From: Streptosporangium sp. NBC_01495
GTDB taxonomy: Bacteria > Actinomycetota > Actinomycetes > Streptosporangiales > Streptosporangiaceae
NCBI RefSeq assembly: GCF_036250735.1
Contig: NZ_CP109430.1
Coordinates: forward strand, 7,378,001-7,442,000
Direction of reading: 5' to 3'
DNA length: 64,000 nt
This document shows, piece by piece, positions 1 through 64,000 of the stretch. Position 1 is the stretch's first letter, and each line of letters opens with the position of its first letter. The position numbers and the translations under genes were made by a program. The notes below the pieces were generated by a model. It saw only the letters and a program-made list of their open reading frames with translations, searched no databases and was not told the DNA's origin.

Positions 1-823
1 GAAGTGCCTCGAAGATGAGCTTGACGCCGATGAAGGCCAGGACCACCGACAGGCCCTTGCTGAGATAGACCAGGCGATCGAGCAGTCCTCCGATCAGGAA
101 GAACAGCTGCCGCAGCCCCATCAGCGCGAAGGCGTTGGCGGTGAACACCAGGTAGGGCTCCTTGGTCAGCCCGAAGATGGCCGGGATCGAGTCGAGGGCG
201 AAGAGCAGGTCCGTGGTCCCGATCGCCACCATCACGATCAGCATCGGGGTGACGGCACGGCGGCCGTTGACCATCACGGAGAGCGACGAGCCGTGGTAGG
301 TCTCCGTGGTGGGGACGACCCGCCTGACCGTGCGCAGCGCGATGTTCTCGGAAAACTCCGCCTCCTCCTCCTCATGACCGATGAGCTTCCACGCGGTGTA
401 GATGAGGAAGGCGCCGAAGATGTAGAAGAGCCAGTCGAAGCGGGTCACGGCCTCCGCACCGGCGGCGATGAAGATGCCACGCATGAGGAGGGCCAGGACG
501 ATGCCGATCAGGAGCACCTTCTGCCGGTAGCGGTCCGGCACCGAGAAGCGGCTCATGATCAGCAGGAAGACGAACAGGTTGTCGACGCTGAGGGAGTACT
601 CGGTGATCCAGCCCGCGAAGAACTCGCCGCCGTACGACGGTCCCGTGACCACCAGCAGCCCCACGCCGAAGGCGATGGCGAGCGACACGTAGAAGATCAC
701 CCAGAACGTGCACTCGCGGAACGAGGGCTTTCGCGGGTTGCGCGCCACGAGGTAGAAGTCAACGGCCAGCACGAGGCCGAAGCCGGCGATCGTGACCAGC
801 CACACCCAGGTGGGAATGTTCAA
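1..823 (-). CDS. TerC-family integral membrane protein (3' end outside window)
   Basis: A multi-pass membrane protein of the TerC family, whose members are linked to tellurite resistance or to export of Mn2+/Ca2+. The translation opens MNIPTWVWL and shows the family's acidic membrane motifs: 'VDFYLVARNPRK' near residue 22, 'SLSVDNLFVFLLI' near 78 and 'LLFALDSIPAIFG' near 205. The start is a TTG with AGGAG about 7 nt upstream, and it overlaps the stop of the preceding gene (TTGA), so translation is probably coupled. It is the last visible gene of the oxalate-type operon. The C-terminus lies beyond base 1. Family assignment is firm; the transported ion is unknown. Confidence 0.9.
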   Translation of the reverse strand, partial: MNIPTWVWLVTIAGFGLVLAVDFYLVARNPRKPSFRECTFWVIFYVSLAIAFGVGLLVVTGPSYGGEFFAGWITEYSLSVDNLFVFLLIMSRFSVPDRYRQKVLLIGIVLALLMRGIFIAAGAEAVTRFDWLFYIFGAFLIYTAWKLIGHEEEEAEFSENIALRTVRRVVPTTETYHGSSLSVMVNGRRAVTPMLIVMVAIGTTDLLFALDSIPAIFGLTKEPYLVFTANAFALMGLRQLFFLIGGLLDRLVYLSKGLSVVLAFIGVKLIFEAL

Positions 824-1335
824 CGCGCTCCTTTCCGTGCGCGGCGGCGTTCCTTGGCGAGCCACAGCGCCTCAGCGTGCTCAACGTAGGCGGCGAACAG
901 TTCGCGCGCCTGCGGATTGCGCTCTCTCAGGCGCATCAACCAGTGGGGCATGAGCCTCTCGTGCAACCAGAGGAAGCCGATCGCGAAGCCGAGGCTCACC
1001 ATTGCCTGGTAGGCCAGGAATCCCGCCACCCCGCCGGGCAGGCTGACGTGACCGAAGACGGCCAGGCTGGTGGTCGTCTCCTGGAACAGCCGGGCCAGGG
1101 GGAAGCCGGCCAGCCAGTAGAGACCCGCGGGGGCGAACAGCCCCGGTCTGAACAGGTTCTGGCCGAGCAGAATGGAGTATCCGGCCCCGAGGAGGCCCAG
1201 GGGAAGGGCCAGCGTCACCGCGGAGATCGCGGCCCAGCCGGCGGGCTGCCCTGCGAGCAGGGTCAGCCCCCCGGCCATGGCGCCGGCGACGACTCCGATC
1301 AGCGCCCCGGGAAGGGCGAGTTCAGCTTGTCGCAT
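820..1335 (-). CDS. Small multi-pass membrane protein of unknown function
   Basis: About 171 residues with four or so hydrophobic segments and a basic C-terminal tail (KERRRARKGAR). I do not recognise the family. It lies between the Nramp-like transporter and terC and overlaps terC by 4 nt. An in-frame GTG at 1362 would lengthen it by nine residues and overlap the transporter; I prefer the ATG at 1335 because the hydrophobic region starts right after it. Neither start has a clear ribosome-binding site, so translation is probably coupled. Its position suggests an accessory role to one of the two neighbouring transporters (inference). Confidence 0.6.
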   Translation of the reverse strand: MRQAELALPGALIGVVAGAMAGGLTLLAGQPAGWAAISAVTLALPLGLLGAGYSILLGQNLFRPGLFAPAGLYWLAGFPLARLFQETTTSLAVFGHVSLPGGVAGFLAYQAMVSLGFAIGFLWLHERLMPHWLMRLRERNPQARELFAAYVEHAEALWLAKERRRARKGAR

Positions 1336-1345
1336 CGGCACGGTC

Positions 1346-2851
1346 TCAGCCCACGACCACACCGAAGGCGAACAGGCTGTAGAGCAGCATCCCCAGATAG
1401 AAGACCGCCCCGAAGCCGATGATCAGGTTGGTCCAGATCTTCGGCCGGATCGGTTTGGGCAACATGCGGTTGTTCACCAGCAGGAGCGTCACGCAGTAGG
1501 CGCCCATGGCGAACGTGGACAGGAACGCCAGCGTGTCGAGGATCCCGCTCGGGCCGTCGGCCGGGCCGAACAGCAGGATCAGGATGCCGAACGCGATGAC
1601 GCCCCACAGGAACCCGGCGTACAGGCGGGACATCCCGAACTTCTTCGCACCGCGTACGAAGTGGAAGCTCATGTCCGCCTGTCCCCTGGAGAAGGAGTCG
1701 AACAGGCCGAGGGTGGCGTTCAGCCCGATCAGCGCGATGAAGCCGAGGAAGACCCCGCCCAGCACCGAGCTGCCCGCGGAGGCGAAGGAGTCGGCCATCG
1801 CGTTCAGCGCCACCTCCCTGTCGCCCGACTCGATCACGGTGCGGACGCCGGGGGTGTTCCGTGCCGCCGCCTGGGCGATCACGGTGAAGGAGACGGTGAC
1901 CAGCATCGTGATGCCCCAGAAGAGCAGAAGCGCGTCGAAGGTGACCCAGCGCCGCCACCCCTTCCACTTGCGCATCTCCTCGGGGTTGTTCGTGTCGAAC
2001 ATGAAGCCGCGCGAGGGCATGGCCTCTTCCTCGCCGGCGTGCCGGAGACCGCGGACGGCCGGGATGTGGGCGCCCATGCCGGCTCCGGAGTCACGCAGAT
2101 GCAGGGTGTACCACATCTGCTGCATCCCGGACGGTCCGGCGAAGGCGATCGAGCCCACGATGACCGGGAACCAGGCCTCGGAGAGCGCCTGCTGCGGCAG
2201 GTAGCCGAAGGCGAACATCCCGGTGATCGTGCTCACCACGTCGCCCCAGGTGCCGACCATGGCCGCCACCACGGCGGTTCCGACGACGAGCGTGCCGATC
2301 AGGATCGACAGCACGCTCTCCAGCAGGTTGTAGATGACCTTCGCCAGGCTGAAGACGACGCCGACGAGTATCAGGCCCGCGATGGCCGTGATCAGCCATG
2401 GAATGCCGGTGATCTGCTCGAAGGCGGCGGCCCCCGCGGACAGATGACCCGGCCAGATGTAGACGAGGATCGCGACGACGAAGAAGAACCACATCAGGGG
2501 CTTGAAGACCCGGGCGGCGCCGAAGAAGATGCTCTCCCCGGTCGCCATGGCGTAGCGGGCCATCTCCAGCATGACCACGGCCTGGAGGGTGACTCCGATG
2601 AGGAACAGCCACCGGATCTCCGGCCCGAACAGCAGGACCAGCCGGGGCCACATGTACGACTCGCCCATGCCCACGCCGAGCGCGACGAGGAACACCGTCG
2701 GCCCGAGGATGTGGATCGACGGGGGAGCGTCGGGCAGGGTGCGTATGGGCATCGGCTCCAGCCCGCCCGCCCGCCATACTTTTTCTTCCTGGCCGGATGC
2801 GGCGGCGGCTTCGCCGGGCTCCGCTGCAGCCGGTGTTCTCGATGTGTCCAC
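1346..2851 (-). CDS. Nramp-fold transporter lacking the canonical metal-binding motifs
   Basis: A 501-residue inner-membrane transporter with about 11-12 hydrophobic segments, resembling the Nramp/SLC11 superfamily. Where true Nramp proteins carry DPGN in TM1, this one reads 'LGVGMGESYMWPR' (near residues 58-70). Where TM6 should carry MPH, it reads 'AFAGPSGMQQMWYTLH'. The usual Mn/Fe ligands are therefore missing and a different substrate is likely. The start is GTG with AGGAGG 7 nt upstream. It sits 71 nt downstream of the acyl-CoA ligase and overlaps the next gene. Given the operon, an oxalate, formate or metal-chelate substrate is conceivable, but that is inference only. Confidence 0.75.
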   Translation of the reverse strand: MDTSRTPAAAEPGEAAAASGQEEKVWRAGGLEPMPIRTLPDAPPSIHILGPTVFLVALGVGMGESYMWPRLVLLFGPEIRWLFLIGVTLQAVVMLEMARYAMATGESIFFGAARVFKPLMWFFFVVAILVYIWPGHLSAGAAAFEQITGIPWLITAIAGLILVGVVFSLAKVIYNLLESVLSILIGTLVVGTAVVAAMVGTWGDVVSTITGMFAFGYLPQQALSEAWFPVIVGSIAFAGPSGMQQMWYTLHLRDSGAGMGAHIPAVRGLRHAGEEEAMPSRGFMFDTNNPEEMRKWKGWRRWVTFDALLLFWGITMLVTVSFTVIAQAAARNTPGVRTVIESGDREVALNAMADSFASAGSSVLGGVFLGFIALIGLNATLGLFDSFSRGQADMSFHFVRGAKKFGMSRLYAGFLWGVIAFGILILLFGPADGPSGILDTLAFLSTFAMGAYCVTLLLVNNRMLPKPIRPKIWTNLIIGFGAVFYLGMLLYSLFAFGVVVG

Positions 2852-2922
2852 CTGCGGACCTCCTGGGGGGTTGGTTGATCCTGCGAGTGCCCCGATTCGC
2901 CCCCTCGCTCATGAAGCGCGGC

Positions 2923-5058
2923 TCAGCCGCGCAGCAACCCTGCGGCCCTCGCCCAGCGATACTTGGCGCCGAGCACGGCCACGGGCTTCTCCGTGGTGTA
3001 CGGGTAGGCGATCACCCCGTTCGCGAAGAGATGGTCACAGGCCTGCTCGACCTCGGTGTCACCGGCCAGTGAGGCGACCACGGGCTTGTCGTTGCCCTTG
3101 GCCCGCTCCTCGGCCACGACCCGCGCGACCAGCTCGGCGAAGACCATCGGCGGGGTGATGATCGTGTGCCAGTAGCCGATCACCAGCGCGTGCACGCGGG
3201 GATCGGCCAGGCCCAGCCTGATGGTGTTCTCGTAGGTGCTGGGCGGTTCGCCACCGGTGATGTCGACGGGGTTGCCCGCCGCCCCGAAGGGCGGGATGTA
3301 GGCGCGGAAGGCCTCGTCGAGATCCGGCGGGATCTCCATGAGGGTCAGTCCGTTGTCGACGCAGGCGTCGGAGAGCAGCACTCCCGAGCCGCCCGCCCCG
3401 GTGATGATGACGACGTTCTCGCCCTTGGGCGTGGGCATCAGCGGTAGCGACCTGGCGTACTCGAGCATGTCGTTGAGGCCCGGGGCCCGCACGACGCCCG
3501 CCTGGCGAAGGATGTCGTCGTAGACCTTGTCGTCGCCGGCCAGCGCTCCGGTGTGCGAGCCCGCGGCCCGCGCGCCCATCGCGGTGCGCCCGGCCTTGAG
3601 CACGATCACCGGCTTCTTGGCGACCATCCGCTGGGCGGCCTCGACGAACCCGCGCCCGTCCTTGAGATCTTCCAGGTGCATGGCCACGCAGTTGGTGTTG
3701 TCGTCCTGCTCGAAGAAGGTGAGCAGGTCGTCCTCGTCGACGTCGGCCTTGTTGCCGACCCCGACGATCGCCGAGACGCCCATCCCGGTGGTACGGCTGA
3801 AGCCGAGGATGGCCATGCCGATACCACCGCTCTGCGAGGTCAGCGCGACCCCGCCCTTCACGTCGTACGGCGTGCAGAACGTGGCGCACAGGTTTTCCGG
3901 CGTGTAGTAGTAGCCGTAGATGTTGGGGCCGAGCATGCGCATGCCGTGCTTGCGGGCGATCTCGACGATCTCCTGCTGGCCCTCGACATTGCCCGTCTCG
4001 GCGAACCCGGACGGGATCATGATGGCTCCGGCCACCCCCTTGCGCCCGGCGTCCTCCAGCGCCGCGGGCACGAACTTGGCCGGGATGGCGAAGACCGCCA
4101 CGTCGACCTCGCCCGGCACGTCGGCGATGCTCGGGTAGGCGGGCAGCCCGAGGATCTCCGAGGACTTCGGGTTGATCGGGTAGATGTGCCCCCGGTAGCC
4201 GCCGTTGATCAGGTTGCGCATGACCGAGTTGCCGATCTTGCCGGTCTCGCCGGAGGCTCCGATCACCGCGACGGCGCGCGGCTTGAAGATCCGGTTCATC
4301 CCGGTGAGGATCTCCTCCCGCGAGAGCCGGGCGGGCGCGACGACGGGGTCGGCGTCGAGAAGGATGCGCACGTCGGCGGCCGTCGCGCCGTCGGAGGTGG
4401 CGAAGACGGGGTTCAGGTCCACCTCCGCGATCTCGGGGAAGTCCCCGACGAGGGCGCCGACTCGCTCGATCATGTTCGACAGCGCCCCCCTGTCGGCCGC
4501 TTCGGCACCACGGACACCGCGCAGCACCTCCGCCGCCCTGATGTCGTCCAGCATCCCGAGTGCATCATCACCCGAGAGGGGGGCCAGCCGGAAGGTCACG
4601 TCCTTGAGGACTTCGACGAGCACCCCGCCGAGCCCGAAGGCGACGACCTTGCCGAAGGTCTGGTCGGTGACCGCACCGATGATCACCTCGTGCCCGGCGC
4701 CGACCATGGCCTGGACCTGGACGCCGTCGATCGACGCCTCGGGGTCGTACGAGCGCGCGGAGGCCACGATCCGGTCGTAGCCGGCGCGCACCGCGTCGAG
4801 GTCGGCCAGGCCGACGAGCACCCCGCCCGCCTCGGTCTTGTGCAGGATGTCAGGAGAGACGATCTTGAGCACCACCGGCAGGCCGATCTCCCCGGCGAGC
4901 GACACCGCCTCCTCGGCCGAGGTCGCCACCCCCTCGCCGGGGGTCGAGATGCCGTACGCCTGGCAGATCTTCCTGCCTTCGGGGGCGGTCAGCGCGGTGC
5001 GGCCCTCGACGCGGGCCTTGTCCAGCACCTCGCGTACGGCGGCCTGGTCATGCGCCAT
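2923..5058 (-). CDS. NDP-forming acyl-CoA ligase, ATP-grasp/CoA-binding fusion
   Basis: A 711-residue cytoplasmic enzyme of the acetate--CoA ligase (ADP-forming) family. An ATP-grasp beta-like domain occupies residues 1-235. A CoA-binding Rossmann domain follows at about 258-355 ('AVAVIGASGETGKIGNSVMR'), then a succinyl-CoA-synthetase-like region. The phosphorylated histidine is H502 in 'GSHTGALAG'. The family converts acyl-CoA + ADP + Pi to acid + CoA + ATP, or the reverse. The ATG shares one base with the stop of the CoA-transferase gene (TGATG), so coupling is tight. The substrate cannot be read from sequence; formyl-CoA or a 2-hydroxyacyl-CoA would fit the neighbours. Longer upstream readings run through the CoA-transferase and are wrong. 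Confidence 0.88.
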   Translation of the reverse strand: MAHDQAAVREVLDKARVEGRTALTAPEGRKICQAYGISTPGEGVATSAEEAVSLAGEIGLPVVLKIVSPDILHKTEAGGVLVGLADLDAVRAGYDRIVASARSYDPEASIDGVQVQAMVGAGHEVIIGAVTDQTFGKVVAFGLGGVLVEVLKDVTFRLAPLSGDDALGMLDDIRAAEVLRGVRGAEAADRGALSNMIERVGALVGDFPEIAEVDLNPVFATSDGATAADVRILLDADPVVAPARLSREEILTGMNRIFKPRAVAVIGASGETGKIGNSVMRNLINGGYRGHIYPINPKSSEILGLPAYPSIADVPGEVDVAVFAIPAKFVPAALEDAGRKGVAGAIMIPSGFAETGNVEGQQEIVEIARKHGMRMLGPNIYGYYYTPENLCATFCTPYDVKGGVALTSQSGGIGMAILGFSRTTGMGVSAIVGVGNKADVDEDDLLTFFEQDDNTNCVAMHLEDLKDGRGFVEAAQRMVAKKPVIVLKAGRTAMGARAAGSHTGALAGDDKVYDDILRQAGVVRAPGLNDMLEYARSLPLMPTPKGENVVIITGAGGSGVLLSDACVDNGLTLMEIPPDLDEAFRAYIPPFGAAGNPVDITGGEPPSTYENTIRLGLADPRVHALVIGYWHTIITPPMVFAELVARVVAEERAKGNDKPVVASLAGDTEVEQACDHLFANGVIAYPYTTEKPVAVLGAKYRWARAAGLLRG

Positions 5059-6281
5059 CAGATGACTCCGTTCGTCTTCAGGTCGGCCAGCTCGTCGGCG
5101 GACAGGCCGAGGCCGGCGTAGATCTCGGTGTTGTGCTCGCCGAGCAGGGGCGGTGCGGTGACGTCCACCGGCGAGTCGGACAGGTGCAGCGGGCTGCCGA
5201 CCGTCACGAAGGAGCCGCGCTCGGGGTGGTCGACCTCGATCAGCGCGCCCTCCTGCCGCAGGCTCTCGTCCTCCAGCAGCTCCTTGGTGGACAGGATCGG
5301 GCCGCAGGGGATGTTGGCGGCGTTGAGCCGGTCGAGGACCTCCCACTTGTCGCGGGTGATGCTCCACTCCTCGATGAGCTGGAACATCTTGTCGAGGTTG
5401 GGAAGGCGCGCCTCGGGGGTGGCCCACTCGGGGTCGTCGCCCAGCTCGGGGCGGCCGATGATCCCGGCGAGCGGCGCCCAGCCGACCGGCTGCACGATGA
5501 CGTAGATGTAGTCGTTGGGACCGCCGGGGGCGCACCGCACGGCCCAGCCGGGCTGGCCGCCGCCCGAGGCGTTGCCCGAGCGCGGCACCTCGTCGCCGAA
5601 GGTCTTGTTGGGGTATTCCGACAGGGGTCCGTGGCCGAGCCGCTGCTGGTCGCGGAGCTTCACCCGGCACAGGTTGAGCACCGCGTGCTGCATGGCCACC
5701 TGGACGCGCTGGCCGCGCCCGGTCTGCTCGCGCTGGTAGAGGGCGGCCAGGATGCCGGCCACGGCGTGGATGCCGGTGCCCGAGTCGCCGATCTGGGCGC
5801 CGGTGGCCAGCGGCGGGCCGTCCTCGAAGCCGGTGGTGCTCATCGAGCCGCCCATCGCCTGGGCGATCACCTCGTACGCCTTGAAACCGGCGTAGCGTCC
5901 CGGGCCGAAACCCTTGATCGAGGCGTAGACCAGCCGCGGGTTGAGCTCCTGGAGCCGGTCCCAGGAGAACCCCATCCGGTCGACCGCGCCGGGCCCGAAG
6001 TTCTCCACCAGGATGTCGGAGTCGCGCACCAGGTCGGTGAAGATCTGCTTGCCGCGGTCGCTCTTCATGTTGAGGGTGATGCTGCGCTTGTTGCAGTTCA
6101 GCATCGTGAAGTAGAGGCTGTCGACGCCGGGGACGTCGCGCAGCTGCTTGCGGGTGATGTCGCCGGAGGGCGCCTCCAGCTTGATCACGTCGGCGCCGAG
6201 CCAGGCCAGGAGCTGCGTACAGGACGGACCCGACTGCACGTGGGTCATGTCGAGGACGCGGACACCTTCCAGTGCCTTCAT
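5058..6281 (-). CDS. frc: Formyl-CoA:oxalate CoA-transferase (class III CoA-transferase)
   Basis: A 407-residue class III CoA-transferase that moves CoA from formyl-CoA to oxalate, giving oxalyl-CoA and formate. It closely follows the Oxalobacter Frc pattern as I remember it: '[14 protein letters not shown]' near residues 10-23, '[12 protein letters not shown]' near 62-73, '[14 protein letters not shown]' near 92-105, the catalytic aspartate at D166 in 'GDSGTG', and the glycine-rich loop '[11 protein letters not shown]' at 236-246. Length matches the family. It starts 10 nt after the decarboxylase-like gene and overlaps the ligase gene. A related 2-hydroxy-acid acceptor cannot be excluded. 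Confidence 0.9.
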
Positions 6282-6291
6282 GGGGCCCCCC

Positions 6292-7983
6292 TCACTTGTA
6301 CATGGTCTGGTTCATGGTTCCGGGCGCGTACACGTCCGGATCGACCCACACGTTGATCAGTGCGGGCTTGCCCGACTCGCGGGCCCGCTCCAGCGCGGGC
6401 CGGATGTCGGCGGGGTCCCTGACCTCCTCGCCGTGGCCGCCCAGCATCCGGGCGAACTCGTCGTATCTGACGTCGCCGAGGGTGTTGCCGACCCGGCCGC
6501 GGTTCTCGCCGTACTTGGCGGCCTGGCCGTAGCGGATCTGGTTCATCGACGAGTTGTTGCCGATGACGCCGATGAACGGCAGGTTGAAGCGGACCATCGT
6601 CTCGAAGTCCCAGCCGGTGAGGCTGAACGCCCCGTCTCCGAAGAGGCAGAGCACCTCCTTGTCGGGTTTGGCGTACTTGGCCGCCATGGCGAAGGCGACG
6701 CCGACGCCGAGGGTGCCGAGCGGCCCGGGGTCCATCCAGTGGCCGGGCGACTTGGGCTGGACGACCTGGCCGGAGAAGGTGACGATGTCGCCGCCGTCGC
6801 CGATGTAGATGGTGTCCTCGGTGATGAACTCGTTGATCTCGTGGACCAGGCGGTAGGGGTCGATCGGCTGTGAGCCGGACAGCTGGCGGGGCAGCCGCTT
6901 CTCGTAGGCCGCGGTCTCGACCGCGCGCAGCTCCTCCAGCCACTCCTTGCGCCGGGTCGCGCCGTTCTCGACGCGGCCCGAGGCGGCCTGGGTGGCCGCG
7001 GCCAGGATCAGCCCGGCGTCACCGACGATGCCCAGGTCGATGTCGCGGTTCTTGCCGACGGTGCGGTAGTCGAGGTCGATCTGGACCACCGTCGCCGAGG
7101 GCGACAGGCGCTTGCCGTAGCCCATCCGGAAGTCGAACGGGGTGCCGACGATGATGATCAGGTCGGCGTTGGTGAAGGCGTAGCGCCGGGAGAGCTGGAA
7201 GTGGTGCGGGTCGCCCGGGGGCAGCGTGCCGCGGGCCGAGCCGTTCATGTAGGCGGGGACGTTGAGCGCGCGGACGAAGTTGATCGCGTCGTCGGTGCCC
7301 CGGGTGGTCCAGACCTGGCTGCCCAGCAGGACGCAGGGCTTCTCCGCGTGGGCCAGCATGTCGGCGAGGCGCTCGACGGCCTCGGGGTCTCCGGCCTGGC
7401 GTACGGAGGCGCGGTAGCGGCCGGCCTCGGGGATGCGGGCCTTGGAGATCGGGACGCTGGCGTCGAGGACGTCGCGCGGGATCTCCAGGAAGGACGGCCC
7501 GGGAGCGCCGTGGTAGCACTCCCTGAAGGCCATCGAGACGATGTCGGCGACCCGCTCGGTCGAGGGGACCGTGGCCGCGAACTTGGTGATCGGGGTCATC
7601 ATGTCGACGTGGGGAAGGTCCTGCAGCGAGCCCATCTTGTGCTGGCTCAGAGCTCCCTGCCCCCCGATGAGCAGCATGGGGCTCTCCGCCCTGAAGGCGT
7701 TGGCCACGCCGGTCACCGCGTCGGTGGTGCCCGGCCCCGCCGTCACGACCGCGCAACCCGGCTTGCCGGTGATCCTGGCGTAACCGTCGGCCGCGTGCGC
7801 CGCCACCTGCTCGTGGCGGACGTCGATGACCTCGATGCCCTCGTCGACGCAACCGTCGTAGATGTCGATGATGTGGCCGCCGCAGAGCGTGAAGATCACA
7901 TCGATCCCCTCCGCCTTGAGCGCCTTCGCCACCAGGTGGCCTCCGGAGATGGTTTCCGGCGCCGTGTCCGCTGGCTGGGTCAT
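6292..7983 (-). CDS. ThDP-dependent oxalyl-CoA decarboxylase / 2-hydroxyacyl-CoA lyase-like enzyme
   Basis: A 563-residue three-domain ThDP enzyme. The cofactor-activating glutamate is E58 ('RHEQ') and the Mg-ThDP motif starts at G449 ('GDGAF', followed about 27 residues later by 'NN'). The neighbouring frc suggests oxalyl-CoA decarboxylase. However, the Tyr-Glu pair of the Oxalobacter enzyme's active site is replaced ('[11 protein letters not shown]'), so a 2-hydroxyacyl-CoA lyase releasing formyl-CoA is equally possible. The C-terminus is 'GTMNQTMYK'. An upstream ATG at 8013 overlaps the promoter element and has no ribosome-binding site; the ATG at 7983 has GAGAGG about 9 nt upstream and is preferred. 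First gene of the six-gene operon. Confidence 0.78.
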
Positions 7984-8007
7984 TCTGGTGGTCCTCTCGA
8001 TTGTGTT

Positions 8008-8028
8008 CTCCATACTGCATACCGTATG
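8008..8028 (-). promoter_or_regulatory. Shared 21-bp element and -10 of the oxalate operon
   Basis: Read on the minus strand, the element is CATACGGTATG followed by CAGTATGGAG. It contains a perfect CATAC-C-GTATG palindrome (8018-8028) and ends in the -10-like TATGGA (8014-8009). It matches the fdh promoter element at 15 of 21 positions and the reductase element at 15 of 21. With transcription starting about 7 nt after TATGGA, the ATG at 7983 is correctly placed. A GntR-type regulator is a reasonable guess; none is encoded nearby. Confidence 0.65.
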
Positions 8029-8061
8029 AGGGCAATGGTTACCCCCGGGGTCCGGCGATGT

Positions 8062-9477
8062 CTAGACCCTTTGTGCGGGTAGTGAGACAAGCTCGACCGG
8101 CTCGCCCCTCCACCCGGGCGGGACGACCGCGAGCGCTTCGGCGAGCGCGGCCCCCCACAGCGATCCCGGCCGGTCGTGCCCGACGGGCACCGCGCCACGC
8201 CCGCCGCGCCGCACCGCGACCATGCGGGTGTCGGCGTGGTGGGGCCGCACGTGACCGGTGAGCGCGGACCGCTCGCGCGGGGCCTCGGGCCCGCCCGCGA
8301 GCGCCCGGACCGCCGGGGCGAGCAACGTCAGCGCGGCGACCAGCGCGGCGTAGGGATTGCCCGGCAGCCCGGCCACCAGGCGCCCGTCGGGAAGCCTGGC
8401 GAGGAGTTGCGGGTGGCCCGGACGCACCGCGACACCGTCGACGAGGATCTCCGCCCCGAGCCCGGCGAGCACCGCCCTCAGGTGGTCGGCGGGCCCCTTC
8501 GACGAGGCGCCGCAGACCACGATCACCTGGCCCGGCGGCCCGTCCTGGGTCCCCGCGAGCGCGGCGGTCAGTGCCCGCGCCCCGTCGGGCAGCCACGACG
8601 GCGCCTCGGCCCGGCCGCCCGCCCACTCGACGAGCCCCGGCAGCATGGGACCGATCGCGTCACGCACCCGCCCCGGGCCCGGGAGCCCCAGCGTGACCAC
8701 CTCGTCGCCCGTGACCAGCACGGACACCAGGGGTTTGGGCCGCACGCGGAGCACGTCGTGCCCGAGCCCGGCCGCGAGGCCGAGCACCGCGGGCGTCACG
8801 GCCGAACCGGCCGTGAGAACGACGGTCCCCAGCGGGCAGTCCTCGCCGCGCCGGCGGATGTGCCTGCCGGGCTCGACCGCCCCGGAAGGGGCCGACACCC
8901 ACTCGCCGACCGGCCCGCCCGCCGTACGGGACTCCCCGCCCGGTGGCGCGAACCGGCCGAGCGGTGGCGTGAACCGGCCCGGTGGCGCGGACCGGCCGGG
9001 CACCCCGCCTCCCGGCGGCGGTGCGCCGGTCCGTACGGCCGCCTCGTAGGGCAGCACCGCCTCGGCGCCCTCTGGCACCGGGGCGCCGGTGGCGATCTCC
9101 ACCGCCGTACCGGGCGCGAGCGCGGCCCCGTAGGCCGCGCCCCCTGCGAGCACGAGACCCGTGATCCGCCAGGGCGGATCGCCCGCGACCGCGTAGCCGT
9201 CCATCGCGGCCACGTCGGCGCCGGGCACCGGGACGAGGGCGCGCAGCGGCCCGGCCAGGCGGCAGCCGTACGCCAGGTGGAGGGGGAGGTCGACCGGGGA
9301 GAGCGGCCCCGCGGCGGACGCCGCGACCCGGCGGGCCGACTCCCACGGGAGCGCCTCCGCATGGGCGCCGCGGTGCGGTGCCCCCGCCGGTGACGGCGCT
9401 GGTGAGGGCCCCGGCGAGGACAGGGCGGCCGGATCTCGGGACGGGGCTTCGTGGACGGTGGATCTGAGGACGGCCAT
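8062..9477 (-). CDS. moeA: MoeA-like molybdopterin molybdotransferase
   Basis: A 471-residue MoeA-family protein, expected to insert molybdate into adenylylated molybdopterin. Family signatures are 'AAMDGYAV' near residues 90-97, 'EIATGAPVPEGAEAVLPYE' near 127-145, 'VLVTGDEVV' and 'GLPGNPYAALVA' towards the C-terminus. The usual 'GGVSxGDYD' reads 'CGASSKGPADH', a divergent version. A Gly/Pro/Arg-rich insertion at about 150-190 is built from repeats of 'GRFxPP'. The ATG has AAGGAG upstream. It lies divergent from the reductase and next to a molybdenum formate dehydrogenase, which explains its presence. Longer upstream readings run through the divergent promoter and are rejected. Confidence 0.85.
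   Translation of the reverse strand: MAVLRSTVHEAPSRDPAALSSPGPSPAPSPAGAPHRGAHAEALPWESARRVAASAAGPLSPVDLPLHLAYGCRLAGPLRALVPVPGADVAAMDGYAVAGDPPWRITGLVLAGGAAYGAALAPGTAVEIATGAPVPEGAEAVLPYEAAVRTGAPPPGGGVPGRSAPPGRFTPPLGRFAPPGGESRTAGGPVGEWVSAPSGAVEPGRHIRRRGEDCPLGTVVLTAGSAVTPAVLGLAAGLGHDVLRVRPKPLVSVLVTGDEVVTLGLPGPGRVRDAIGPMLPGLVEWAGGRAEAPSWLPDGARALTAALAGTQDGPPGQVIVVCGASSKGPADHLRAVLAGLGAEILVDGVAVRPGHPQLLARLPDGRLVAGLPGNPYAALVAALTLLAPAVRALAGGPEAPRERSALTGHVRPHHADTRMVAVRRGGRGAVPVGHDRPGSLWGAALAEALAVVPPGWRGEPVELVSLPAQRV
8920..9060. repeat. Low-complexity CGG/CCG-rich repeat inside moeA
   Basis: Imperfect tandem copies of a roughly 24-27-bp unit built on GGTGGCGCGAACCGGCC. They encode the 'GRSAPPGRFTPPLGRFAPPGG' stretch of the MoeA-like protein. 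The insert probably forms a surface loop, since the flanking MoeA motifs stay intact. Confidence 0.6.
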
Positions 9478-9510
9478 CGGCGACTCCTTGACCGGATTTT
9501 TTCCATACTG

Positions 9511-9531
9511 TATACCGAATGCACTATGGAC
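9511..9531 (+). promoter_or_regulatory. Shared 21-bp element and -10 upstream of the reductase
   Basis: TATACCGAATG followed by CACTATGGAC, in the same orientation relative to its gene as the copies at the oxalate operon and fdh promoters. The -10-like TATGGA occupies 9525-9530. Read from 9504, the 18-mer differs from the oxalate-operon copy (8011-8028) at only two positions. It lies in the divergent moeA/reductase intergenic region and may control both. Confidence 0.65.
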
Positions 9532-9549
9532 GCGAGGACGGAGCCTCTT

Positions 9550-10539
9550 GTGAAAGTCGCTGTTCTTGGCGCCGGCGCCATCGGCGCCTACGTCGGCGCC
9601 GCCCTGTGCAGGGCAGGCGCCGAGGTGCATCTGATCGCCCGCGGAGAGCACCTCGCGGCGATGCGCAAATCGGGAGTGCGCGTGCTCAGCCCGCGCGGAG
9701 ACTTCACCGCCCACCCCCACACCACCGACGACCCCCGCGAGATCGGCCCGGTGGACCACGTCTTCCTCGGCCTCAAGGCCAACTCCTACGCGGCGGCCGG
9801 ACCCATGATCCAGCCGCTGCTTCACGAGACCACCGGCCTCATCGCGGCCCAGAACGGCATCCCGTGGTGGTATTTCCACCGGCTGCCCGGCCCCTACCAG
9901 GGCCATGTGATCGAGAGCGTCGACCCCGGCGGGGCGGTCACCTCCGCGCTGCCGCTGGAGCGCGCCATCGGATGCGTCGTCTACGCGGCGACGGAGATCG
10001 AGGCGCCCGGCGTGATCCGCCATCTGGAGGGCACCCGCTTCTCCATCGGCGAACCCGACGGCTCCCTCTCGTCACGCTGCGTCGACTTCAGCGCCGCCAT
10101 GATCCAGGGCGGCCTGAAGTGTCCCGTCGAGGCCGATCTGCGGCGTGACATCTGGATCAAGCTCATGGGCAACATCGCCTTCAACCCGATCAGCGCGCTC
10201 ACCCGGGCGACCATGGCGGGCATCTGCCGCCACCGCGGGACGCGCGACCTCGTCGTCACCATGATGCGCGAGACCGTCGACGTGGCCCGCCGGGTGGGCT
10301 GCGAGCCGGACATCTCGATCGAGCGCCGGATCGCGGGCGCCGAGCGGGCCGGTGAGCACAAGACCTCCACGCTCCAGGACCTGGAGAAGGGCAAGCCCCT
10401 GGAGCTCGACGTGCTTCTCGCCGCCGTCGTGGAACTGGCCGACCTGACCGGGGCCGAGGTGCCCACGCTGCGGGCGATCCACGCGGTCGCCGACCTCCTG
10501 GACGAGCGGGTCCGGGAAAATCTTGCCGCCGCCAGTTGA
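9550..10539 (+). CDS. Ketopantoate-reductase-family (PanE/ApbA) 2-oxoacid reductase
   Basis: A 329-residue NADPH-dependent reductase of the PanE/ApbA family. The Rossmann motif 'VAVLGAGAIGAYVGAALC' is at residues 3-20, followed by the 'FLGLKANSY' region and the C-terminal helical domain with 'KLMGNIAFNPISALT'. I chose GTG 9550 because GAGGACGGAG lies about 6 nt upstream, the family begins at this point, and the ATG at 9526 falls inside the -10 box. It shares a promoter element with the oxalate and formate dehydrogenase genes, so it more likely reduces a 2-oxoacid of that pathway (for example glyoxylate) than makes pantothenate; that is inference. Confidence 0.82.
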   Translation: MKVAVLGAGAIGAYVGAALCRAGAEVHLIARGEHLAAMRKSGVRVLSPRGDFTAHPHTTDDPREIGPVDHVFLGLKANSYAAAGPMIQPLLHETTGLIAAQNGIPWWYFHRLPGPYQGHVIESVDPGGAVTSALPLERAIGCVVYAATEIEAPGVIRHLEGTRFSIGEPDGSLSSRCVDFSAAMIQGGLKCPVEADLRRDIWIKLMGNIAFNPISALTRATMAGICRHRGTRDLVVTMMRETVDVARRVGCEPDISIERRIAGAERAGEHKTSTLQDLEKGKPLELDVLLAAVVELADLTGAEVPTLRAIHAVADLLDERVRENLAAAS

Positions 10540-10565
10540 TGCGACATACCGTAGACTGTATACAG
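10536..10565 (+). promoter_or_regulatory. Promoter and shared 21-bp element of the fdh operon
   Basis: A -35-like TTGATG (10536-10541) is followed after exactly 17 bp by the -10 TATACA (10559-10564). The 21-bp shared element fills 10545-10565: CATACCGTAGAC followed by TGTATACAG. A bound repressor would cover the whole core promoter. The ATG at 10586 and its ribosome-binding site lie correctly downstream. Confidence 0.7.
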
Positions 10566-10585
10566 GACTGTCGAAAGGATGGGGT

Positions 10586-12520
10586 ATGAAGAGGGACCGC
10601 GGGGACCGCGCCGAGCACTACGACCGGCTCACCCATCCCCTTGTCCGTGAAAACGGCGTGCTGCGCCGCGCCACCTGGGACGAGGCGCTGCGACGGGCCG
10701 CGGAGGGCTTCCGCCGCAACGTCGAGGCACACGGGCCGGACGCCTTCGCGATGCTGTCGTGCGCCCGCTCCACCAACGAGATGAACTACGTGGGCCAGAA
10801 GTTCACCCGGGTCGTGATAGGCACCAACAACGTCGACTCCTGCAACCGCACCTGCCACGCCCCGAGCGTGGCGGGCCTGTCCGCGGCCTTCGGCAGCGGC
10901 GGCGGCACCTCCTCCTACCAGGAGGTGGAGGACGCCGACGTGATCGTGATGTGGGGCTCGGCGGCACGCAACGCGCACCCGATCTTCTTCCACCACGTGC
11001 TCAAGGGGATAAGAAAGGGCGCCCGCATGTTCGCGGTCGACCCCCGCCGCACGGGCACCGCCGAGTGGGCCGACCTCTGGATGGGCCTCAACGTGGGCAC
11101 CGACATCCCCCTGGCGCACGCGGTGGGCCGGGAGATCATCCACGCGGGGCTGCACAACGTCTCGTTCATCGAGCGCGCCACCGAGGGCTTCGAGGAGTAC
11201 GCCGCCTCGGTCGAGCCGTGGACGCTCCCGGTGGCCGAGCAGGTCACCGGGGTGCCCGCGGCCGCCATCCGGGAGCTCGCGCACGCCTACGCCAGGGCCG
11301 ACCGGGCCCAGCTGTGCTGGACGCTCGGCATCACCGAGCACCACAACGCCACCGACAACGTGCGCGCCCTCATCAACCTGGCGCTGCTCACCGGCCACGT
11401 CGGCCGCTACGGTTCGGGTCTGTCCCCGCTGCGCGGCCAGAACAACGTGCAGGGCGGCGGCGACATGGGCGCGATCCCCAACCGGCTGCCCGGCTTCCAG
11501 GACATCCTCGACCCCGAGATCCGCGGCAAGTTCGAGCAGGCGTGGGACAAGCCCATCCAGCCGCGCTACGGCCTCAACCTCACCGAGATGCTGGAGGCGA
11601 TGGCCGAGGGCGAGGTCACCACCTGCTACCTCATCGGGGAGAACCCGGTGCAGTCCGAGGCCGACTCGCTGAGCTGCATCAAGCGGCTCAGCATGCTCGA
11701 CCACCTGGTCGTGCAGGACATCTTCCTGACCAAGACCGCCCAGATGGCCGACGTGGTGCTGCCGGCGGGCGCGGCCTGGTGCGAGAGCGAGGGCACCTTC
11801 ACCAACAGCGAACGGCGGGTGCAGCGGGTCCGCAAGGCGCTCGAGGCGCCGGGCGAGGCCCGCGACGACATCTGGATCCTCTGCGAGCTCGCCCGCCTCC
11901 TGGGCCACGACTGGAACTACACCGGCGCCGAGGAGGTCTGGAACGAGCTCCGTGCCCTCTCCCCCGCCCACACCGGCATGACCTACGACAGGCTCGACAA
12001 GCTCCAGGGCATCCAGTGGCCCTGCCCGTCGGAGGACTCCCTCGAACCGCCCTTCCTGCACGGGCGGCTCTGGGAGACCGACCCGGCCCGGCGGGGCAGA
12101 GCAGCGCCGTTCGCGGTGCTCAGACACTCCCCACCGGTCGACCTGCTCGACGACGAATACCCCCTGCGGCTCACCACCGGCCGCCGTCTCGACTCCTACA
12201 ACACCGGCGTGCAGTCGTCCGGGTTCGCCTCACCGCTGCGCAGGGGCGAGAACATCGAGCTCTCCCCCGAGGACGCCGCGCGGCTGGGGGTGAGTCCCGG
12301 CGAGGAGGTCAGGATCAGCTCCCGGCGCGGCTCGGTCATCGCCCCCGTCTACGTCGACCCGGCCCTCCGTCCCGGCCTGGTCTTCATGACGATGCACTTC
12401 CCCGACGAGGTCGACACCAACGCCCTCACCATCGAGGCCACCTGCCCGATCGCGGGCACCGCCGAGTTCAAGGCCGCCGCCGTGCGCGTCGACAAGCTCG
12501 TACCCGCGAAGGCCGGGTGA
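10586..12520 (+). CDS. Formate dehydrogenase alpha subunit, molybdopterin catalytic part (lacks the N-terminal Fe4S4 domain)
   Basis: A 644-residue molybdopterin oxidoreductase catalysing formate to CO2. It begins 'RLTHPLVRENGVLRRATWDEAL' in outline (residues 14-35), exactly where a formate dehydrogenase alpha chain continues after its N-terminal Fe4S4 domain. That domain is missing here and is encoded at the end of the protein from 14600. The molybdenum ligand is a cysteine, C90 in 'CNRTCHAPS', not selenocysteine. The C-terminal molydopterin-dinucleotide-binding domain is intact ('RLTTGRRLDSYNTG'). The ATG at 10586 has AAAGGA upstream. It is followed 7 nt later by the NuoE-NuoF fusion. Confidence 0.9.
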   Translation: MKRDRGDRAEHYDRLTHPLVRENGVLRRATWDEALRRAAEGFRRNVEAHGPDAFAMLSCARSTNEMNYVGQKFTRVVIGTNNVDSCNRTCHAPSVAGLSAAFGSGGGTSSYQEVEDADVIVMWGSAARNAHPIFFHHVLKGIRKGARMFAVDPRRTGTAEWADLWMGLNVGTDIPLAHAVGREIIHAGLHNVSFIERATEGFEEYAASVEPWTLPVAEQVTGVPAAAIRELAHAYARADRAQLCWTLGITEHHNATDNVRALINLALLTGHVGRYGSGLSPLRGQNNVQGGGDMGAIPNRLPGFQDILDPEIRGKFEQAWDKPIQPRYGLNLTEMLEAMAEGEVTTCYLIGENPVQSEADSLSCIKRLSMLDHLVVQDIFLTKTAQMADVVLPAGAAWCESEGTFTNSERRVQRVRKALEAPGEARDDIWILCELARLLGHDWNYTGAEEVWNELRALSPAHTGMTYDRLDKLQGIQWPCPSEDSLEPPFLHGRLWETDPARRGRAAPFAVLRHSPPVDLLDDEYPLRLTTGRRLDSYNTGVQSSGFASPLRRGENIELSPEDAARLGVSPGEEVRISSRRGSVIAPVYVDPALRPGLVFMTMHFPDEVDTNALTIEATCPIAGTAEFKAAAVRVDKLVPAKAG

Positions 12521-12527
12521 AGGGGGA

Positions 12528-14603
12528 GTGGATCTCCGGTTCAGCGACGCCGAACCTTCGGCCGAGGAGCGCGCCGCGATCGACGCGTTCCTCGGCGCCC
12601 CCACGACGGGCTGGGAGGGTGGCATCCGCTCCGACGGCGACCTGCGGGTCGCCGTCGGCGGGCACGAGGCCCGTGACCGGCGCGACCTGCTGCTCCCCGC
12701 GCTGCACGCGGTCAACGACAGGATCGGCTGGATCAGCGAGGGCGCTCTCGACTACATCTGCCGCCGCCTGACCGTGCCGCCCGCCGAGGCGTACGGGGTG
12801 GCGACGTTCTACTCGCTGTTCTCGACGAAGCCGCGACCGGCGCGGGTGCTGCACGTCTGCACCGACCTGGCCTGCCAGGCGCGCGGCGCCGACGCGGTGC
12901 GGCGAAGCACCGAGGAGAGGCTCGGGCCGCCCGGCATGTCCTGGCAGCCGAGCCCCTGCCTCGGCCTGTGCGAGCGGGCACCCGCCGCGCTGGCCCTGCA
13001 GGCCGGCGAGTTCCCCGGGGCGACCGTGTACGGCCCCGCCGAACCGGCACCGGCTCCCACCGGCGGCGCCAACGGAAGCGGTGCGGCCAACGGAAGCGGT
13101 GCGGCCAACGGAGCCGACCAGGCCCACGACGTCGGCGGCGCGGCAGGCACGAGCGGCACGGGCACCACCGGCACCACGAGCGGTGCGGGCGGTGCGGACA
13201 CCACGAGCGGCGCGGGCACCATCGGCGCCACGAGCGGCGCAGGCGCCGGCGGCGCGGGCCGGGCGCAGGATCTCAGCAGGCTCGGTGGCCTCAGCGGCAT
13301 GGACGCCACCGGCGGCCCCGCCCTGGCCGAGCGCGCGGAGCCTCCCGCCGAGCACGCCGTCCCGCAGGCGGGCGACCCCTCCCTCGTGCTGCTGCGCCGG
13401 GTGGGAATCGTCGACCCGGCGAGCCTGGACGACTACCGGGCCGAGGGCGGCTACGCCGCGCTGCGCGAGGCCGTCAGGATCGGTCCCGCCGGAGTCATCC
13501 GCGAGGTGCTCGAATCCGGCCTCGTCGGGCGGGGCGGCGCGGCGTTCCCCACCGGGCGCAAGTGGGAGGCCACGGCCCGCCAGCTCGACCACCCCCACTA
13601 CCTGGTCTGCAACGCCGACGAGAGCGAGCCGGGCACCTTCAAGGACCGCGTGATCATGGAGGGTGACCCGTACGCGCTGGTGGAGGCGATGACCATCGCC
13701 GCGTACGCCACCGGCTGTCCCAAGGGCTACCTCTACATCCGCGGGGAGTATCCCCGGGCGATCGGCCGGATGGCCCACGCCATCGACGTCGCCCGCGCAC
13801 GCGGCCTGCTCGGGGCCGACGTCATGGGACAGGGCTTCGCCTTCGACATCGAGATCAGGCGCGGCGCGGGCGCCTACATCTGCGGCGAGGAGACCGCGAT
13901 CTTCAACTCGATCGAGGGCTTCCGCGGCGAACCGCGCAGCAAGCCGCCCTTCCCCGTGGAGAAGGGCCTGTTCGGCAAGCCCACCGTGGTCAACAACGTC
14001 GAGACGCTGGTCAACGTGCTGCCCATCCTCGCCGGTGGGGCCGCCGCCTACGCGGCGACCGGCACGGAGGGCTCGACGGGCACCAAGCTGTTCTGCGTCT
14101 CGGGCACGGTCGCCAAGCCGGGTGTCTACGAGCTGCCGTTCGGCGCCACCCTGCGCGAGCTGCTCACGCTGTCCGGGGGCGCGACCGGGACGCTCCGGGC
14201 GGTGCTGCTGGGCGGCGCGGCCGGCGGGTTCGTCCGCCCGGACGAGCTCGACGTCCCGCTGACCTTCGAGGGCACCCGGGCGGCCGGCACGACCCTGGGT
14301 TCGGGTGTGGTCCTGGTGCTCGACGACAGCGTCGACCTGGCCCACATCCTCCTGCGCATCGCGGAGTTCTTCCGCGACGAGTCGTGCGGGCAGTGCGTGC
14401 CCTGCCGGGTGGGCACCGTACGGCAGGAGGAGGCCCTGCACCGGCTGAGCCGCAGGCCCACGGCCGGCGACATCGCGCTGCTGCGGGAGGTCGGCCAGGC
14501 CATGCGCGACGCCTCGATCTGCGGGCTCGGCCAGACCGCCTGGAACGCCGTCGAGTCGGCCATCGACCGGCTGGGCGTCTTCTCCCCCTCGGAGGCATCA
14601 TGA
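12528..14603 (+). CDS. NuoE-NuoF fusion: formate dehydrogenase diaphorase subunit
   Basis: A 691-residue fusion. Residues 1-175 are a NuoE-like thioredoxin-fold domain with its [2Fe-2S] cysteines ('VCTDLAC' and 'CLGLC'). Residues 290-691 are NuoF-like: the FMN/NADH site 'GRGGAAFPTGRKWEA', 'CNADESEPGTFKDR', and [4Fe-4S] cysteines in 'ESCGQCVPCRVGT'. The two are joined by about 100 residues of Gly/Ala/Ser/Thr repeats. The subunit passes electrons from the molybdenum centre to NAD+. GTG start; a purine-rich AAGGGGGA lies very close to it. It ends in an ATGA overlap with the next gene. Confidence 0.9.
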   Translation: MDLRFSDAEPSAEERAAIDAFLGAPTTGWEGGIRSDGDLRVAVGGHEARDRRDLLLPALHAVNDRIGWISEGALDYICRRLTVPPAEAYGVATFYSLFSTKPRPARVLHVCTDLACQARGADAVRRSTEERLGPPGMSWQPSPCLGLCERAPAALALQAGEFPGATVYGPAEPAPAPTGGANGSGAANGSGAANGADQAHDVGGAAGTSGTGTTGTTSGAGGADTTSGAGTIGATSGAGAGGAGRAQDLSRLGGLSGMDATGGPALAERAEPPAEHAVPQAGDPSLVLLRRVGIVDPASLDDYRAEGGYAALREAVRIGPAGVIREVLESGLVGRGGAAFPTGRKWEATARQLDHPHYLVCNADESEPGTFKDRVIMEGDPYALVEAMTIAAYATGCPKGYLYIRGEYPRAIGRMAHAIDVARARGLLGADVMGQGFAFDIEIRRGAGAYICGEETAIFNSIEGFRGEPRSKPPFPVEKGLFGKPTVVNNVETLVNVLPILAGGAAAYAATGTEGSTGTKLFCVSGTVAKPGVYELPFGATLRELLTLSGGATGTLRAVLLGGAAGGFVRPDELDVPLTFEGTRAAGTTLGSGVVLVLDDSVDLAHILLRIAEFFRDESCGQCVPCRVGTVRQEEALHRLSRRPTAGDIALLREVGQAMRDASICGLGQTAWNAVESAIDRLGVFSPSEAS
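13060..13270 (+). repeat. GC-rich repeats encoding the NuoE-NuoF linker
   Basis: Imperfect tandem copies of short units such as GGAAGCGGTGCGGCCAAC and ACGAGCGG-type blocks. They encode a Gly/Ala/Ser/Thr linker ('TSGAG', 'NGSGAA'). The unit is in-frame, so the domain fusion survives copy-number change. Confidence 0.7.
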
Positions 14604-15559
14604 GTGTTCCCCTGCAGCCGCCCCGGCGGCTGATCGAGATAACCGTCGACGGCGACCCGGTCCGGGTGCCGGAGGGCTCGACCGTGCTGGACGCCTGCTC
14701 GGCGGCGGGCAAGGACATCCCGACCCTCTGCTACGGCGACACCCTCACCCCGAAGAACGCCTGCCGGGTCTGCGTGGTCGAGGTCGAGGGCGCCCGGACG
14801 CTCGCCCCCGCCTGCTCGCGCAGGGCCGAGCCCGGCATGGTCGTCGGCACCGCGACCGAGCGCGCCCGGCACAGCCGCAAGATCGTCCTGGAGCTGCTGG
14901 CCTCGACGGCCGACCTGTCCACCACGCCGCGCGCGGCCGAGTGGATCGAGGAGTACGGCGCGCGGCCCGACCGCTTCGGCGAGGAGGCCGCCACGGTCGC
15001 GCAGCCCGCGAAGGTCGACAACGACCTCTACGTGCGCGACTACTCCAAGTGCATCCTCTGCTACAAGTGCGTCGACGCCTGTGGCGACCAGTGGCAGAAC
15101 AGCTTCGCCATCTCGGTCGCCGGGCGGGGCTTCGACGCGATGATCTCGACCGAGCACGACGCCCCGCTCACCGACTCGGCCTGCGTCTACTGCGGCAACT
15201 GCGTGGAGGTCTGCCCCACCGGGGCGCTGTCGTTCAAGAGCGAGTTCGACATGCGCGCCGCGGGCAGCTGGGACGAGTCCCGGCAGACCGAGACGACGAC
15301 GATCTGCAGTTACTGCGGGGTCGGCTGCAACCTGACCCTGCACGTGCAGGACAACCGGATCGTCAAGGTGAGCTCGCCGCACGACAACCCGGTCACCCAC
15401 GGCAACCTGTGCATCAAGGGCCGTTTCGGCTTCCAGCACGTCCAGAACGTGGCCTCCCAGGAGGACGCGATCCCCGTCTCCGGCCCCGTGTCCAGCTCTG
15501 TCTCCGGCTCTGCCCCAGGTTCCGTTCCCGGCGCGCGGACGGCCCCGGCCGATGGGTAG
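14600..15559 (+). CDS. Formate dehydrogenase iron-sulfur subunit: NuoG-type N-terminus plus the detached alpha-subunit Fe4S4 domain
   Basis: A 319-residue electron-transfer subunit. In order it shows a plant-type [2Fe-2S] domain (residues 10-75, 'LCYGD' and 'NACRVC'), two [4Fe-4S] clusters ('CILCYKC' and '[12 protein letters not shown]'), and a MopB Fe4S4 domain ('CSYCGVGC', later '[10 protein letters not shown]'). The last domain is normally the N-terminus of the catalytic subunit. The His/Cys cluster of NuoG is absent (the region reads '[12 protein letters not shown]'). ATG with GGAGG upstream, coupled to the diaphorase gene (ATGA), and overlapping fdhD by 8 nt. Confidence 0.87.
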
Positions 15560-16385
15560 GGTCACCGTCAAACGCCGGGTCCTGCGGCTGCGGGAGACCG
15601 CGGCCGCCCATCGGGTCGACGTGCTGGCGGCCGAGGAGCCGCTGGAGATCCGGCTCGACGGGCGGCCGCTCACGATCACCATGCGCACGCCGGGCGACGA
15701 CTTCGACCTGGCGGCGGGCTTCCTGGTGAGCGAGGGAGTGGTCACCTCCGCCGAGGAGGTCACCGCGATCCGCTACTGCGCGGGCGCCACCGCCGACGGC
15801 GCCAACACCTACAACGTGCTCGACGTCAGGCTGGCGGCGGGCACGTCCCCGCCGGCGACCTCGCTGGAGCGCAACTTCTACACCACCTCCTCGTGCGGGG
15901 TGTGCGGCAAGGCCTCGCTCGACGCGGTCCGCACGGTCGCCAAGTGGCGGGTGGACGGCGACCCCGCGCCGGTGACGGCCGAGGTGATCGCGGCGCTGCC
16001 CGACCGGCTTCGCGCGGCCCAGCGGGTGTTCGACCGGACCGGCGGGCTGCACGCCGCGGGCCTGTTCACGCTCGGCGGCGACGCGCTCTGCGTGCGCGAG
16101 GACGTGGGCCGGCACAACGCGGTGGACAAGCTGGTGGGCTGGGCGCTGCGCGACGGACGCCTGCCGCTCGCCTCGACCGTGCTCATGGTGTCGGGACGCG
16201 CCTCCTTCGAGCTGGTCCAGAAGGCGGTGATGGCCGGCATCCCGATCCTCGCCGCCGTCTCGGCCCCCTCCTCGCTGGCCGTGGAGCTGGCCGCCGAGGC
16301 GGGGCTGACACTCATCGGGTTCGTCAGGGGCAGCTCGATGAACGTCTACACCGGGGAAGGACGCGTCGGCCTGGTCCCCGGCTGA
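15552..16385 (+). CDS. fdhD: Formate dehydrogenase accessory sulfurtransferase FdhD
   Basis: A 277-residue FdhD protein that transfers sulfur to the molybdenum cofactor of formate dehydrogenase. The catalytic C-x2-C pair is C115/C118 in 'TSSCGVCGK'. Other family blocks are '[14 protein letters not shown]' and '[13 protein letters not shown]'. The ATG lies inside the end of the iron-sulfur subunit gene. Last gene of the fdh operon. Confidence 0.93.
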
Positions 16386-16516
16386 GCTCGGGCCGCACCC
16401 CCCACGCCGGGCGCCCACACCCTCAGCGCCGCGGCCTACCGGGAGCCGGGAGGTGCGGCCCGCGACACTCCTCACCGGGCTGAAGCCACCGCGTTCGCCC
16501 CACACCGACCGCCGAG

Positions 16517-16594
16517 GCCGGGGAGCGGCGGCTCCCCGGCCCGGCGACGAGAGCCCGGCCCGCGATACTCGCCCCCTTCGCCGGCCGGGCTCTC
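16517..16594 (+). terminator. Two strong hairpins after the fdh operon
   Basis: GCCGGGGAGC (16517-16526) and GCTCCCCGGC (16531-16540) form a perfect 10-bp stem with a 4-nt loop. A second perfect 12-bp pair, GAGAGCCCGGCC (16549-16560) and GGCCGGGCTCTC (16583-16594), follows. There is no T-run, which is common for actinomycete terminators. The 328-bp gap 16386-16713 otherwise holds only the znuA promoter. Confidence 0.6.
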
Positions 16595-16676
16595 TGACGC
16601 CCGCGCCCCGTTCCAGTACGGTGGCTCCCCGCGCGTGGAGTGGCGCCCTCGGCGGGGCGTCGCGCGAGACTCGATT

Positions 16677-16706
16677 TTGACAACCGTTTTCATTTACGCG
16701 CATACT
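16677..16706 (+). promoter_or_regulatory. Zur-type box overlapping the znuA promoter
   Basis: TGACAACCGTTTTCA (16678-16692) is a 7-1-7 inverted repeat with one mismatched pair and resembles actinobacterial Zur boxes. It overlaps a -35-like TTGACA (16677-16682); CATACT at 16701-16706 is a candidate -10. Zinc-loaded Zur bound here would block the promoter. The -10 ends 7 nt before the znuA ATG, so the transcript may be leaderless. Confidence 0.75.
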
Positions 16707-16713
16707 AGTCGAC

Positions 16714-17694
16714 ATGATGTCCGAGTCCTCCCGACGTATCCGCATACGTAATGTCAGCCTGGCTGCGTCCGCCGCCCTTCTCGCCGCCACCACCGCCTGC
16801 GGCGCCGAAGTCGGCTCGACCAGCGGCGACTCACCCGGGGGGGCGTCGAGCGCCTCCACGGACGGGAAGACCGCCGTCACCGCGGCCATGTATCCCCTGC
16901 AGTGGCTCGCCGAGCGGGTGGGCGGCCCCGACTCGGCCGTCACCGGCCTGACCAAGCCCGGCGTCGAGCCGCACGATCTGGAGCTGTCCCCGATCCAGGT
17001 GGGCGGGCTGGAGACGACGGGGCTCGTCGTCTATATCAGGGGCGTCCAGCCCGCGGTGGACGAGGCCGTCGAGCAGCACGCCGCCGACCGGGCCTTCGAC
17101 GCGGCCACCGCGGTCACCCCCCTTCCCGCGGTCGCGGAGGAGGAACACCACGGTGAGGAGGGACACGACCACGAGGAGACCGGTTACGACCCCCACCTCT
17201 GGCTCGACCCGGCTCGCTTCGCGACGGTCGCCACCAAGCTCGGCGAGAGGCTGGCCGCCGCCGACCCCGCGCACGCGCGGGGCTACCGGGACCGCGCCGC
17301 CGCCACCGCCGCCGACCTCATCGCTCTGGACCGGGAACTGGCCAAGGGCCTGGCCACCTGCTCGTCGGACGCGATCGTCACCAGCCACGCCGCGTTCGGC
17401 TATCTCGCCGACCGCTACCGACTGCACCAGATCGGTATCAGCGGCCTCGATCCCGACGCCGAGCCCTCTCCCGCCCGCCTCGCCGAAGTGGCAAAAGTGG
17501 CCAAGCAGGAGAAAGTAACTACGATTTTCACCGAAACCCTCGTCAGCCCGAAGGTCGCCGAGATTCTCGCCCAGGAGGTCGGTGCGAAGACCGCGGTTCT
17601 CGACCCGGTGGAAAGCCGGCCGTCGAACGGCGACTACCTGTCCGCCATGCGCCAGAACCTCTCCACACTCCAGACAGCGCTCAGCTGCTCGTAA
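16714..17694 (+). CDS. znuA: Zinc ABC transporter substrate-binding lipoprotein
   Basis: A 326-residue cluster A-I metal-binding lipoprotein that captures zinc outside the membrane. The signal peptide ends in a lipobox with C29 ('LAATTACG'). Zinc ligands are visible in 'EPHDLE', 'DPHLWLDP' and 'SHAAFGYL', and a mobile His/Glu-rich loop ('EEHHGEEGHDHEE') sits near 141-155. There is no ribosome-binding site before the ATG (16714, or 16717), in line with a leaderless transcript. First gene of a zinc-uptake operon under a Zur-like box. Confidence 0.92.
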   Translation: MMSESSRRIRIRNVSLAASAALLAATTACGAEVGSTSGDSPGGASSASTDGKTAVTAAMYPLQWLAERVGGPDSAVTGLTKPGVEPHDLELSPIQVGGLETTGLVVYIRGVQPAVDEAVEQHAADRAFDAATAVTPLPAVAEEEHHGEEGHDHEETGYDPHLWLDPARFATVATKLGERLAAADPAHARGYRDRAAATAADLIALDRELAKGLATCSSDAIVTSHAAFGYLADRYRLHQIGISGLDPDAEPSPARLAEVAKVAKQEKVTTIFTETLVSPKVAEILAQEVGAKTAVLDPVESRPSNGDYLSAMRQNLSTLQTALSCS

Positions 17695-17703
17695 AGGTCA
17701 CAC

Positions 17704-18483
17704 GTGACATCCAGCAAAACGGTTTTCACCATGAACGGCGGCCAGGTCAACCTGGACCGCCGTCCGGTGCTTCGCGGTATCGACCTGTCCGTCGAACCCG
17801 GCGAGGCGGTGGCGGTGCTCGGCGCGAACGGGTCGGGGAAGTCCACCCTCATCCGCGCCCTGCTCGGCCTCGTCCCCCTGTCCGGCGGCGAGACCCTCCT
17901 GTACGACAGTCCTCCCACCCGGTTTCGCGAATGGTGGCGGATCGGCTACGTCCCCCAGCGGCTATCGGTGGGCGGGGGCGTGCCGACCACGATCCGCGAG
18001 GTCGTCGCCTCCGGCAGGATCGCGAGGCAGCGACGCCTGCGCCTGACCGGCGCGGCCGACCGCGAGGCGACCGGCAGGGCCCTGGCGGCCGTCGGCCTGG
18101 CCCACCGCGCCTCCGACCCGGTGCAGGCGCTGTCCGGCGGGCAGCAGCAGCGGGTGCTGATCGCCCGCGCCCTCGCCGGAGAGCCCGACACCTTCGTCAT
18201 GGACGAGCCCACCGCGGGCGTCGACTCCGAGAGCCAGCTGCTCCTCGCGAAGACGCTGTCCGCACTCGTCGAGCAGGGCAAGACGGTCCTGCTGGTCGCG
18301 CACGAGCTGGGCCCGCTGGAGCCCCTGATCACCCGGGCGGTGGTCCTCAGGGACGGGTACGTGTGCCACGACGGCCCGCCGCCCCGGGCGGTCGGCACGC
18401 ACGCGCTGCCCGGCCACGACCACGTGCACCCGCACGGCGAGGAGGAGCCCGTGAGCCCGCTCGACTGGAGGCCGACCTCGTGA
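17704..18483 (+). CDS. znuC: Zinc ABC transporter ATPase
   Basis: A 259-residue ABC ATPase with Walker A 'GANGSGKST', signature 'LSGGQQQR' and Walker B 'FVMDEPTAG'. The C-terminus is His-rich ('GHDHVHPHGEEE'), typical of zinc or manganese importers. GTG start 9 nt after znuA; the stop overlaps the znuB start (GTGA). Confidence 0.92.
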   Translation: MTSSKTVFTMNGGQVNLDRRPVLRGIDLSVEPGEAVAVLGANGSGKSTLIRALLGLVPLSGGETLLYDSPPTRFREWWRIGYVPQRLSVGGGVPTTIREVVASGRIARQRRLRLTGAADREATGRALAAVGLAHRASDPVQALSGGQQQRVLIARALAGEPDTFVMDEPTAGVDSESQLLLAKTLSALVEQGKTVLLVAHELGPLEPLITRAVVLRDGYVCHDGPPPRAVGTHALPGHDHVHPHGEEEPVSPLDWRPTS

Positions 18484-19313
18484 TCGAGCTTCTGCGGTTC
18501 GACTTCATGCAGCGGGCACTGATCGCCGCCCTCCTGGTCGGCCTGGCCGCCCCCGCCATCGGCACGTTCATGGTGCAGCGCCGCCTGGCCCTGCTGGGCG
18601 ACGGCATCGGGCACGTCGCGCTGACCGGCGTGGCCCTGGGCTTCCTGACCGGAACCGCCCCGGTGCTGACGGCCGTGCTGGTCTCGATACTGGGCGCCGT
18701 GGCCATCGAGCTGGTCCGCGAGCGCGGCAGGACCAGCGGGGACGTGGCGCTCGCACTGCTGTTCTACGGCGGTATCGCCGGGGGCGTGCTGCTCATCTCG
18801 CTGGCCCCCGGTGGCAGCAACGCCACGCTGATGTCCTACCTGTTCGGCTCGATCAGCAGCGTCGCCGTCGAGGACGTGTGGGTGATCGGCCTGCTGGCGG
18901 TGGCGGTGCTCGGCGTGGTGACCGTCTTCGGGCGGGAGCTCTACGTGCTGTGCCAGGACGAGGAGGTCGCCAAGGCCAGCGGCCTGCCGGTCCGCTTCCT
19001 CAGCCTGCTGATCGCCGTGACCGCCGCGCTGACTGTGGTCATCGCCATGCGCGTCGTAGGATTGCTTCTGGTGAGCGCGCTGATGGTGGTGCCGGTGGCG
19101 ACCAGCCAGCAGCTCACCCGGGGGTTCGTGAGCACGATGTTCCTTTCCATGCTGTTTGGGATGATCTCCACGGTCGGTGGCCTGACCTCCTCCTTCTACG
19201 TCGAGGTCCCGCCGGGCGCGATCATCGTCATCGTTGCTCTCACGGGGTTCGTCCTCGCCCTCGGGCTCGGTAGATTCGTACGTCGAAGCCGACCTCAGGA
19301 GTCCAGCCCATGA
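18480..19313 (+). CDS. znuB: Zinc ABC transporter permease
   Basis: A 277-residue permease of the ABC-3 family with about eight membrane spans. It begins 'MIELLRFDFMQRALIAALLVG' in outline and carries the conserved 'ALLGDGIGHVALTGVALG' block near residues 37-54. GTG start overlapping znuC; the stop overlaps the zur start, so znuACB-zur are translationally linked. Confidence 0.92.
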   Translation: MIELLRFDFMQRALIAALLVGLAAPAIGTFMVQRRLALLGDGIGHVALTGVALGFLTGTAPVLTAVLVSILGAVAIELVRERGRTSGDVALALLFYGGIAGGVLLISLAPGGSNATLMSYLFGSISSVAVEDVWVIGLLAVAVLGVVTVFGRELYVLCQDEEVAKASGLPVRFLSLLIAVTAALTVVIAMRVVGLLLVSALMVVPVATSQQLTRGFVSTMFLSMLFGMISTVGGLTSSFYVEVPPGAIIVIVALTGFVLALGLGRFVRRSRPQESSP

Positions 19314-19717
19314 GCAACAGGCGTGATGCCGTCCACGCGATCCTCCGCCAGAGCGAGGGTTTCCGCAGCGCGCAGGACGTCTACGCGGAGATGCGCGCGG
19401 AAGGCGCCAAGATCGGACTGACCACCGTCTACCGGGCGCTCCAGGCGCTCGCCGACACCGGCCACGTCGACGTGCTGAGAACCGACGACGGTGAGTCGGT
19501 CTACCGGGCGTGCGCCAGCGGCGACCACCACCACCACCTGGTCTGCCGCACGTGCGGCCGTACGGTGGAGGTGGCCGGGCCCACGGTGGAGCGCTGGGCC
19601 GAGGCCATCGGCTCCGAGCACGGCTTCACCGAGATCACCCACACGGTGGAGGTCTTCGGGACCTGCGCCTCCTGCTCCACCGCCGCCAAGCCGCTCCGCA
19701 CGCCGAGTCGCGCCTGA
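19310..19717 (+). CDS. zur: Fur-family zinc uptake regulator Zur
   Basis: A 135-residue Fur-family repressor. The winged-helix part carries 'KIGLTTVYRALQALADTG'. Metal sites are the 'HHHHLVCRTCG' segment and the C-terminal 'CASC' pair, which together give the structural Cys4 site. It is the last gene of the operon it most likely represses through the box at 16678-16692, giving autoregulation. Zur rather than Fur is inferred from the znu context. Confidence 0.9.
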   Translation: MSNRRDAVHAILRQSEGFRSAQDVYAEMRAEGAKIGLTTVYRALQALADTGHVDVLRTDDGESVYRACASGDHHHHLVCRTCGRTVEVAGPTVERWAEAIGSEHGFTEITHTVEVFGTCASCSTAAKPLRTPSRA

Positions 19718-19941
19718 GCGGACGCCCCGGCGAGACGCGGGTACGGAAGAGCGGTTCAGGACGCAGCAGACACATCATGACGTACCAGGACATGATTCCG
19801 CGGGAAGCCTCATGACCCGGGGCACGCCACGGCGATGGGCGCACGCGAGGGGGCGCCGGAAGCCCACGGGAGAGATACGCTTCCGACACGGCGAGCCGCC
19901 GTACGCGCCTCCACGCTGCAACCGCTTCTACAGGAGTCAAC

Positions 19942-20490
19942 ATGCCATTCGGACATGACATGGTGCACTCACTCGCCACCGCGGTCGACCTGGTCAACAC
20001 CTCCCCTTCCACCGGAGGCGAGGAAACCCTGACCGACCTGCGAAAACTCGGCGACTTCGTGGCACGCTGGGAGGTCAGCGGGATCGGCGAGCTGAACGCC
20101 GCCGACCTGACCCAGGTGCGCGCGCTGCGCGAGGCCTTCCACAAGGTCTTCACCGCCCCGGACCAGCCCACCGCGGTCATCCGGCTGAACACCCTGCTGA
20201 GCGGGACCCGCATCACCCCGCGCCTGGCGGAGCACGACGGCCACCCCCTGCACGTCCACTACTTCGCGCCGGACGCCTCGCTGCACGAGCACCTCGCGGC
20301 CGACATCGGGGTCGCCCTGGCCCACCTGCTCGTCGAGGGCGAGTGGGAGCGCCTGCGCACCTGCTCGGCGCCCGACTGCGACCACGTCTTCGTGGACGAG
20401 TCACGCAACCGCTCACGGGTCTACTGCGACAGCCGCACCTGCGGGAACCGGATGCACGTCGCCGCCTACCGCGCACGACGCCGGGCCTGA
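19942..20490 (+). CDS. CGNR zinc-finger / ABATE-domain protein
   Basis: A 182-residue protein: an N-terminal ABATE domain (putative stress-induced regulator) and a C-terminal CGNR zinc finger ('CSAPDCDHVF', then 'CGNRMHVAAYRARRR'). These are considered DNA-binding regulators of unknown targets. AGGAG lies 7 nt before the ATG. It sits alone between zur and the carbonic anhydrase gene. I see nothing in the 224 bp before it. Confidence 0.85.
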   Translation: MPFGHDMVHSLATAVDLVNTSPSTGGEETLTDLRKLGDFVARWEVSGIGELNAADLTQVRALREAFHKVFTAPDQPTAVIRLNTLLSGTRITPRLAEHDGHPLHVHYFAPDASLHEHLAADIGVALAHLLVEGEWERLRTCSAPDCDHVFVDESRNRSRVYCDSRTCGNRMHVAAYRARRRA

Positions 20491-20506
20491 CGTCACTCTC
20501 CGCTAA

Positions 20507-20540
20507 TACCTATTGACTGAGTAGGTAATGCGGGTAGGTT
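20507..20540 (+). promoter_or_regulatory. Candidate promoter and inverted repeat before carbonic anhydrase
   Basis: TACCTA (20507-20512) and TAGGTA (20522-20527) form an inverted repeat around a -35-like TTGACT (20513-20518). A weak -10, TAGGTT, lies at 20535-20540. The repeat could be an operator; evidence is positional only. Confidence 0.35.
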
Positions 20541-20575
20541 GTGACGTGACGTCGCCTACCCCCGAGGAGAAGCCC

Positions 20576-21070
20576 ATGAGCGTCACCGACGAGCTGCTCG
20601 CCAACGCCGAGCGTTACGCGGAGACCTTCACCAGGGGCCACCTGCCCCTGCCGCCCGCACGCGGGCTGGCCGTGCTGGCCTGCATGGACGCCCGCCTCAA
20701 CCCGTACGGCCTGCTCGGGCTCTCGGAGGGCGACGCGCACATCATCCGCAACGCGGGCGGCGTGGTGACCGCCGACGAGCGCCGCAGCCTGGCCATCAGC
20801 CAGCGCCTGCTCGGCACCAGGGAGATCATCCTCATCCACCACACCGACTGCGGCATGCTCACCTTCACCGACGACGACTTCAAGCGGCAGATCCAGGACG
20901 AGGTCGGGGTCAAGCCCGACTGGGCGGCCGAGGCTTTCACCGACCTCGACGAGGACCTCGTCCAGTCTCTCCACCGGATCAGGAACGACCCCTTCATCCC
21001 GTACACCGACTCGGTGCGTGGTTTCGTCTACGAGGTGGAGACCGGCCGCCTGCGCGAGGTCAAGGCCTGA
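20576..21070 (+). CDS. Beta-class carbonic anhydrase
   Basis: A 164-residue beta-carbonic anhydrase interconverting CO2 and bicarbonate. Zinc ligands and the Asp/Arg dyad are seen in 'CMDARL' (C-x-D-x-R) and 'HHTDCGM' (H-x2-C); 'IIRNAGG' is also present. GAGGAGA lies 6 nt before the ATG; a longer start at 20528 overlaps the promoter-like region and lacks such a site. Monocistronic. Confidence 0.92.
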   Translation: MSVTDELLANAERYAETFTRGHLPLPPARGLAVLACMDARLNPYGLLGLSEGDAHIIRNAGGVVTADERRSLAISQRLLGTREIILIHHTDCGMLTFTDDDFKRQIQDEVGVKPDWAAEAFTDLDEDLVQSLHRIRNDPFIPYTDSVRGFVYEVETGRLREVKA

Positions 21071-21084
21071 CCGCCGAGGCACCT

Positions 21085-21120
21085 GCCCCGCGACGTCCGA
21101 GATACCGGTCCTCGCGGGGC
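21085..21120 (+). terminator. Weak hairpin after carbonic anhydrase
   Basis: GCCCCGCGA (21085-21093) pairs with TCGCGGGGC (21112-21120) across an 18-nt loop, between the convergent carbonic anhydrase and tetR genes. Confidence 0.4.
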
Positions 21121-21232
21121 CGGAGCGTCAGGAACGGCGGAGGGACGGCGCGGGGCGGCCCGCGAGTCAGTGGTGGCCATTACGCCCTGTGCGGGCGCGG
21201 GCCTCGGGGAGGCCGGGCAAAACAGGGCAGGG

Positions 21233-21823
21233 CTATGCCCCGTGCGCGCGAAGCAGGAACAGCGTCTGGTTCAGCGCGTTGGCCAGGTGTTTCGTCGATC
21301 CGGTCGCCTTGTCCAGGACGGCGCCGCCCTCGAGGGCGGAGATGACCAGCGAGGAGAGTTGCTCAACAGGGGCGCCGGGCCCCAGGAGGCCGGTGTTCCT
21401 CATGGCCTCCAGACGCTCACGCAGCACCTCGTCCCAGTAAGTGAAGACGCGGCCGATCACGACACGCTCGTCGGGATTGCTGTCGAGCGCCCGGCCTGCG
21501 AGGGCCGCGACTTCACAGGCGTCGTCCTGCGACTGCTGGGCATGCAGGCCGATGATCTGCCCGAACCAGTCTTCCCAGTCCTCCCAGGTGAGCAGGCTCG
21601 CCGGCATGCCGTAGTCGGTGAGGCGCTCCAGCTGCCGTTCCGTGGCCGCCCGGTGCAGCTCGTCCTTCCCGCCCGGGAAGTAGTGGAAAAGCTGTCCCTT
21701 GCTGGTCTTGGTGACGTGCATCACCTCGTCGAGGTTGAGCCTGGCCGCACCGCCGGCCACCAGCAGATCCACCGCCGCCTCAAGGATGCGCCTCTTCGTC
21801 GCCTCACCTTTTGTCGTGGTCAT
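21233..21823 (-). CDS. TetR-family regulator
   Basis: A 196-residue TetR repressor. The N-terminal helix-turn-helix reads 'NLDEVMHVTKTSKGQLFHYF' (residues 30-49); the rest is the ligand-binding domain ('WEDWFGQIIGLHAQQ'). It is transcribed away from the DUF998/SDR pair, and a perfect 16-bp palindrome lies between them, so it probably represses both itself and that pair. Confidence 0.88.
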   Translation of the reverse strand: MTTTKGEATKRRILEAAVDLLVAGGAARLNLDEVMHVTKTSKGQLFHYFPGGKDELHRAATERQLERLTDYGMPASLLTWEDWEDWFGQIIGLHAQQSQDDACEVAALAGRALDSNPDERVVIGRVFTYWDEVLRERLEAMRNTGLLGPGAPVEQLSSLVISALEGGAVLDKATGSTKHLANALNQTLFLLRAHGA

Positions 21824-21842
21824 GATGTGAATCTACTATTTC

Positions 21843-21858
21843 TGGACTTGCAAGTCCA
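21843..21858. promoter_or_regulatory. Perfect 16-bp palindromic operator
   Basis: TGGACTTGCAAGTCCA is a perfect palindrome midway in the short divergent gap between the tetR gene (start 21823, minus) and the membrane protein gene (start 21878, plus). This is the expected location and form of a TetR operator. Confidence 0.75.
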
Positions 21859-21877
21859 AATTTATGGAACGAAACTC

Positions 21878-22603
21878 GTGGCCGTGAGAGTTCCGAATGT
21901 CTCGCGCGCCGTCATCGGCAAGGTGCTCCTGCCGCTCGCCGCCGTGCAATACGTCGTCCTGGAGGCCGTGGCCGCCGCCGCGTGGCACGACCCGCCCTAC
22001 AACTACGCCGTCAACTTCATCTCCGACCTCGGCAACCCCGTGGCCGGCGACGTCTTCGACGGCCGCACCATCAACTCGCCCCTTCACCTGGTGATGGACA
22101 CGGCGTTCATCGCTCAGGGCGTCCTGTTCGCCGCCGCCGCCGTGTTGCTCCACCCCCTCTACCGGGCGGCGGGCCGCCGCCTCGGCAAGGCGCTGCTCGT
22201 GCTCGCGGTCCTGCACGGCATTGGGGTGATCATGGTCGGTCTCTTCCCCGAATCCGCCGCCGCGCTGACCAACGGCGTCATCATCGCCCACGGCATCGGC
22301 GCCGCGACCACGATCATCACCGGCAACGTGATCGCGATCGTCGTGGCCGCCGCCGGGCGCGGACTTGCGGTCCCCGCCTGGCATCGCGTCCTCGGCTTCA
22401 CCCTCGGCGTGCTGGGCCTGGCCGCGTTCGTGCTGCTTCAGGTCAACCACTCGCTCTACGTCTCCGCGGGCGGCGTCCCGGAGCGGATCGCGGTCTACAC
22501 GATCATCGCTTGGGAGGCTGTCACAGGCATCGCGCTTCTCGTCTCCCGTACCGGGGTCCGGCCCATCACCTCAGCCACCATGAAGAAGGAATCCATCGCA
22601 TGA
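21878..22603 (+). CDS. DUF998-family membrane protein
   Basis: About 241 residues with six hydrophobic segments, matching the DUF998 pattern ('NFISDLGNP' near residue 42, 'GIGVIMVGLFPESAA' later). Function unknown. The start is GTG 21878 or GTG 21884; neither has a convincing ribosome-binding site. It ends in an ATGA overlap with the SDR gene, so the two are co-translated. Confidence 0.75.
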   Translation: MAVRVPNVSRAVIGKVLLPLAAVQYVVLEAVAAAAWHDPPYNYAVNFISDLGNPVAGDVFDGRTINSPLHLVMDTAFIAQGVLFAAAAVLLHPLYRAAGRRLGKALLVLAVLHGIGVIMVGLFPESAAALTNGVIIAHGIGAATTIITGNVIAIVVAAAGRGLAVPAWHRVLGFTLGVLGLAAFVLLQVNHSLYVSAGGVPERIAVYTIIAWEAVTGIALLVSRTGVRPITSATMKKESIA

Positions 22604-23376
22604 GTGCCACCACCGCCACCTACCGGCGTCTCGCCGGACGCCGTGCCCTCGTCACCGGCTCAACCTCCGGCATCGGCCGTGCTGTCGCGGAAGCCCTCGC
22701 CCGCGAGGGCGCGACCGTCGTTGTCTCCGGTCGTAACGAGACCGCAGGTGCCGCGGTCGTCGAAGCGATCACGACGGCCGGCGGAACCGCCCACTTCGTC
22801 GCAGCCGACCTCGCCGAGGGAGCCGCCGCCGTCGAGCGGCTCGTCGCCCAGGCAACAAAAGCCGCCGAAGGGCCGATCGACCTGCTCGTCAACAACGCCG
22901 CCCAGCTGATCCCCGCACAATCTCTGCTCGACGTCGACGAGGCACTCCTCGATCGTGCCCTCGCGGTCAACGTCAAAGCGCCCGCTCTTCTCACCAAGGC
23001 AGTGGTCCCGGGCATGCTCGAGTCCGGCAGTGGCGCGATCATCAACATGGGCTCGATCAACGGCACGGTCGGCATGGCCGTGGCAGCCCTCTACGGCGCG
23101 ACCAAGGCAGCCCTGCACTCGCTCACCGCCTCCTGGGCAGCCGAGCTCGCCGCCGATGGCATCCGCGTCAACACCGTCGCCCCTGGCCCGACCATGACGC
23201 CCGCCAACGCCGCCTTCCACGACAACCTCCGGCAACTGACCGCGGGCCAGCCTGACAGACGCCCCGGCACCGGTGAGGAAGTCGCCGCCGCGGTGGTCTT
23301 CCTCGCCGGCGACGAGGCGTCACACATCCATGGCGCGACCCTTCCCGTCGACGGCGGCTTCCTCGCCGCCCGATGA
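22600..23376 (+). CDS. Short-chain dehydrogenase/reductase
   Basis: A 258-residue classical SDR. Cofactor motif 'VTGSTSGIGRA' (19-29), 'NNAAQ' (near 95), catalytic Ser in 'NMGSINGTVG' and the Y-x3-K in 'YGATK'. The C-terminal 'GATLPVDGGF' is typical. It is coupled to the DUF998 gene under the divergent TetR regulator. The substrate is unknown. I see nothing in the 203 bp that follow. Confidence 0.88.
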   Translation: MSATTATYRRLAGRRALVTGSTSGIGRAVAEALAREGATVVVSGRNETAGAAVVEAITTAGGTAHFVAADLAEGAAAVERLVAQATKAAEGPIDLLVNNAAQLIPAQSLLDVDEALLDRALAVNVKAPALLTKAVVPGMLESGSGAIINMGSINGTVGMAVAALYGATKAALHSLTASWAAELAADGIRVNTVAPGPTMTPANAAFHDNLRQLTAGQPDRRPGTGEEVAAAVVFLAGDEASHIHGATLPVDGGFLAAR

Positions 23377-23579
23377 CACCGCCCCTGCGCCGAAGAGGCC
23401 GGGGTCGGCCACGCGAAGACGCGCTCGACGGCGGCGGCCTGCTCATCCGCACGCCCACCCGGGCGTACCGCAGGGTGACCGCGGCCAGCGCCCAGGCATC
23501 GCGGGCGGATCACTACCGGGGCCCCGTCAAAGGGCGGTCAAAGGGCGCCGCGGGCACCGTGACGACCGGCTCTCACGAC

Positions 23580-24335
23580 TCAGAAGGCGCCGTGGCGGCC
23601 GGCTCCCGCGGCGAAGCGGGACGCGCCGGCCACCGCGCCGGGCAGGGCGTTCAGGCCGTGGCGCAGCTCCCCCGCCATCGCCTCCCGCTCCGGCAGCCCC
23701 TCCTGCTCCAGCACCGACAGGCGGTCGCCGCGCATGCACTCCTGGGGGAAGCGCGCGAGGGCGGCGGCCAGGTTCTCGGCGGCGGCGCGCGAGGTGCCGG
23801 CCGGCACCACCCGGTTGACCAGCCCCATGCCGAGGGCCTCCGCGGCGTCCACCGGACGGCCGGTGAGGATCATGTCCATCGCCCGGCCCGTCCCGACCAG
23901 CCGCGGCAGCCGGACGGTGCCGCCGTCGATCAGCGGGACGCCCCAGCGGCGGCAGAAGACCCCGAACACCGCGTCCTCCTCGGCCACCCGCAGGTCGCAC
24001 CAGAGGGCCAGCTCCAGCCCCCCGGCGACCGCGTGCCCGGCGACGGCCGCGATCACGGGCTTGCCGAGCCGCATCCGGGTGGGCCCCATCGGCCCGTCCC
24101 CCTCGGCGTCCACCCGGTTGGCACGGCCCTCGGCGACGGCCTTGAGGTCGGCTCCCGCGCAGAACGTGCCGCCCTCGCCCCACAGCACGGCCACCGCCGC
24201 GCCGGGGTCGGCGTCGAAGTCGCGGAAGGCGTCGGCGAGTGCTCGGGCCGTGGGGCCGTCGACGGCGTTGCGGACCTCGGGCCTGGAGAGCACGACGGTG
24301 GTGACGGGCCCGTCGCGTTCGATCCTGACAGTCAT
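23580..24335 (-). CDS. Enoyl-CoA hydratase/isomerase (crotonase) family protein
   Basis: A 251-residue crotonase-fold protein. The oxyanion-hole segments are 'GEGGTFCAGADLKAVAEG' (near 52-70) and 'AGHAVAGGLELALWCDLRVA' (near 98-117). Such proteins hydrate or isomerise acyl-CoA thioesters. It stands alone, so no specific pathway can be given. Confidence 0.87.
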   Translation of the reverse strand: MTVRIERDGPVTTVVLSRPEVRNAVDGPTARALADAFRDFDADPGAAVAVLWGEGGTFCAGADLKAVAEGRANRVDAEGDGPMGPTRMRLGKPVIAAVAGHAVAGGLELALWCDLRVAEEDAVFGVFCRRWGVPLIDGGTVRLPRLVGTGRAMDMILTGRPVDAAEALGMGLVNRVVPAGTSRAAAENLAAALARFPQECMRGDRLSVLEQEGLPEREAMAGELRHGLNALPGAVAGASRFAAGAGRHGAF

Positions 24336-24379
24336 CCGGGGGCACCTCTCAGCGGGTCGGCGTCACCCGGAACATAACA

Positions 24380-25198
24380 TTATTCTGCGGAGGCGCCGGG
24401 AGCACCCGAGGAGTCCCTGGCGGACGGGACCGCGTTCGGCACCGCTCCCCCGTATCTCCTGTCGCGCTTGGCGTACGTCTCGCAGGCCTCCCACAGATCG
24501 CGGCGGTCGAAGTCGGGCCAGAGGCGGTTGAGGAAGACCATCTCGGCGTACGCCATCTGCCAGATCAGGAAGTTGGAGGTGCGCTGCTCGCCCGAGGACC
24601 GTACGAACAGATCGACGTCGGGAATCTGCGGCTCGTCCAGATAGCGGGCGAAGGTCTCCTCCTTCACCCGGCCCGGCTTGACCCGCCCGTCGGCGATGTC
24701 CTGTGCCAGGCGCAGGGCGGCGTCCACGATCTCGGCGCGGCCGCCGTAGTTGACGCAGAACTGCAGGGTCAGCGTGGAGTTGCCCTCGGTCATCTCCTCG
24801 GCGTCGCGCAGCTCCTGGATGACGCTCCGCCACAGCCGCCCGGGGCGGCCCGCCCAGCGGACCCGCACGCCCAGCGCGTGGAGCTGGTCCCTGCGGCGGC
24901 GGATGACGTCGCGGTTGAAACCCATCAGGAAGCGGATCTCGTCGGGAGAGCGCTTCCAGTTCTCCGTGGAGAAGGCGTAGGCCGACAGGTAGGGGATGCC
25001 GAGCTCGATCGCGCCCTCGATCACGTCGAAGAGCGACGCCTCGCCCGCCTTGTGGCCCTCGGTGCGGGGCAGGCCGCGCTGCTTGGCCCACCGCCCGTTG
25101 CCGTCCATCACGATCGCCACGTGCCGGGGCACGAGGTCGCGCGGGATCGGGGGCGGGGTGGCGCCGGAGGGATGCGGGACGGGTGGGCGGACGTTCAC
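24380..25198 (-). CDS. uppS: cis-Prenyltransferase (undecaprenyl/decaprenyl diphosphate synthase family)
   Basis: A 272-residue cis-prenyltransferase making polyprenyl diphosphate carriers for cell-wall synthesis. Motifs are '[14 protein letters not shown]' (catalytic Asp), 'HKAG', '[11 protein letters not shown]', '[14 protein letters not shown]' and '[16 protein letters not shown]'. The GTG start overlaps the recO stop (GTGA) and has AAAGGGAG 8 nt upstream. The recO-uppS pair is a common actinobacterial arrangement. Whether the product is short (Z-farnesyl) or long cannot be read from the sequence. Confidence 0.92.
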
Positions 25199-25932
25199 GT
25201 GGCGAGCTCCCTTTCTACGTGTCGAAGAGAGCGTATGCCGTGTTCGAGATGCCATTGGAGATATGCCGCGACCAGGCCGCTGCACTCGGCGCGGTGCCGG
25301 GCGACGGAGGCGTCCGCGGTGAGCCAGTCGCCCTTGAGCAGCGCCAGCATCAGGGCGAGGGTCTCCCCCTCGGGCACCGCCGCGCCCGCGGGACGGCAGG
25401 CCCCGCACACCACGCCGCCGGCCACGATGGCGAAGGCCCGCACCGAGACGGCCTTGCACCGGGCGCAGGCGTCCAGGGCGGGGGCGTAACCGGCGACGGC
25501 GAGGGAGCGCAGGAAGTAGGCGTCCAGGACGAGCCTGGCCTCGTGGTCCCCCGAGCCGAGCGTGCGCAGGCCGCCGACGAGCAGCAGGAACTGGCGCAGC
25601 GCCGGCTCCTTCTCCCCCATCACCAGGCGGTCGGCGGTCTCCAGCATCGCGGAGCCCGCCGTGTAGCGCGGGTAGTCGGAGACGAGCGGCTCGCCGTACG
25701 GCCTGATGGTCTCGGCCTGGGTGATCATGTCGAGCGTGCGGCCGGTGTGGAACTGGAGGTCGACGTGGGTAAAAGGTTCGAGCCGGCCGCCAAATCGTGA
25801 TGTTGTCCGCCGGACCCCCTTGGCGACCGCCCGGATCTTGCCCATCCGCCGGGTCAGGACGGTGACGATACGGTCGGCCTCGCCCAGCTTGTGGGTGCGC
25901 AGGACGATGCCGTCGTCACGGTACAGACTCAC
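25195..25932 (-). CDS. recO: DNA repair protein RecO
   Basis: A 245-residue RecO, which with RecR loads RecA onto single-stranded DNA. It starts '[20 protein letters not shown]' in outline (OB fold) and has the zinc motif 'CARC' plus 'CGAC' near residues 158-182. GTG 25932 fits the family; on the minus strand TACACT ends 6 nt before it, suggesting a leaderless transcript. The longer reading from 26001 is not needed. Confidence 0.92.
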
Positions 25933-26102
25933 CCGCACAGTGTAGTGGGACCGTCCACTTGGCAGAGGTGGAACCATGATCAAACGACACGGATAGATCA
26001 CCGGTGCGTGTTGTTCACCTAAAACTCACTAAACTTTGGCCTCTGGCGAAATGCCGCCCCCGGTTATACCGCCCCACACCCGTCTCCGCACGAAAGGGTG
26101 CC

Positions 26103-27677
26103 ATGCCCCGCGTGGTCCTGCTGGGCTCATCGCCCGGCCCCGATGCCGCTCCCGGCCAGGCGACGCCCGCCGCGTTGACCCTGCCCGCGCTTCCCGGCTG
26201 CCCCACGGTGATCGGCAAGCTGCACGGTCAGCTCGCCTCACTCGACCCCGAGCCGGTGACGATCGTCCGCTCGGGCGACGCCGCCGCCCACCGGGGCTTC
26301 CCCGGCAGCCTCGTCGAGACCTCCGACCTCGCCGGTGACCTGCGCGCCGTGGCCGACGCGGTCGAGGGCGCCACCGAGAGCCTGCTCTTCCTGCCGGCCA
26401 ACTCGCTGATCCACGACGAGCTGATCTACCAGATCACCAAGTCGAAGCGCGGAGCCCTCGCGCTGATCACCAAGGAGCCGCGCGAGGAGGACGAGAACGG
26501 CGACGTCATCGTCCCGGACGTCCCGATCGACGAGGCCCTGCCGGAGATCGGCGACCGGAGGCTGGAGGGCCTGCCCGTCCGGGTACGCGCCCGCAAGTCC
26601 CGGGTCATCTCGGTGGGCTCGGCCTTCCACGGGGTGACCAGGCCCAACTCGGTCCTGCTCGGCCCGCTGCACCTGCACCACAAGCACGCGCCCGTCCTCG
26701 CCGAGGCCGCCCGCGAGCTGGCCGACATGGCCCACCTGCTGGGTCCTGACGACGACCTGGTCCAGCTGCTGGTGCTGGGCCTGGTGCGCAAGGGCGTCTC
26801 CGTCGGCATCCGCGGCCGCCGCGACCTGTTCTTCCGCCGGGTCTCCACCCCCGAGCAGGCCGCCGAGGCGCTGGCCGAGATGGCCACGTTCAACGAGGAC
26901 AAGGCACGGCTGAACAACGCGGTGAAGGGCGCCGACGGCTTCTTCACCACGTACTTCGTCAGCACCTACTCCCGGTTCATCGCCCGATGGGCGGCCAGGC
27001 GGGGCCTCACCCCCAACCAGGTCACGCTGATCTCGATCGCGCTGGGGGTGGCGGCGGCGCTGTGCTTCGCCACCGGCGAGCGGGCCGGGATGGTCGCGGG
27101 TGGCGTGCTGATCTACTTCGCGTTCGTGTTCGACTGCGTGGACGGCCAGGTCGCGCGGTACGCCCGCAAGTTCGGCGTGCTCGGGGCGTGGCTGGACGCC
27201 ACGTTCGACCGGTTCAAGGAGTACGTGGTCTTCGCGGGCCTGGCGGTCGGCGCGGCGGTCTCCGGCGTGGGCGACGTCTGGACGCTGGCGCTGATCGCGC
27301 TCGGCGTGCAGTCCATCAAGCACCTCCTCGACTTCTCCTACGGCGCGGCGAACCGGCGCAAGCCCCCGTCGCCGCTGCCCTCGGTGGCGCTGTCGATCAG
27401 CGCCGACACCGGCCTGCGCCAGGCGCTGGAGGAGCGCAAGAACGCCAGGACCGGCGGGATCCGCAACCTGCTGAAGATGTGGGGCCGGGCCGGTAGATAC
27501 CGTTCCGTGCACTGGGCCCGCAAGATGATCGTGTTCCCCATCGGCGAGCGCTTCGCCGCCATCGCGATCGTCAGTGCCCTGTTCGACGCCAGGATCACCT
27601 TCCTGACGCTGATCATCTGGGGCGGCATCGGGGCCGCCTACTCGCTCACCGGACGCCTGATGAGGTCTCTCGCATGA
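26103..27677 (+). CDS. CDP-alcohol phosphatidyltransferase with N-terminal nucleotidyltransferase-like domain
   Basis: A 524-residue protein. The N-terminal 300 residues resemble a sugar nucleotidyltransferase-like domain. The C-terminal half is a membrane CDP-alcohol phosphotransferase with the full D-x2-DG-x2-AR-x8-G-x3-D-x3-D signature starting at D344 ('DCVDGQVARYARKFG'). Such proteins join a CDP-activated alcohol to a second alcohol to form phospholipid-like products. ATG with AAAGGG upstream. Overlaps the next gene (ATGA). The substrate pair is unknown. Confidence 0.87.
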   Translation: MPRVVLLGSSPGPDAAPGQATPAALTLPALPGCPTVIGKLHGQLASLDPEPVTIVRSGDAAAHRGFPGSLVETSDLAGDLRAVADAVEGATESLLFLPANSLIHDELIYQITKSKRGALALITKEPREEDENGDVIVPDVPIDEALPEIGDRRLEGLPVRVRARKSRVISVGSAFHGVTRPNSVLLGPLHLHHKHAPVLAEAARELADMAHLLGPDDDLVQLLVLGLVRKGVSVGIRGRRDLFFRRVSTPEQAAEALAEMATFNEDKARLNNAVKGADGFFTTYFVSTYSRFIARWAARRGLTPNQVTLISIALGVAAALCFATGERAGMVAGGVLIYFAFVFDCVDGQVARYARKFGVLGAWLDATFDRFKEYVVFAGLAVGAAVSGVGDVWTLALIALGVQSIKHLLDFSYGAANRRKPPSPLPSVALSISADTGLRQALEERKNARTGGIRNLLKMWGRAGRYRSVHWARKMIVFPIGERFAAIAIVSALFDARITFLTLIIWGGIGAAYSLTGRLMRSLA

Positions 27678-28384
27678 TCACCCAGCCGCAGACCACCCCC
27701 GTTCCGGATCCGTACGAGGAGCGGCTGCGCGTGCAGACCGCCCGGCTGCTCGCCTACCGCGACGACGGCCCGCTGGTGACGCTGCTCCGCGACAAGGTGG
27801 GACCGGGGCTGCCCCCGGTGCCCGCCGCGCTCGCCGCGCTGCTGGCGATCATCGCGATGGCCGTGACCGGGATGCTGGTGGACGGGCCGATCCTGCTCGT
27901 CCCGGTGCTGGTCATGCTCGTCCTGGTGCTGCCCACCGCGGCCCGCGACCACCTCGGCAAGCTCGACTGGCTGACGCCGCCGCTGATCCGGGGGACCGAG
28001 TTCCTCACGATCATCCTCATCGGCCTGGCGGCCGACGCGCCCAAGTGGCTGCTGTACGTGCTGATCTACGTGATCGGCTACCACACCTACGACACGGTGT
28101 ACCGGACGCGGCAGAGCATCTGGCCGGCCCCCTGGGTGTTCCGGGCCGGGCTGGGCTGGGAGCTCCGGCTGCTGCTGATCGGCGCCGGTGCCGCGCTGGG
28201 CGTGCTGACGTGGGTGCTGGCCGCGCTCACGCTCTACCTCGGCGTGCTGTTCGCGGTCGAGAGCGTGACGAGCTGGGTCGGCCTGGACAAGCAGACGGCG
28301 AACGCCGCGCAGGCGAGCGACGACCTGGAGACCTCCCCCGAGGAGGCCCAGGAGCAGGCCACCGGCGAGGCCGACCAGACCTGA
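27674..28384 (+). CDS. Multi-pass membrane protein (DUF5941-like), partner of the CDP-alcohol phosphotransferase
   Basis: A 236-residue membrane protein with four to five hydrophobic segments, a soluble N-terminus ('DPYEERLRVQTARLLAYRDDG') and an acidic C-terminal tail. It resembles DUF5941 domains, which I recall being fused to similar phosphotransferases elsewhere. Translation is coupled to the upstream gene. Function unknown. Confidence 0.7.
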   Translation: MITQPQTTPVPDPYEERLRVQTARLLAYRDDGPLVTLLRDKVGPGLPPVPAALAALLAIIAMAVTGMLVDGPILLVPVLVMLVLVLPTAARDHLGKLDWLTPPLIRGTEFLTIILIGLAADAPKWLLYVLIYVIGYHTYDTVYRTRQSIWPAPWVFRAGLGWELRLLLIGAGAALGVLTWVLAALTLYLGVLFAVESVTSWVGLDKQTANAAQASDDLETSPEEAQEQATGEADQT

Positions 28385-28407
28385 CCTGACCGGAACCTCA
28401 CGAACGG

Positions 28408-28446
28408 CGAATGCCGCCGGACGAATCACCCGTCCGGCGGCATTCG
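28408..28446 (+). terminator. 16-bp perfect stem terminator
   Basis: CGAATGCCGCCGGACG (28408-28423) pairs exactly with CGTCCGGCGGCATTCG (28431-28446) across a 7-nt loop, 24 nt after the membrane-protein stop. No T-run. It insulates the following regulator gene. Confidence 0.8.
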
Positions 28447-28514
28447 TGCGTCCGGGCCGGCCGCCACCGCCGCCCACTCGCCGCCCGCCGCGAACCCGCG
28501 CCGATCCGAAGCGG

Positions 28515-28520
28515 TATACA
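28515..28520 (+). promoter_or_regulatory. -10 box of a leaderless regulator gene
   Basis: TATACA ends 7 nt before the GTG at 28528, and there is no ribosome-binding site, which is the pattern of a leaderless actinobacterial transcript. Confidence 0.55.
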
Positions 28521-28527
28521 GGTCTGC

Positions 28528-29025
28528 GTGGAACTGGACAGGCTGGATCGCGACATCATCGGGGCGCTCGTCGAGGACGCCCGCGCCACGTACGCGGAGA
28601 TCGGGCAGCGGGTGGGCCTGTCGGCGTCGGCGGTGAAACGCCGGGTGGACCGGCTGCGCGAGACCGGCGCCATCACCGGGTTCACCGCCCGGGTGGAGCC
28701 CGCGGCGCTCGGCTGGACCACCGAGGCCTACGTGGAGCTGTACTGCGCGGGCAAGACCTCGCCGTCGGAGATCGGGGTGGCCATCGGCCGCCATCCCGAG
28801 GTGGTCTCGGCGTGCACCATCACCGGCGAGGCCGACGCGCTGCTGCACATCAGGGCCACCGACGTGCGGCACGTGGAAAGGGTGATCGAGCGCATCGCCG
28901 CGGAGCCGTTCGTGGTGCGGACCAAGAGCTCCATCGTGCTCTCCCGCCTGATCGAGGCACCCCTGGTGACCTCGCGCAGCGAGCCGTTCATCGCCCCGCA
29001 CAACGAATCGACGTTCCTGGCCTGA
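28528..29025 (+). CDS. Lrp/AsnC-family regulator
   Basis: A 165-residue Lrp/AsnC protein: N-terminal helix-turn-helix ('TYAEIGQRVGLSASAVKRRV', near 21-40) and a C-terminal RAM ligand-binding domain. It directly precedes the arginine/ornithine genes, so arginine or ornithine is a likely effector (inference). The GTG at 28528 is chosen because the protein family starts there and a -10 lies just upstream; longer readings run into the terminator. Confidence 0.88.
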   Translation: MELDRLDRDIIGALVEDARATYAEIGQRVGLSASAVKRRVDRLRETGAITGFTARVEPAALGWTTEAYVELYCAGKTSPSEIGVAIGRHPEVVSACTITGEADALLHIRATDVRHVERVIERIAAEPFVVRTKSSIVLSRLIEAPLVTSRSEPFIAPHNESTFLA

Positions 29026-29160
29026 AGCACGCGGGAAACCCGCGTCAGCGCGCAAAAGCAGGCTCTTGGCCTGCGAGAACGCTGTTCCTAGGCTGATGAC
29101 GCCGCCATCGGGACCGTGACGGCGGCTGTCATCACGATCTTTTCATATGCGGGGTTATCC

Positions 29161-29955
29161 ATGACGAGGCACTACCTCATGTGTCGGCCCGACCACTTCG
29201 CGGTCGAGTACGCGATCAACCCGTGGATGCGCCCCGAGGCCGGAGCCGACCGCGAGGTGGCGATCAGGCAGTGGGAGACGCTCAGGAGCGCCTACGAGGA
29301 GCTCGGGCACCGCGTCAGTCTCATCGAGCCGGTGGAGGGCCTGCCGGACATGGTCTTCGCCGCCAACGGCGCGCTGGTCGTGGACGGCCGCGTGTACGGC
29401 GCGCGGTTCACCCACCCGCAGCGCGCGGCCGAGGGGCCGGCATACCTGCGGTGGTTCGTCGACAACGGCTACGAGCGGGTCCGCGACGCGGCCTTCGTCA
29501 ACGAGGGCGAGGGGGACTTCCTCACGCTCGACCACCTGGTACTGGCCGGGACCGGGTTCCGCACCGACATCACCGCGCACAAGGAGGCCCAGGAGTTCCT
29601 CGGCCGCCCGGTGGTGACGCTGCAACTGGTGGACCCCCGGTTCTACCACCTGGACACCGCACTCTTCCCGCTAAACGGACATAACGTGGCATACTTCCCG
29701 GGGGCCTTCTCTCCGGGGAGCCAGGAGGTGCTCCGCAACCTCTTCCCCGACGCCGTCATCGCGAGCGAGGACGACGCGGCCGTACTGGGCCTCAACGCCG
29801 TCAGCGACGGCGTCAACGTGGTGATCAACGTCGAGGCCGCCGACCTGCAGCTCGAACTCAAGCGCCGGGGCTTCGAGGTCATCCCGGTGGATCTGTCGGA
29901 GCTTCGCAAGGCGGGCGGCGGTCCCAAGTGCTGCACGCTGGAAATCCGGGCATAG
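29161..29955 (+). CDS. Amidinotransferase-fold hydrolase, arginine dihydrolase-like
   Basis: A 264-residue enzyme of the arginine-modifying (guanidino) superfamily. Candidate catalytic residues are N69 in 'VFAANGALV', H163 in 'YHLDTALFPL' and C258 in 'GPKCCTLE'. An Asn in this position, with His and Cys near 168 and 264, is what I recall for cyanobacterial arginine dihydrolase ArgZ, which turns arginine into ornithine, CO2 and two ammonia. The next gene is ornithine aminotransferase, which would use the product. The usual annotation would be dimethylargininase, which is the main alternative. ATG 29161; weak ribosome-binding site. Confidence 0.8.
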   Translation: MTRHYLMCRPDHFAVEYAINPWMRPEAGADREVAIRQWETLRSAYEELGHRVSLIEPVEGLPDMVFAANGALVVDGRVYGARFTHPQRAAEGPAYLRWFVDNGYERVRDAAFVNEGEGDFLTLDHLVLAGTGFRTDITAHKEAQEFLGRPVVTLQLVDPRFYHLDTALFPLNGHNVAYFPGAFSPGSQEVLRNLFPDAVIASEDDAAVLGLNAVSDGVNVVINVEAADLQLELKRRGFEVIPVDLSELRKAGGGPKCCTLEIRA

Positions 29956-30007
29956 TGCCCGACATCACGGCCACGGACCAGACAAACCAGGGAGGGGCGG
30001 ATATCGG

Positions 30008-31219
30008 ATGACCGGCACCGACGACTTCATCGAACTGAGCGAGCGCCGCAGCGCGCACAACTACCACCCCCTGCCCGTCGTGATCCGCGAGGCGCAGGGC
30101 GCCTGGGTCGTCGACGTGGAGGGCAGGCGGTTCCTCGACTGCCTGTCCGGCTACTCCTCCCTGAACTTCGGGCACGGCAACCCGAAGATCATCGCAGCGG
30201 CCCAGGAGCAGCTGTCGCGGCTCACCCTGACCAGCCGCGCCTTCTTCCACGACCAGTTCGCCACCTTCGCCGCCGGGCTGGGCGACCTCACCGGCAAGGA
30301 CATGGTCCTGCCGATGAACACCGGCGCCGAGGCCGTGGAGACCGCGATCAAGGTGGCCCGCAAGTGGGGCTACGAGGTCAAGGGCGTGGCCGCCGAGCAG
30401 GCCAACATCATCGTGATGGAGGACAACTTCCACGGCCGGACCACCACGATCGTCGGCTTCTCCACCGATCCCGACGCCCGGGGCGGCTTCGGCCCGTACA
30501 CCCCCGGTTTCAGGATCGTGAAGTACGGCTCCGTCGAGGCGATCCGCGAGGCCGTCGACGCCAACACGGTCGCGGTGCTGCTGGAGCCCATCCAGGGCGA
30601 GGCCGGGGTGCTGGTACCACCGGACGGCTACCTCACCCAGGTCCGCGAGCTGTGCACCGCGGAGAACATCCTGATGATCGCCGACGAGATCCAGTCGGGT
30701 CTCGGCCGCACCGGCGAGACCTTCGCCTGCGACCACGAGGGCGTCGTCCCCGACATCTACGTGCTGGGCAAGGCTCTGGGCGGCGGCGTCGTCCCGGTCT
30801 CGGCGATCACCGCGAACGAGGACGTGCTCGGCGTGATCAGGCCGGGGCAGCACGGCTCGACCTTCGGCGGCAACCCGCTCGCCTGCGCGGTCGCGAACGC
30901 GGTCATCGAGCTGCTCGGCACCGGCGAGTACCAGGCGCGGGCCAGGGAGCTCGGCGAGGTCATGCACGAGAGGCTGCGCGGGCTGATCGGCCACGGTGTG
31001 ATCACCGTGCGCGGGCGCGGACTGTGGGCGGGGATCGACATCGACCCGTCGCTGGCCAGCGGGCGGGAGGTCTCCAAGGCGCTCATGGCCCACGGCGTCC
31101 TGGCCAAGGACACCCACGGCTCGACCATCCGCCTCGCCCCGCCGATCGTCGTCTCCGAGGAGGACCTCCTGTGGGCGGTCGACCAGCTCGGCGCGGTCCT
31201 GGAGGAACTCGCGAGGTGA
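30008..31219 (+). CDS. rocD: Ornithine aminotransferase
   Basis: A 403-residue class III PLP aminotransferase converting ornithine and 2-oxoglutarate to glutamate semialdehyde and glutamate. It shows 'NTGAEAVETAIKVARKWGY', 'EPIQGEAGV', the PLP-pocket aspartate in 'IADEIQSGLGRTG', the PLP lysine in 'VLGKALGGG', and 'HGSTFGGNPLAC'. It lies 52 nt after the dihydrolase gene. The three genes form an arginine-catabolic set. Confidence 0.93.
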   Translation: MTGTDDFIELSERRSAHNYHPLPVVIREAQGAWVVDVEGRRFLDCLSGYSSLNFGHGNPKIIAAAQEQLSRLTLTSRAFFHDQFATFAAGLGDLTGKDMVLPMNTGAEAVETAIKVARKWGYEVKGVAAEQANIIVMEDNFHGRTTTIVGFSTDPDARGGFGPYTPGFRIVKYGSVEAIREAVDANTVAVLLEPIQGEAGVLVPPDGYLTQVRELCTAENILMIADEIQSGLGRTGETFACDHEGVVPDIYVLGKALGGGVVPVSAITANEDVLGVIRPGQHGSTFGGNPLACAVANAVIELLGTGEYQARARELGEVMHERLRGLIGHGVITVRGRGLWAGIDIDPSLASGREVSKALMAHGVLAKDTHGSTIRLAPPIVVSEEDLLWAVDQLGAVLEELAR

Positions 31220-31291
31220 CCCCTGAGTTGCGGGAGTCAGCTCGGTGCGGTCCTGCGGGAACTGAGAGGTGATCCCTCCGGTGCGGCCCGC
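31184..31291 (+). repeat. 54-bp tandem duplication of the rocD 3' end
   Basis: The segment from 31184 (CAGCTCGGCGCGGTCCTG), through the stop codon, recurs from 31238 (CAGCTCGGTGCGGTCCTG) with a few substitutions. The copy is exactly 54 bp downstream and non-coding because the first stop codon precedes it. Confidence 0.7.
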
Positions 31292-31316
31292 GCCCCGGAA
31301 GGGCGCGCCGCACCGG
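31278..31316. terminator. Strong bidirectional hairpin between rocD and the phosphodiesterase gene
   Basis: CCGGTGCGGC (31278-31287) pairs with GCCGCACCGG (31307-31316), and inside it GCGCCC (31290-31295) pairs with GGGCGC (31301-31306) around CGGAA. The genes are convergent, so it can serve both. Confidence 0.7.
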
Positions 31317-31380
31317 AACCGCCGCTCCGCCGAGCGACGCCCGGATCCGCCGGCGGACGGCTGAGCGACGCCAGGGCCCT

Positions 31381-32958
31381 CTAGTGGACGGCGGAGTCCG
31401 CGCCCAGCTCCACGACGGTGATCTCCGAGACCTCGGTGCCCGCGGCGGTGTCCCAGCGGACCGACGTGGGGTTCGTGTCCAGGGAGAGGATCGCCACCGC
31501 GTTGGAGAACCACGGGCCGTTGGTGATCCGCCACTTGAACGGCGGCTTGGGGATCTTCGCCGTACGGGAGAGCGAGCGGCCGATCAGACTCGCGACGCCG
31601 AACTGGGCGACGATGTTGGCCAGGCGCAGGGTACGGCTCAGCGGGTTGCGGATCGGGGAGCAGACCAGCTGGTAGATGGGGAGCCCGCGCGCCTTGGCCA
31701 CGTAGGAGTAGTGCACGTCCCCGGAGAGCATGATCACCGGCTTTCCCAGCCCGGCCAGCAGCTTGGACAGGTCCTCGAACGAGCGGCGGAAGGCCGCCCA
31801 GTGCTCCAGGTCGACGGCCTGGCGCAGGGCCTCCGACCAGCGGGCCACGGTCTTGCCCCAGGCGCCCTGGGCCAGGGCCTCGTTCCAGTTCTGGATGTGG
31901 TGGATGCCCGCCGGGAGCAGGAACGGCACCGAGGAGCCGATCACGAAGCGCTTCGCACCCCCCTTGTGGAGCTGCTCGGTGAGCCACTCCCACTCCACCG
32001 GGTCGATCATGCGCCGGTCCGCGGGGTCGAGCTGGCGGGAGCAGCGGGAGTCGAGCATGATCAGGCGGGTGTCGCCGAGGTCGCGGGCGTAGCTCCACCG
32101 GCTGTCGGCGGGAACGTCGTAGGCGTGCTCGGCGAAGACGTCGAGGACCTCGGCGCCGTCCCCCTCTGCCGCGTACACCTTGCTGAGCACCTCGTCCGAG
32201 GCGCGCTCGGCCGGCGACATGTTGCCCAGGTGCTGGTAGACCCAGTAGGCGCCGATCCCGGAGACCACCCGGTGCCGCCACCACGGGACGTCCTCCATCG
32301 CCGTGCGCCAGGAGATGGAGGTGTTGAAGTCGTCGCGCAGGTCGTGGTCATCGAAGATCATCGCGGTGGGCACCGTGGAGAGGAGCCAGCGGATCTCCGG
32401 GTCGGTCCACGCCAGGCGGTACAGCTCGGCGTACTCCTCGAAGTCGGCGATCTCCTTCTTCGGGTCGGTGTCCCTGCGGCTCGCGATGAACTCCAGCATC
32501 TCGGCGGACGGCTCGTCGGCGTAGACCTGGTCGCCGAGCAGCAGCAACAGATCGGGCCAGCGCTCGTCGGACGCGTCCGGCAGGGTGCCGCCGTACGCGC
32601 GCAGCACGTCCACCCCGTGGGAGATCGTGTACACGAGGTCGTGCGGCACGCTGGTCCGGCAGGAGCCGAACATCACCCGGTTCGGACCGTCCGGGCCGAG
32701 CAGCCGGATGCGGCTCGGCGGCCGGTCGGGCAGGGGCCACACGGTCTCCCCGTCCAGGCGCACCTCGTAGGTCCCGCCGCCCTCCACGTCCACGAGCGCG
32801 TAGTGGTGACCGTGGACGGTGAACGTCCTGGCCTCCGAGCGCACGTCGCCGACCTCGACCGTCACCTCGCACGGCTCGCTCGTCTCCACCCACACCGACG
32901 CGCTCGTCTCGTCCACGTAACGCAGCATCGGTCCGACCACAAGTTCCGGCACGTTCAT
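31381..32958 (-). CDS. PhoD-like alkaline phosphatase/phosphodiesterase
   Basis: A 525-residue metallophosphoesterase of the PhoD-like group. Metal-ligand blocks are 'GDQVYADE', 'DDHDLRDDFN' and 'SGDVHYSYVAK'. The N-terminus is a fibronectin-like beta domain ('VGPMLRYVDETSASVWVET' in outline). There is no signal peptide, so it is probably cytoplasmic, unlike secreted PhoD. The ATG at 32958 has GAGGGG immediately against it; a GTG at 32970 is an alternative start. Confidence 0.85.
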   Translation of the reverse strand: MNVPELVVGPMLRYVDETSASVWVETSEPCEVTVEVGDVRSEARTFTVHGHHYALVDVEGGGTYEVRLDGETVWPLPDRPPSRIRLLGPDGPNRVMFGSCRTSVPHDLVYTISHGVDVLRAYGGTLPDASDERWPDLLLLLGDQVYADEPSAEMLEFIASRRDTDPKKEIADFEEYAELYRLAWTDPEIRWLLSTVPTAMIFDDHDLRDDFNTSISWRTAMEDVPWWRHRVVSGIGAYWVYQHLGNMSPAERASDEVLSKVYAAEGDGAEVLDVFAEHAYDVPADSRWSYARDLGDTRLIMLDSRCSRQLDPADRRMIDPVEWEWLTEQLHKGGAKRFVIGSSVPFLLPAGIHHIQNWNEALAQGAWGKTVARWSEALRQAVDLEHWAAFRRSFEDLSKLLAGLGKPVIMLSGDVHYSYVAKARGLPIYQLVCSPIRNPLSRTLRLANIVAQFGVASLIGRSLSRTAKIPKPPFKWRITNGPWFSNAVAILSLDTNPTSVRWDTAAGTEVSEITVVELGADSAVH

Positions 32959-33210
32959 CCCCTCAGCCACTGCACAACGCCGGGACCCCTGACCAGGTCC
33001 TGGCAAATCTGCGTGTTACTCCCAGATTGCCCAGGGGGGCCGGCAGATAACAACGCACCTCCCGGTCGCGGGCCCGCGACCGGGTCAGGGAATCAGTCAT
33101 GAGAACGAAACACGGTCCGTCCCTGCGGGCAAAAAACCACACCTAGTCTGATCGTGACCATGTGCCCCGAGCGGAGCAAAGGCGCTCCACTCACCGTACG
33201 GAGGTTTCCC

Positions 33211-34500
33211 TTGAGAACGCTCACGGTGCCGTCGACGACGCCGGCCGCCACCGCTTCCGTCAGTCCGGGCCGGCAGGCCCTCGACTCCGCGCTGTTCCAG
33301 CTCGACCAGGCGGCGGACCGGCTGGACCTGGACGACAGCCTGCGCGCCATGCTCGCCACTCCCCGCCGCTCGCTCACCGTCTCGGTTCCGGTCCGCCTCG
33401 AGGACGGCCGGATGGACGTCGTGCAGGGTTTCCGGGTGCAGCACAACACTACCCGCGGCCCGGCGAAGGGCGGCATCCGTTTCCACCCTCGCACCGACGT
33501 CCACGAGATCACCGCCCTGGCCATGGGCATGACGTGGAAGTGCGCGCTGGCCGGGGTTCCCTACGGGGGCGCCAAGGGCGGCGTCTCCCTGGACCCCGCC
33601 TCGCTGAGCGCCCGCGAGCTGGAACGGGTCACCCGGCGCTACGTCAACGAGGTCCTGCCGATCATCGGCCCCGAGAGGGACATCCCGGCCACCGACGTCG
33701 GCACCGACGAGCGGACCATGGCCTGGATCATGGACACCTACTCGATGAACGCGGGCTACCCGGTGCCCGGCGTGACGATCGGCGGTCCCGTGACCCCCGG
33801 CGGCGCGCCCGACCGGGTCGGGGCCACCTCCCGCGGCGTGCGGATCGCCGCGCTCAGGGCCCTGGGCGGTTCCCCCGAGGGCCGCACCGTCGCGATCCAG
33901 GGCTTCGGCAAGGTCGGCGCCCCCGCCGCGCGCTACCTCGCCGACGCGGGCTGCCTGGTGGTCGCGGTCTCCGACCGTACCGGGGCCGTGATCGACCGCT
34001 CCGGCCTGGACGTCGACGACCTGCGGGCGTGGTCGGAGGAGACCGGCGGCGTACGCGGCTACCGCCGGGCGGACGCGCTGTCGTGGGAGGAGTTGCTGGA
34101 GCTCGACGTGGACGTGCTCGTCCCCGCCGCCATGGAGGGGGCGATCACCGAGGAGAACGCCGTCCGGGTCAGGGCCAGTCTGATCGTGGAGGGCGCCAGC
34201 TCCCCCACCACGCCCGGGGCGGACCGCGTCCTCGCCGACGCGGGCGTCACCGTGGTCCCCGACATCCTGGCCAACGCGGGCGGCGTGATCGTCTCCTACC
34301 TGGAGTGGCTGCAGGACATGCAGGCGCGCCGCTGGAGCGCGCGCGAGGTCGACGCGAGGCTCCGCGGCATCGTGGAGGACGCGTTCGACACCACCGCGAC
34401 GGTCTCGGCCGAGTGCGGGATCACCCTGCGCCAGGCGGCCCATGTGATCGGCGTCGGCCGGGTCGCCGAGGCCCACCGGGCGCGCGGGCTGCACCCCTGA
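33211..34500 (+). CDS. Glu/Leu/Phe/Val dehydrogenase
   Basis: A 429-residue amino-acid dehydrogenase. 'GPAKGGIRFHP', 'MTWKCALAGVPYGGAKGGV' (catalytic lysines) and 'QGFGKVGAPAARYLADAG' (NAD(P) site) identify the family, and 'DILANAGGVIVSYLEW' follows. Glutamate dehydrogenase is most likely given ammonia-producing neighbours, but leucine-type enzymes look alike. The start is TTG 33211, with GGAGG 6 nt upstream; the earlier GTG/ATG at 33154/33160 have no ribosome-binding site. Confidence 0.87.
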   Translation: MRTLTVPSTTPAATASVSPGRQALDSALFQLDQAADRLDLDDSLRAMLATPRRSLTVSVPVRLEDGRMDVVQGFRVQHNTTRGPAKGGIRFHPRTDVHEITALAMGMTWKCALAGVPYGGAKGGVSLDPASLSARELERVTRRYVNEVLPIIGPERDIPATDVGTDERTMAWIMDTYSMNAGYPVPGVTIGGPVTPGGAPDRVGATSRGVRIAALRALGGSPEGRTVAIQGFGKVGAPAARYLADAGCLVVAVSDRTGAVIDRSGLDVDDLRAWSEETGGVRGYRRADALSWEELLELDVDVLVPAAMEGAITEENAVRVRASLIVEGASSPTTPGADRVLADAGVTVVPDILANAGGVIVSYLEWLQDMQARRWSAREVDARLRGIVEDAFDTTATVSAECGITLRQAAHVIGVGRVAEAHRARGLHP

Positions 34501-34504
34501 CGCC

Positions 34505-34712
34505 GTGAGGGGACGTGCGATGGATCCCGAGGCCGCGGATCAGAGCGTGTCATGAATTCGGAGGCCATGAGGGGACGCGTCATCGATCCCACAACCGAGG
34601 ACCGGAGCGTGTCATGAGCTCAGAGGCCGTGAGGGGACGCGTCATAGACCTCACAACCGCGGACCGGCGTGTGTCATGAACTCGGAGGCCGTCGCCCGGG
34701 GCGCGTCACGAG
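34505..34712. repeat. 62-bp tandem repeat, three copies plus a partial fourth
   Basis: Units begin at 34505, 34567, 34629 and 34691, each exactly 62 bp apart. They share GTGAGGGGACGCGTCAT-like starts and GTGTCATGA...GGAGGCC ends. The partial fourth copy runs into the 3' end of the marR gene and includes its stop codon, so the array seems to have grown from that end. It lies between two convergent genes and encodes nothing obvious. Confidence 0.85.
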
Positions 34713-35182
34713 CGGCTCAGGCCGCCCGGGGCACGCTCCGGGGCCGCCGGAGCCTCGTCCAGGGCGGCGACCAGCCTTTCCAGGTCCCGCATGAGCCGCT
34801 CGGTGCGCTCGGTGCCGTAGACCGCCTCGATCAGCCGGTGGTGCTCGGCCACCCCGCCCTCGACCCGGGCGAGCAGCTCGGAGCCACGGTCGGCGAGGAA
34901 GACGGCGACCTTGCGGCGGTCGCCCGGATCATGGCCCCGATAGACGAGGGAACGGTCGATGAGCCGGTCGATGGCCTTGGTCAGCGTCGGATGCGGCATC
35001 AGCACGGCCTCGGCCAGGTCGCCCATCGAGTGCCCCCGGCCGTCGGCGAGGGCGCGCAGGATGCGCCACTGCTCGACGGAGACGTCCTCGGCGGTCACCG
35101 CGGCGGCGAGTGCCCGGTTGACGCTGCGCTCGGCCCTGCTGAGGAGGTAGGCGAGCGAGGATCCCAGCCCGGTCGTCACCAC
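34706..35182 (-). CDS. MarR-family regulator
   Basis: A 158-residue winged-helix MarR protein ('VSVEQWRILRALADGRGHSM', 'HPTLTKAIDRLIDRSLVYRG', 'DRRKVAVFLADRG'). GTG start with GGGAG about 7 nt upstream. It lies divergent from the AmiC-like gene, 86 bp away, and may control the amide cluster (inference). Confidence 0.87.
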   Translation of the reverse strand: MVTTGLGSSLAYLLSRAERSVNRALAAAVTAEDVSVEQWRILRALADGRGHSMGDLAEAVLMPHPTLTKAIDRLIDRSLVYRGHDPGDRRKVAVFLADRGSELLARVEGGVAEHHRLIEAVYGTERTERLMRDLERLVAALDEAPAAPERAPGGLSRS

Positions 35183-35268
35183 ATGGAGCTCCCGTCTGCG
35201 TCACGATCCGTGTCCCGTCCAGGTAACGGGACTGCCGTACCCATCCATTCCGGAGGATACTCGTCCCT

Positions 35269-36357
35269 GTGGCAGAAGCCATCACACCCGTCATAGAACC
35301 CCTGGAAGCCCAGCTGCTCCGGGGTGACGCGCTGCGCGTCGGACTGGTCGTGCCGATCTCCGGTGTGCTCGGCCTGGTGGGTCCGTGCGCGATCAACTGC
35401 GCGATCCTCGCCGCCGACGAGGTGAATCTCGCGGGCGGGATGCTCGGCAGGCCTGTGGAGCTGGTCCTGGTCGACGGCGGCCGTCCGGCGGCCCAGGTGG
35501 CCGCCGAGGTGGCGGGGCTCGCGCGCTGGGGCGCGATCGACGCCGTGGTCGGCACCCACGGCAGCGACGTCAGGATCGAGCTGGTGCGGGCGCTGGCCGG
35601 GAGGGTGCCGTTCGTCTACGCGCCGCCGTACGAGGGGGGCGGCCACGCGCCCGGGGTCTACTTCCTGGGCGAGACCCCGGCCCGCCAGCTGCGGCCCGGC
35701 CTCGACTGGCTGATCGACCGGCGCCGGGCGCGCAGGTGGTTCCTGCTCGGCAACGACTACGTCTGGCCGCGCCTGGTCCACGGGGCGGCCAGACGCCACC
35801 TCGCCGCACGGGACGTCGGGGTCGTCGGCGAGCTCCTGGTGCCGTACGGCATGCGCGACATCCCCTCGATCCTGGAGAGGCTGGTCGCCGGCAGGCCCGA
35901 CGCGGTGCTGCTCAGCCTGATAGGCAGCGACCTGGTCGCCTTCAACCGGGCCTTCGCGGCGGCCGGGCTGTCGTGGCCCCGGCTCTGCGGCGCGCTGGAG
36001 GAGCACGGCCTGCTCGGCATCGGCGGTGACGCCACCGGCGAGCTGTACGGGGCGATGGGTTACTTCGCGAGCCTGGTCACCGACGACAGCCTGAGCCTCG
36101 GCGAGCGCTACACCCGCCGGTTCGGCTCGACCGCGCCGCTGCTCAACGGGCACGGGCAGGGGTGCTACGAGGCGGTGCTGATGCTCGCCGCGCTGGGCTC
36201 GCGCGCCGGGACGCTCGCCGTGCCCGAGGTGGACGCGATCGCCGACGGCACCTCCATCGTCACCGCCCGGGGACGGCTGACCCTGCGCGGACACGGGGTG
36301 CGGCGCCAGGCGCACATCGGCCGGGCCGACGGGCTGGACTTCGACATCGTCCGCTAG
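35269..36357 (+). CDS. AmiC/UrtA-type receptor without signal peptide (putative cytosolic amide sensor)
   Basis: A 362-residue periplasmic-binding-protein fold starting directly with a soluble N-terminus ('MAEAITPVIEPLEAQLLRG'), so it is cytoplasmic. It resembles Pseudomonas AmiC, the amide sensor of the amidase operon: 'VGLVVPISGVLG', 'FVYAPPYEGG' (AmiC: TPYEG) and 'LGNDYVWPR' (AmiC: SDYIYPR). It precedes a permease and an acetamidase/formamidase, matching an amide-sensing role. No AmiR-type antiterminator is nearby; the divergent MarR gene is the nearest DNA-binding candidate. GTG start. Confidence 0.8.
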   Translation: MAEAITPVIEPLEAQLLRGDALRVGLVVPISGVLGLVGPCAINCAILAADEVNLAGGMLGRPVELVLVDGGRPAAQVAAEVAGLARWGAIDAVVGTHGSDVRIELVRALAGRVPFVYAPPYEGGGHAPGVYFLGETPARQLRPGLDWLIDRRRARRWFLLGNDYVWPRLVHGAARRHLAARDVGVVGELLVPYGMRDIPSILERLVAGRPDAVLLSLIGSDLVAFNRAFAAAGLSWPRLCGALEEHGLLGIGGDATGELYGAMGYFASLVTDDSLSLGERYTRRFGSTAPLLNGHGQGCYEAVLMLAALGSRAGTLAVPEVDAIADGTSIVTARGRLTLRGHGVRRQAHIGRADGLDFDIVR

Positions 36358-36398
36358 GCGCGCGGCGGGTCAAAGTCGGGCAAAAACTTCCGACTGAA

Positions 36399-36423
36399 AA
36401 CTTTTCCTTTGCAAAGAAAAGTT
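36399..36423. promoter_or_regulatory. Imperfect palindrome in the permease promoter
   Basis: AACTTTT (36399-36405) pairs with AAAAGTT (36417-36423), and inside it CTTTG (36407-36411) pairs with CAAAG (36412-36416), with one unpaired C. It is AT-rich against a GC-rich background and sits 37 bp before the permease ATG. TAGGGT at 36425-36430 is a possible -10. A likely operator for the amide cluster. Confidence 0.6.
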
Positions 36424-36459
36424 CTAGGGTACGGCTGCACCCACTTCAAGGAGCCGTAC

Positions 36460-37875
36460 ATGACAACCGAGCCCTCACTGGAGCAATTCGGCTACCGCCA
36501 AGAACTCCGCAGGTCACTGAGCTTCACCGACCTGCTCGTCTACGGCCTGATCTTCATGGTCCCGATCGCGCCGTTCGGCATCTTCGGCGGCGTCTTCCAG
36601 GCCTCGGGTGGCATGGTCGCCCTCGCGTACGCCATCGGCATGGTCGCGATGGCCTTCACCGCGCTCTCGTACGCGCAGATGGCCCGCGCGTTCCCGATGG
36701 CGGGATCGGTCTACACCTACGCGGGCCGCGGCATCGCCGCGCCCGTCGGCTTCCTGGCCGGGTGGGTGATCCTGCTCGACTACGTGCTGGTGCCCGCCCT
36801 GCTCTACCTCATCGCGAGCGCGGCGATGGCCTCCTTCGTGCCCGCCATCCCCGTCTGGGGCTGGCTGATCGTGTTCGTGGTGCTCAACACGGTCGTGAAC
36901 TACACGGGCATCCAGATGACCGCGCGCATCACGAAGATCATGCTGATCGGCGAGCTCATCGTGCTGGCGATCTTCATGATCGTCGGCGTGGTCGCCCTGG
37001 CCCAGGGCAAGGCCCAGGCGGGCGCGCTCAGCCCGCTCTTCGACTCCTCGACCTTCTCCTGGTCGCTCGTCTTCGGTGCGGTCTCGATCGCGGTCCTGTC
37101 CTTCCTCGGCTTCGACGGCATCTCGATGATGGCCGAGGAGAGCCGCGAGGACTCGCGGCGGCTCGGCAAGTCCATGGTCGCGGCGCTGGGCCTGGCCGGG
37201 GTGCTGTTCATCGCGCAGACCTGGGTGGCCGCGCTGCTCACTCCCAACCGGGCCGACCTGCTGACCAAGGGCGACCCCGCGGGCACCGCCTTCTACGACA
37301 TGGCCGAGTTCGCCGGGGGCCACTGGCTCAGCGTGCTGACCGCGGTCGCCACCGCCATCGCCTGGGGCTTCGCCAACTCCCTGGTCGCCCAGGCCGCCAC
37401 CTCCCGCCTGCTGTTCGCGATGGCCCGCGACCGCCAGCTCCCCTCCTTCCTGGCCAGGATCCATCCCAAGCACAGGGTGCCCGTCAACGCCACCCTCGTC
37501 GTGGCCGCGATCTCCCTGATCGTCGGGCTCTACCTGACCACCCGCGACGACGGCATCACGCTGATCAGCGGGTTGGTCAACTTCGGCGCGATGACGGCCT
37601 TCCTCGCGCTGCACGTGTCGGTGGTCGTCCACTACGTCGTGCGCCAGGGCAGCCGCGACCTGTGGCGGCACCTGGTCGCCCCGGTGCTCGGCTTCGCGAT
37701 CCTGCTCTACGTCGTGATCAACGCCAGCATCGCGGCCCAGACGCTCGGCGTCGTCTGGTTCGTCGTCGGCCTGGTGGTGCTCGGCGTCTCCTACGCCACG
37801 GGCCGCCGCCCCACCCTGGCCGGGCTCGTCGACACCCCCGCCCCCGGCACGTCCGCGACGTCCGGCAAGCCCTGA
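36460..37875 (+). CDS. APC-superfamily permease
   Basis: A 471-residue transporter with about 12 membrane spans of the amino acid/polyamine/organocation superfamily. The first helix reads 'TDLLVYGLIFMVPIAPFGIF' and 'SFLGFDGISMMAEESRED' lies near residue 217. AAGGAG lies 6 nt before the ATG. Its position suggests uptake of an amide, amine or amino acid used by the amidase; the substrate is unknown. Confidence 0.88.
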   Translation: MTTEPSLEQFGYRQELRRSLSFTDLLVYGLIFMVPIAPFGIFGGVFQASGGMVALAYAIGMVAMAFTALSYAQMARAFPMAGSVYTYAGRGIAAPVGFLAGWVILLDYVLVPALLYLIASAAMASFVPAIPVWGWLIVFVVLNTVVNYTGIQMTARITKIMLIGELIVLAIFMIVGVVALAQGKAQAGALSPLFDSSTFSWSLVFGAVSIAVLSFLGFDGISMMAEESREDSRRLGKSMVAALGLAGVLFIAQTWVAALLTPNRADLLTKGDPAGTAFYDMAEFAGGHWLSVLTAVATAIAWGFANSLVAQAATSRLLFAMARDRQLPSFLARIHPKHRVPVNATLVVAAISLIVGLYLTTRDDGITLISGLVNFGAMTAFLALHVSVVVHYVVRQGSRDLWRHLVAPVLGFAILLYVVINASIAAQTLGVVWFVVGLVVLGVSYATGRRPTLAGLVDTPAPGTSATSGKP

Positions 37876-37925
37876 AAGCCCACGACCCCCATCCCGCCGA
37901 CCCGACAGCTTGCGAGGGCAGAACC

Positions 37926-38024
37926 GTGTTCGAGATCTTCCAGGAGGTCGAGGAGGGGCTCGGCTCCTTCCGTACCCCCGCCGCCCCCACCGCGAAGCGC
38001 GTTACCGCAGTGGGTGCGCGATGA
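37926..38024 (+). CDS. 32-residue peptide coupled to the amidase gene
   Basis: A small reading frame, MFEIFQEVEEGLGSFRTP and so on, ending in 'AVGAR'. It starts at GTG with GAGGG 7 nt upstream and its stop overlaps the amidase ATG (ATGA). It has a better ribosome-binding site than the amidase itself, so it may serve as a translational coupler, a leader peptide or a real small subunit. I do not recognise a family. Confidence 0.5.
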   Translation: MFEIFQEVEEGLGSFRTPAAPTAKRVTAVGAR

Positions 38025-39031
38025 ACGTCTTCTCCTACCGGCCCGCGCCCGAGGACCTCAGCTACACCTTCGGCGGGCGGCCCGCGGTGGCCAGGGTCGC
38101 CCCCGGCTCGATCGTCGAGACGTACACCGAGGACTGCTTCGGCGGCCGGGTGAGGTCGGTGGACGACCTGCCCTCGCGCGTCTGCGAGTTCCCCTACCTC
38201 AACCCGGTCACCGGCCCCTTCCACGTCGAGGGGGCCGAACCCGGAGACACGCTCGCGCTGCACTTCGTCTCCATCGAACCCGCCAGGGACTGGGCCGTGT
38301 CGGCCACGTTCCCGCACTTCGGCGCGTTGACCGGCACCCACACCACCGCCATGCTCACCCCTCCCCTGGAGGAGCTGGTGTGGCGCTACGACATCGACAC
38401 GGCCGCGGGCGTGGTCCGCTACCACGCCCGCAGGAGCGACTTCACGGTCGAGTTGCCGCTCGACCCGATGCACGGCACGGTCGGCGTCGCGCCCGCCGCG
38501 TCCGAGGCCCGTATGACGATCACCCCGGACGCCCACGGCGGCAACATGGACACCCCCGAGCTGCGCGCCGGGGTGACCGTCTACCTCGGCGTCAACGTCG
38601 AGGGCGGGCTCTTCGCGATCGGCGACGGGCACGCCAGGCAGGGGCACGGCGAGGTGTGCGGCACCGCCGTGGAGGCGGCGATGAACACCGTCGTCGCCGT
38701 GGAGCTGATCAAGGGGGTGAGCACCCCGTGGCCCCGCCTGGAGGACGACGGCCACCTGATGTCCACCGGCTCGGCCCGCCCGCTGGAGGACGCGTACCGG
38801 ATCAGCCAGCACGACCTGGTCACCTGGACCTCCGAGCTCACCGGCCTGGACCCCCTGGACGCCTATCAGCTGGTCAGCCAGATCGGCGAGGCACCGGTCG
38901 GCAACGTCTGCGACACCAACTACACGATGGTCGCCAAGCTTCCCAAGTCCACCCTCGGCCGTCCGGAGGTCTACGAGTCGGCCCACGATCGCCTGCGCGC
39001 CCTCGGCCGGCGGTATCTGGCCGAACGCTGA
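38021..39031 (+). CDS. Acetamidase/formamidase (FmdA/AmdA family)
   Basis: A 336-residue amidase hydrolysing short amides such as formamide or acetamide to acid and ammonia. Family blocks include 'NPVTGPFHVEGAEPGDTLAL', 'DPMHGTVGVAP', 'PDAHGGNMDTPEL' and 'YLGVNVEGGLFAIGDGHARQ'. With formamide it would release formate, the substrate of the formate dehydrogenase elsewhere in this window. Translation is probably coupled to the 32-codon frame; its own ribosome-binding site is poor. Last gene of the amide cluster. Confidence 0.9.
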   Translation: MNVFSYRPAPEDLSYTFGGRPAVARVAPGSIVETYTEDCFGGRVRSVDDLPSRVCEFPYLNPVTGPFHVEGAEPGDTLALHFVSIEPARDWAVSATFPHFGALTGTHTTAMLTPPLEELVWRYDIDTAAGVVRYHARRSDFTVELPLDPMHGTVGVAPAASEARMTITPDAHGGNMDTPELRAGVTVYLGVNVEGGLFAIGDGHARQGHGEVCGTAVEAAMNTVVAVELIKGVSTPWPRLEDDGHLMSTGSARPLEDAYRISQHDLVTWTSELTGLDPLDAYQLVSQIGEAPVGNVCDTNYTMVAKLPKSTLGRPEVYESAHDRLRALGRRYLAER

Positions 39032-39144
39032 CCGGGGCCGTCCCCGCCGGGAACCCGGCGGGCCGGCCGCCCGCGTCGTGCCACCGGGGCGCGCGACGCG
39101 GACGGCCGGCTCACGGCGCGGACCGTCGACTCAGAGCGAGACGG

Positions 39145-40032
39145 TCAGCCCGCGGCGGCGACGATGTCCTCGCAGAGCGCGTGGGTGGCCAGGGCGTCGT
39201 CGGCGCCGAGCACGGTGCCGGAGCGGACCGCGTCGAGAAACTCCAGGCAGACCTGTTCGATGCCCCTCTGTCGGGAGACCGGGGTCCAGTCGCCTCGCCT
39301 GGTGAGGATCTCGGCGTCGGCGTGGTCGGTCACGTCGGCCAGGTTGACCACGCGGCGCTTGGAGCCGCCTCCCATCACCTCCACGGTCTCCTCGGCCGCG
39401 CCGCCCATCCTGTTCATGATGCCGAAGGCGGTGAAACCGTCCCCGGACAACTCCAGCGTCACGTGCTCCAGCAGCCCGTCCCTGACCCGGGTGCGGATGC
39501 CGGTGTGCTCGACCTCGCCCGGCACCAGGAACCTGAGGGTGTCCACGACGTGGATGAAGTCGTCGTAGACGACGGTCCGCGGGTCGGCGGGGTGGCGCGC
39601 CCGGTGCTTCTGCATCACCACCAGATCGCGGGGAAGCTCGCGCAGGGCCGCGTAGGACGGCGCCCTGCGCCGGTTGAAACCGACGAGCAGCGACCGCTCG
39701 CTCTCGCGCGCCAGCCGTACCAGGCGCTCGGACTCGGCGAGAGTGTAGGCGATCGGCTTGTCCAGGTAGACGTGGACGCCCGCCCGCAGCAGCGGCTCGA
39801 CGACCTTCGCGTGCGCGCCGGTCGCGACGTGCACGAAGGCCGCCTCGATCCCCGCTCCGAGCACCTCGTCCACCGAGGAGAAGCGGCGCTCGACCCGGTA
39901 GGCGTCGCCGAGGCGGTCGAGCGTGGCGCGGTCGCGGGTGCACAGGTGCAGGTCGAGGCCGGGGGTCGCGCCGAGGACCGGCAGGTACGCCTTCTCCGCG
40001 ATGTCCCCGAGGCCGATGACAGCGATCTTCAT
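39145..40032 (-). CDS. Gfo/Idh/MocA-family oxidoreductase
   Basis: A 295-residue NAD(P)-dependent oxidoreductase. Rossmann 'IAVIGLGDIAEKAYLPVLG' (residues 3-21) and the active-site lysine in 'YLDKPIAYTLAESERLV' identify the family. On the minus strand TACGCT ends 6 nt before the ATG, suggesting a leaderless transcript. Substrate unknown. The 153 bp between it and the next gene hold only GC-rich sequence with two copies of GGCGCGTACGCC. Confidence 0.86.
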   Translation of the reverse strand: MKIAVIGLGDIAEKAYLPVLGATPGLDLHLCTRDRATLDRLGDAYRVERRFSSVDEVLGAGIEAAFVHVATGAHAKVVEPLLRAGVHVYLDKPIAYTLAESERLVRLARESERSLLVGFNRRRAPSYAALRELPRDLVVMQKHRARHPADPRTVVYDDFIHVVDTLRFLVPGEVEHTGIRTRVRDGLLEHVTLELSGDGFTAFGIMNRMGGAAEETVEVMGGGSKRRVVNLADVTDHADAEILTRRGDWTPVSRQRGIEQVCLEFLDAVRSGTVLGADDALATHALCEDIVAAAG

Positions 40033-40185
40033 GCTCAGAGCGTACGGCGTGCCCCCCGGTCCCACTTCGGCGCGTACGCCGCGGCCCATCCCGGCGCGTA
40101 CGCCCGCGGTCCCCGGCCCGCCCCCGCTCCCCTGGCTTCCCCGCCCCCGCGCCGCTCCTCCGCGTATGGCGTGGGACGTCTCCTC

Positions 40186-41130
40186 CTACGCCGCCACGGC
40201 CAGGCGGTCGCGCCACCACGCGAGCGTCGCGGCCAGCGCCTCGTCCATCGGGGTCGGCGCGATGCCGAAGACGGCCTCGGAGGCGCCGGAGTCGAGGACG
40301 AAGGGGCGGACGACCTGGTAACGCATCTCCTCCAGCTCCCTGAGCATCGGCGAGAAGGACCCGGCGGCGCGCAGCAGCCAGTGGGGCAGGGCCTTGACCC
40401 CCGGGTCGGGGACTCCGGCGAGCGCGCACAGGCGCTCGGCGACCTCGCGCGCCGTCATCGGCTCGTTCGTCGGGACGTGCCACGCACGGCCCCAGGCGCG
40501 GTCGCCCTCGCCCGCCGCGACCAGGGTCCGCGCGACGTCGGGCACGTAGGTCCAGCTGTGCGGCTGGGCGGGGTCGCCGGCGAAGCGGACGGTCTTACCG
40601 GACAGGAGCTTGGGGACGAACCTGTCCCCGAGGTGTGACCGGTCGAGGCAGCCGGGGCCGAAGTAGTCGGATCCGCGCACCTCGGTAACCCTGGCCCGGC
40701 CCGCCTCGTGCGCGGCCAGGGCCTCCCGCCACACCTTGACCCGTATCGCGCCCTTGACGCTGGGCGGGTCCAGCGGGTCGTCCTCTCTCATCGGCCGGTC
40801 GGGCGCCGCGTAGCCGTAGAGGTTGCCGAGGATGACGTACCCCGCGCCGGTGGTCTCGGCGGCTCCCAGCAGTGACGCGGCGAGCGGCGGCCAGTCGCGT
40901 GCCCACTCGTGGTAGCGCGGGTTGACGCAGTTGTAGAGGACTGCGGCACCCCGGGTCAGGGTGGTCAGCCCCTCGCGGTCGCCCGCGTCGGCGGCGACCC
41001 TGCGGACGCCCGGCAGGTCGGGCCCCGAGCCCGAGCGGCTGACGAGGACGACCTCGTGCCCCTGCCTGGCCAGCAGCCGGGCGACCTCGGAGCCGACCTG
41101 ACCGGCTCCCGCGATGACGTGCTTGGCCAT
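40186..41130 (-). CDS. NAD(P)-dependent epimerase/reductase-like protein
   Basis: A 314-residue extended-SDR-type protein. The cofactor site is 'VIAGAGQVGSEVARLLARQG' (5-24); 'YVILGNLYGYA' replaces the usual Y-x3-K region. It lies 36 bp downstream of the YrdB-like gene, and both are probably repressed by the TetR protein across the operator array. Confidence 0.82.
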   Translation of the reverse strand: MAKHVIAGAGQVGSEVARLLARQGHEVVLVSRSGSGPDLPGVRRVAADAGDREGLTTLTRGAAVLYNCVNPRYHEWARDWPPLAASLLGAAETTGAGYVILGNLYGYAAPDRPMREDDPLDPPSVKGAIRVKVWREALAAHEAGRARVTEVRGSDYFGPGCLDRSHLGDRFVPKLLSGKTVRFAGDPAQPHSWTYVPDVARTLVAAGEGDRAWGRAWHVPTNEPMTAREVAERLCALAGVPDPGVKALPHWLLRAAGSFSPMLRELEEMRYQVVRPFVLDSGASEAVFGIAPTPMDEALAATLAWWRDRLAVAA

Positions 41131-41166
41131 GATCCTTCTTCCTTCGGTGGTGATTGACGTGCCGGC

Positions 41167-41514
41167 TCACTGGTTCCAGACGAGCCGGAGGACGGCGTTG
41201 TTGAGGACGAAGACGGCGGCGAAGGCGATCCCGGGGACGAGGTGGCCCGCCATGACCAGCGCCGTGGCGCCGCCGCCGAACCAGAGCACCTCAAGGACGA
41301 CGCGGGCGAAGCCGGTGAGCGGGATCGCCGGGTTGTTGGGCGCGCCGAAGACCGCCCAGATCGCGATGAACAGGCCGGGCCCGCCGAGGCCGAGGAGCAG
41401 CTTCAGCGGCCAGTTCGGGCCCACGACGAAGCCCCAGTGACCGACGGCGGCCAGCACGCCCAACTCCAGCAGGAACATGACGAGGAGGTTGACGTTCTTG
41501 GCCAGGGACAGCAT
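41167..41514 (-). CDS. YrdB-family (DUF2568) small membrane protein
   Basis: A 115-residue protein with four hydrophobic segments, matching the YrdB/DUF2568 pattern ('NLLVMFLLELGVLAAVGHWGF' in outline, then 'AIWAVFGAPNNP'). Function unknown. AAGGAG lies 6 nt before the ATG; the longer reading to 41607 would run through the operator array. Confidence 0.75.
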   Translation of the reverse strand: MLSLAKNVNLLVMFLLELGVLAAVGHWGFVVGPNWPLKLLLGLGGPGLFIAIWAVFGAPNNPAIPLTGFARVVLEVLWFGGGATALVMAGHLVPGIAFAAVFVLNNAVLRLVWNQ

Positions 41515-41545
41515 GGAGGCTCCTTGAGGATTGCCGTTCCGTTCT

Positions 41546-41613
41546 GAGAGCAATGCTCTCTCCAGAGAGCACTGCTCGTCAAGAGCAGTGCTCTCTTTTG
41601 TTGTCAATGCTCT
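41546..41613. promoter_or_regulatory. Operator array for the TetR regulator (three copies plus a half-site)
   Basis: GAGAGCAATGCTCTC (41546-41560) is a perfect 7-1-7 palindrome. GAGAGCACTGCTCGT (41565-41579) and AAGAGCAGTGCTCTC (41581-41595) are near copies, and AATGCTCT (41606-41613) is a half-site. The array fills the 113-bp divergent gap between the YrdB-like and tetR genes. Confidence 0.8.
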
Positions 41614-41627
41614 GATATGGTCGCGAC

Positions 41628-42326
41628 ATGAGTTCGAGCCTCACCGCACGCGAGAGGGTCAGAGCCGAGCTGACCCGCGAGATCACCGACGTCGCCCGGA
41701 GGCAGCTGGCCGTCGACGGCGCGAGCGGCCTGTCCCTGCGCGCGGTCGCCCGCGAGATGGGCATGGCCTCCTCGGCGATCTACCGCTACTTCCCGTCCAG
41801 GGACGACCTGCTCACAGCCCTGATCATCGACGGCTACAACGCCGTCGGCGAGGCCGTGGAGAACGCCGACGCGGCCGTCCCGCGCGAGGACCACGCGGGC
41901 AGGTGGATGGCCGTCTGTCACGCCGTACGGGACTGGGCGCTGGCCCATCCCCACGAGTACGCCCTGCTGTACGGCTCACCCGTCCCCGGCTACCGGGCAC
42001 CGCAGGACACCGTCCCCGCCGCGGTCCGCGACGTCGCCGTCTACGGCCGGATCGTCTCCGACGCCCACCACGCCGGGGCCCTGAACCCGCCCGGCCCCCA
42101 CCCGCCCGTCCCGCCGTCCTTCCGCGACGACGCCGCGCGCGTACGCGAGCTGATGCCCGACGCCCCCGACGACGCGATCATCCGCGGCCTGATCGCCTGG
42201 ACCGGCCTGTTCGGCTGGATCAGCTTCGAGCTGTTCGGCCAGTTCAACAACACGATCCTCGACCTCGCGCCGGCCTTCGACCACGCCATGCGCTGCCAGG
42301 CCCGCACCCTCGGCCTACCTGCCTGA
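41628..42326 (+). CDS. TetR-family regulator
   Basis: A 232-residue TetR repressor with 'LSLRAVAREMGMASSAIYRYF' as its helix-turn-helix in outline (near 34-54) and a C-terminal domain of the WHG/TetR_C_13 type. There is no ribosome-binding site, and TGATAT ends 9 nt before the ATG, so the transcript may be leaderless. Probably autorepressing through the operator array and controlling the divergent YrdB-epimerase pair. Confidence 0.87.
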   Translation: MSSSLTARERVRAELTREITDVARRQLAVDGASGLSLRAVAREMGMASSAIYRYFPSRDDLLTALIIDGYNAVGEAVENADAAVPREDHAGRWMAVCHAVRDWALAHPHEYALLYGSPVPGYRAPQDTVPAAVRDVAVYGRIVSDAHHAGALNPPGPHPPVPPSFRDDAARVRELMPDAPDDAIIRGLIAWTGLFGWISFELFGQFNNTILDLAPAFDHAMRCQARTLGLPA

Positions 42327-42438
42327 TACGTCACGACTTGGCCGCGATGAGTAACGTCTGGGTGTCTGACGTGATAAACGGGGTGAACGGCTCTCGAATG
42401 AGCCGTCTCCCCGATGGGCGAAAGGCACCCCCGATTTC

Positions 42439-44643
42439 ATGGTGGAAAGTCCAATTCACGGCGAAGGCGTGACGGTCCGCACTCTTTTCGAGAGCAATTC
42501 CTTCGCGCTGGACTACTACCAGCGGGAATACACCTGGACCCGCCACGAGGTCGGCACGCTGATCGACGACCTCAGCCAGCGCTTCCTCAGCCAGTGGAAC
42601 CCCCTGCACGACCGCGAGGAGGTCGGCCGCTACGCCCCGTACTTCCTGGGGCCCTACGTCTACCACGAGAGCAGGGGCCGCACCTTCCTCGTCGACGGCC
42701 AGCAGCGCGTCACCACGCTCCACCTCGTGCTGATCTATCTCCGGCAGCTGCTGATCGACCAGGAGAGGTGGATCGACGCCGACGAGCTGGAGAGGCTCAC
42801 CTACACGGCGCGGCACGGCAAGCGGAGCTTCAAGGTCGGCAGCTCGGAGGAACTGTCCCGCGCGCGGCTGCTCAACTCCCTGGTCACCGATTGGAACGGT
42901 CTCAAGGGATTCACCCTGCCCGACAACGCCCACGTCTCGGTGCGCAACCTGCACGACAGGAGCCGGGAGATCGACGGGGAGTTCCCCGAGGTGCTGCGCG
43001 GCGAGGCCCTGGAGCCCTTCGTCCACTGGCTGCTCGATCGCGTCTGCCTGGTCGGCATCCGGGCCCTCGACCAGGAGAACGGCCGCGAGATCTTCGTGTC
43101 GATGAACGACCGGGGGCTCCGGCTGAGCCACGTGGACCTGCTGAAGGGCCACCTCTTCCGGCGGGTCGGCGAGCAGACGCGCGAGGATCTCGGCGGGGCC
43201 TGGGCCGACATGCTGGCCCGCCTCACCACGGCCGAGACCGACTCCCCCGAGGCCAACACGCCCAGCGCGTACGTCCGCTCGTTCCTCCTCGCGCAGTACG
43301 CGGATCTCGGCGAGGGGTCCGCGGACGCCGCAGAGATCGGGCGGGCCGTCCACGAGTGGATCCTGCGCAACGACGTCCAGCTCGGTCTCGGCCGCCCGGC
43401 CGAGGCGCAGGCGTTCGTGCAGAGGCTCACGAACGTGTCCAAACGCTACTGCGAGCTGCTCCGCGCCTGCCGGGAGTTCACCCCCGCCCTGGCCGGCGTC
43501 TACTTCAACGGCCACAACGGCATCGACAACCAGTTCACCCTGCTGCTCTCCGTGGTCTCGTCCGAGGATTCCGACGAGGTGTTCACCCGGAAGTGCTCGA
43601 TGGTCGCGTCGTTCCTCGACCTCGTCTACGTGCGTAGGTCCGTCAACAACCTCCCCGTGCACCGCCGCGACCTCGACGAGATCGTCCACCGGCTCATCCC
43701 CGTCCTGCGGATGTGCCGGACCACCGACGACGTGGCCACGGTCCTCGGCCGGGAGACCTCCCTGATCGAACACGACTTCCGCGAACTGACCTCCTTCGGG
43801 CTCCGGGCCAACAACCGCCGCCTGGTCCGCTACCTGCTCTCCCGGATGACCGCCCACGTCCAGCGCGCGTGTGAGGGGGGAGAGCACGAGTACGAGTTTC
43901 TGCGGGGAGCCCGCGAGTACGAGATCGAGCACATCTGGGCCAACCGCTTCGAGCGGCACCGCTCCGAGGTGGAGACCACCGCGGAGTTCTACATCCGGCG
44001 CAACCGCCTCGGTGCCCTGCTGCTCCTGCCCAAGTCCGTCAACGCGAGCTTCCGCGACGACCCCTACGACCGGAAGATCGAGCACTACTACGCGGAGAAC
44101 CGGCTCGCGGCCTCCCTGCACCCCAAGAGCCGCCTGCGCAACACGCCGTTCACCCACTACCTCAGGGACTCGGGCCTGGACAAGCCGTTCCAGCCCTGCC
44201 CCCGGTTCGGCGTGCCGGAGATCGAGCGGCGGCAGGACCTCTACCGGCTCCTCTGCGAGGAGATCTGGAACCCGGCCAGGCTCGGCTTCCGCCTGCCGGT
44301 GATCCCTCTCCCGGACCCCATCCCCGAGCAGTCCGGGTCCCGCCGCCACTACGGCGTCGAGGTCGTCGACCTGATCAGGTTCGGCCTGATAACGCCGAAC
44401 GCCAAGATCTTCCGTACGGTCAGGGGTGAGATCCACTTCGCCACGGTCGAGGGGGACGGGACGATCAGGGTGGAGGCGACGGGCCGCCCCTACCACTCCC
44501 TGTCGGCCGCCGGAGCCGCGGTCGCCGGGACCAAGGCCTGCGCCGGGTGGGACGTCTGGCGCATCGACCGCGACGGCACCGCACTGCCGCTGAAACGCCT
44601 CCGCGAGGAGGCCATCAACCGCGGCCTGACCTCCAAACCCTGA
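42439..44643 (+). CDS. DUF262-DUF1524(HNH)-RAMA protein, GmrSD-like restriction enzyme
   Basis: A 734-residue single-chain protein. The N-terminal DUF262 domain has 'YYQREYTW' (26-33) and the nucleotide-site motif 'VDGQQRVTTLHL' (85-96). The DUF1524 HNH-type nuclease domain has 'EIEHIW' with H498, N522 in 'RRNRLGALLLLPKSVN', and a downstream lysine in 'DRK'. Residues about 638-720 look like a RAMA domain ('LITPNAKIFRT', 'YHSLSAAGAAVAG', 'AGWDVWRID'), usually tied to methylation-related defence. A type IV, modification-dependent DNA endonuclease is the likely role (inference). No methylase or partner gene is adjacent. Start ATG 42439; AAAGG lies rather far upstream. Confidence 0.82.
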   Translation: MVESPIHGEGVTVRTLFESNSFALDYYQREYTWTRHEVGTLIDDLSQRFLSQWNPLHDREEVGRYAPYFLGPYVYHESRGRTFLVDGQQRVTTLHLVLIYLRQLLIDQERWIDADELERLTYTARHGKRSFKVGSSEELSRARLLNSLVTDWNGLKGFTLPDNAHVSVRNLHDRSREIDGEFPEVLRGEALEPFVHWLLDRVCLVGIRALDQENGREIFVSMNDRGLRLSHVDLLKGHLFRRVGEQTREDLGGAWADMLARLTTAETDSPEANTPSAYVRSFLLAQYADLGEGSADAAEIGRAVHEWILRNDVQLGLGRPAEAQAFVQRLTNVSKRYCELLRACREFTPALAGVYFNGHNGIDNQFTLLLSVVSSEDSDEVFTRKCSMVASFLDLVYVRRSVNNLPVHRRDLDEIVHRLIPVLRMCRTTDDVATVLGRETSLIEHDFRELTSFGLRANNRRLVRYLLSRMTAHVQRACEGGEHEYEFLRGAREYEIEHIWANRFERHRSEVETTAEFYIRRNRLGALLLLPKSVNASFRDDPYDRKIEHYYAENRLAASLHPKSRLRNTPFTHYLRDSGLDKPFQPCPRFGVPEIERRQDLYRLLCEEIWNPARLGFRLPVIPLPDPIPEQSGSRRHYGVEVVDLIRFGLITPNAKIFRTVRGEIHFATVEGDGTIRVEATGRPYHSLSAAGAAVAGTKACAGWDVWRIDRDGTALPLKRLREEAINRGLTSKP

Positions 44644-44672
44644 CGGCCGTTCCCGCCGCGCCCGGCGAACAA

Positions 44673-44712
44673 CGCGGCACGTCCCTCTCACCGGTGAGAG
44701 GGACGTGCCGCG
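44673..44712. terminator. 40-bp perfect palindrome after the defence gene
   Basis: CGCGGCACGTCCCTCTCACC (44673-44692) is followed directly by its exact reverse complement (44693-44712). It begins 30 nt after the stop codon. It can act as a terminator; its length and perfection are unusual. Confidence 0.75.
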
Positions 44713-44730
44713 ACGTCACCCGAGGCCGGC

Positions 44731-44852
44731 CTTCGGCGGCGGCGCGAGCGGCACGTCCCCGCGCGGTCGCCCGCGAGATGGGCACGGTCGCCATCGCCAC
44801 CTGCTCACGGCCCTGCCCATCGACGACCGGAGGCCGTGGAGAACACAGCCCC
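44731..44852 (+). pseudogene. Decayed fragment of a tetR gene
   Basis: The segment matches the intact tetR at 41719-41868 in pieces: GGCGCGAGCGGC, then 24 identical bases (44761-44784 versus 41740-41763), then a CTGCTCAC...CCCTG block, then AGGCCGTGGAGAAC. About 28 bp and further bases between these blocks are deleted, so the frame is broken. It is in the same orientation as the intact gene, on the far side of the DUF262 gene. Confidence 0.7.
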
Positions 44853-45404
44853 CTACCGGGAGAACCTCTTGCGCGCGGCTCCCCGGATGACCTGGCCTGG
44901 CCGCTGCTGCTCCCCGTGCAGGGAGGTGAGAACGACGATCAGCCCGGTGACGGCCGGGACGACCCACTGCATGAGGCGCAGCTGCTGCTGCGTCCTGGCG
45001 ACGTCGTCCGGGGTCTCCTTGTCGGGCTTCACAGCGCCCTCCACGGGCACGTCGCCCGCGTCCGCGAGCCTGGTCCCGAGCACGCCGGTGTAGGCGGTCG
45101 CGGCCAGCGCCGCGGCGGTCAGCGCGGCCTTGGCCGCGGTGCTCGCCCCCACGCCCCGCTGGTGCGCCACGCGCTTCCTGTTGGCCGTCAGCAGACCGGC
45201 CGAGCCGATGAGGAAGGCGCCGATGCTCGCGGCGCTGACCGGCGCCCACCGGCCCCATCCGGCGTTCGCCACCTTCAGGCGCTCGCTCCTGTCACTGACC
45301 ACGGCGGTGGCGGCGTTGAGGCCGATCGCGCCCATCAACGAGCCGCCGAACCAGGTGGCCAGCCCGACATCGTGCATCGCGCGCACGACCGTATTACGTT
45401 CCAT
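44853..45404 (-). CDS. Membrane protein of unknown function
   Basis: A 183-residue protein with about four hydrophobic segments and a basic C-terminus. It begins 'MERNTVVRAMHDVGLATWFG' and has GGGGGAG upstream of the ATG. I recognise the general type from actinomycetes but no function. It stands alone, between the tetR relic and alditol oxidase. The 148 bp before it hold nothing recognisable. Confidence 0.65.
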   Translation of the reverse strand: MERNTVVRAMHDVGLATWFGGSLMGAIGLNAATAVVSDRSERLKVANAGWGRWAPVSAASIGAFLIGSAGLLTANRKRVAHQRGVGASTAAKAALTAAALAATAYTGVLGTRLADAGDVPVEGAVKPDKETPDDVARTQQQLRLMQWVVPAVTGLIVVLTSLHGEQQRPGQVIRGAARKRFSR

Positions 45405-45552
45405 GCTCTCCCCCTCATCACCGGTGCTGGATTCACGATCTTTTATGGTGGATATCGCACCGTTACCACTGTGATGGGAGTTGACTACCCTGATCCAGTC
45501 GTAAGATCCGCTTGTGAGCTGATGTCCGGATCAAGGTTGGGGCTGCGAACGG

Positions 45553-46836
45553 TCAGGAAGAGGAGTCGGCCGGGAAGAGACGGGCGTCGAGGAACGGGTT
45601 GCGGAACTTGCCCGTGGGGTCGAGGTCGGCGGCCAGGCTCCGGAAGTCCGGAAGCCGGTCATACAGGGAGCTCAGGCGCTCGGGCCCCATGAGGAAGAGC
45701 TTGCCCCAGTGGGGGCGGGCCTCGAAGGGCTCCAGCAGCTCCTCGATCACGGCGAGCACCCGGCTCACCGCGGGCCAGTCCTTCTTCCAGGTGAAGTGGA
45801 CGGCGACGACGTCCTCCCGGTAGGAGGAGCTCAGCCACAGGTCGTCCGCCGCGACGGTACGGATCTCCGAGATCTGCAGGACGGGGGCGATGACGTCCCT
45901 GACCGCGTCCAGCGCGCGGAGCGCGGCGAGGGCGTGGCGGCGGGGGAACAGATACTCCGACTGGAGCTCGTCCCCGCTGCTCGGGGTGAAGTCCAGGCGG
46001 AAGTGCGGCAGCCGGTCGTACCAGGGGCCGGGCACGCCCATCTGCGCGGTGCAGTTGACGGCGGACATCCCCGGCAGCGGGTGGCGGTCGGCCGTGGCCG
46101 CCGTGGCGTCCAGCCAGCGCGGCGTCGGCTCCCACGGGCCGGGCTCGCCGTCGCGGCGCTTCACCCACACCTGGTCGATCACGGGGCCACTCCAGCCGGT
46201 GAACAGGCTCACGCTGTACGCGGCCGAGATGATCTCCTCGAAGTGCTCCTCCATGCGCGCCCACGGCAGGTTCTCGTAGACGTACTGCCGCACCTCGAAG
46301 GCCGGGACGACGTCGAGGACGACCCTGGTGACGATGCCCAGCGCCCCGAGGGCGACGACCGCTCCGGCGAAGCGGTCGCCGTCCTTCTCGCGGCCGAGGA
46401 CGGTGATCTCGCCGTCCGCGGTGACCAGTTCGAGGCCGGAGACCGCGGTGGCGAGGTTGCCGTTGGCGACCCCGGAACCGTGCGTGGCCGTGGCGCAGGC
46501 ACCGGCGATCGAGATGTGCGGCAGTGAACCGAGGTTGGGCAGCGCGTAGCCCTCGCCGTACAGCCATCGGCTCAGCTCGCCGTAGCGCACCCCGCCACCA
46601 ACCGTGACCGTGCCCCGCACCGGGTCGAGCTCGAAGTCGGCGGGCAGGCCCTCCAGCGAGACGAGGTCACCGCCGGGACGGTCGGCGATCTCGTTGAAGG
46701 AGTGGCGGGTGCCGAGCGCCCGGACGGCGCCGCTGCGGGCGACCAGCTCCTGAAGCTCCTCGACACGGCCGGGGCGGTGGATCCGCGCGGCGCCGTAGGT
46801 GATGTTGCCCGCCCAGTTGAGCAGCCCTATGGTCAC
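45553..46836 (-). CDS. Alditol oxidase (AldO/xylitol oxidase type)
   Basis: A 427-residue VAO-family flavoprotein oxidising sugar alcohols to aldoses with release of H2O2. It closely matches Streptomyces AldO as I remember it: 'NWAGNITYGA', the covalent FAD histidine H45 in 'GTRHSFNEIA', 'LPNLGSLPHISIAGACATATH' in outline, 'GVPGPWYDRLPHFRLDFTPS' and 'RPHWGKLF'. Length fits. Cytoplasmic; the exact polyol is unknown. Confidence 0.9.
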   Translation of the reverse strand: MTIGLLNWAGNITYGAARIHRPGRVEELQELVARSGAVRALGTRHSFNEIADRPGGDLVSLEGLPADFELDPVRGTVTVGGGVRYGELSRWLYGEGYALPNLGSLPHISIAGACATATHGSGVANGNLATAVSGLELVTADGEITVLGREKDGDRFAGAVVALGALGIVTRVVLDVVPAFEVRQYVYENLPWARMEEHFEEIISAAYSVSLFTGWSGPVIDQVWVKRRDGEPGPWEPTPRWLDATAATADRHPLPGMSAVNCTAQMGVPGPWYDRLPHFRLDFTPSSGDELQSEYLFPRRHALAALRALDAVRDVIAPVLQISEIRTVAADDLWLSSSYREDVVAVHFTWKKDWPAVSRVLAVIEELLEPFEARPHWGKLFLMGPERLSSLYDRLPDFRSLAADLDPTGKFRNPFLDARLFPADSSS

Positions 46837-46894
46837 GATGTGCCCTCTCTACGCCTCACGTCAGGCCGTACGCGGCGGATGCTCGCCACACGCG

Positions 46895-47010
46895 GGTGAT
46901 CGCGCGGGACACGGGCTCACTCGGGTGACCGTACGGGGCACGGGTCACGGCCGGACGGTCGTGGTCGTGCGGGGCACGGCTCATGGCCGATGGTCATGCG
47001 GGGCGCGACG
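46895..47010. repeat. Imperfect ~30-bp direct repeats upstream of alditol oxidase
   Basis: Four degenerate copies built around GGTSRTCGTGCGGGGCACGG, starting near 46895, 46924, 46963 and 46992. They are non-coding and lie 60-170 bp before the oxidase start. They could be a slippage product or a regulator-binding array. Confidence 0.4.
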
Positions 47011-47067
47011 GCGGGCATTGCCGCACCCAGGGTAGTTCAGGGACCTCGGTGCGTCGCCCGCGGGTCG

Positions 47068-47457
47068 TCACCGCCCGCGTTCGGCGCACTCGATGCAGGT
47101 CCGGGCGCTTGGACGCGCCTTCAGTCGTCCCAGGGCGATGGGTCGCCCGCAGCCGTCGCACACACCGTAGGTGCCCTGGTGGAGTCGTCTGAACATCTCG
47201 TCGAGATCGTCGAGGTGGGCTCGCGCCCTGTCGAGCAGGGCCTGGAGGTGGGACCGTTCGAAGGCGATCGTCGCCCCCTCCGGATCGTGCTCGTCGTCGT
47301 TGGCCACCAGCGCCGACGAGTCGACGAGGTCGTCCCAGTCGCGCGTCAGCGCCGTGATCTGGGTCACCGTCCTCTCGCGGTCCGCGGTCAGAAGATCCCG
47401 CATGGCCGCCCGCTGAGAGGAAGACAGCACGGTTCCGGATGACTGCTTGCCCATCAT
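47068..47457 (-). CDS. DksA/TraR-family C4 zinc-finger protein
   Basis: A 129-residue protein with a helical N-terminal half and a C-terminal C4 zinc finger ('GVCDGCGRPI' and 'CIECAERG'). Family members bind RNA polymerase or act in conjugation; this small actinobacterial type has no known role. Starts at ATG 47457 or 47454; GGGGTGAG lies upstream. Confidence 0.8.
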   Translation of the reverse strand: MMGKQSSGTVLSSSQRAAMRDLLTADRERTVTQITALTRDWDDLVDSSALVANDDEHDPEGATIAFERSHLQALLDRARAHLDDLDEMFRRLHQGTYGVCDGCGRPIALGRLKARPSARTCIECAERGR

Positions 47458-47594
47458 CGACTCACCCCGTCCTACCGCGGATCCACTCCTGGCCGTGGGC
47501 ATCGCCGGTTTGTGGCACGAGGCCGCTGACCTGGGACTTCCTCCCAGTTTACGACTCTCGGGGCTGAGCGGCCCCCGCCCGGGGTCCAAAACGG

Positions 47595-47630
47595 CCGTAC
47601 GGCGGCGAGGACGTCCTCACCGCCGTACGG
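47595..47630 (-). terminator. Terminator after the SSI-like gene
   Basis: CCGTACGGCGG (47595-47605) pairs with CCGCCGTACGG (47620-47630). The loop GAGGACGTCCTC is itself self-complementary, so the stem extends almost without interruption. It lies 32 nt after the stop codon. Confidence 0.65.
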
Positions 47631-47661
47631 GCCCCGTCGGACGCGTGCCACGGGACGGGTT

Positions 47662-48684
47662 CTAGAAGGAGAAGATCACCCCGGTCTCGGCACGCAGCTC
47701 GCACTGGTTGCTGAAGGTTCGCTGGTACCGGATGGGGCGGCCGTTCCAGGTGCCGGTCGCGGACGCGGCGACCGGGTCGTACCGCTGCGGGCAGGCCGCC
47801 CACGACAGCGGTCCGACGCGGGCGGGGTCGCCCTGCGCCCGGATCAGCAGCGCGCACGCCTCCTCCCCTCGGGGGTGCGTGCCGCTTGTCGGCCCGCATC
47901 CGAGCCAGACGGTCCGCACCCCGCCCGGTCGCGAGACGGTCAGCGTGAGCCGCTTGATGTACGGGCCGCCGACCGTCGGTCCCCACGGCGGGATCACGAT
48001 GGGCGGACGGGGCGGAGTGGGGCGAGGCGGGATCGGCTCGCCCCACGGCGGACGGGGCGGAATCGGCGGCGGGATCGGGATGGGGTGGGGCGGAATCGGC
48101 TCGCCCCACGGGGGACGGGGCGGAATCGGCGGCGGGATCGGGATGGGGCGGGGCGGAATCGGCTCGCCCCACGGGGGGCGGGGCGGAATCGGCGGCGGTG
48201 GGATCGGGCCGGGCCGGGGCGGGGTCGGCTCGACCCACGGCGGCGGCAGGGGAATCGGCGGTCCCGCATCCGGACGAGGCGGAATCGGCCGTGGCGGCCA
48301 CGGGTCGGGCCAGGGCGGGGTCGGCTCGACCCACGGCGGCGGCAGGGGAATCGGTGGCCCCGCGTCCGGACGGGTCGGGGTCGGCCGGGGCGGCCACGGG
48401 GGCCGGGGAATGGGCGGCCCTACCTCCGGACGAGTCGGAATCGGAATCAGGGTCGGGGTCGGCCGGGGCGGCCACGGAGGCCGGGGAATGAGCGACCCCA
48501 CATCCGGACGAGTGGGAGTCGGGGTGGGACGGGGCAGGATCGGCCGGGGCGGCCACGGGGGCGGGTCGACGGTCGATCGGGCCACGGACGGATCGGGTGC
48601 GTGGCGCGGTGGCCGCGTGTCCGCGGTGGCGGTGCCGCCGAGGATGACGAGCCCGGCGGTGGCCAGGCCGATAATACATCGCAT
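47662..48684 (-). CDS. Secreted subtilisin-inhibitor-like protein with a proline-rich stalk
   Basis: A 340-residue exported protein. The signal peptide 'MRCIIGLATAGLVILGG' ends near ATA. Residues about 30-225 are Pro/Arg/Trp repeats ('RPPWPPRP', 'PPWGEPIPPRP'). Residues about 230-340 match the Streptomyces subtilisin inhibitor fold: 'WLGCGPTSGTHP', 'EEACALL', 'CPQRYDPVAASATGTWNG' and 'RTFSNQCELRAETG', with the four disulfide cysteines. It should inhibit extracellular serine proteases. SSI proteins are normally only about 110 mature residues; the stalk is the oddity. GGGGGA lies 5 nt before the ATG. Confidence 0.85.
   Translation of the reverse strand: MRCIIGLATAGLVILGGTATADTRPPRHAPDPSVARSTVDPPPWPPRPILPRPTPTPTRPDVGSLIPRPPWPPRPTPTLIPIPTRPEVGPPIPRPPWPPRPTPTRPDAGPPIPLPPPWVEPTPPWPDPWPPRPIPPRPDAGPPIPLPPPWVEPTPPRPGPIPPPPIPPRPPWGEPIPPRPIPIPPPIPPRPPWGEPIPPHPIPIPPPIPPRPPWGEPIPPRPTPPRPPIVIPPWGPTVGGPYIKRLTLTVSRPGGVRTVWLGCGPTSGTHPRGEEACALLIRAQGDPARVGPLSWAACPQRYDPVAASATGTWNGRPIRYQRTFSNQCELRAETGVIFSF
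48000..48560. repeat. Tandem repeats encoding the proline-rich stalk
   Basis: At the C-terminal side of the stalk an exact 63-bp period (21 residues) recurs from 48032, 48095 and 48158. Further on, larger units around GGCGGCAGGGGAATCGG recur twice near 48240 and 48345, and shorter GGCCGGGGCGGCCACGG units follow. All periods are multiples of three, so the frame is kept. Confidence 0.8.
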
Positions 48685-49188
48685 GAATTCCCCCGATAAA
48701 TACGAATTTCGCACATAGCCGAAAAAACCGTTTTCGGCTTGTTCGAGGGGAGCGAGTTAGACCCTGAGCTGCAAAGAGGCTATGTCGGCGACGTTGGGAT
48801 GTCTCGCAGCGACCCGCCACGGAACACCGTGAATTCGCCGGTCGGGGAAGCCTCCGGACGGCCCGTTCGGAGAAGGGTCTCGCAGCCGGTCCGTGGCATG
48901 ATCCGTCCTGGAAAAGCTGGTTTCACGGCAATTCTCACGGAGGCATCCATCGCCGCCCACGCGACGGGAGTCACCGTACGGCCTCCGCCCCGAGGTCACG
49001 CGCGTTCCCGGTACCGGAAGGCGAGCGGAAACGACTCGACCGCGCCCGGACGGATTTCGCGGTGGGCGCGGTCGAGTGAGCGACGTCGGTGCCTTGTGGG
49101 CGGCTGTCGGACCTCGCACGGCAGATCGTGCCGTACGGGGCGGGGGCGGTGCGGGACGAAGCGGTACGGGGGTGACGCGGACGCCGCC
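48685..49188. other. Long intergenic region without a recognisable gene
   Basis: About 500 bp. It holds a hairpin, AGCCGAAAA (48717-48725) with TTTTCGGCT (48731-48739), close upstream of the SSI-like gene. It also holds a 14-bp stem, ACTCGACCGCGCCC (49034-49047) with GGGCGCGGTCGAGT (49064-49077). Reading frames on both strands look like chance frames. It could contain an sRNA or a decayed gene. Confidence 0.5.
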
Positions 49189-49219
49189 AAAAAGCGGCCC
49201 GGCCGTACCGCCCGGTCCG

Positions 49220-49221
<2 letters not shown>
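49189..49221 (-). terminator. Intrinsic terminator of leuA with a T-run
   Basis: On the minus strand AGCGG-A-CCGG pairs with CCGG-G-CCGCT around a 9-nt loop, directly followed by TTTTT. The stem starts at the leuA stop codon itself. It is one of the few T-tailed terminators in this window. Confidence 0.75.
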
Positions 49222-51004
<1,783 letters not shown>

Positions 51005-51023
<19 letters not shown>

Positions 51024-51049
51024 CAGCTAAGAAGCAGGCCGCGCAGCAT
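51005..51049 (-). CDS. leuL: leuA leader peptide
   Basis: Fourteen codons: MLRGLLLSCRDEGL, five of them leucine including three in a row. It begins 117 nt before leuA and its 3' half forms one arm of a 12-bp stem. This is the layout of ribosome-mediated leucine attenuation. TAACGT about 12 nt upstream is a possible -10. Confidence 0.7.
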
Positions 51050-51215
51050 GCTTAGCACGTTAGCAGACGGCCCCGGATGCCCGAGCCCCGGTCTCACATG
51101 GCGGGACCCGAAGATCTTCGGGATCCCGTCCGCGCGGCGGGCGGCCCGACCTTCGGCGGTTCGGTCATCCGCTGATCGGATAAAGTCCAGAAGAACTCAG
51201 ACAGGGGGAACGAAC

Positions 51216-51461
51216 ATGAGGGACGGCGACATCCTCGCCCACATCAACGAGCTGATCGCCGAGGAGCGGGAGCTCCGGGCGAAGCTGGGCTCGCACTCCA
51301 TCTCCTCGCACGAGGAGAACAACCGGATCAAGAATCTGGAGGAGGCCCTCGACCAGGCGTGGGATCTGCTCAGGCAGCGCCGGGCGCGCCGCGAGTTCGG
51401 TGAGGACCCCGACTCGGCGGCCCCCCGCCCGATCGACGAGGTCGAAGACTACCGCCAGTGA
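51216..51461 (+). CDS. DUF2630 family protein
   Basis: An 81-residue acidic coiled-coil-like protein ('DILAHINELIAEERELRAKLG', 'EENNRIKNLEEALDQAWDLL'), matching the small actinobacterial DUF2630 family. Function unknown. AGGGGGAA lies upstream of the ATG. Monocistronic. Confidence 0.85.
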   Translation: MRDGDILAHINELIAEERELRAKLGSHSISSHEENNRIKNLEEALDQAWDLLRQRRARREFGEDPDSAAPRPIDEVEDYRQ

Positions 51462-51542
51462 CCGTCCGCCCCGGACACCCCCGCCGGGAGGTCGCCGGCC
51501 GCCCCGCGGGCTGACCGCGTCACTCCCGCTCGCCCGCCGCGC

Positions 51543-52631
51543 TCACCCCTCACGCGACCCGGCCGGAGACGGGGACGGGGACGCGCTCGGGTCCGAAGAC
51601 GGGGACGGGGATGCGCTCGGAGACGGTACGGCCTGGTCGGTCTCCTTGGCCGGGCGGCCCTCGCAGCGCGGGTCGGCCTGAGCCCGCCGCGAGACCGGGG
51701 CGAGCCAGGAGATCACACTGTGCTCGACGTACCAGCCGTGCAGGTTCACCCACGTCCTGGGCACCTCGCCGGGGTCGGGGCAGAGCACCTTCGACTGCAG
51801 CCGGGCGTTCTGGATGAACTCCACGGCGCCGTCACGCTTGAGGACGGTGGTCATCTGGTCGTCGCTGGCGACCATGTAGCCCACGACCACCTCCGCGGGC
51901 CTCTCCTCGGTCGGCCTCTCCAAGCTGATCTGCATGGCGACCAGCGGGAGAATCGGCGCCCTCATCACGACCACGCCGACCAGGAACGGCGTGAACACCG
52001 CCATCCCGATCGCGATGCCGTGGGTCAGCACCCTGGCCGGCGCCTCGGGCACCGGGCCGGTCAGCAGCGCCGCGAACACCGGGGGAAGCGTCAGGAGGAT
52101 CGCGGTCGCCACGTCCCGCGCGGTGAACGCGGAGACGATGGCCGGCCACAGCAGGACGTACGACAGCACGGCGGCGATCACCGGCAGCGCGTAGCAGAAC
52201 GTGGTCCGCAGCTCCTCGTGGGCCGGGAACCGCTCGCGCACGGTCAGGCCCAGCAGGGCCAGCGACAACATCGCCAGCGTCGGCAGGAAACGCAGCTGCC
52301 AGGTGCACACGCCTATCGCGATGGCCAGGACCACGACCCAGCCGGGCAGCCGCTGGGCGCTGTGCACCAGCCACGAGGAACGGCCCGTGCTGATCCAGCA
52401 GAGGGTGCCGAGAAGCCTGCCGCCGACCACGACGACGGGCAGCACCCACACCGTGGTCAGCAGGACCGCGCTCAGCAGGCCCAGCGGGCTGATGGTCTGC
52501 ACGAGCAGGAGCAGCGTCTGGGTGTCCTGCTTGCTGGCGTACCACAGCCGCATCACCAGCAGGACGATCGGGAACACCGGCAGCAGCGTGAGGAACCACT
52601 CCTGGTTCCTTGGCGCGTCCCTCACCCGCAC
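51543..52631 (-). CDS. Multi-pass membrane protein with extracellular-type C-terminal domain
   Basis: About 362 residues: eight or so hydrophobic segments (residues 10-245), then a soluble region with two cysteines ('SKVLCPDPGEVPRTWVNLHG' in outline; 'ADPRCEGRPAK') and a Ser/Pro repeat tail ('SPSASPSPSSDPSAS'). GTG start 8 nt after the stop of the tethered binding protein, so the two form an operon. I do not recognise a family. Confidence 0.65.
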   Translation of the reverse strand: MRVRDAPRNQEWFLTLLPVFPIVLLVMRLWYASKQDTQTLLLLVQTISPLGLLSAVLLTTVWVLPVVVVGGRLLGTLCWISTGRSSWLVHSAQRLPGWVVVLAIAIGVCTWQLRFLPTLAMLSLALLGLTVRERFPAHEELRTTFCYALPVIAAVLSYVLLWPAIVSAFTARDVATAILLTLPPVFAALLTGPVPEAPARVLTHGIAIGMAVFTPFLVGVVVMRAPILPLVAMQISLERPTEERPAEVVVGYMVASDDQMTTVLKRDGAVEFIQNARLQSKVLCPDPGEVPRTWVNLHGWYVEHSVISWLAPVSRRAQADPRCEGRPAKETDQAVPSPSASPSPSSDPSASPSPSPAGSREG

Positions 52632-52639
52632 GTTGGACT

Positions 52640-54169
52640 TCAAGGGGCGGAGGGGCAATCCTGCACGGGGAGGGTCCGCTCCCACGGCCAGCGTCGCACG
52701 TCCGGGGAGAGCGCGCACGGCTGCCGCGCCTGGGCCACGTCCACCCCCGGGTTGGCCGCCAGCAACGGCCGGATGTGCTTCTCGTACGCCTCCTCCCACA
52801 TCTTGTTGGCCGGATCGGCGTAGGAGCGGTAGAGCGCGAGGTCGACCAGGGTGCGCAGCGCGCCGTTGGAACCCGCGTTGACCGCCCACATCTCCGTCTT
52901 CTCCAGCGCGATGTCGTGGTGACGCAACTTCCTGCCCGGCTCGGCGACGAACCCGGCCAGCAGGGCCGCGTCGGTGGTCACCGCGTCGACCGCCCTGTTG
53001 GCCGCGAGGCCGTCCGCGAAACGGTCCACGCACTTGCTGATCAGGAGCTCGGCGATGGGATCGACCTTGATCGCCTTCTTCAGCTCGGTCAGGGAGGTCG
53101 AGGTGCCGAGCGAGCAGACCCTCTTGCCCTCGAGCTGCCCCAGGGAGGTGACGTTGTCGTCGGGGTAGTCGGACCTGGTCACCACCGACTGCTCGGTGTA
53201 GAGGTAGGGGGTGGAGAAGCCGACGGAGGGGTCGGCCTTGCGTTCCGGCGTCACACTGAAGGTCGCCACCACGAGGTCGACCTTGACGAAGGTGCCGTCC
53301 GTGTCGCGGGCCTGCATGCGCGCCCTGTCCTCGGTCTCGATGGACAGGAAGTCGACCTGGTCGGGCCGGAAACCCAGATCCGCCGCGATCATGTAGGCGA
53401 TGTCGATGTCGAAGCCGGCGAAACCGGTCTCGCCCGGCTTCCGCAGGGCGATGCCCGGGGTGTCCTCCTTCACGCCGACCAGGAGCCTGTCCTTGTTCAG
53501 AAGCCCCGCCTTCTCGCGCAGCTCGGCCTCGGTGGGAGGCCCGCCCACCCACGCGATGGACACCCCGACCACGACCGAGGCGAGGACCAGCGCGATCCAG
53601 GCGGCCAGCCGGAAGCGGCGGAACCGGCGCCTGCGGGGCGGCCCCGACGGTCCCGGCGGGCCGATCGGCGGCCCGGAGTGGGCGTCTCCGGCGTCCGCGC
53701 CCTCGGACCGCGGGTCACGGTCGTAGCGGTCGTCGTCCCACCGGTCGCGGTCGTACCGCTCGTCGGAGCGCCGGTCGCGCTCATAGCGGTCGTCGTCCCA
53801 GCGGTCACGCTCGTACGGTCCCCGGGGCCGCCGCCCCTGCCCGTGGCGATCGTCGTCTCGCCGGTCGCGCTCATAGCGGTCGTCGGGCCGCCGGTCACGC
53901 TCGTACCGGTCGCCGTCCCGCCGGTCGGGCTCGTCACCCGGCCGCCGGTCACGCTCGCCCACGGCCCGGTCCCGGCGCTCGCCGGCGGGCGTCTCCCCGG
54001 TCTCCCCGGTCTCCCCGCCGGTTCGCCGGGAGCGTTCCACCCCGGCTCGCCGACCGGGAGCGTCACCGGCCGGGCCGCCGGTCTCCTCCCGGGAAGACCG
54101 GCCCCGCGTCTCGGGAGGGGAGGACACCCCCTCCGGCCGCTTTTCCCCGTCCGCAGGTTCCTTTGCCAT
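52640..54169 (-). CDS. Membrane-tethered solute-binding protein (SBP family 3) with charged repeat tail
   Basis: A 509-residue protein. Residues 1-185 are disordered and highly charged, with about seven copies of a 10-residue 'RYERDRRxDD' unit (79-150). Residues 188-208 are one membrane span ('LAAWIALVLASVVVGVSIAW'). Residues 220-470 are a family 3 amino-acid-type binding domain ('LLVGVKEDTPG', 'GFAGFDIDIAYMIAADLG', 'VDLVVATFSVTPERK'). It should face outside while the charged tail stays in the cytoplasm. No ABC permease or ATPase for it is adjacent; a multi-pass protein follows. A sensor-like role is possible. Confidence 0.8.
   Translation of the reverse strand: MAKEPADGEKRPEGVSSPPETRGRSSREETGGPAGDAPGRRAGVERSRRTGGETGETGETPAGERRDRAVGERDRRPGDEPDRRDGDRYERDRRPDDRYERDRRDDDRHGQGRRPRGPYERDRWDDDRYERDRRSDERYDRDRWDDDRYDRDPRSEGADAGDAHSGPPIGPPGPSGPPRRRRFRRFRLAAWIALVLASVVVGVSIAWVGGPPTEAELREKAGLLNKDRLLVGVKEDTPGIALRKPGETGFAGFDIDIAYMIAADLGFRPDQVDFLSIETEDRARMQARDTDGTFVKVDLVVATFSVTPERKADPSVGFSTPYLYTEQSVVTRSDYPDDNVTSLGQLEGKRVCSLGTSTSLTELKKAIKVDPIAELLISKCVDRFADGLAANRAVDAVTTDAALLAGFVAEPGRKLRHHDIALEKTEMWAVNAGSNGALRTLVDLALYRSYADPANKMWEEAYEKHIRPLLAANPGVDVAQARQPCALSPDVRRWPWERTLPVQDCPSAP
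53720..53935. repeat. 30-bp tandem repeats encoding the charged tail
   Basis: About seven imperfect copies of a 30-bp unit (GGTCACGCTCGTACCGGTCG-like on the plus strand) encode the 'RYERDRRxDD' decamers. Confidence 0.8.
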
Positions 54170-54296
54170 GACACCCCCGGACTCCGCTTTTCTGGGCAGG
54201 CTATGTCGTCATCACCCACCGTGGGAGCCCCTTCATCAAGAAGTGATCAAATAGGACCTTATTGATATGAAAAGTCCGATTCAGATGCTTTGGGGG

Positions 54297-54986
54297 TCAG
54301 ACGGCGAGAAGGCGGTGAATTCCCTCCCCGCGCAATTCCTCGGCCGCCCCCGAATGGACGACGTGCCCGGCGTCGAGAATGAGGAAGCGGTCGGCGAGGC
54401 GGAGCGCCAGATCCAGATACTGCTCGACCAGCAGGAGCGACAGGCCCGTGGCGTGCAGCCGCTCGATCGCCTCCTCGATCTCGATGATGATCGACGGCTG
54501 GATGCCCTCGGTGGGCTCGTCGAGAATGAGCAGCTTGGGACGGGTGACGAGGGCTCGGGCGATGGCGAGCTGCTGTTGCTGCCCGCCGGACAGGAACCCG
54601 GCGCGCCGCTTGAGCAGCGGCTTCAGACGCGGGAAGGTCTCCAGGGCCTCCTCCAGCGCCTCCTGCGGCCCCTTGGCGGCCTCCAGCGTGACCTGAAGGT
54701 TGCCGAGCACGCTGAGCTGGGGGAACGTCTCGTGCCCCTGGGGAACGTACGCCATGCCGAGCCGGACCCGCTCGTGAGGCGGCATGCGCGTCACGTCGCG
54801 GCCCTCGAAGGTGACCGACCCCGCGGTGGCGGGCAGCACGCCCATCACGGTGTTGAGCAGGGTGGTCTTGCCGACCCCGTTGCGGCCCATCACGCACATC
54901 AGCTGCCCGGGTTCCACCTCCAGGGAGACCCCGAACAGCACCCGGGCCCTGCCGTACCCGGCGTCAAGTTCCTGTACCGACAGCAT
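54297..54986 (-). CDS. urtE: Urea ABC transporter ATPase UrtE
   Basis: A 229-residue LivF-type ABC ATPase: Walker A 'GRNGVGKTT', signature 'LSGGQQQQLAIARAL', Walker B 'LLILDEPTEGIQPS'. The 'DEPTEGIQPSIIIEIEEAI' sequence is typical of UrtE. It overlaps urtD by 23 nt and is the last gene of the urea-uptake operon. Confidence 0.92.
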   Translation of the reverse strand: MLSVQELDAGYGRARVLFGVSLEVEPGQLMCVMGRNGVGKTTLLNTVMGVLPATAGSVTFEGRDVTRMPPHERVRLGMAYVPQGHETFPQLSVLGNLQVTLEAAKGPQEALEEALETFPRLKPLLKRRAGFLSGGQQQQLAIARALVTRPKLLILDEPTEGIQPSIIIEIEEAIERLHATGLSLLLVEQYLDLALRLADRFLILDAGHVVHSGAAEELRGEGIHRLLAV

Positions 54987-55722
54987 CGCTGCGCTTCCTT
55001 CCGAGATAGACCTCCTGCACGCGCGGGTCGTCGCGGACCTGGTCGACCGATCCCTCGATCAGCACCTTGCCCTCGTGCAGGACGGTGACCTGCGAGGCGT
55101 ACCTGCGCAGGAACTCCATGTCATGTTCGATCACGATCACCGTGTGGTCGTTCGCCACGGACGTCAGGAGCTCGCCGGTACGCTCCCGCTCGTCCTTGGA
55201 CATACCGGCCACCGGCTCGTCCAGCAGGAGCAGCTTGGGGCGCTGGGTGAGCAGCATGCCGATCTCCAGCCACTGCCGCTGCCCGTGGGAGAGCACCCCC
55301 GCGGGCCGGTCGGCCAACTCCTTCAGGCCGGTGGTCTCCAGAGCCTCGGCGACGGCGTCGGAGATGCCGCGCCTGCGCCGGGCCAGCGACCAGAGCGGGC
55401 GGCGGAAGGACGCCGCCAGGTCGAGGTTCTCCAGGACGCTCAGCTCCTCGAAGACCACCGAGGTCTGGAAGGTCCGCCCGACGCCGAGCCGTACGATCCT
55501 GTGCTCGCGCAGGCCCACCAGACTGTGCCCGTCGAAGACGACCTCGCCGGTGGTCGGGCGGGTGAGGCCGGTGATGACGTCGATGAGCGTGGTCTTCCCC
55601 GCCCCGTTGGGGCCGATCAGGAAGCGCAGCTCCCCCTTCTCGACCGTCAGGTCGATGCCGTCGATGGCGCGGAAGCCGTCGAAGACCACCGACAGCCCGC
55701 GTACCTCGATCATCGGACTCAT
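54964..55722 (-). CDS. urtD: Urea ABC transporter ATPase UrtD
   Basis: A 252-residue LivG-type ABC ATPase: Walker A 'GPNGAGKTT', signature 'LSHGQRQWLEIGMLL', Walker B 'LLLLDEPVAGMS'. The 'SHGQ' signature is typical of UrtD. GGAGG lies 4 nt before the ATG at 55722, which overlaps the urtC stop. Confidence 0.92.
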   Translation of the reverse strand: MSPMIEVRGLSVVFDGFRAIDGIDLTVEKGELRFLIGPNGAGKTTLIDVITGLTRPTTGEVVFDGHSLVGLREHRIVRLGVGRTFQTSVVFEELSVLENLDLAASFRRPLWSLARRRRGISDAVAEALETTGLKELADRPAGVLSHGQRQWLEIGMLLTQRPKLLLLDEPVAGMSKDERERTGELLTSVANDHTVIVIEHDMEFLRRYASQVTVLHEGKVLIEGSVDQVRDDPRVQEVYLGRKRSDAVGTGT

Positions 55723-56825
55723 CGGACCTCCTCCATGACTCTCGTGTCGGGAGCGTCCGCGGGCGGCGGCTCGGGGTCCGTACGGCGCCTCGACCTGCGC
55801 GCCCAGGCGTCGCGCGCCGACGCCGCCACGCCGAGGATCCCCTTGGGGGCCAGGGTCATGACGAGGATGAACAGCGCGCCCTGGAGGTAGAGCCAGCCGT
55901 CGGCGAACTGCTCGCTGAAGGACGTCTTGGCGTACCCCATGACGACCGCGCCGAGGATCGCCCCGGCCAGCGCGAACCTGCCGCCCACCGCGACCGCGAC
56001 GACGAGTTCGAGGGAGGGGACCACCCCCAGCAGCGCGGGCGAGATGATGCCGACCACGGGCACGAACAGGGCACCCGCGAGCCCGGCCATGCCCGCCGAC
56101 AGCGCGAAGGTGACGGTCTTGACCCTGGCCGGGTCGTAGCCGAGGAACCTGACGCGGTCCTCGCCGTCCCTGATGGCGACGAGCAGCCGCCCGAAGCGGC
56201 TTTTCACCAGCTGGCGGGCACCGAGGTAGAGCAGGCCGGTGACGATCGCGACCGCGAAGTACAGCCCGCGCTGGGTGGAGTCGGCCGCCAGGTCCTGGCC
56301 GAACAGGTCGTAGAAGTTGGTCAGGCCGTTGGTGCCGCCGGTCAGGCCCTGCTGGCCGACGAGCAGGATGACGAACGCGGCGGCGAGCGCCTGGGTGAGG
56401 ATCGCGAAGTAGGCGCCGCGCACCCGCTGCCTGAACACCAGCAGGCCCAGCACCGTGGCGATCAGCATCGGCCCGACGACGACCATGGCGAGCGCGAACA
56501 CCGGGTTGGCGAACGGTTTCCACAGGGCGGGCAGCTGCTCGACCCCGCTCCACACCATGAAGTCGGGCAGGTCGCCCTGGGCGTCCACCAGTTTCAGGTG
56601 CATCGCCATCGCATAGCCGCCGAGCCCGAAGAACACGCCCTGGCCGAGGACGAGCATGCCGCCCTGCCCCCAGGCCAGGCCGATGCCCAGGGCGATGATC
56701 GCGAAGCAGAGATACTTGGCCAGCAGGCCGAGGCGGAAGGGCTCCAGCAGGAGCGGTGCGACCACCAGGGCCAGCACCGCCACCACCGCGAAGACCCCGG
56801 GCCCCTTGAGTCGTGCGAGGTTCAT
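55719..56825 (-). CDS. urtC: Urea ABC transporter permease UrtC
   Basis: A 368-residue LivM-type permease with about ten membrane spans. 'GLAWGQGGMLVLGQGVFFGLGG' in outline and 'QGLTGGTNGL' match UrtC. The start at ATG 56825 is favoured because the upstream extension falls in the mobile-element relic. It is separated from urtB by 265 bp of relic DNA, unlike the close packing of urtCDE, and lacks a clear ribosome-binding site. Confidence 0.9.
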   Translation of the reverse strand: MNLARLKGPGVFAVVAVLALVVAPLLLEPFRLGLLAKYLCFAIIALGIGLAWGQGGMLVLGQGVFFGLGGYAMAMHLKLVDAQGDLPDFMVWSGVEQLPALWKPFANPVFALAMVVVGPMLIATVLGLLVFRQRVRGAYFAILTQALAAAFVILLVGQQGLTGGTNGLTNFYDLFGQDLAADSTQRGLYFAVAIVTGLLYLGARQLVKSRFGRLLVAIRDGEDRVRFLGYDPARVKTVTFALSAGMAGLAGALFVPVVGIISPALLGVVPSLELVVAVAVGGRFALAGAILGAVVMGYAKTSFSEQFADGWLYLQGALFILVMTLAPKGILGVAASARDAWARRSRRRTDPEPPPADAPDTRVMEEVR

Positions 56826-57085
56826 CGGAATTCCGGGGCGAAGTCCCCTGGCTTCAGCCAAAGGCAGGAGGCCCCTCCCTCCCTTCCGGTATGGTCACTC
56901 GCGGGTTTGCGACAACCAAGCAGACCCTGCAGAGTCGCAAAATCCTCGCCGCCGGGCTGGTGGAGAGGTGAAACGCCTGCGGAGCTGATGTAAGACACGG
57001 CACTCGTCCCGGGTGTCTGCGGTCGGCGGTGAAACAGGAACTCCGACCTGTGAAGGTTGGAATCCTTCGGCTTCAGCCGTGGGGA
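56826..57085 (+). mobile_element. Relic of an IS200/IS605-type element (tnpB 3' end and omega-RNA-like hairpin)
   Basis: Between urtC and urtB, on the opposite strand. Both ends carry a hairpin with GGCTTCAGCC (near 56850 and 57070). The right part contains GTGAAGGTTGGAATCC, then the hairpin, then GGGGAGAATGTCAA, the pattern I recall from tnpB right ends that form the omega-RNA scaffold. In one frame the interior reads KILAAGLVER, a stop, then NACGADVR and later AVKQE, which matches TnpB C-termini. Most of tnpB is gone. Exact borders are uncertain. Confidence 0.7.
56900..57075 (+). pseudogene. tnpB C-terminal remnant
   Basis: Frame through AAAATCCTC (56940 on): 'RKILAAGLVER', then an in-frame TGA where TnpB usually has Leu, then 'NACGADVRHGTRPGCLRSAV' and 'KQELRPVKVGILRLQPWGE'. 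The upstream catalytic RuvC region is absent. An 8-bp inverted repeat (56906-56913 with 56934-56941) lies inside. Confidence 0.65.
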
Positions 57086-57090
57086 GAATG

Positions 57091-57957
57091 TCAAGTCAGC
57101 GCCCTCGATCGGAGTACGAACAGGCCCTGCGGCCGGAACTGGAGGAAGGCGATGATCGCGGCGAACACAATGACCTTCGCCAGGCTGGCGTCGCTCCAGA
57201 ACTCGGCGTACGAGTTGAGCAGGCCGAGTCCCGCGGCGGCGATGACGGCGCCGCGCAGCTGGCCGAGCCCTCCGGCGACGACCACGAGGAAGGCGTCGAC
57301 GATGTAGTAGGTGCCGAGGGCGGGCCCGACGGGGCCGATGAGGGTGAGGGCGACCCCGGCGACCCCGGCCAGGCCGGAGCCGATGAAGAAGGTGCGCTGG
57401 TCCACGCGGGCGGTGTTGATGCCGCTGACCGCGGCCAGCTGCCGGTTCTGCATCACCGCCTGCATCCGCCGGCCCTGGCCGGTGCGGTTCATGTAGGCCC
57501 AGATGCCGATGACGGTGAGGACGGCCAGGGCGAAGATGAACAGCCGGTTGTACGGCAGGGACGCGATGCCGCCCTGCAGCCAGGTGGGCGCCTGGACCTG
57601 CACGTTGGGCGCCCCGAACAGGTCGCGGGCGAGCTGCTGCAGCACGAGGCTGACGCCCCAGGTGAGCAGCAGGGTGTCGAGCGGGCGGCCGTAGAAGTGA
57701 CGGATCGCGGTCCGCTCCAGGATGAGCCCCATCAGCCCGGCGACCAGGAAGGCGACGGGCAGAGCGACGATCACGGCCATCCGGCCGGTGAGGTCCTGGA
57801 GCAGGTAGGCGGTGTACGCGCCCGCCATGATGAACTCGCCGTGGGCCATGTTGATCACGCCCATCTGGCCGAACGTGAACGTCAGGCCGAGGGCGATGAG
57901 GAGCAGCACGGCGCCGATGGACAGGCCGATCGGGAGCTGGTTGAGAAAAGCCTCCAC
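57091..57957 (-). CDS. urtB: Urea ABC transporter permease UrtB
   Basis: A 288-residue LivH-type permease with about eight spans. 'LTFTFGQMGVINMAHGEFIMAG' in outline is the conserved LivH/UrtB block. The GTG at 57957 has GAAGGGGA about 6 nt upstream; the ATG at 58008 falls in the stem-loop that follows urtA. The stop lies directly against the IS relic. Confidence 0.91.
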   Translation of the reverse strand: MEAFLNQLPIGLSIGAVLLLIALGLTFTFGQMGVINMAHGEFIMAGAYTAYLLQDLTGRMAVIVALPVAFLVAGLMGLILERTAIRHFYGRPLDTLLLTWGVSLVLQQLARDLFGAPNVQVQAPTWLQGGIASLPYNRLFIFALAVLTVIGIWAYMNRTGQGRRMQAVMQNRQLAAVSGINTARVDQRTFFIGSGLAGVAGVALTLIGPVGPALGTYYIVDAFLVVVAGGLGQLRGAVIAAAGLGLLNSYAEFWSDASLAKVIVFAAIIAFLQFRPQGLFVLRSRALT

Positions 57958-57983
57958 CGAAGGTCCCCTTCCTACGAGTGTTT

Positions 57984-58061
57984 GGCTCCGGATCGGGCCG
58001 TACCGCATTGTGGGTGCGTCACGGTGCTGCCCGTGATCTGGTCACGGCCCGGTCCGGAGCC
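57984..58061 (-). promoter_or_regulatory. Large stem-loop between urtA and urtB
   Basis: GGCTCCGGATCGGGCCGT (57984-58001) pairs with ACGGCCCGGTCCGGAGCC (58044-58061) with one G-T pair, around a 42-nt loop with its own small hairpin. Such structures behind binding-protein genes usually cap or stabilise the upstream transcript, so UrtA is made in excess over the permease. Confidence 0.6.
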
Positions 58062-58075
58062 GGTCTGAGAGGGGA

Positions 58076-59311
58076 TCAGCCGTTGGCCAGGCCGCTCGCC
58101 CAGGGGTAGCCCTTGAGGTAGGGGTCGGGCTTGATCGGCTTGCCGGAGTTCCAGACCTCCTTGATGAGGCCGTCGGGCTGGATCACCCCGATCCTGGCCG
58201 TCTTGTACATGTGCTGGTTCTCGCCGTCGATGGTGACCAGGCCCTCGGGGCGCTCCAGGGCGATGCCCCCGGCGGCCTTCCTGACGGCCTCGACCTCGAC
58301 GGATCCGGCCTTCTTGGCGGCCTCGGCCCACAGGTAGACGGCGTTGTATCCGGCCTCCATCGGGTCGGAGGTCACCTTGTCGGCGCCGTACTTGGCCTTG
58401 AACGCGGCGACGAACTTCTCGTTGGCCGGGTTCTCGGTGGTCTGGTAGTAGTTCCAGGCGACGGGGTGTCCGGCGATGTTGTCGACGCCGATGCCCTTGA
58501 CCTCCTCCTCGGCGACGCTCACCGACAGGACGGGCATCTGCTCGGCGGTGACCCCGGCGCTGTTGAGCTGCTTGAAGAAGGCGACGTTGCTGTCACCGTT
58601 GAGGGTGTTGAAGACGGCGTCCGGCTTGGCCTGGACGACCTTGTTGGTCAGCGTGCTGTACTCGGTGTGGCCGAGCGGGGTGTACTCCTCGCCGAGGATC
58701 TCCATCCCGTTCGCCGCCGCGTACGCCTTGATGATCTTGTTGGCGGTGCGCGGGAAGACGTAGTCGCTGCCGACCAGGAAGATCTTCTTCTTGCCCTGTT
58801 CCTTGAGGTAGTCGAGGCCGGGGATGATCTGCTGGTTGGTGGTGGCGCCGGTGTAGAAGATGTACGGCGAGCTCTCCAGGCCCTCGTACTGAACCGGGTA
58901 CCACAGCAGGGCCTTGCTCCGCTCGAACACCGGCAGCATCGCCTTGCGGCTGGCGGAGGTCCATCCGCCGAAGGTGGTGGCGACCTTGTCCTGGCGGATG
59001 AGCTTGGTGGCCTTCTCCGCGAAGGTGGGCCAGTCGGACGCGCCGTCCTCGACCACGGGGATCAGCTTCTTGCCGAGCACGCCGCCGGCGGCGTTGATCT
59101 CCTCGATGGCGAGCAGCTCGGAGTCCCTGACGGTCACCTCGCTGATGGCCATGGTGCCGCTGAGCGAGTGCAGGATGCCGACCTTGATGCCGTCCTCACC
59201 ACCGCCGGCGGAGGCCGCGTCCGTGCCCGCAGGGGCTTCGCTTCCACAGGCGGCCAGCGCCGCGGCCAGCGCCACGACGGTGACTCCGGAGCGCCATGCT
59301 GTGTTCCTCAA
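58076..59311 (-). CDS. urtA: Urea ABC transporter substrate-binding lipoprotein UrtA
   Basis: A 411-residue lipoprotein capturing urea outside the membrane. Signal peptide with lipobox 'ALAACGSE', then '[20 protein letters not shown]' in outline, '[13 protein letters not shown]'-like block ('[11 protein letters not shown]') and '[12 protein letters not shown]', all typical of UrtA. The start is TTG 59311, with AAGGAGGA 7 nt upstream. First gene of urtABCDE, divergent from urease. Confidence 0.93.
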
Positions 59312-59642
59312 TGACTTTCCTCCTTGCCGGTACGGCCCCCGCACCGATCTATCTGCCGTCAAGGTGACTGAGTGAGGTTTCCCGCCCAGTTCATAATTGT
59401 TAATTGCACTTTGCCGGGAGCTAACCGCCGTGACAGGACGTGGCAGCGCGAACACCACGCCGTTTTTTGTCCCGACAAATCAGCAAATTTCGTGATATCT
59501 ACTTCGGAGCGCGCCGGTATACCCGCAGGAAAGGGGGCGCCGATGGACGCTTCTGCCCCGTTCGTGCGGCTCGCGCCACCTGGAAACCAGCACGACATCG
59601 ACGTGCAACATCATGGAAACCGCCGGTTCCTATGGTCCGGGA
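59312..59642. promoter_or_regulatory. Divergent urtA/ureA promoter region
   Basis: A 331-bp gap containing AT-rich islands (AATTGTTAATT near 59396; TTTTTT near 59464). TATGGT (59631-59636) ends 6 nt before the ureA ATG, and ureA has no good ribosome-binding site, so its transcript may be leaderless. I could not find a convincing GlnR box. Confidence 0.45.
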
Positions 59643-59945
<303 letters not shown>

Positions 59946-60005
59946 GCCCCGGCCGATCTCGTGAGGACCAGCCGATCCCGTGCACCCCAGGAACGGTGAG
60001 CGCCG

Positions 60006-60332
60006 ATGACACCCGGTGAGATCCAGTACGGCGACACGCCCATCCCGCTCAACCCGGGCCGCGAGCGCGTCACCGTCCGAGTCGTCAACACCGCCGACCG
60101 ACCGATCCAGGTCGGCTCGCACTACCACTTCGCCGCGTGCAACCCCGGCCTGGAGTTCGACCGCCAGGCGGCCTGGGGCACCCGGCTCGACGTCCCGGCC
60201 GGCACGGCGGTGCGGTTCGAGCCCGGTGTGGAGCGCGACGTGACCCTCGTGCCGATCGGCGGCCTGCGGATCGTCCCCGGTCTCCGCTCCGAGTGGGCCG
60301 GACCTCTCGACGGGAGCCCCAGTGTTCATTGA
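60006..60332 (+). CDS. ureB: Urease beta subunit
   Basis: A 108-residue UreB: '[20 protein letters not shown]', '[20 protein letters not shown]' and '[11 protein letters not shown]' are the standard blocks. It overlaps ureC by 11 nt. Confidence 0.95.
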
Positions 60333-62037
60333 ACGATCCCGCTACGCCGCGCTCTACGGCCCCACCACCGGCGACCGGATCAGGCTGGCCGACACCGACC
60401 TGCTCGTCGAGGTCACCGAGGACCTGTCGATGGGCCCGTCGGGGGCGGGCGACGAGGCCGTCTTCGGCGGCGGCAAGGTCATCAGGGAGTCGATGGGCCA
60501 GGCCAGGACCACCAGGGCCGAGGGGTCGCCCGACCTGGTGATCACCGGAGCGGTGATCCTCGACCACTGGGGCGTGGTGAAGGCCGACATCGGGATCAGG
60601 GACGGCCGCATCGTCGCGATCGGCAAGGCCGGAAACCCCGACACCATGGACGGCGTCCACCCCGACCTGGTCATCGGCCCCTCGACCGAGATCCTCGCGG
60701 GCAACGGGAAGATCCTGACCGCCGGGGCGATCGACTCCCACGTCCACCTGATCTGCCCGCAGATCCTCGACGAGGCCCTCGCCGCGGGGGTGACCACCAT
60801 CGTGGGCGGCGGCACCGGGCCCGCCGAGGGCACCAAGGCCACCACCGTCACCGGCACCTGGTATCTCGCCCGGATGCTGGAGTCGCTCGACTCCTACCCG
60901 ATCAACGTCGCACTGCTCGGCAAGGGCAACACGGTCAGCCGCGACGGCCTGCTCGAACAGCTCCGCGCCGGGGCCTCGGGCTTCAAGCTGCACGAGGACT
61001 GGGGTACCACCCCCGCCGCCATCGACGCCTGCCTGTCGGTCGCCGACGCCACCGGCACCCAGGTCACGATCCACACCGACACCCTCAACGAGGCCGGGTT
61101 CGTGGAGTCGACGCTGGCGGCGATCGGCGACCGGATGATCCACGCGTACCATACCGAGGGGGCGGGCGGCGGCCACGCGCCGGACATCATCCGGGTCGCC
61201 TCCTACGGCAACATCCTGCCGTCCTCGACCAATCCGACCCGCCCGCACACCGTCAACACGCTCGACGAGCACCTCGACATGCTGATGGTCTGCCACCACC
61301 TCAACCCGTCCATCCCCGAGGACCTGGCGTTCGCCGAGTCCCGGATCCGGCCGTCCACGATGGCGGCCGAGGACATCCTGCACGACATGGGCGCGATCTC
61401 GATGATCGGCTCGGACTCCCAGGCGATGGGCCGGGTGGGCGAGACGATCATCCGTACCTGGCAGACCGCGCACGTGATGAAGCGCCGCCGGGGCGCGCTT
61501 CCCGGCGACGGCCCCGCCGACAACCTCCGTGCCCGGCGCTACGTCGCCAAGTACACGATCTGCCCGGCCGTGGCCCACGGCCTGGACGGCGAGGTCGGCT
61601 CGGTGGAGACCGGCAAGCTGGCCGACCTGGTCCTGTGGGACCCGGCCTTCTTCGGCGTCAAACCGGACCTGGTGGTCAAGGGTGGTGTCATCGCGTACGC
61701 CCAGATGGGCGACGCCAACGCCTCCATCCCGACCCCGCAGCCGGTCATGCCGCGCCCGATGTTCGGCGCCGCCCCGGTCACCGCCGCCGCCACGTCCGTT
61801 CACTTCGTCGCCCCCCTCGCGATCGAGGACGGCCTCGCCGACCGCCTGGCCGTACGCAGGCGGCTGCTGCCGGTGGCCGACGTCCGCCGCAGGGGCAAGG
61901 AGAGCATGCCGCTCAACGACGCCATGCCCAGGATCGACATCCATCCCGACACCTTCGCCGTCAGCGTCGACGGCGAGGTGATCGAACCCGCCCCCGCCGA
62001 GACCCTGCCCATGACCCAGCGCTACTTCCTGTTCTGA
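60322..62037 (+). CDS. ureC: Urease alpha subunit (catalytic)
   Basis: A 571-residue UreC with a dinuclear nickel site. Ligands: H140/H142 in 'DSHVHL', carbamylated lysine K222 in '[10 protein letters not shown]', His in 'THTD'-like 'IHTDTLNE', His in '[15 protein letters not shown]' and Asp in 'GSDSQAMGR'. The mobile-flap 'MVCHHL' is present. GTG start inside ureB. All key residues are intact, so an active enzyme is expected. Confidence 0.96.
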
Positions 62038-62104
62038 CCGGCCCCCGATCGACCGCCGAACCGTCTCGTCCAGCCGTCTCGTCCAGCCGAAGGGAGGCCC
62101 GCGC

Positions 62105-62932
62105 ATCAACGCCGCGTTGCTGCTCCTGGCCGACTCCCGGTTGCCCGCCGGGGGCCACGCCCACTCCGGGGGCGCCGAGGAGGCGGTCAGGATCGGTGCG
62201 ATCCACGACCTTCCCGGCCTCGCCGCCTTCCTGCGGGGCCGCCTGGCCACCGCGGGCCTGGTGACGGCCGCCCTCGCCGCCGCGGCCTGCGAGCTCGGCG
62301 CGGCCCACCTCTCCGCGAGCCTCCCGCCCCCGGCGAGCGGCCCACCGGCGGAGGTTCCCGCGCGGGCGAACGGCGTCGCCCCCGCTCCCAGGCACGGTCC
62401 CGCTCCCGCGAACGGCTCGTCTCCGGATCCGGAGACGAGCCGTTCCGGGTGGATACGCCTGGACGCGGAGGCCGACGCCAGGATCTCCTCGCCCGCCCAG
62501 CGGGTGGCGAGCCGCACGCAGGGCAGGCTGCTGCTGCGGACCTCGCGGAGGATCTGGCCCTCCCCGGTGCTCGACGCGTCGGCCGGGGCCGTCTCCCAGG
62601 GAGTCCACCACCCCCTCGCGCTCGGCGCGGTGGCGGCCGTCGCGGGCTGCTCCCCCGCCGAGGCCGCCCTCGCGGCGGCCTACACCTCCGTCACCGGACC
62701 CGCCACGGCGGCGGTACGGCTGCTGGGCCTCGACCCGGTCGCCGTCCACCGCCTGCTCGCCGACCTCGCCCCGGCCATGGAAAGGGTCGCGGCCACCGTC
62801 ACCACCGGAGAGTCCGGGAAGTCCCGGGACTCCCCGGACTCCTGGGAGTCACTGCCCGCGCACGCCGCCCCCGCGCTCGACCTGCTCGCCGAACAGCACA
62901 TCCGCGCAGATCTGAGGCTCTTCGTCTCCTGA
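62105..62932 (+). CDS. ureF: Urease accessory protein UreF (possible ATC start)
   Basis: About 275 residues. UreF works with UreD and UreG to deliver nickel. 'LLLLADSRLPAGGHAHSGG' is the family N-terminus. A Pro/Ala-rich insert (about 75-120) separates it from the C-terminal half ('VSQGVHHPLALGAVAAVAG'). AGGGAGG at 62091-62097 is ideally spaced from an ATC codon at 62105, whereas the first legal start, TTG 62117, is 19 nt away. Either an unusual AUC start is used or the base call is wrong. Confidence 0.87.
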   Translation: MNAALLLLADSRLPAGGHAHSGGAEEAVRIGAIHDLPGLAAFLRGRLATAGLVTAALAAAACELGAAHLSASLPPPASGPPAEVPARANGVAPAPRHGPAPANGSSPDPETSRSGWIRLDAEADARISSPAQRVASRTQGRLLLRTSRRIWPSPVLDASAGAVSQGVHHPLALGAVAAVAGCSPAEAALAAAYTSVTGPATAAVRLLGLDPVAVHRLLADLAPAMERVAATVTTGESGKSRDSPDSWESLPAHAAPALDLLAEQHIRADLRLFVS

Positions 62933-62960
62933 CGACCACCTGGAAGGACGGTGACCCCCC

Positions 62961-63629
62961 ATGGGCGCCAACCACGACGACCACCACCACGCCGCCGACC
63001 CTCACGGACGAGCACTGCGTCTGGGCATCGGAGGGCCCGTCGGCAGCGGCAAGACCGCGCTGACCGCGGCCCTGTGCCGGACGCTCGGCCCCTCGATGCG
63101 CCTGGGTGTGGTGACCAACGACATCTACACCACCGAGGACGCCGACTTCCTGCGCAGGGCGGGCGTGCTCGATCCGGAGCGGATCGTCGCCGTCCAGACC
63201 GGGTGCTGCCCGCACACCGCCATCCGCGACGACATCGCGGCCAACCTCGACGCGGTGGAGACCCTGGAGGAGCGGTTCGGCCCGCTCGACCTGGTGATCG
63301 TGGAGAGCGGCGGTGACAACCTCACGGCCACCTTCAGCAGGGGCCTGGCCGACCGGCAGATCTTCGTACTGGACGTGTCCGGCGGCGACAAGGTCCCGCG
63401 CAAGGGCGGCCCCGGCGTGACGACGGCCGACCTGCTCGTGGTCAACAAGACCGACCTGGCCCCGATGGTCGGCGCGGACCTCACGGTCATGTCCCGCGAC
63501 GCGGCGGCCGTACGGGAGGGCAGGCCCGTGCTGTTCACCTCGATCAGGGAGGATCCGAGCGCGCACGCGGTCTCCGACTGGGTCACCGGCCTGGTCGAGT
63601 CCTGGGCCCACGAGCACTCCAACGCCTGA
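62961..63629 (+). CDS. ureG: Urease accessory GTPase UreG
   Basis: A 222-residue SIMIBI GTPase loading nickel into urease. P-loop '[12 protein letters not shown]', metal-binding '[10 protein letters not shown]', '[12 protein letters not shown]', 'VNKTDLAP'. The N-terminus is His-rich ('[11 protein letters not shown]'), as in many actinobacterial UreG proteins, and may store nickel. Confidence 0.95.
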
Positions 63630-63634
63630 CCTCA

Positions 63635-64000
63635 TGTCCGTCACCGACTCCGCCCCGGCTCCCGCCCCCGTCCACGACGACGCCCCCACGCCCGCGCGGC
63701 CCGTACGTCCCGAGCCGGGGCGGGCCGGGCGGCGGTCGATGAGGGCGCGGGCGGCGATCGCCACCCGGCTGGACTCCGGCGGCCGGACCGTCCTGGCCAC
63801 GATGCGTTCGGGGCCGCCGCTCACGGTGCGGGCGACCGCGCCTGGCCGGGTGCACCTGGTGTCCACCGCCGCGGGTCCGCTGGGCGGCGACGACCTGGCC
63901 CTCGACATCGAGGTGGCGCCGGGCACCGCGCTGGAGGTGCGGTCGGTCGCGAGCACGCTGGTGCTGCCCGGCTCCGCGGGGGCCGAGTCGCTGATGACGA
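63635..64000 (+). CDS. ureD: Urease accessory protein UreD (5' part; runs off the window)
   Basis: 122 codons visible. After a Pro/Ala-rich stretch, 'RAAIATRLDSGGRTVLATMR', 'VHLVSTAAGPLGGDDLALDI' and 'VAPGTALEVRSVASTLVLPG' match UreD/UreH. The ATG at 63635 has no clear ribosome-binding site; ATG 63740 (residue 36) is a plausible shorter start because the conserved part begins there. Confidence 0.88.

Follow-up and report, generated by a model that had tools for sequence, protein, structure and literature searches.

The window analysed here is a stretch of 64,000 nucleotides from Streptosporangium sp. NBC_01495, which carries the following genes with a putative role in the use of oxalate and formate.

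1346 to 2851, minus strand: Nramp-family transporter gene, downstream of the ligase gene and on the same strand (NCBIfam Nramp_1, 453 bits, over the cut-off)
2923 to 5058, minus strand: ADP-forming acyl-CoA ligase gene, possibly for an oxalate--CoA ligase (Pfam ATP-grasp_5, Succ_CoA_lig and Ligase_CoA_2, on 2923-5022)
5058 to 6281, minus strand: frc, formyl-CoA:oxalate CoA-transferase gene (CoA_transf_3)
6292 to 7983, minus strand: oxc-like gene for a TPP-dependent enzyme, start ATG 7983 (Pfam TPP_enzyme N, M and C)
9550 to 10539, plus strand: PanE/ApbA-like reductase gene, possibly for an oxalyl-CoA reductase, start GTG 9550 (Pfam ApbA, ApbA_C)
10586 to 12520, plus strand: molybdopterin subunit of formate dehydrogenase, at the head of the fdh operon (Pfam Molybdopterin, Molydop_binding)
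12528 to 14603, plus strand: NuoE/NuoF-like diaphorase subunit (Pfam 2Fe-2S_thioredx, Complex1_51K, NADH_4Fe-4S)
14384 to 15559, plus strand: iron-sulphur subunit with a Molybdop_Fe4S4 domain, given as a reading frame whose start is not fixed (Pfam Fer2_4, Fer4_7, Molybdop_Fe4S4)
15552 to 16385, plus strand: FdhD (Pfam FdhD-NarQ, 246.6 bits)

The TPP-dependent enzyme is labelled oxc-like because it missed the curated cut-offs for a canonical oxalyl-CoA decarboxylase (247.9 against 739.4 for TIGR03254 and 265.5 against 557 for PRK09259); its nearest solved structures are a 2-hydroxyacyl-CoA lyase (285 bits) and an oxalyl-CoA decarboxylase (267 bits). Among class III CoA-transferases of known structure, the frc product came closest to Frc/YfdW in phmmer searches, with 496 bits for E. 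coli YfdW and 420 bits for the formyl-CoA transferase 1p5h, followed by YfdE with 192 bits. The PanE-like protein is placed in the ketopantoate-reductase family by both Pfam and NCBIfam, and excerpts of PMC8411744 describe M. extorquens PanE2 as a characterised oxalyl-CoA reductase. The Nramp-family transporter gave no Pfam match at E 0.01.

A promoter element common to the oxc-like, PanE-like and formate dehydrogenase genes is confirmed: it exceeds chance expectation and shows strong conservation, which bears out the earlier note in its proposal of a shared regulatory element and an oxalate/formate regulon. The three 21-mers on which that proposal was built are present at 8028-8008 on the minus strand, 9511-9531 and 10545-10565. 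Their reported similarity, 15 of 21 positions between the oxc copy and each of the others, is exact for the fdh copy, whereas the PanE copy shares 16 with that of oxc; the PanE and fdh copies share 12/21. Each upstream stretch was shuffled 3000 times (first order) and scanned on both strands; no shuffle reached 16 identities for PanE (three reached 15), and five reached 15 for fdh. The copies had also been described as lying in the same orientation at each gene. Instead, the register of the PanE copy is off by 8 bp; conservation places the site at 9503-9522, and it resembles the oxc site more closely when inverted (17/20). Since the element is palindromic, a common orientation carries little meaning. 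In place of a direct repeat, a 20-bp palindromic operator describes the element best; its consensus, GTATACTGTATACAGTATAC, is in the matrix a perfect palindrome with GTATAC at its centre and two further GTATAC-like units as flanks, the three units being in 7-bp phase. More sites are found a short way beyond the window's left edge, between the divergently oriented sucC-like and MFS genes and ahead of a GntR/FCD regulator gene.

8010 to 8029, minus strand: predicted operator of the oxc-like operon, TCATACGGTATGCAGTATGG (matrix score 29.2; 26.3 with the oxc promoters held out)
9503 to 9522, no strand assigned: predicted operator of the PanE-like gene, CCATACTGTATACCGAATGC (29.5; 20.4 with the PanE promoters held out)
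10544 to 10563, plus strand: predicted operator of the formate dehydrogenase operon, ACATACCGTAGACTGTATAC (24.9; 22.3 with the fdh promoters held out)
-1918 to -1169 in window numbering, 1.2 kb beyond the left edge: GntR/FCD regulator gene, with the operator in its own promoter

Searches with patterns and with the matrix found that the motif is not equally frequent at unrelated promoters. The pattern AKRCNGTAKRCNGTAKRS, drawn up from known sites, has three exact matches in the 11.1 Mb of the genome, every one of them in this cluster; when one mismatch was allowed, 13 matches were obtained, eight of them in the cluster, and 16 with the reversed control pattern. The five one-mismatch matches off the cluster score 5.5-18.2, and the best hit at each module promoter 19.4-29.5. 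The highest of the off-cluster scores (18.2 and 17.9) come near that of the weakest module site (19.4). Three of these five matches lie within high-GC3 reading frames; several true sites do so too, so that this measure does not tell the two groups apart. With one mismatch, GTATACNGTATAC recovered the suc/MFS and fdh sites alone in the genome (six matches for its control pattern), and TATGGAATNCAGTATGG, the first pattern tried there, had no match.

The matrix drew on upstream regions of relatives (66 oxc-like, 26 PanE, 15 fdh, 29 gntR and 35 sucC), many of them from closely related genomes, so that the counts are not independent. Its 92-kb background omitted the regulator's own locus (L135), and the sucC set omitted eight duplicate short loci. 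When the five promoter classes were left out one at a time, each was recovered by a matrix from the other four, every run being seeded with the genome's own oxc 20-mer, even with oxc held out. In each of six matrix runs, the top 14 hits in 82 kb of the genome's own sequence fell within module promoters; the best background hit rose to 17.9 with the held-out matrices. A score of at least 20 was reached by 62 of the 67 oxc-like upstream regions and missed by five, and three of 18 fdh promoters score only 10.6-13.3. At 25 loci beyond the family used for training, there were 72 sites, 68 of them at module genes, and shuffled DNA gave 0; sites were present at 20/20 oxc-like, 15/16 PanE, 8/10 MFS and 4/4 sucC genes, and at gntR in 13 of the 25 loci, the other 12 having no site there that scores at least 20.

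The regulator had been taken not to be encoded here, which is off in effect, as the GntR/FCD gene with its operator lies only 1.2 kb past the edge; the guess of a GntR-type protein is, on the other hand, well supported by the operator sites before this gene. A regulator elsewhere in the genome is unneeded, since a GntR gene with the operator stands at the cluster's edge. The encoded protein combines an N-terminal GntR winged helix-turn-helix (PF00392, 75.3 bits, cut-off 27) with a C-terminal FCD domain (PF07729, 88.6 bits, cut-off 24.3). The metal ligands N144, H148, H190 and H212, together with R57, are invariant in 16 orthologues, and the four ligands align to those of Atu1419 as the Asn/Asp and three His of an FCD site. 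The VanR group is set apart by an effector domain of six helices instead of seven; the regulator model (pLDDT 84.5) has five, one of which, with 41 residues, may count as two, and entries titled VanR are among its best fold matches. FCD operators are palindromic with a GT-N2/3-AC core, as is the 20-bp consensus centred on GTATAC, for which the regulator is the predicted binder.

Gene and operator are associated across relatives. A site scoring at least 22 precedes gntR in all 30 orthologues (the gene itself and L164-L192; the 34 gntR upstream rows include two genomes twice, as L164/L238 and L182/L239). The regulator, at E <=1e-40, is present in 54 of the 55 genomes with an oxc-like gene vs 22 of the 95 without one (Fisher p 1.3e-21). 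It is likewise found in 9/9 of the f18/g85 genomes with an oxc-like gene; of the four f18/g85 loci examined, the site before gntR is weak in three (17.7) and scores 21.7 in the fourth. G087 and G141 keep regulator and site, with no oxc-like or other module gene in the 20 kb examined. It is improbable that the operator, while real, is bound by another protein, such as a GntR paralogue, and that the adjacent gene is incidental. The genome does hold 66 GntR-domain matches, some relatives have two copies of the regulator, and in the fragmented assembly of G001 an oxc-like gene with a weak site (16.2) occurs without a close regulator, the best being only 34% identical. Against this, the genome has a single match at E <=1e-40, the operator is present in the promoter of the adjacent gene itself, and the co-occurrence with the oxc-like gene is nearly complete.

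The mode of action was approached through the core promoters, with the gene starts of relatives extrapolated from alignments. In oxc-like upstream regions the conserved core, T[AG]GACA-N17-TAACCA-like, lies upstream of the element; the pattern T[AG]GACA-N16-18-[TG]A[AG]CNA matches 35 of the 67 regions, with a spacing of N17 in all 35 and the -10 exactly 6 nt ahead of the operator in 27. The PanE-like core, TTGACx-N16-18-TATACx, is found in 22/29 upstream regions.

8059 to 8064, minus strand: probable -35 hexamer TAGACA of the oxc-like promoter, from pattern matches in relatives
8036 to 8041, minus strand: probable -10 hexamer TAACCA of the oxc-like promoter, from its conserved distance to the operator
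9488 to 9493, plus strand: probable -35 hexamer TTGACC of the PanE-like promoter, from the TTGACx-N16-18-TATACx pattern
9511 to 9516, plus strand: probable -10 hexamer TATACC of the PanE-like promoter, from the same pattern

These conserved hexamers put the operator at or just downstream of the -10, an arrangement as for a repressor. The oxc-like operator begins approximately at the predicted transcription start, that of the PanE-like gene, conserved in relatives, overlaps the -10, and that of gntR covers the likely -10; the fdh -35 overlaps the coding sequence of panE. Relative to the predicted starts, near 8029 on the minus strand (oxc) and near 9523 (PanE) and 10559 (fdh) on the plus strand, the operator centre falls at +9.5 (oxc), -10.5 (PanE) and -5.5 (fdh). 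The start codons proposed earlier, ATG 7983 and GTG 9550, hold: each is preceded by a ribosome-binding-like stretch, and similarity to relatives begins there in many regions. A CitO-like mode, in which the FCD regulator activates transcription and depends on its ligand for DNA binding, is very unlikely. Such activators exist in the family (CitO, in excerpts of PMC4746285), but each operator in the window is centred no more than ~10 nt from its predicted start, a position at which a bound protein would stand in the way of the polymerase, and before gntR the operator spans the likely -10. Least tenable is the proposal of the earlier note that the 3' end of the element forms the -10, in a core promoter bound by a sigma factor: TATGGA and TATACA look -10-like, the PanE operator does include the likely -10, TATACC, and at fdh either hexamer may serve, but this was rejected at the oxc-like and PanE-like genes in view of the conserved hexamers, which at oxc lie upstream of the element, and of TATGGA being kept in just 6/67 oxc-like and 1/29 PanE-like regions, the latter the window itself, and it also sits poorly with the perfect palindrome, the shift of the operator centre from gene to gene and the lack of exact degenerate-pattern matches elsewhere in the genome.

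The preferred reading, to which we assign a probability of about 0.8, is that the element serves as operator for a repressor of oxalate-degradation genes, an FCD-domain protein of the GntR superfamily (VanR-group-like) whose gene lies 1.2 kb beyond the left edge of the window. Computation yielded the palindrome with its conservation and near-restriction to module promoters, the co-occurring adjacent regulator and the conserved metal and DNA-contact residues; binding and repression, as well as operon structure, start sites and effector, are predictions drawn from them. The repressor would bind the 20-bp palindrome through its GTATAC centre and two GTATAC-like flanks in 7-bp phase and, as the operator lies on or just downstream of the -10, would block RNA polymerase. 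Its targets would be the oxc-like/frc/ligase/transporter operon, the PanE-like gene and the formate dehydrogenase operon, as well as the divergent suc-like/hyi/garR/gcl operon and MFS gene and the repressor's own gene.

Comparable systems are known. PmiR of Pseudomonas aeruginosa (PDB 7xp0, 7xp1), which has a role in methylcitrate metabolism, is the best sequence and fold match of known structure, with 32% identity. The Bacillus subtilis GntR operator ATACTTGTATACAAGTAT, at gluconate genes, has a GTATAC centre and inverted GTAT flanks like the operator here, the flanks standing two bases from the centre rather than one. Atu1419, a VanR-group protein of Agrobacterium fabrum (PDB 6z74, 6za3), has the same two domains as the regulator here, and its N-x3-H, H, H metal ligands and recognition-helix arginine align (Foldseek E ~1e-9, ~26% identity). 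According to excerpts of PMC7797058, it is an FCD repressor whose complex with DNA has been solved, and it binds ATGTATACAT, overlapping a -10; this operator has the GTATAC core in common with that described here, but consists of one 10-bp palindrome instead of three phased units, and Atu1419 controls hydroxycinnamate genes, unlike the present regulator. GlcR and GlcC (glycolate, FadR subfamily) are likewise GntR regulators of C2-acid use and, in excerpts of PMC11323563, form a clade with PdhR and LldR, GlcR being a repressor; the regulator here falls far under the GlcC cut-off (55 vs 301 bits). No regulator of oxalate use was found among the matches listed in the open-access literature, and the words 'regulator' and 'GntR' are absent from the oxalotrophy papers PMC10192776 and PMC12927642.

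Release from the operator would most likely be brought about by an oxalate-derived small carboxylate or CoA ester (oxalate, oxalyl-CoA or glyoxylate) at the FCD metal site. The effector may also not be oxalate-derived, since in excerpts of PMC7176365 a GntR gene adjoins a cluster for a TPP-dependent 2-hydroxyisobutyryl-CoA lyase, and the present TPP enzyme is equally close to this lyase family and to oxalyl-CoA decarboxylase. Taken jointly, the observations allow a broader and tentative reading, in which a dedicated oxalate/oxalyl-CoA sensor might run a complete oxalotrophy regulon in Streptosporangiaceae, Pseudonocardiaceae and a third actinobacterial family, from uptake, activation and decarboxylation through reduction to glyoxylate and its conversion to glycerate to formate oxidation; the sensor might read the three-unit operator in its 7-bp phase, possibly as stacked dimers or a tetramer, with its own gene under CRP-type activation.

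Soil bacteria consume the oxalate of plants and fungi, and most likely the repressor switches the oxalate-use gene set together in many soil actinobacteria. A single operator and its regulator would join the degradation of oxalate to glyoxylate assimilation and formate oxidation, and would predict the membership of the gene set. Should oxalate or oxalyl-CoA prove to be the effector, the regulator would serve as an oxalate biosensor just as it stands, and both the Nramp transporter and the unusual TPP enzyme would become testable as oxalate proteins.

The three 21-mers in the promoters of the oxc-like, PanE-like and formate dehydrogenase (fdh) genes sit at the positions given by the earlier note, and their pairwise identities are 16, 15 and 12 of 21. 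When each upstream stretch was shuffled 3000 times, none of the shuffles reached 16 at PanE and five reached 15 at fdh. Scans of the whole genome of the organism (11.1 Mb) were pattern-based, not matrix-based: CATACNGTATGCAGTATGGA, with up to three mismatches, was found at the oxc-like and PanE-like promoters only, and its reversed control gave no match under the same conditions.

A 20-bp weight matrix trained on the promoters of relatives has the consensus GTATACTGTATACAGTATAC, which equals its own reverse complement and reads as three GTATAC-like units in 7-bp steps. With matrices trained leaving out one promoter class at a time, the held-out site of the genome itself was still among the top matches in 82 kb, and in every such run the 14 best matches in those 82 kb all fell within module promoters. 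The best match of each module promoter scores 19.4 to 29.5, compared with a best background score of 16.0 in 92 kb of other sequence from the same genome, or up to 17.9 with the held-out matrices.

The oxc-like gene is present at 78% identity or more in 55 of 150 family genomes, own genome counted, and many of the loci compared are close relatives. A site scoring at least 20 was found in 62 of 67 oxc-like upstream regions (54 from the family, 12 further regions and our own). The pattern CATACGGTATGCAGTATG, with up to two mismatches, is present in 51 of the 150 genomes, against four matches in total for its reversed control. The variant GTCGACTGTATGCAAT occurs in six regions of one clade and in nine class-level regions. 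The PanE site CCATACTGTATACCGAATGC is conserved in relatives as at the oxc-like gene; conservation of the fdh site CATACCGTAGACTGTATAC is less strict, with 3 of 18 regions scoring just 10.6-13.3. By eye, operator-like sites were also seen before the NuoE-like fdh gene, the sucC gene and the MFS gene of one relative's locus (L086), and another locus (L122) has such sites near its PanE and fdh genes.

In 35 of the 67 oxc-like upstream regions the pattern T[AG]GACA-N16-18-(TAACCA-like) was found, with a spacer of 17 nt every time, and in 27 of these 35 the operator lies 6 nt after the TAACCA-like hexamer. The distance from operator to start codon ranges from 9 to 143 nt (the starts of relatives being extrapolated), so the operator keeps its place relative to the promoter, not to the start codon. 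Of 29 PanE regions, 22 contain TTGACx-N16-18-TATACx, the -10 of which falls within the operator. TATGGA, previously proposed as a -10, is retained in 6 of 67 oxc-like and 1 of 29 PanE-like regions. Relative to the predicted transcription starts, operator centres lie at +9.5 (oxc), -10.5 (PanE) and -5.5 (fdh); the -35 of fdh, which overlaps the panE coding sequence, is tentative.

The genome holds 66 matches to the GntR domain, one of them just left of the window edge, where coordinates are negative. This gene, its neighbours and the transporter of the oxc-like operon are as follows:

Window -1918 to -1169, plus strand: GntR/FCD regulator gene, both domains over cut-off.
Adjoining the regulator: MFS gene, most similar to the lactate and oxalate/formate families, below their cut-offs.
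Adjoining the regulator: divergent operon with sucC-like, succinate-CoA-ligase alpha-like, hydroxypyruvate-isomerase-like (score under the family cut-off), tartronate semialdehyde reductase and glyoxylate carboligase genes.
Window 1346-2851: Nramp-family transporter, after the oxc-like, frc and ligase genes.

The operator GTATACTGTAGGCAGTCGAC precedes the regulator gene, as does a site scoring at least 22 in all 29 loci L164-L192 of relatives, and two more operator sites lie between the MFS gene and the divergent sucC-like operon. The MFS gene has its start codon (L118:14641, window -3359) within its own operator, and TCGACA-N17-TATTCC was seen by eye just upstream; the transcript is possibly leaderless. 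A CRP-like box, TGTGATCAGGCTCAC, was observed upstream of the regulator gene (L118:15962-15976, window -2038 to -2024). Such a box is present in 26 of 34 regulator upstream rows; in 24 of these 26 its centre lies 42-43 nt ahead of the predicted start, where a class II activator would bind.

With presence set at an E-value of 1e-40 or better, the regulator occurs in 54 of 55 genomes with the oxc-like gene versus 22 of 95 without it (Fisher p 1.3e-21, optimistic, the genomes being related). It is also found, at 61-65% identity, in 9 of 9 class-level genomes (f18/g85) which carry the oxc-like gene; of the four sites before gntR inspected at these loci, three score 17.7 and the fourth 21.7. Regulator and operator are kept in G087 and G141 (loci L238 and L239), two genomes that lack the oxc-like gene and show no other module gene within the 20 kb inspected; their regulator would be a natural orphan repressor.

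A scan of named genomes returned at least 576 relatives of the regulator; divided by record title, the best 80 comprise 55 loci in or near the trained family and 25 outside it. Going by genus or title, these 25 are all Pseudonocardiaceae except Halopolyspora, which the taxonomy assigns to no family. Sites scoring at least 20 were counted as at a module gene from 260 bp before to 60 bp after its start.

Sites at module genes and promoters carrying a site
25 outside loci (439 kb): 72 sites, 68 at module genes; oxc-like 20/20, PanE 15/16, MFS 8/10, sucC 4/4, gntR 13/25; one first-order shuffle of each locus, 0 sites.
55 in/near-family loci (several being training genomes): 230 sites, 212 at module genes; oxc-like 48/48, gntR 54/54, sucC 50/50, MFS 48/50, PanE 12/12; shuffled, 0 sites.

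Regarding the pathway, the CoA-transferase is, by its nearest solved relatives, a true Frc. The TPP enzyme (window 6292-7983) is below both oxalyl-CoA decarboxylase cut-offs and equally near 2-hydroxyacyl-CoA lyase, so that its role is taken from context; it perhaps represents a separate actinobacterial decarboxylase lineage. PanE2 of M. extorquens is reported to reduce oxalyl-CoA to glyoxylate (PMC8411744, PMC12686821), an activity which would account for a PanE-like gene beside glyoxylate genes. The Nramp transporter may carry oxalate or its counter-ion, since several relatives (among them L045, L056 and L229-L236) have a protein 33-39% like the cluster MFS in its place. In the fdh operon (window 10586-15559) the molybdopterin domain is in gene 1 and Molybdop_Fe4S4 in gene 3, where it is joined to ferredoxin domains; the gene between the two encodes a NuoE-NuoF fusion. 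From this domain layout, the catalytic chain looks split over two genes.

The predicted fold of the regulator (pLDDT 84.5) matches PmiR, a Brucella GntR protein, Atu1419, AlkR, McbR and TM0439, and all 16 orthologues compared conserve N144, H148, H190, H212 and, in the recognition helix, R57. The first four align to the zinc ligands of Atu1419 and R57 to its base-reading arginine (PMC7797058); the same source reports that repression by Atu1419 acts through ATGTATACAT, which in one of its copies overlaps a -10. In CitO, citrate is described as bound via the metal (PMC4746285). A GntR gene also adjoins a related lyase cluster for 2-hydroxyisobutyrate (PMC7176365), which leaves more than one candidate effector. 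By analogy with Atu1419, the regulator would keep polymerase blocked, and binding of a carboxylate at the metal would lift the block.
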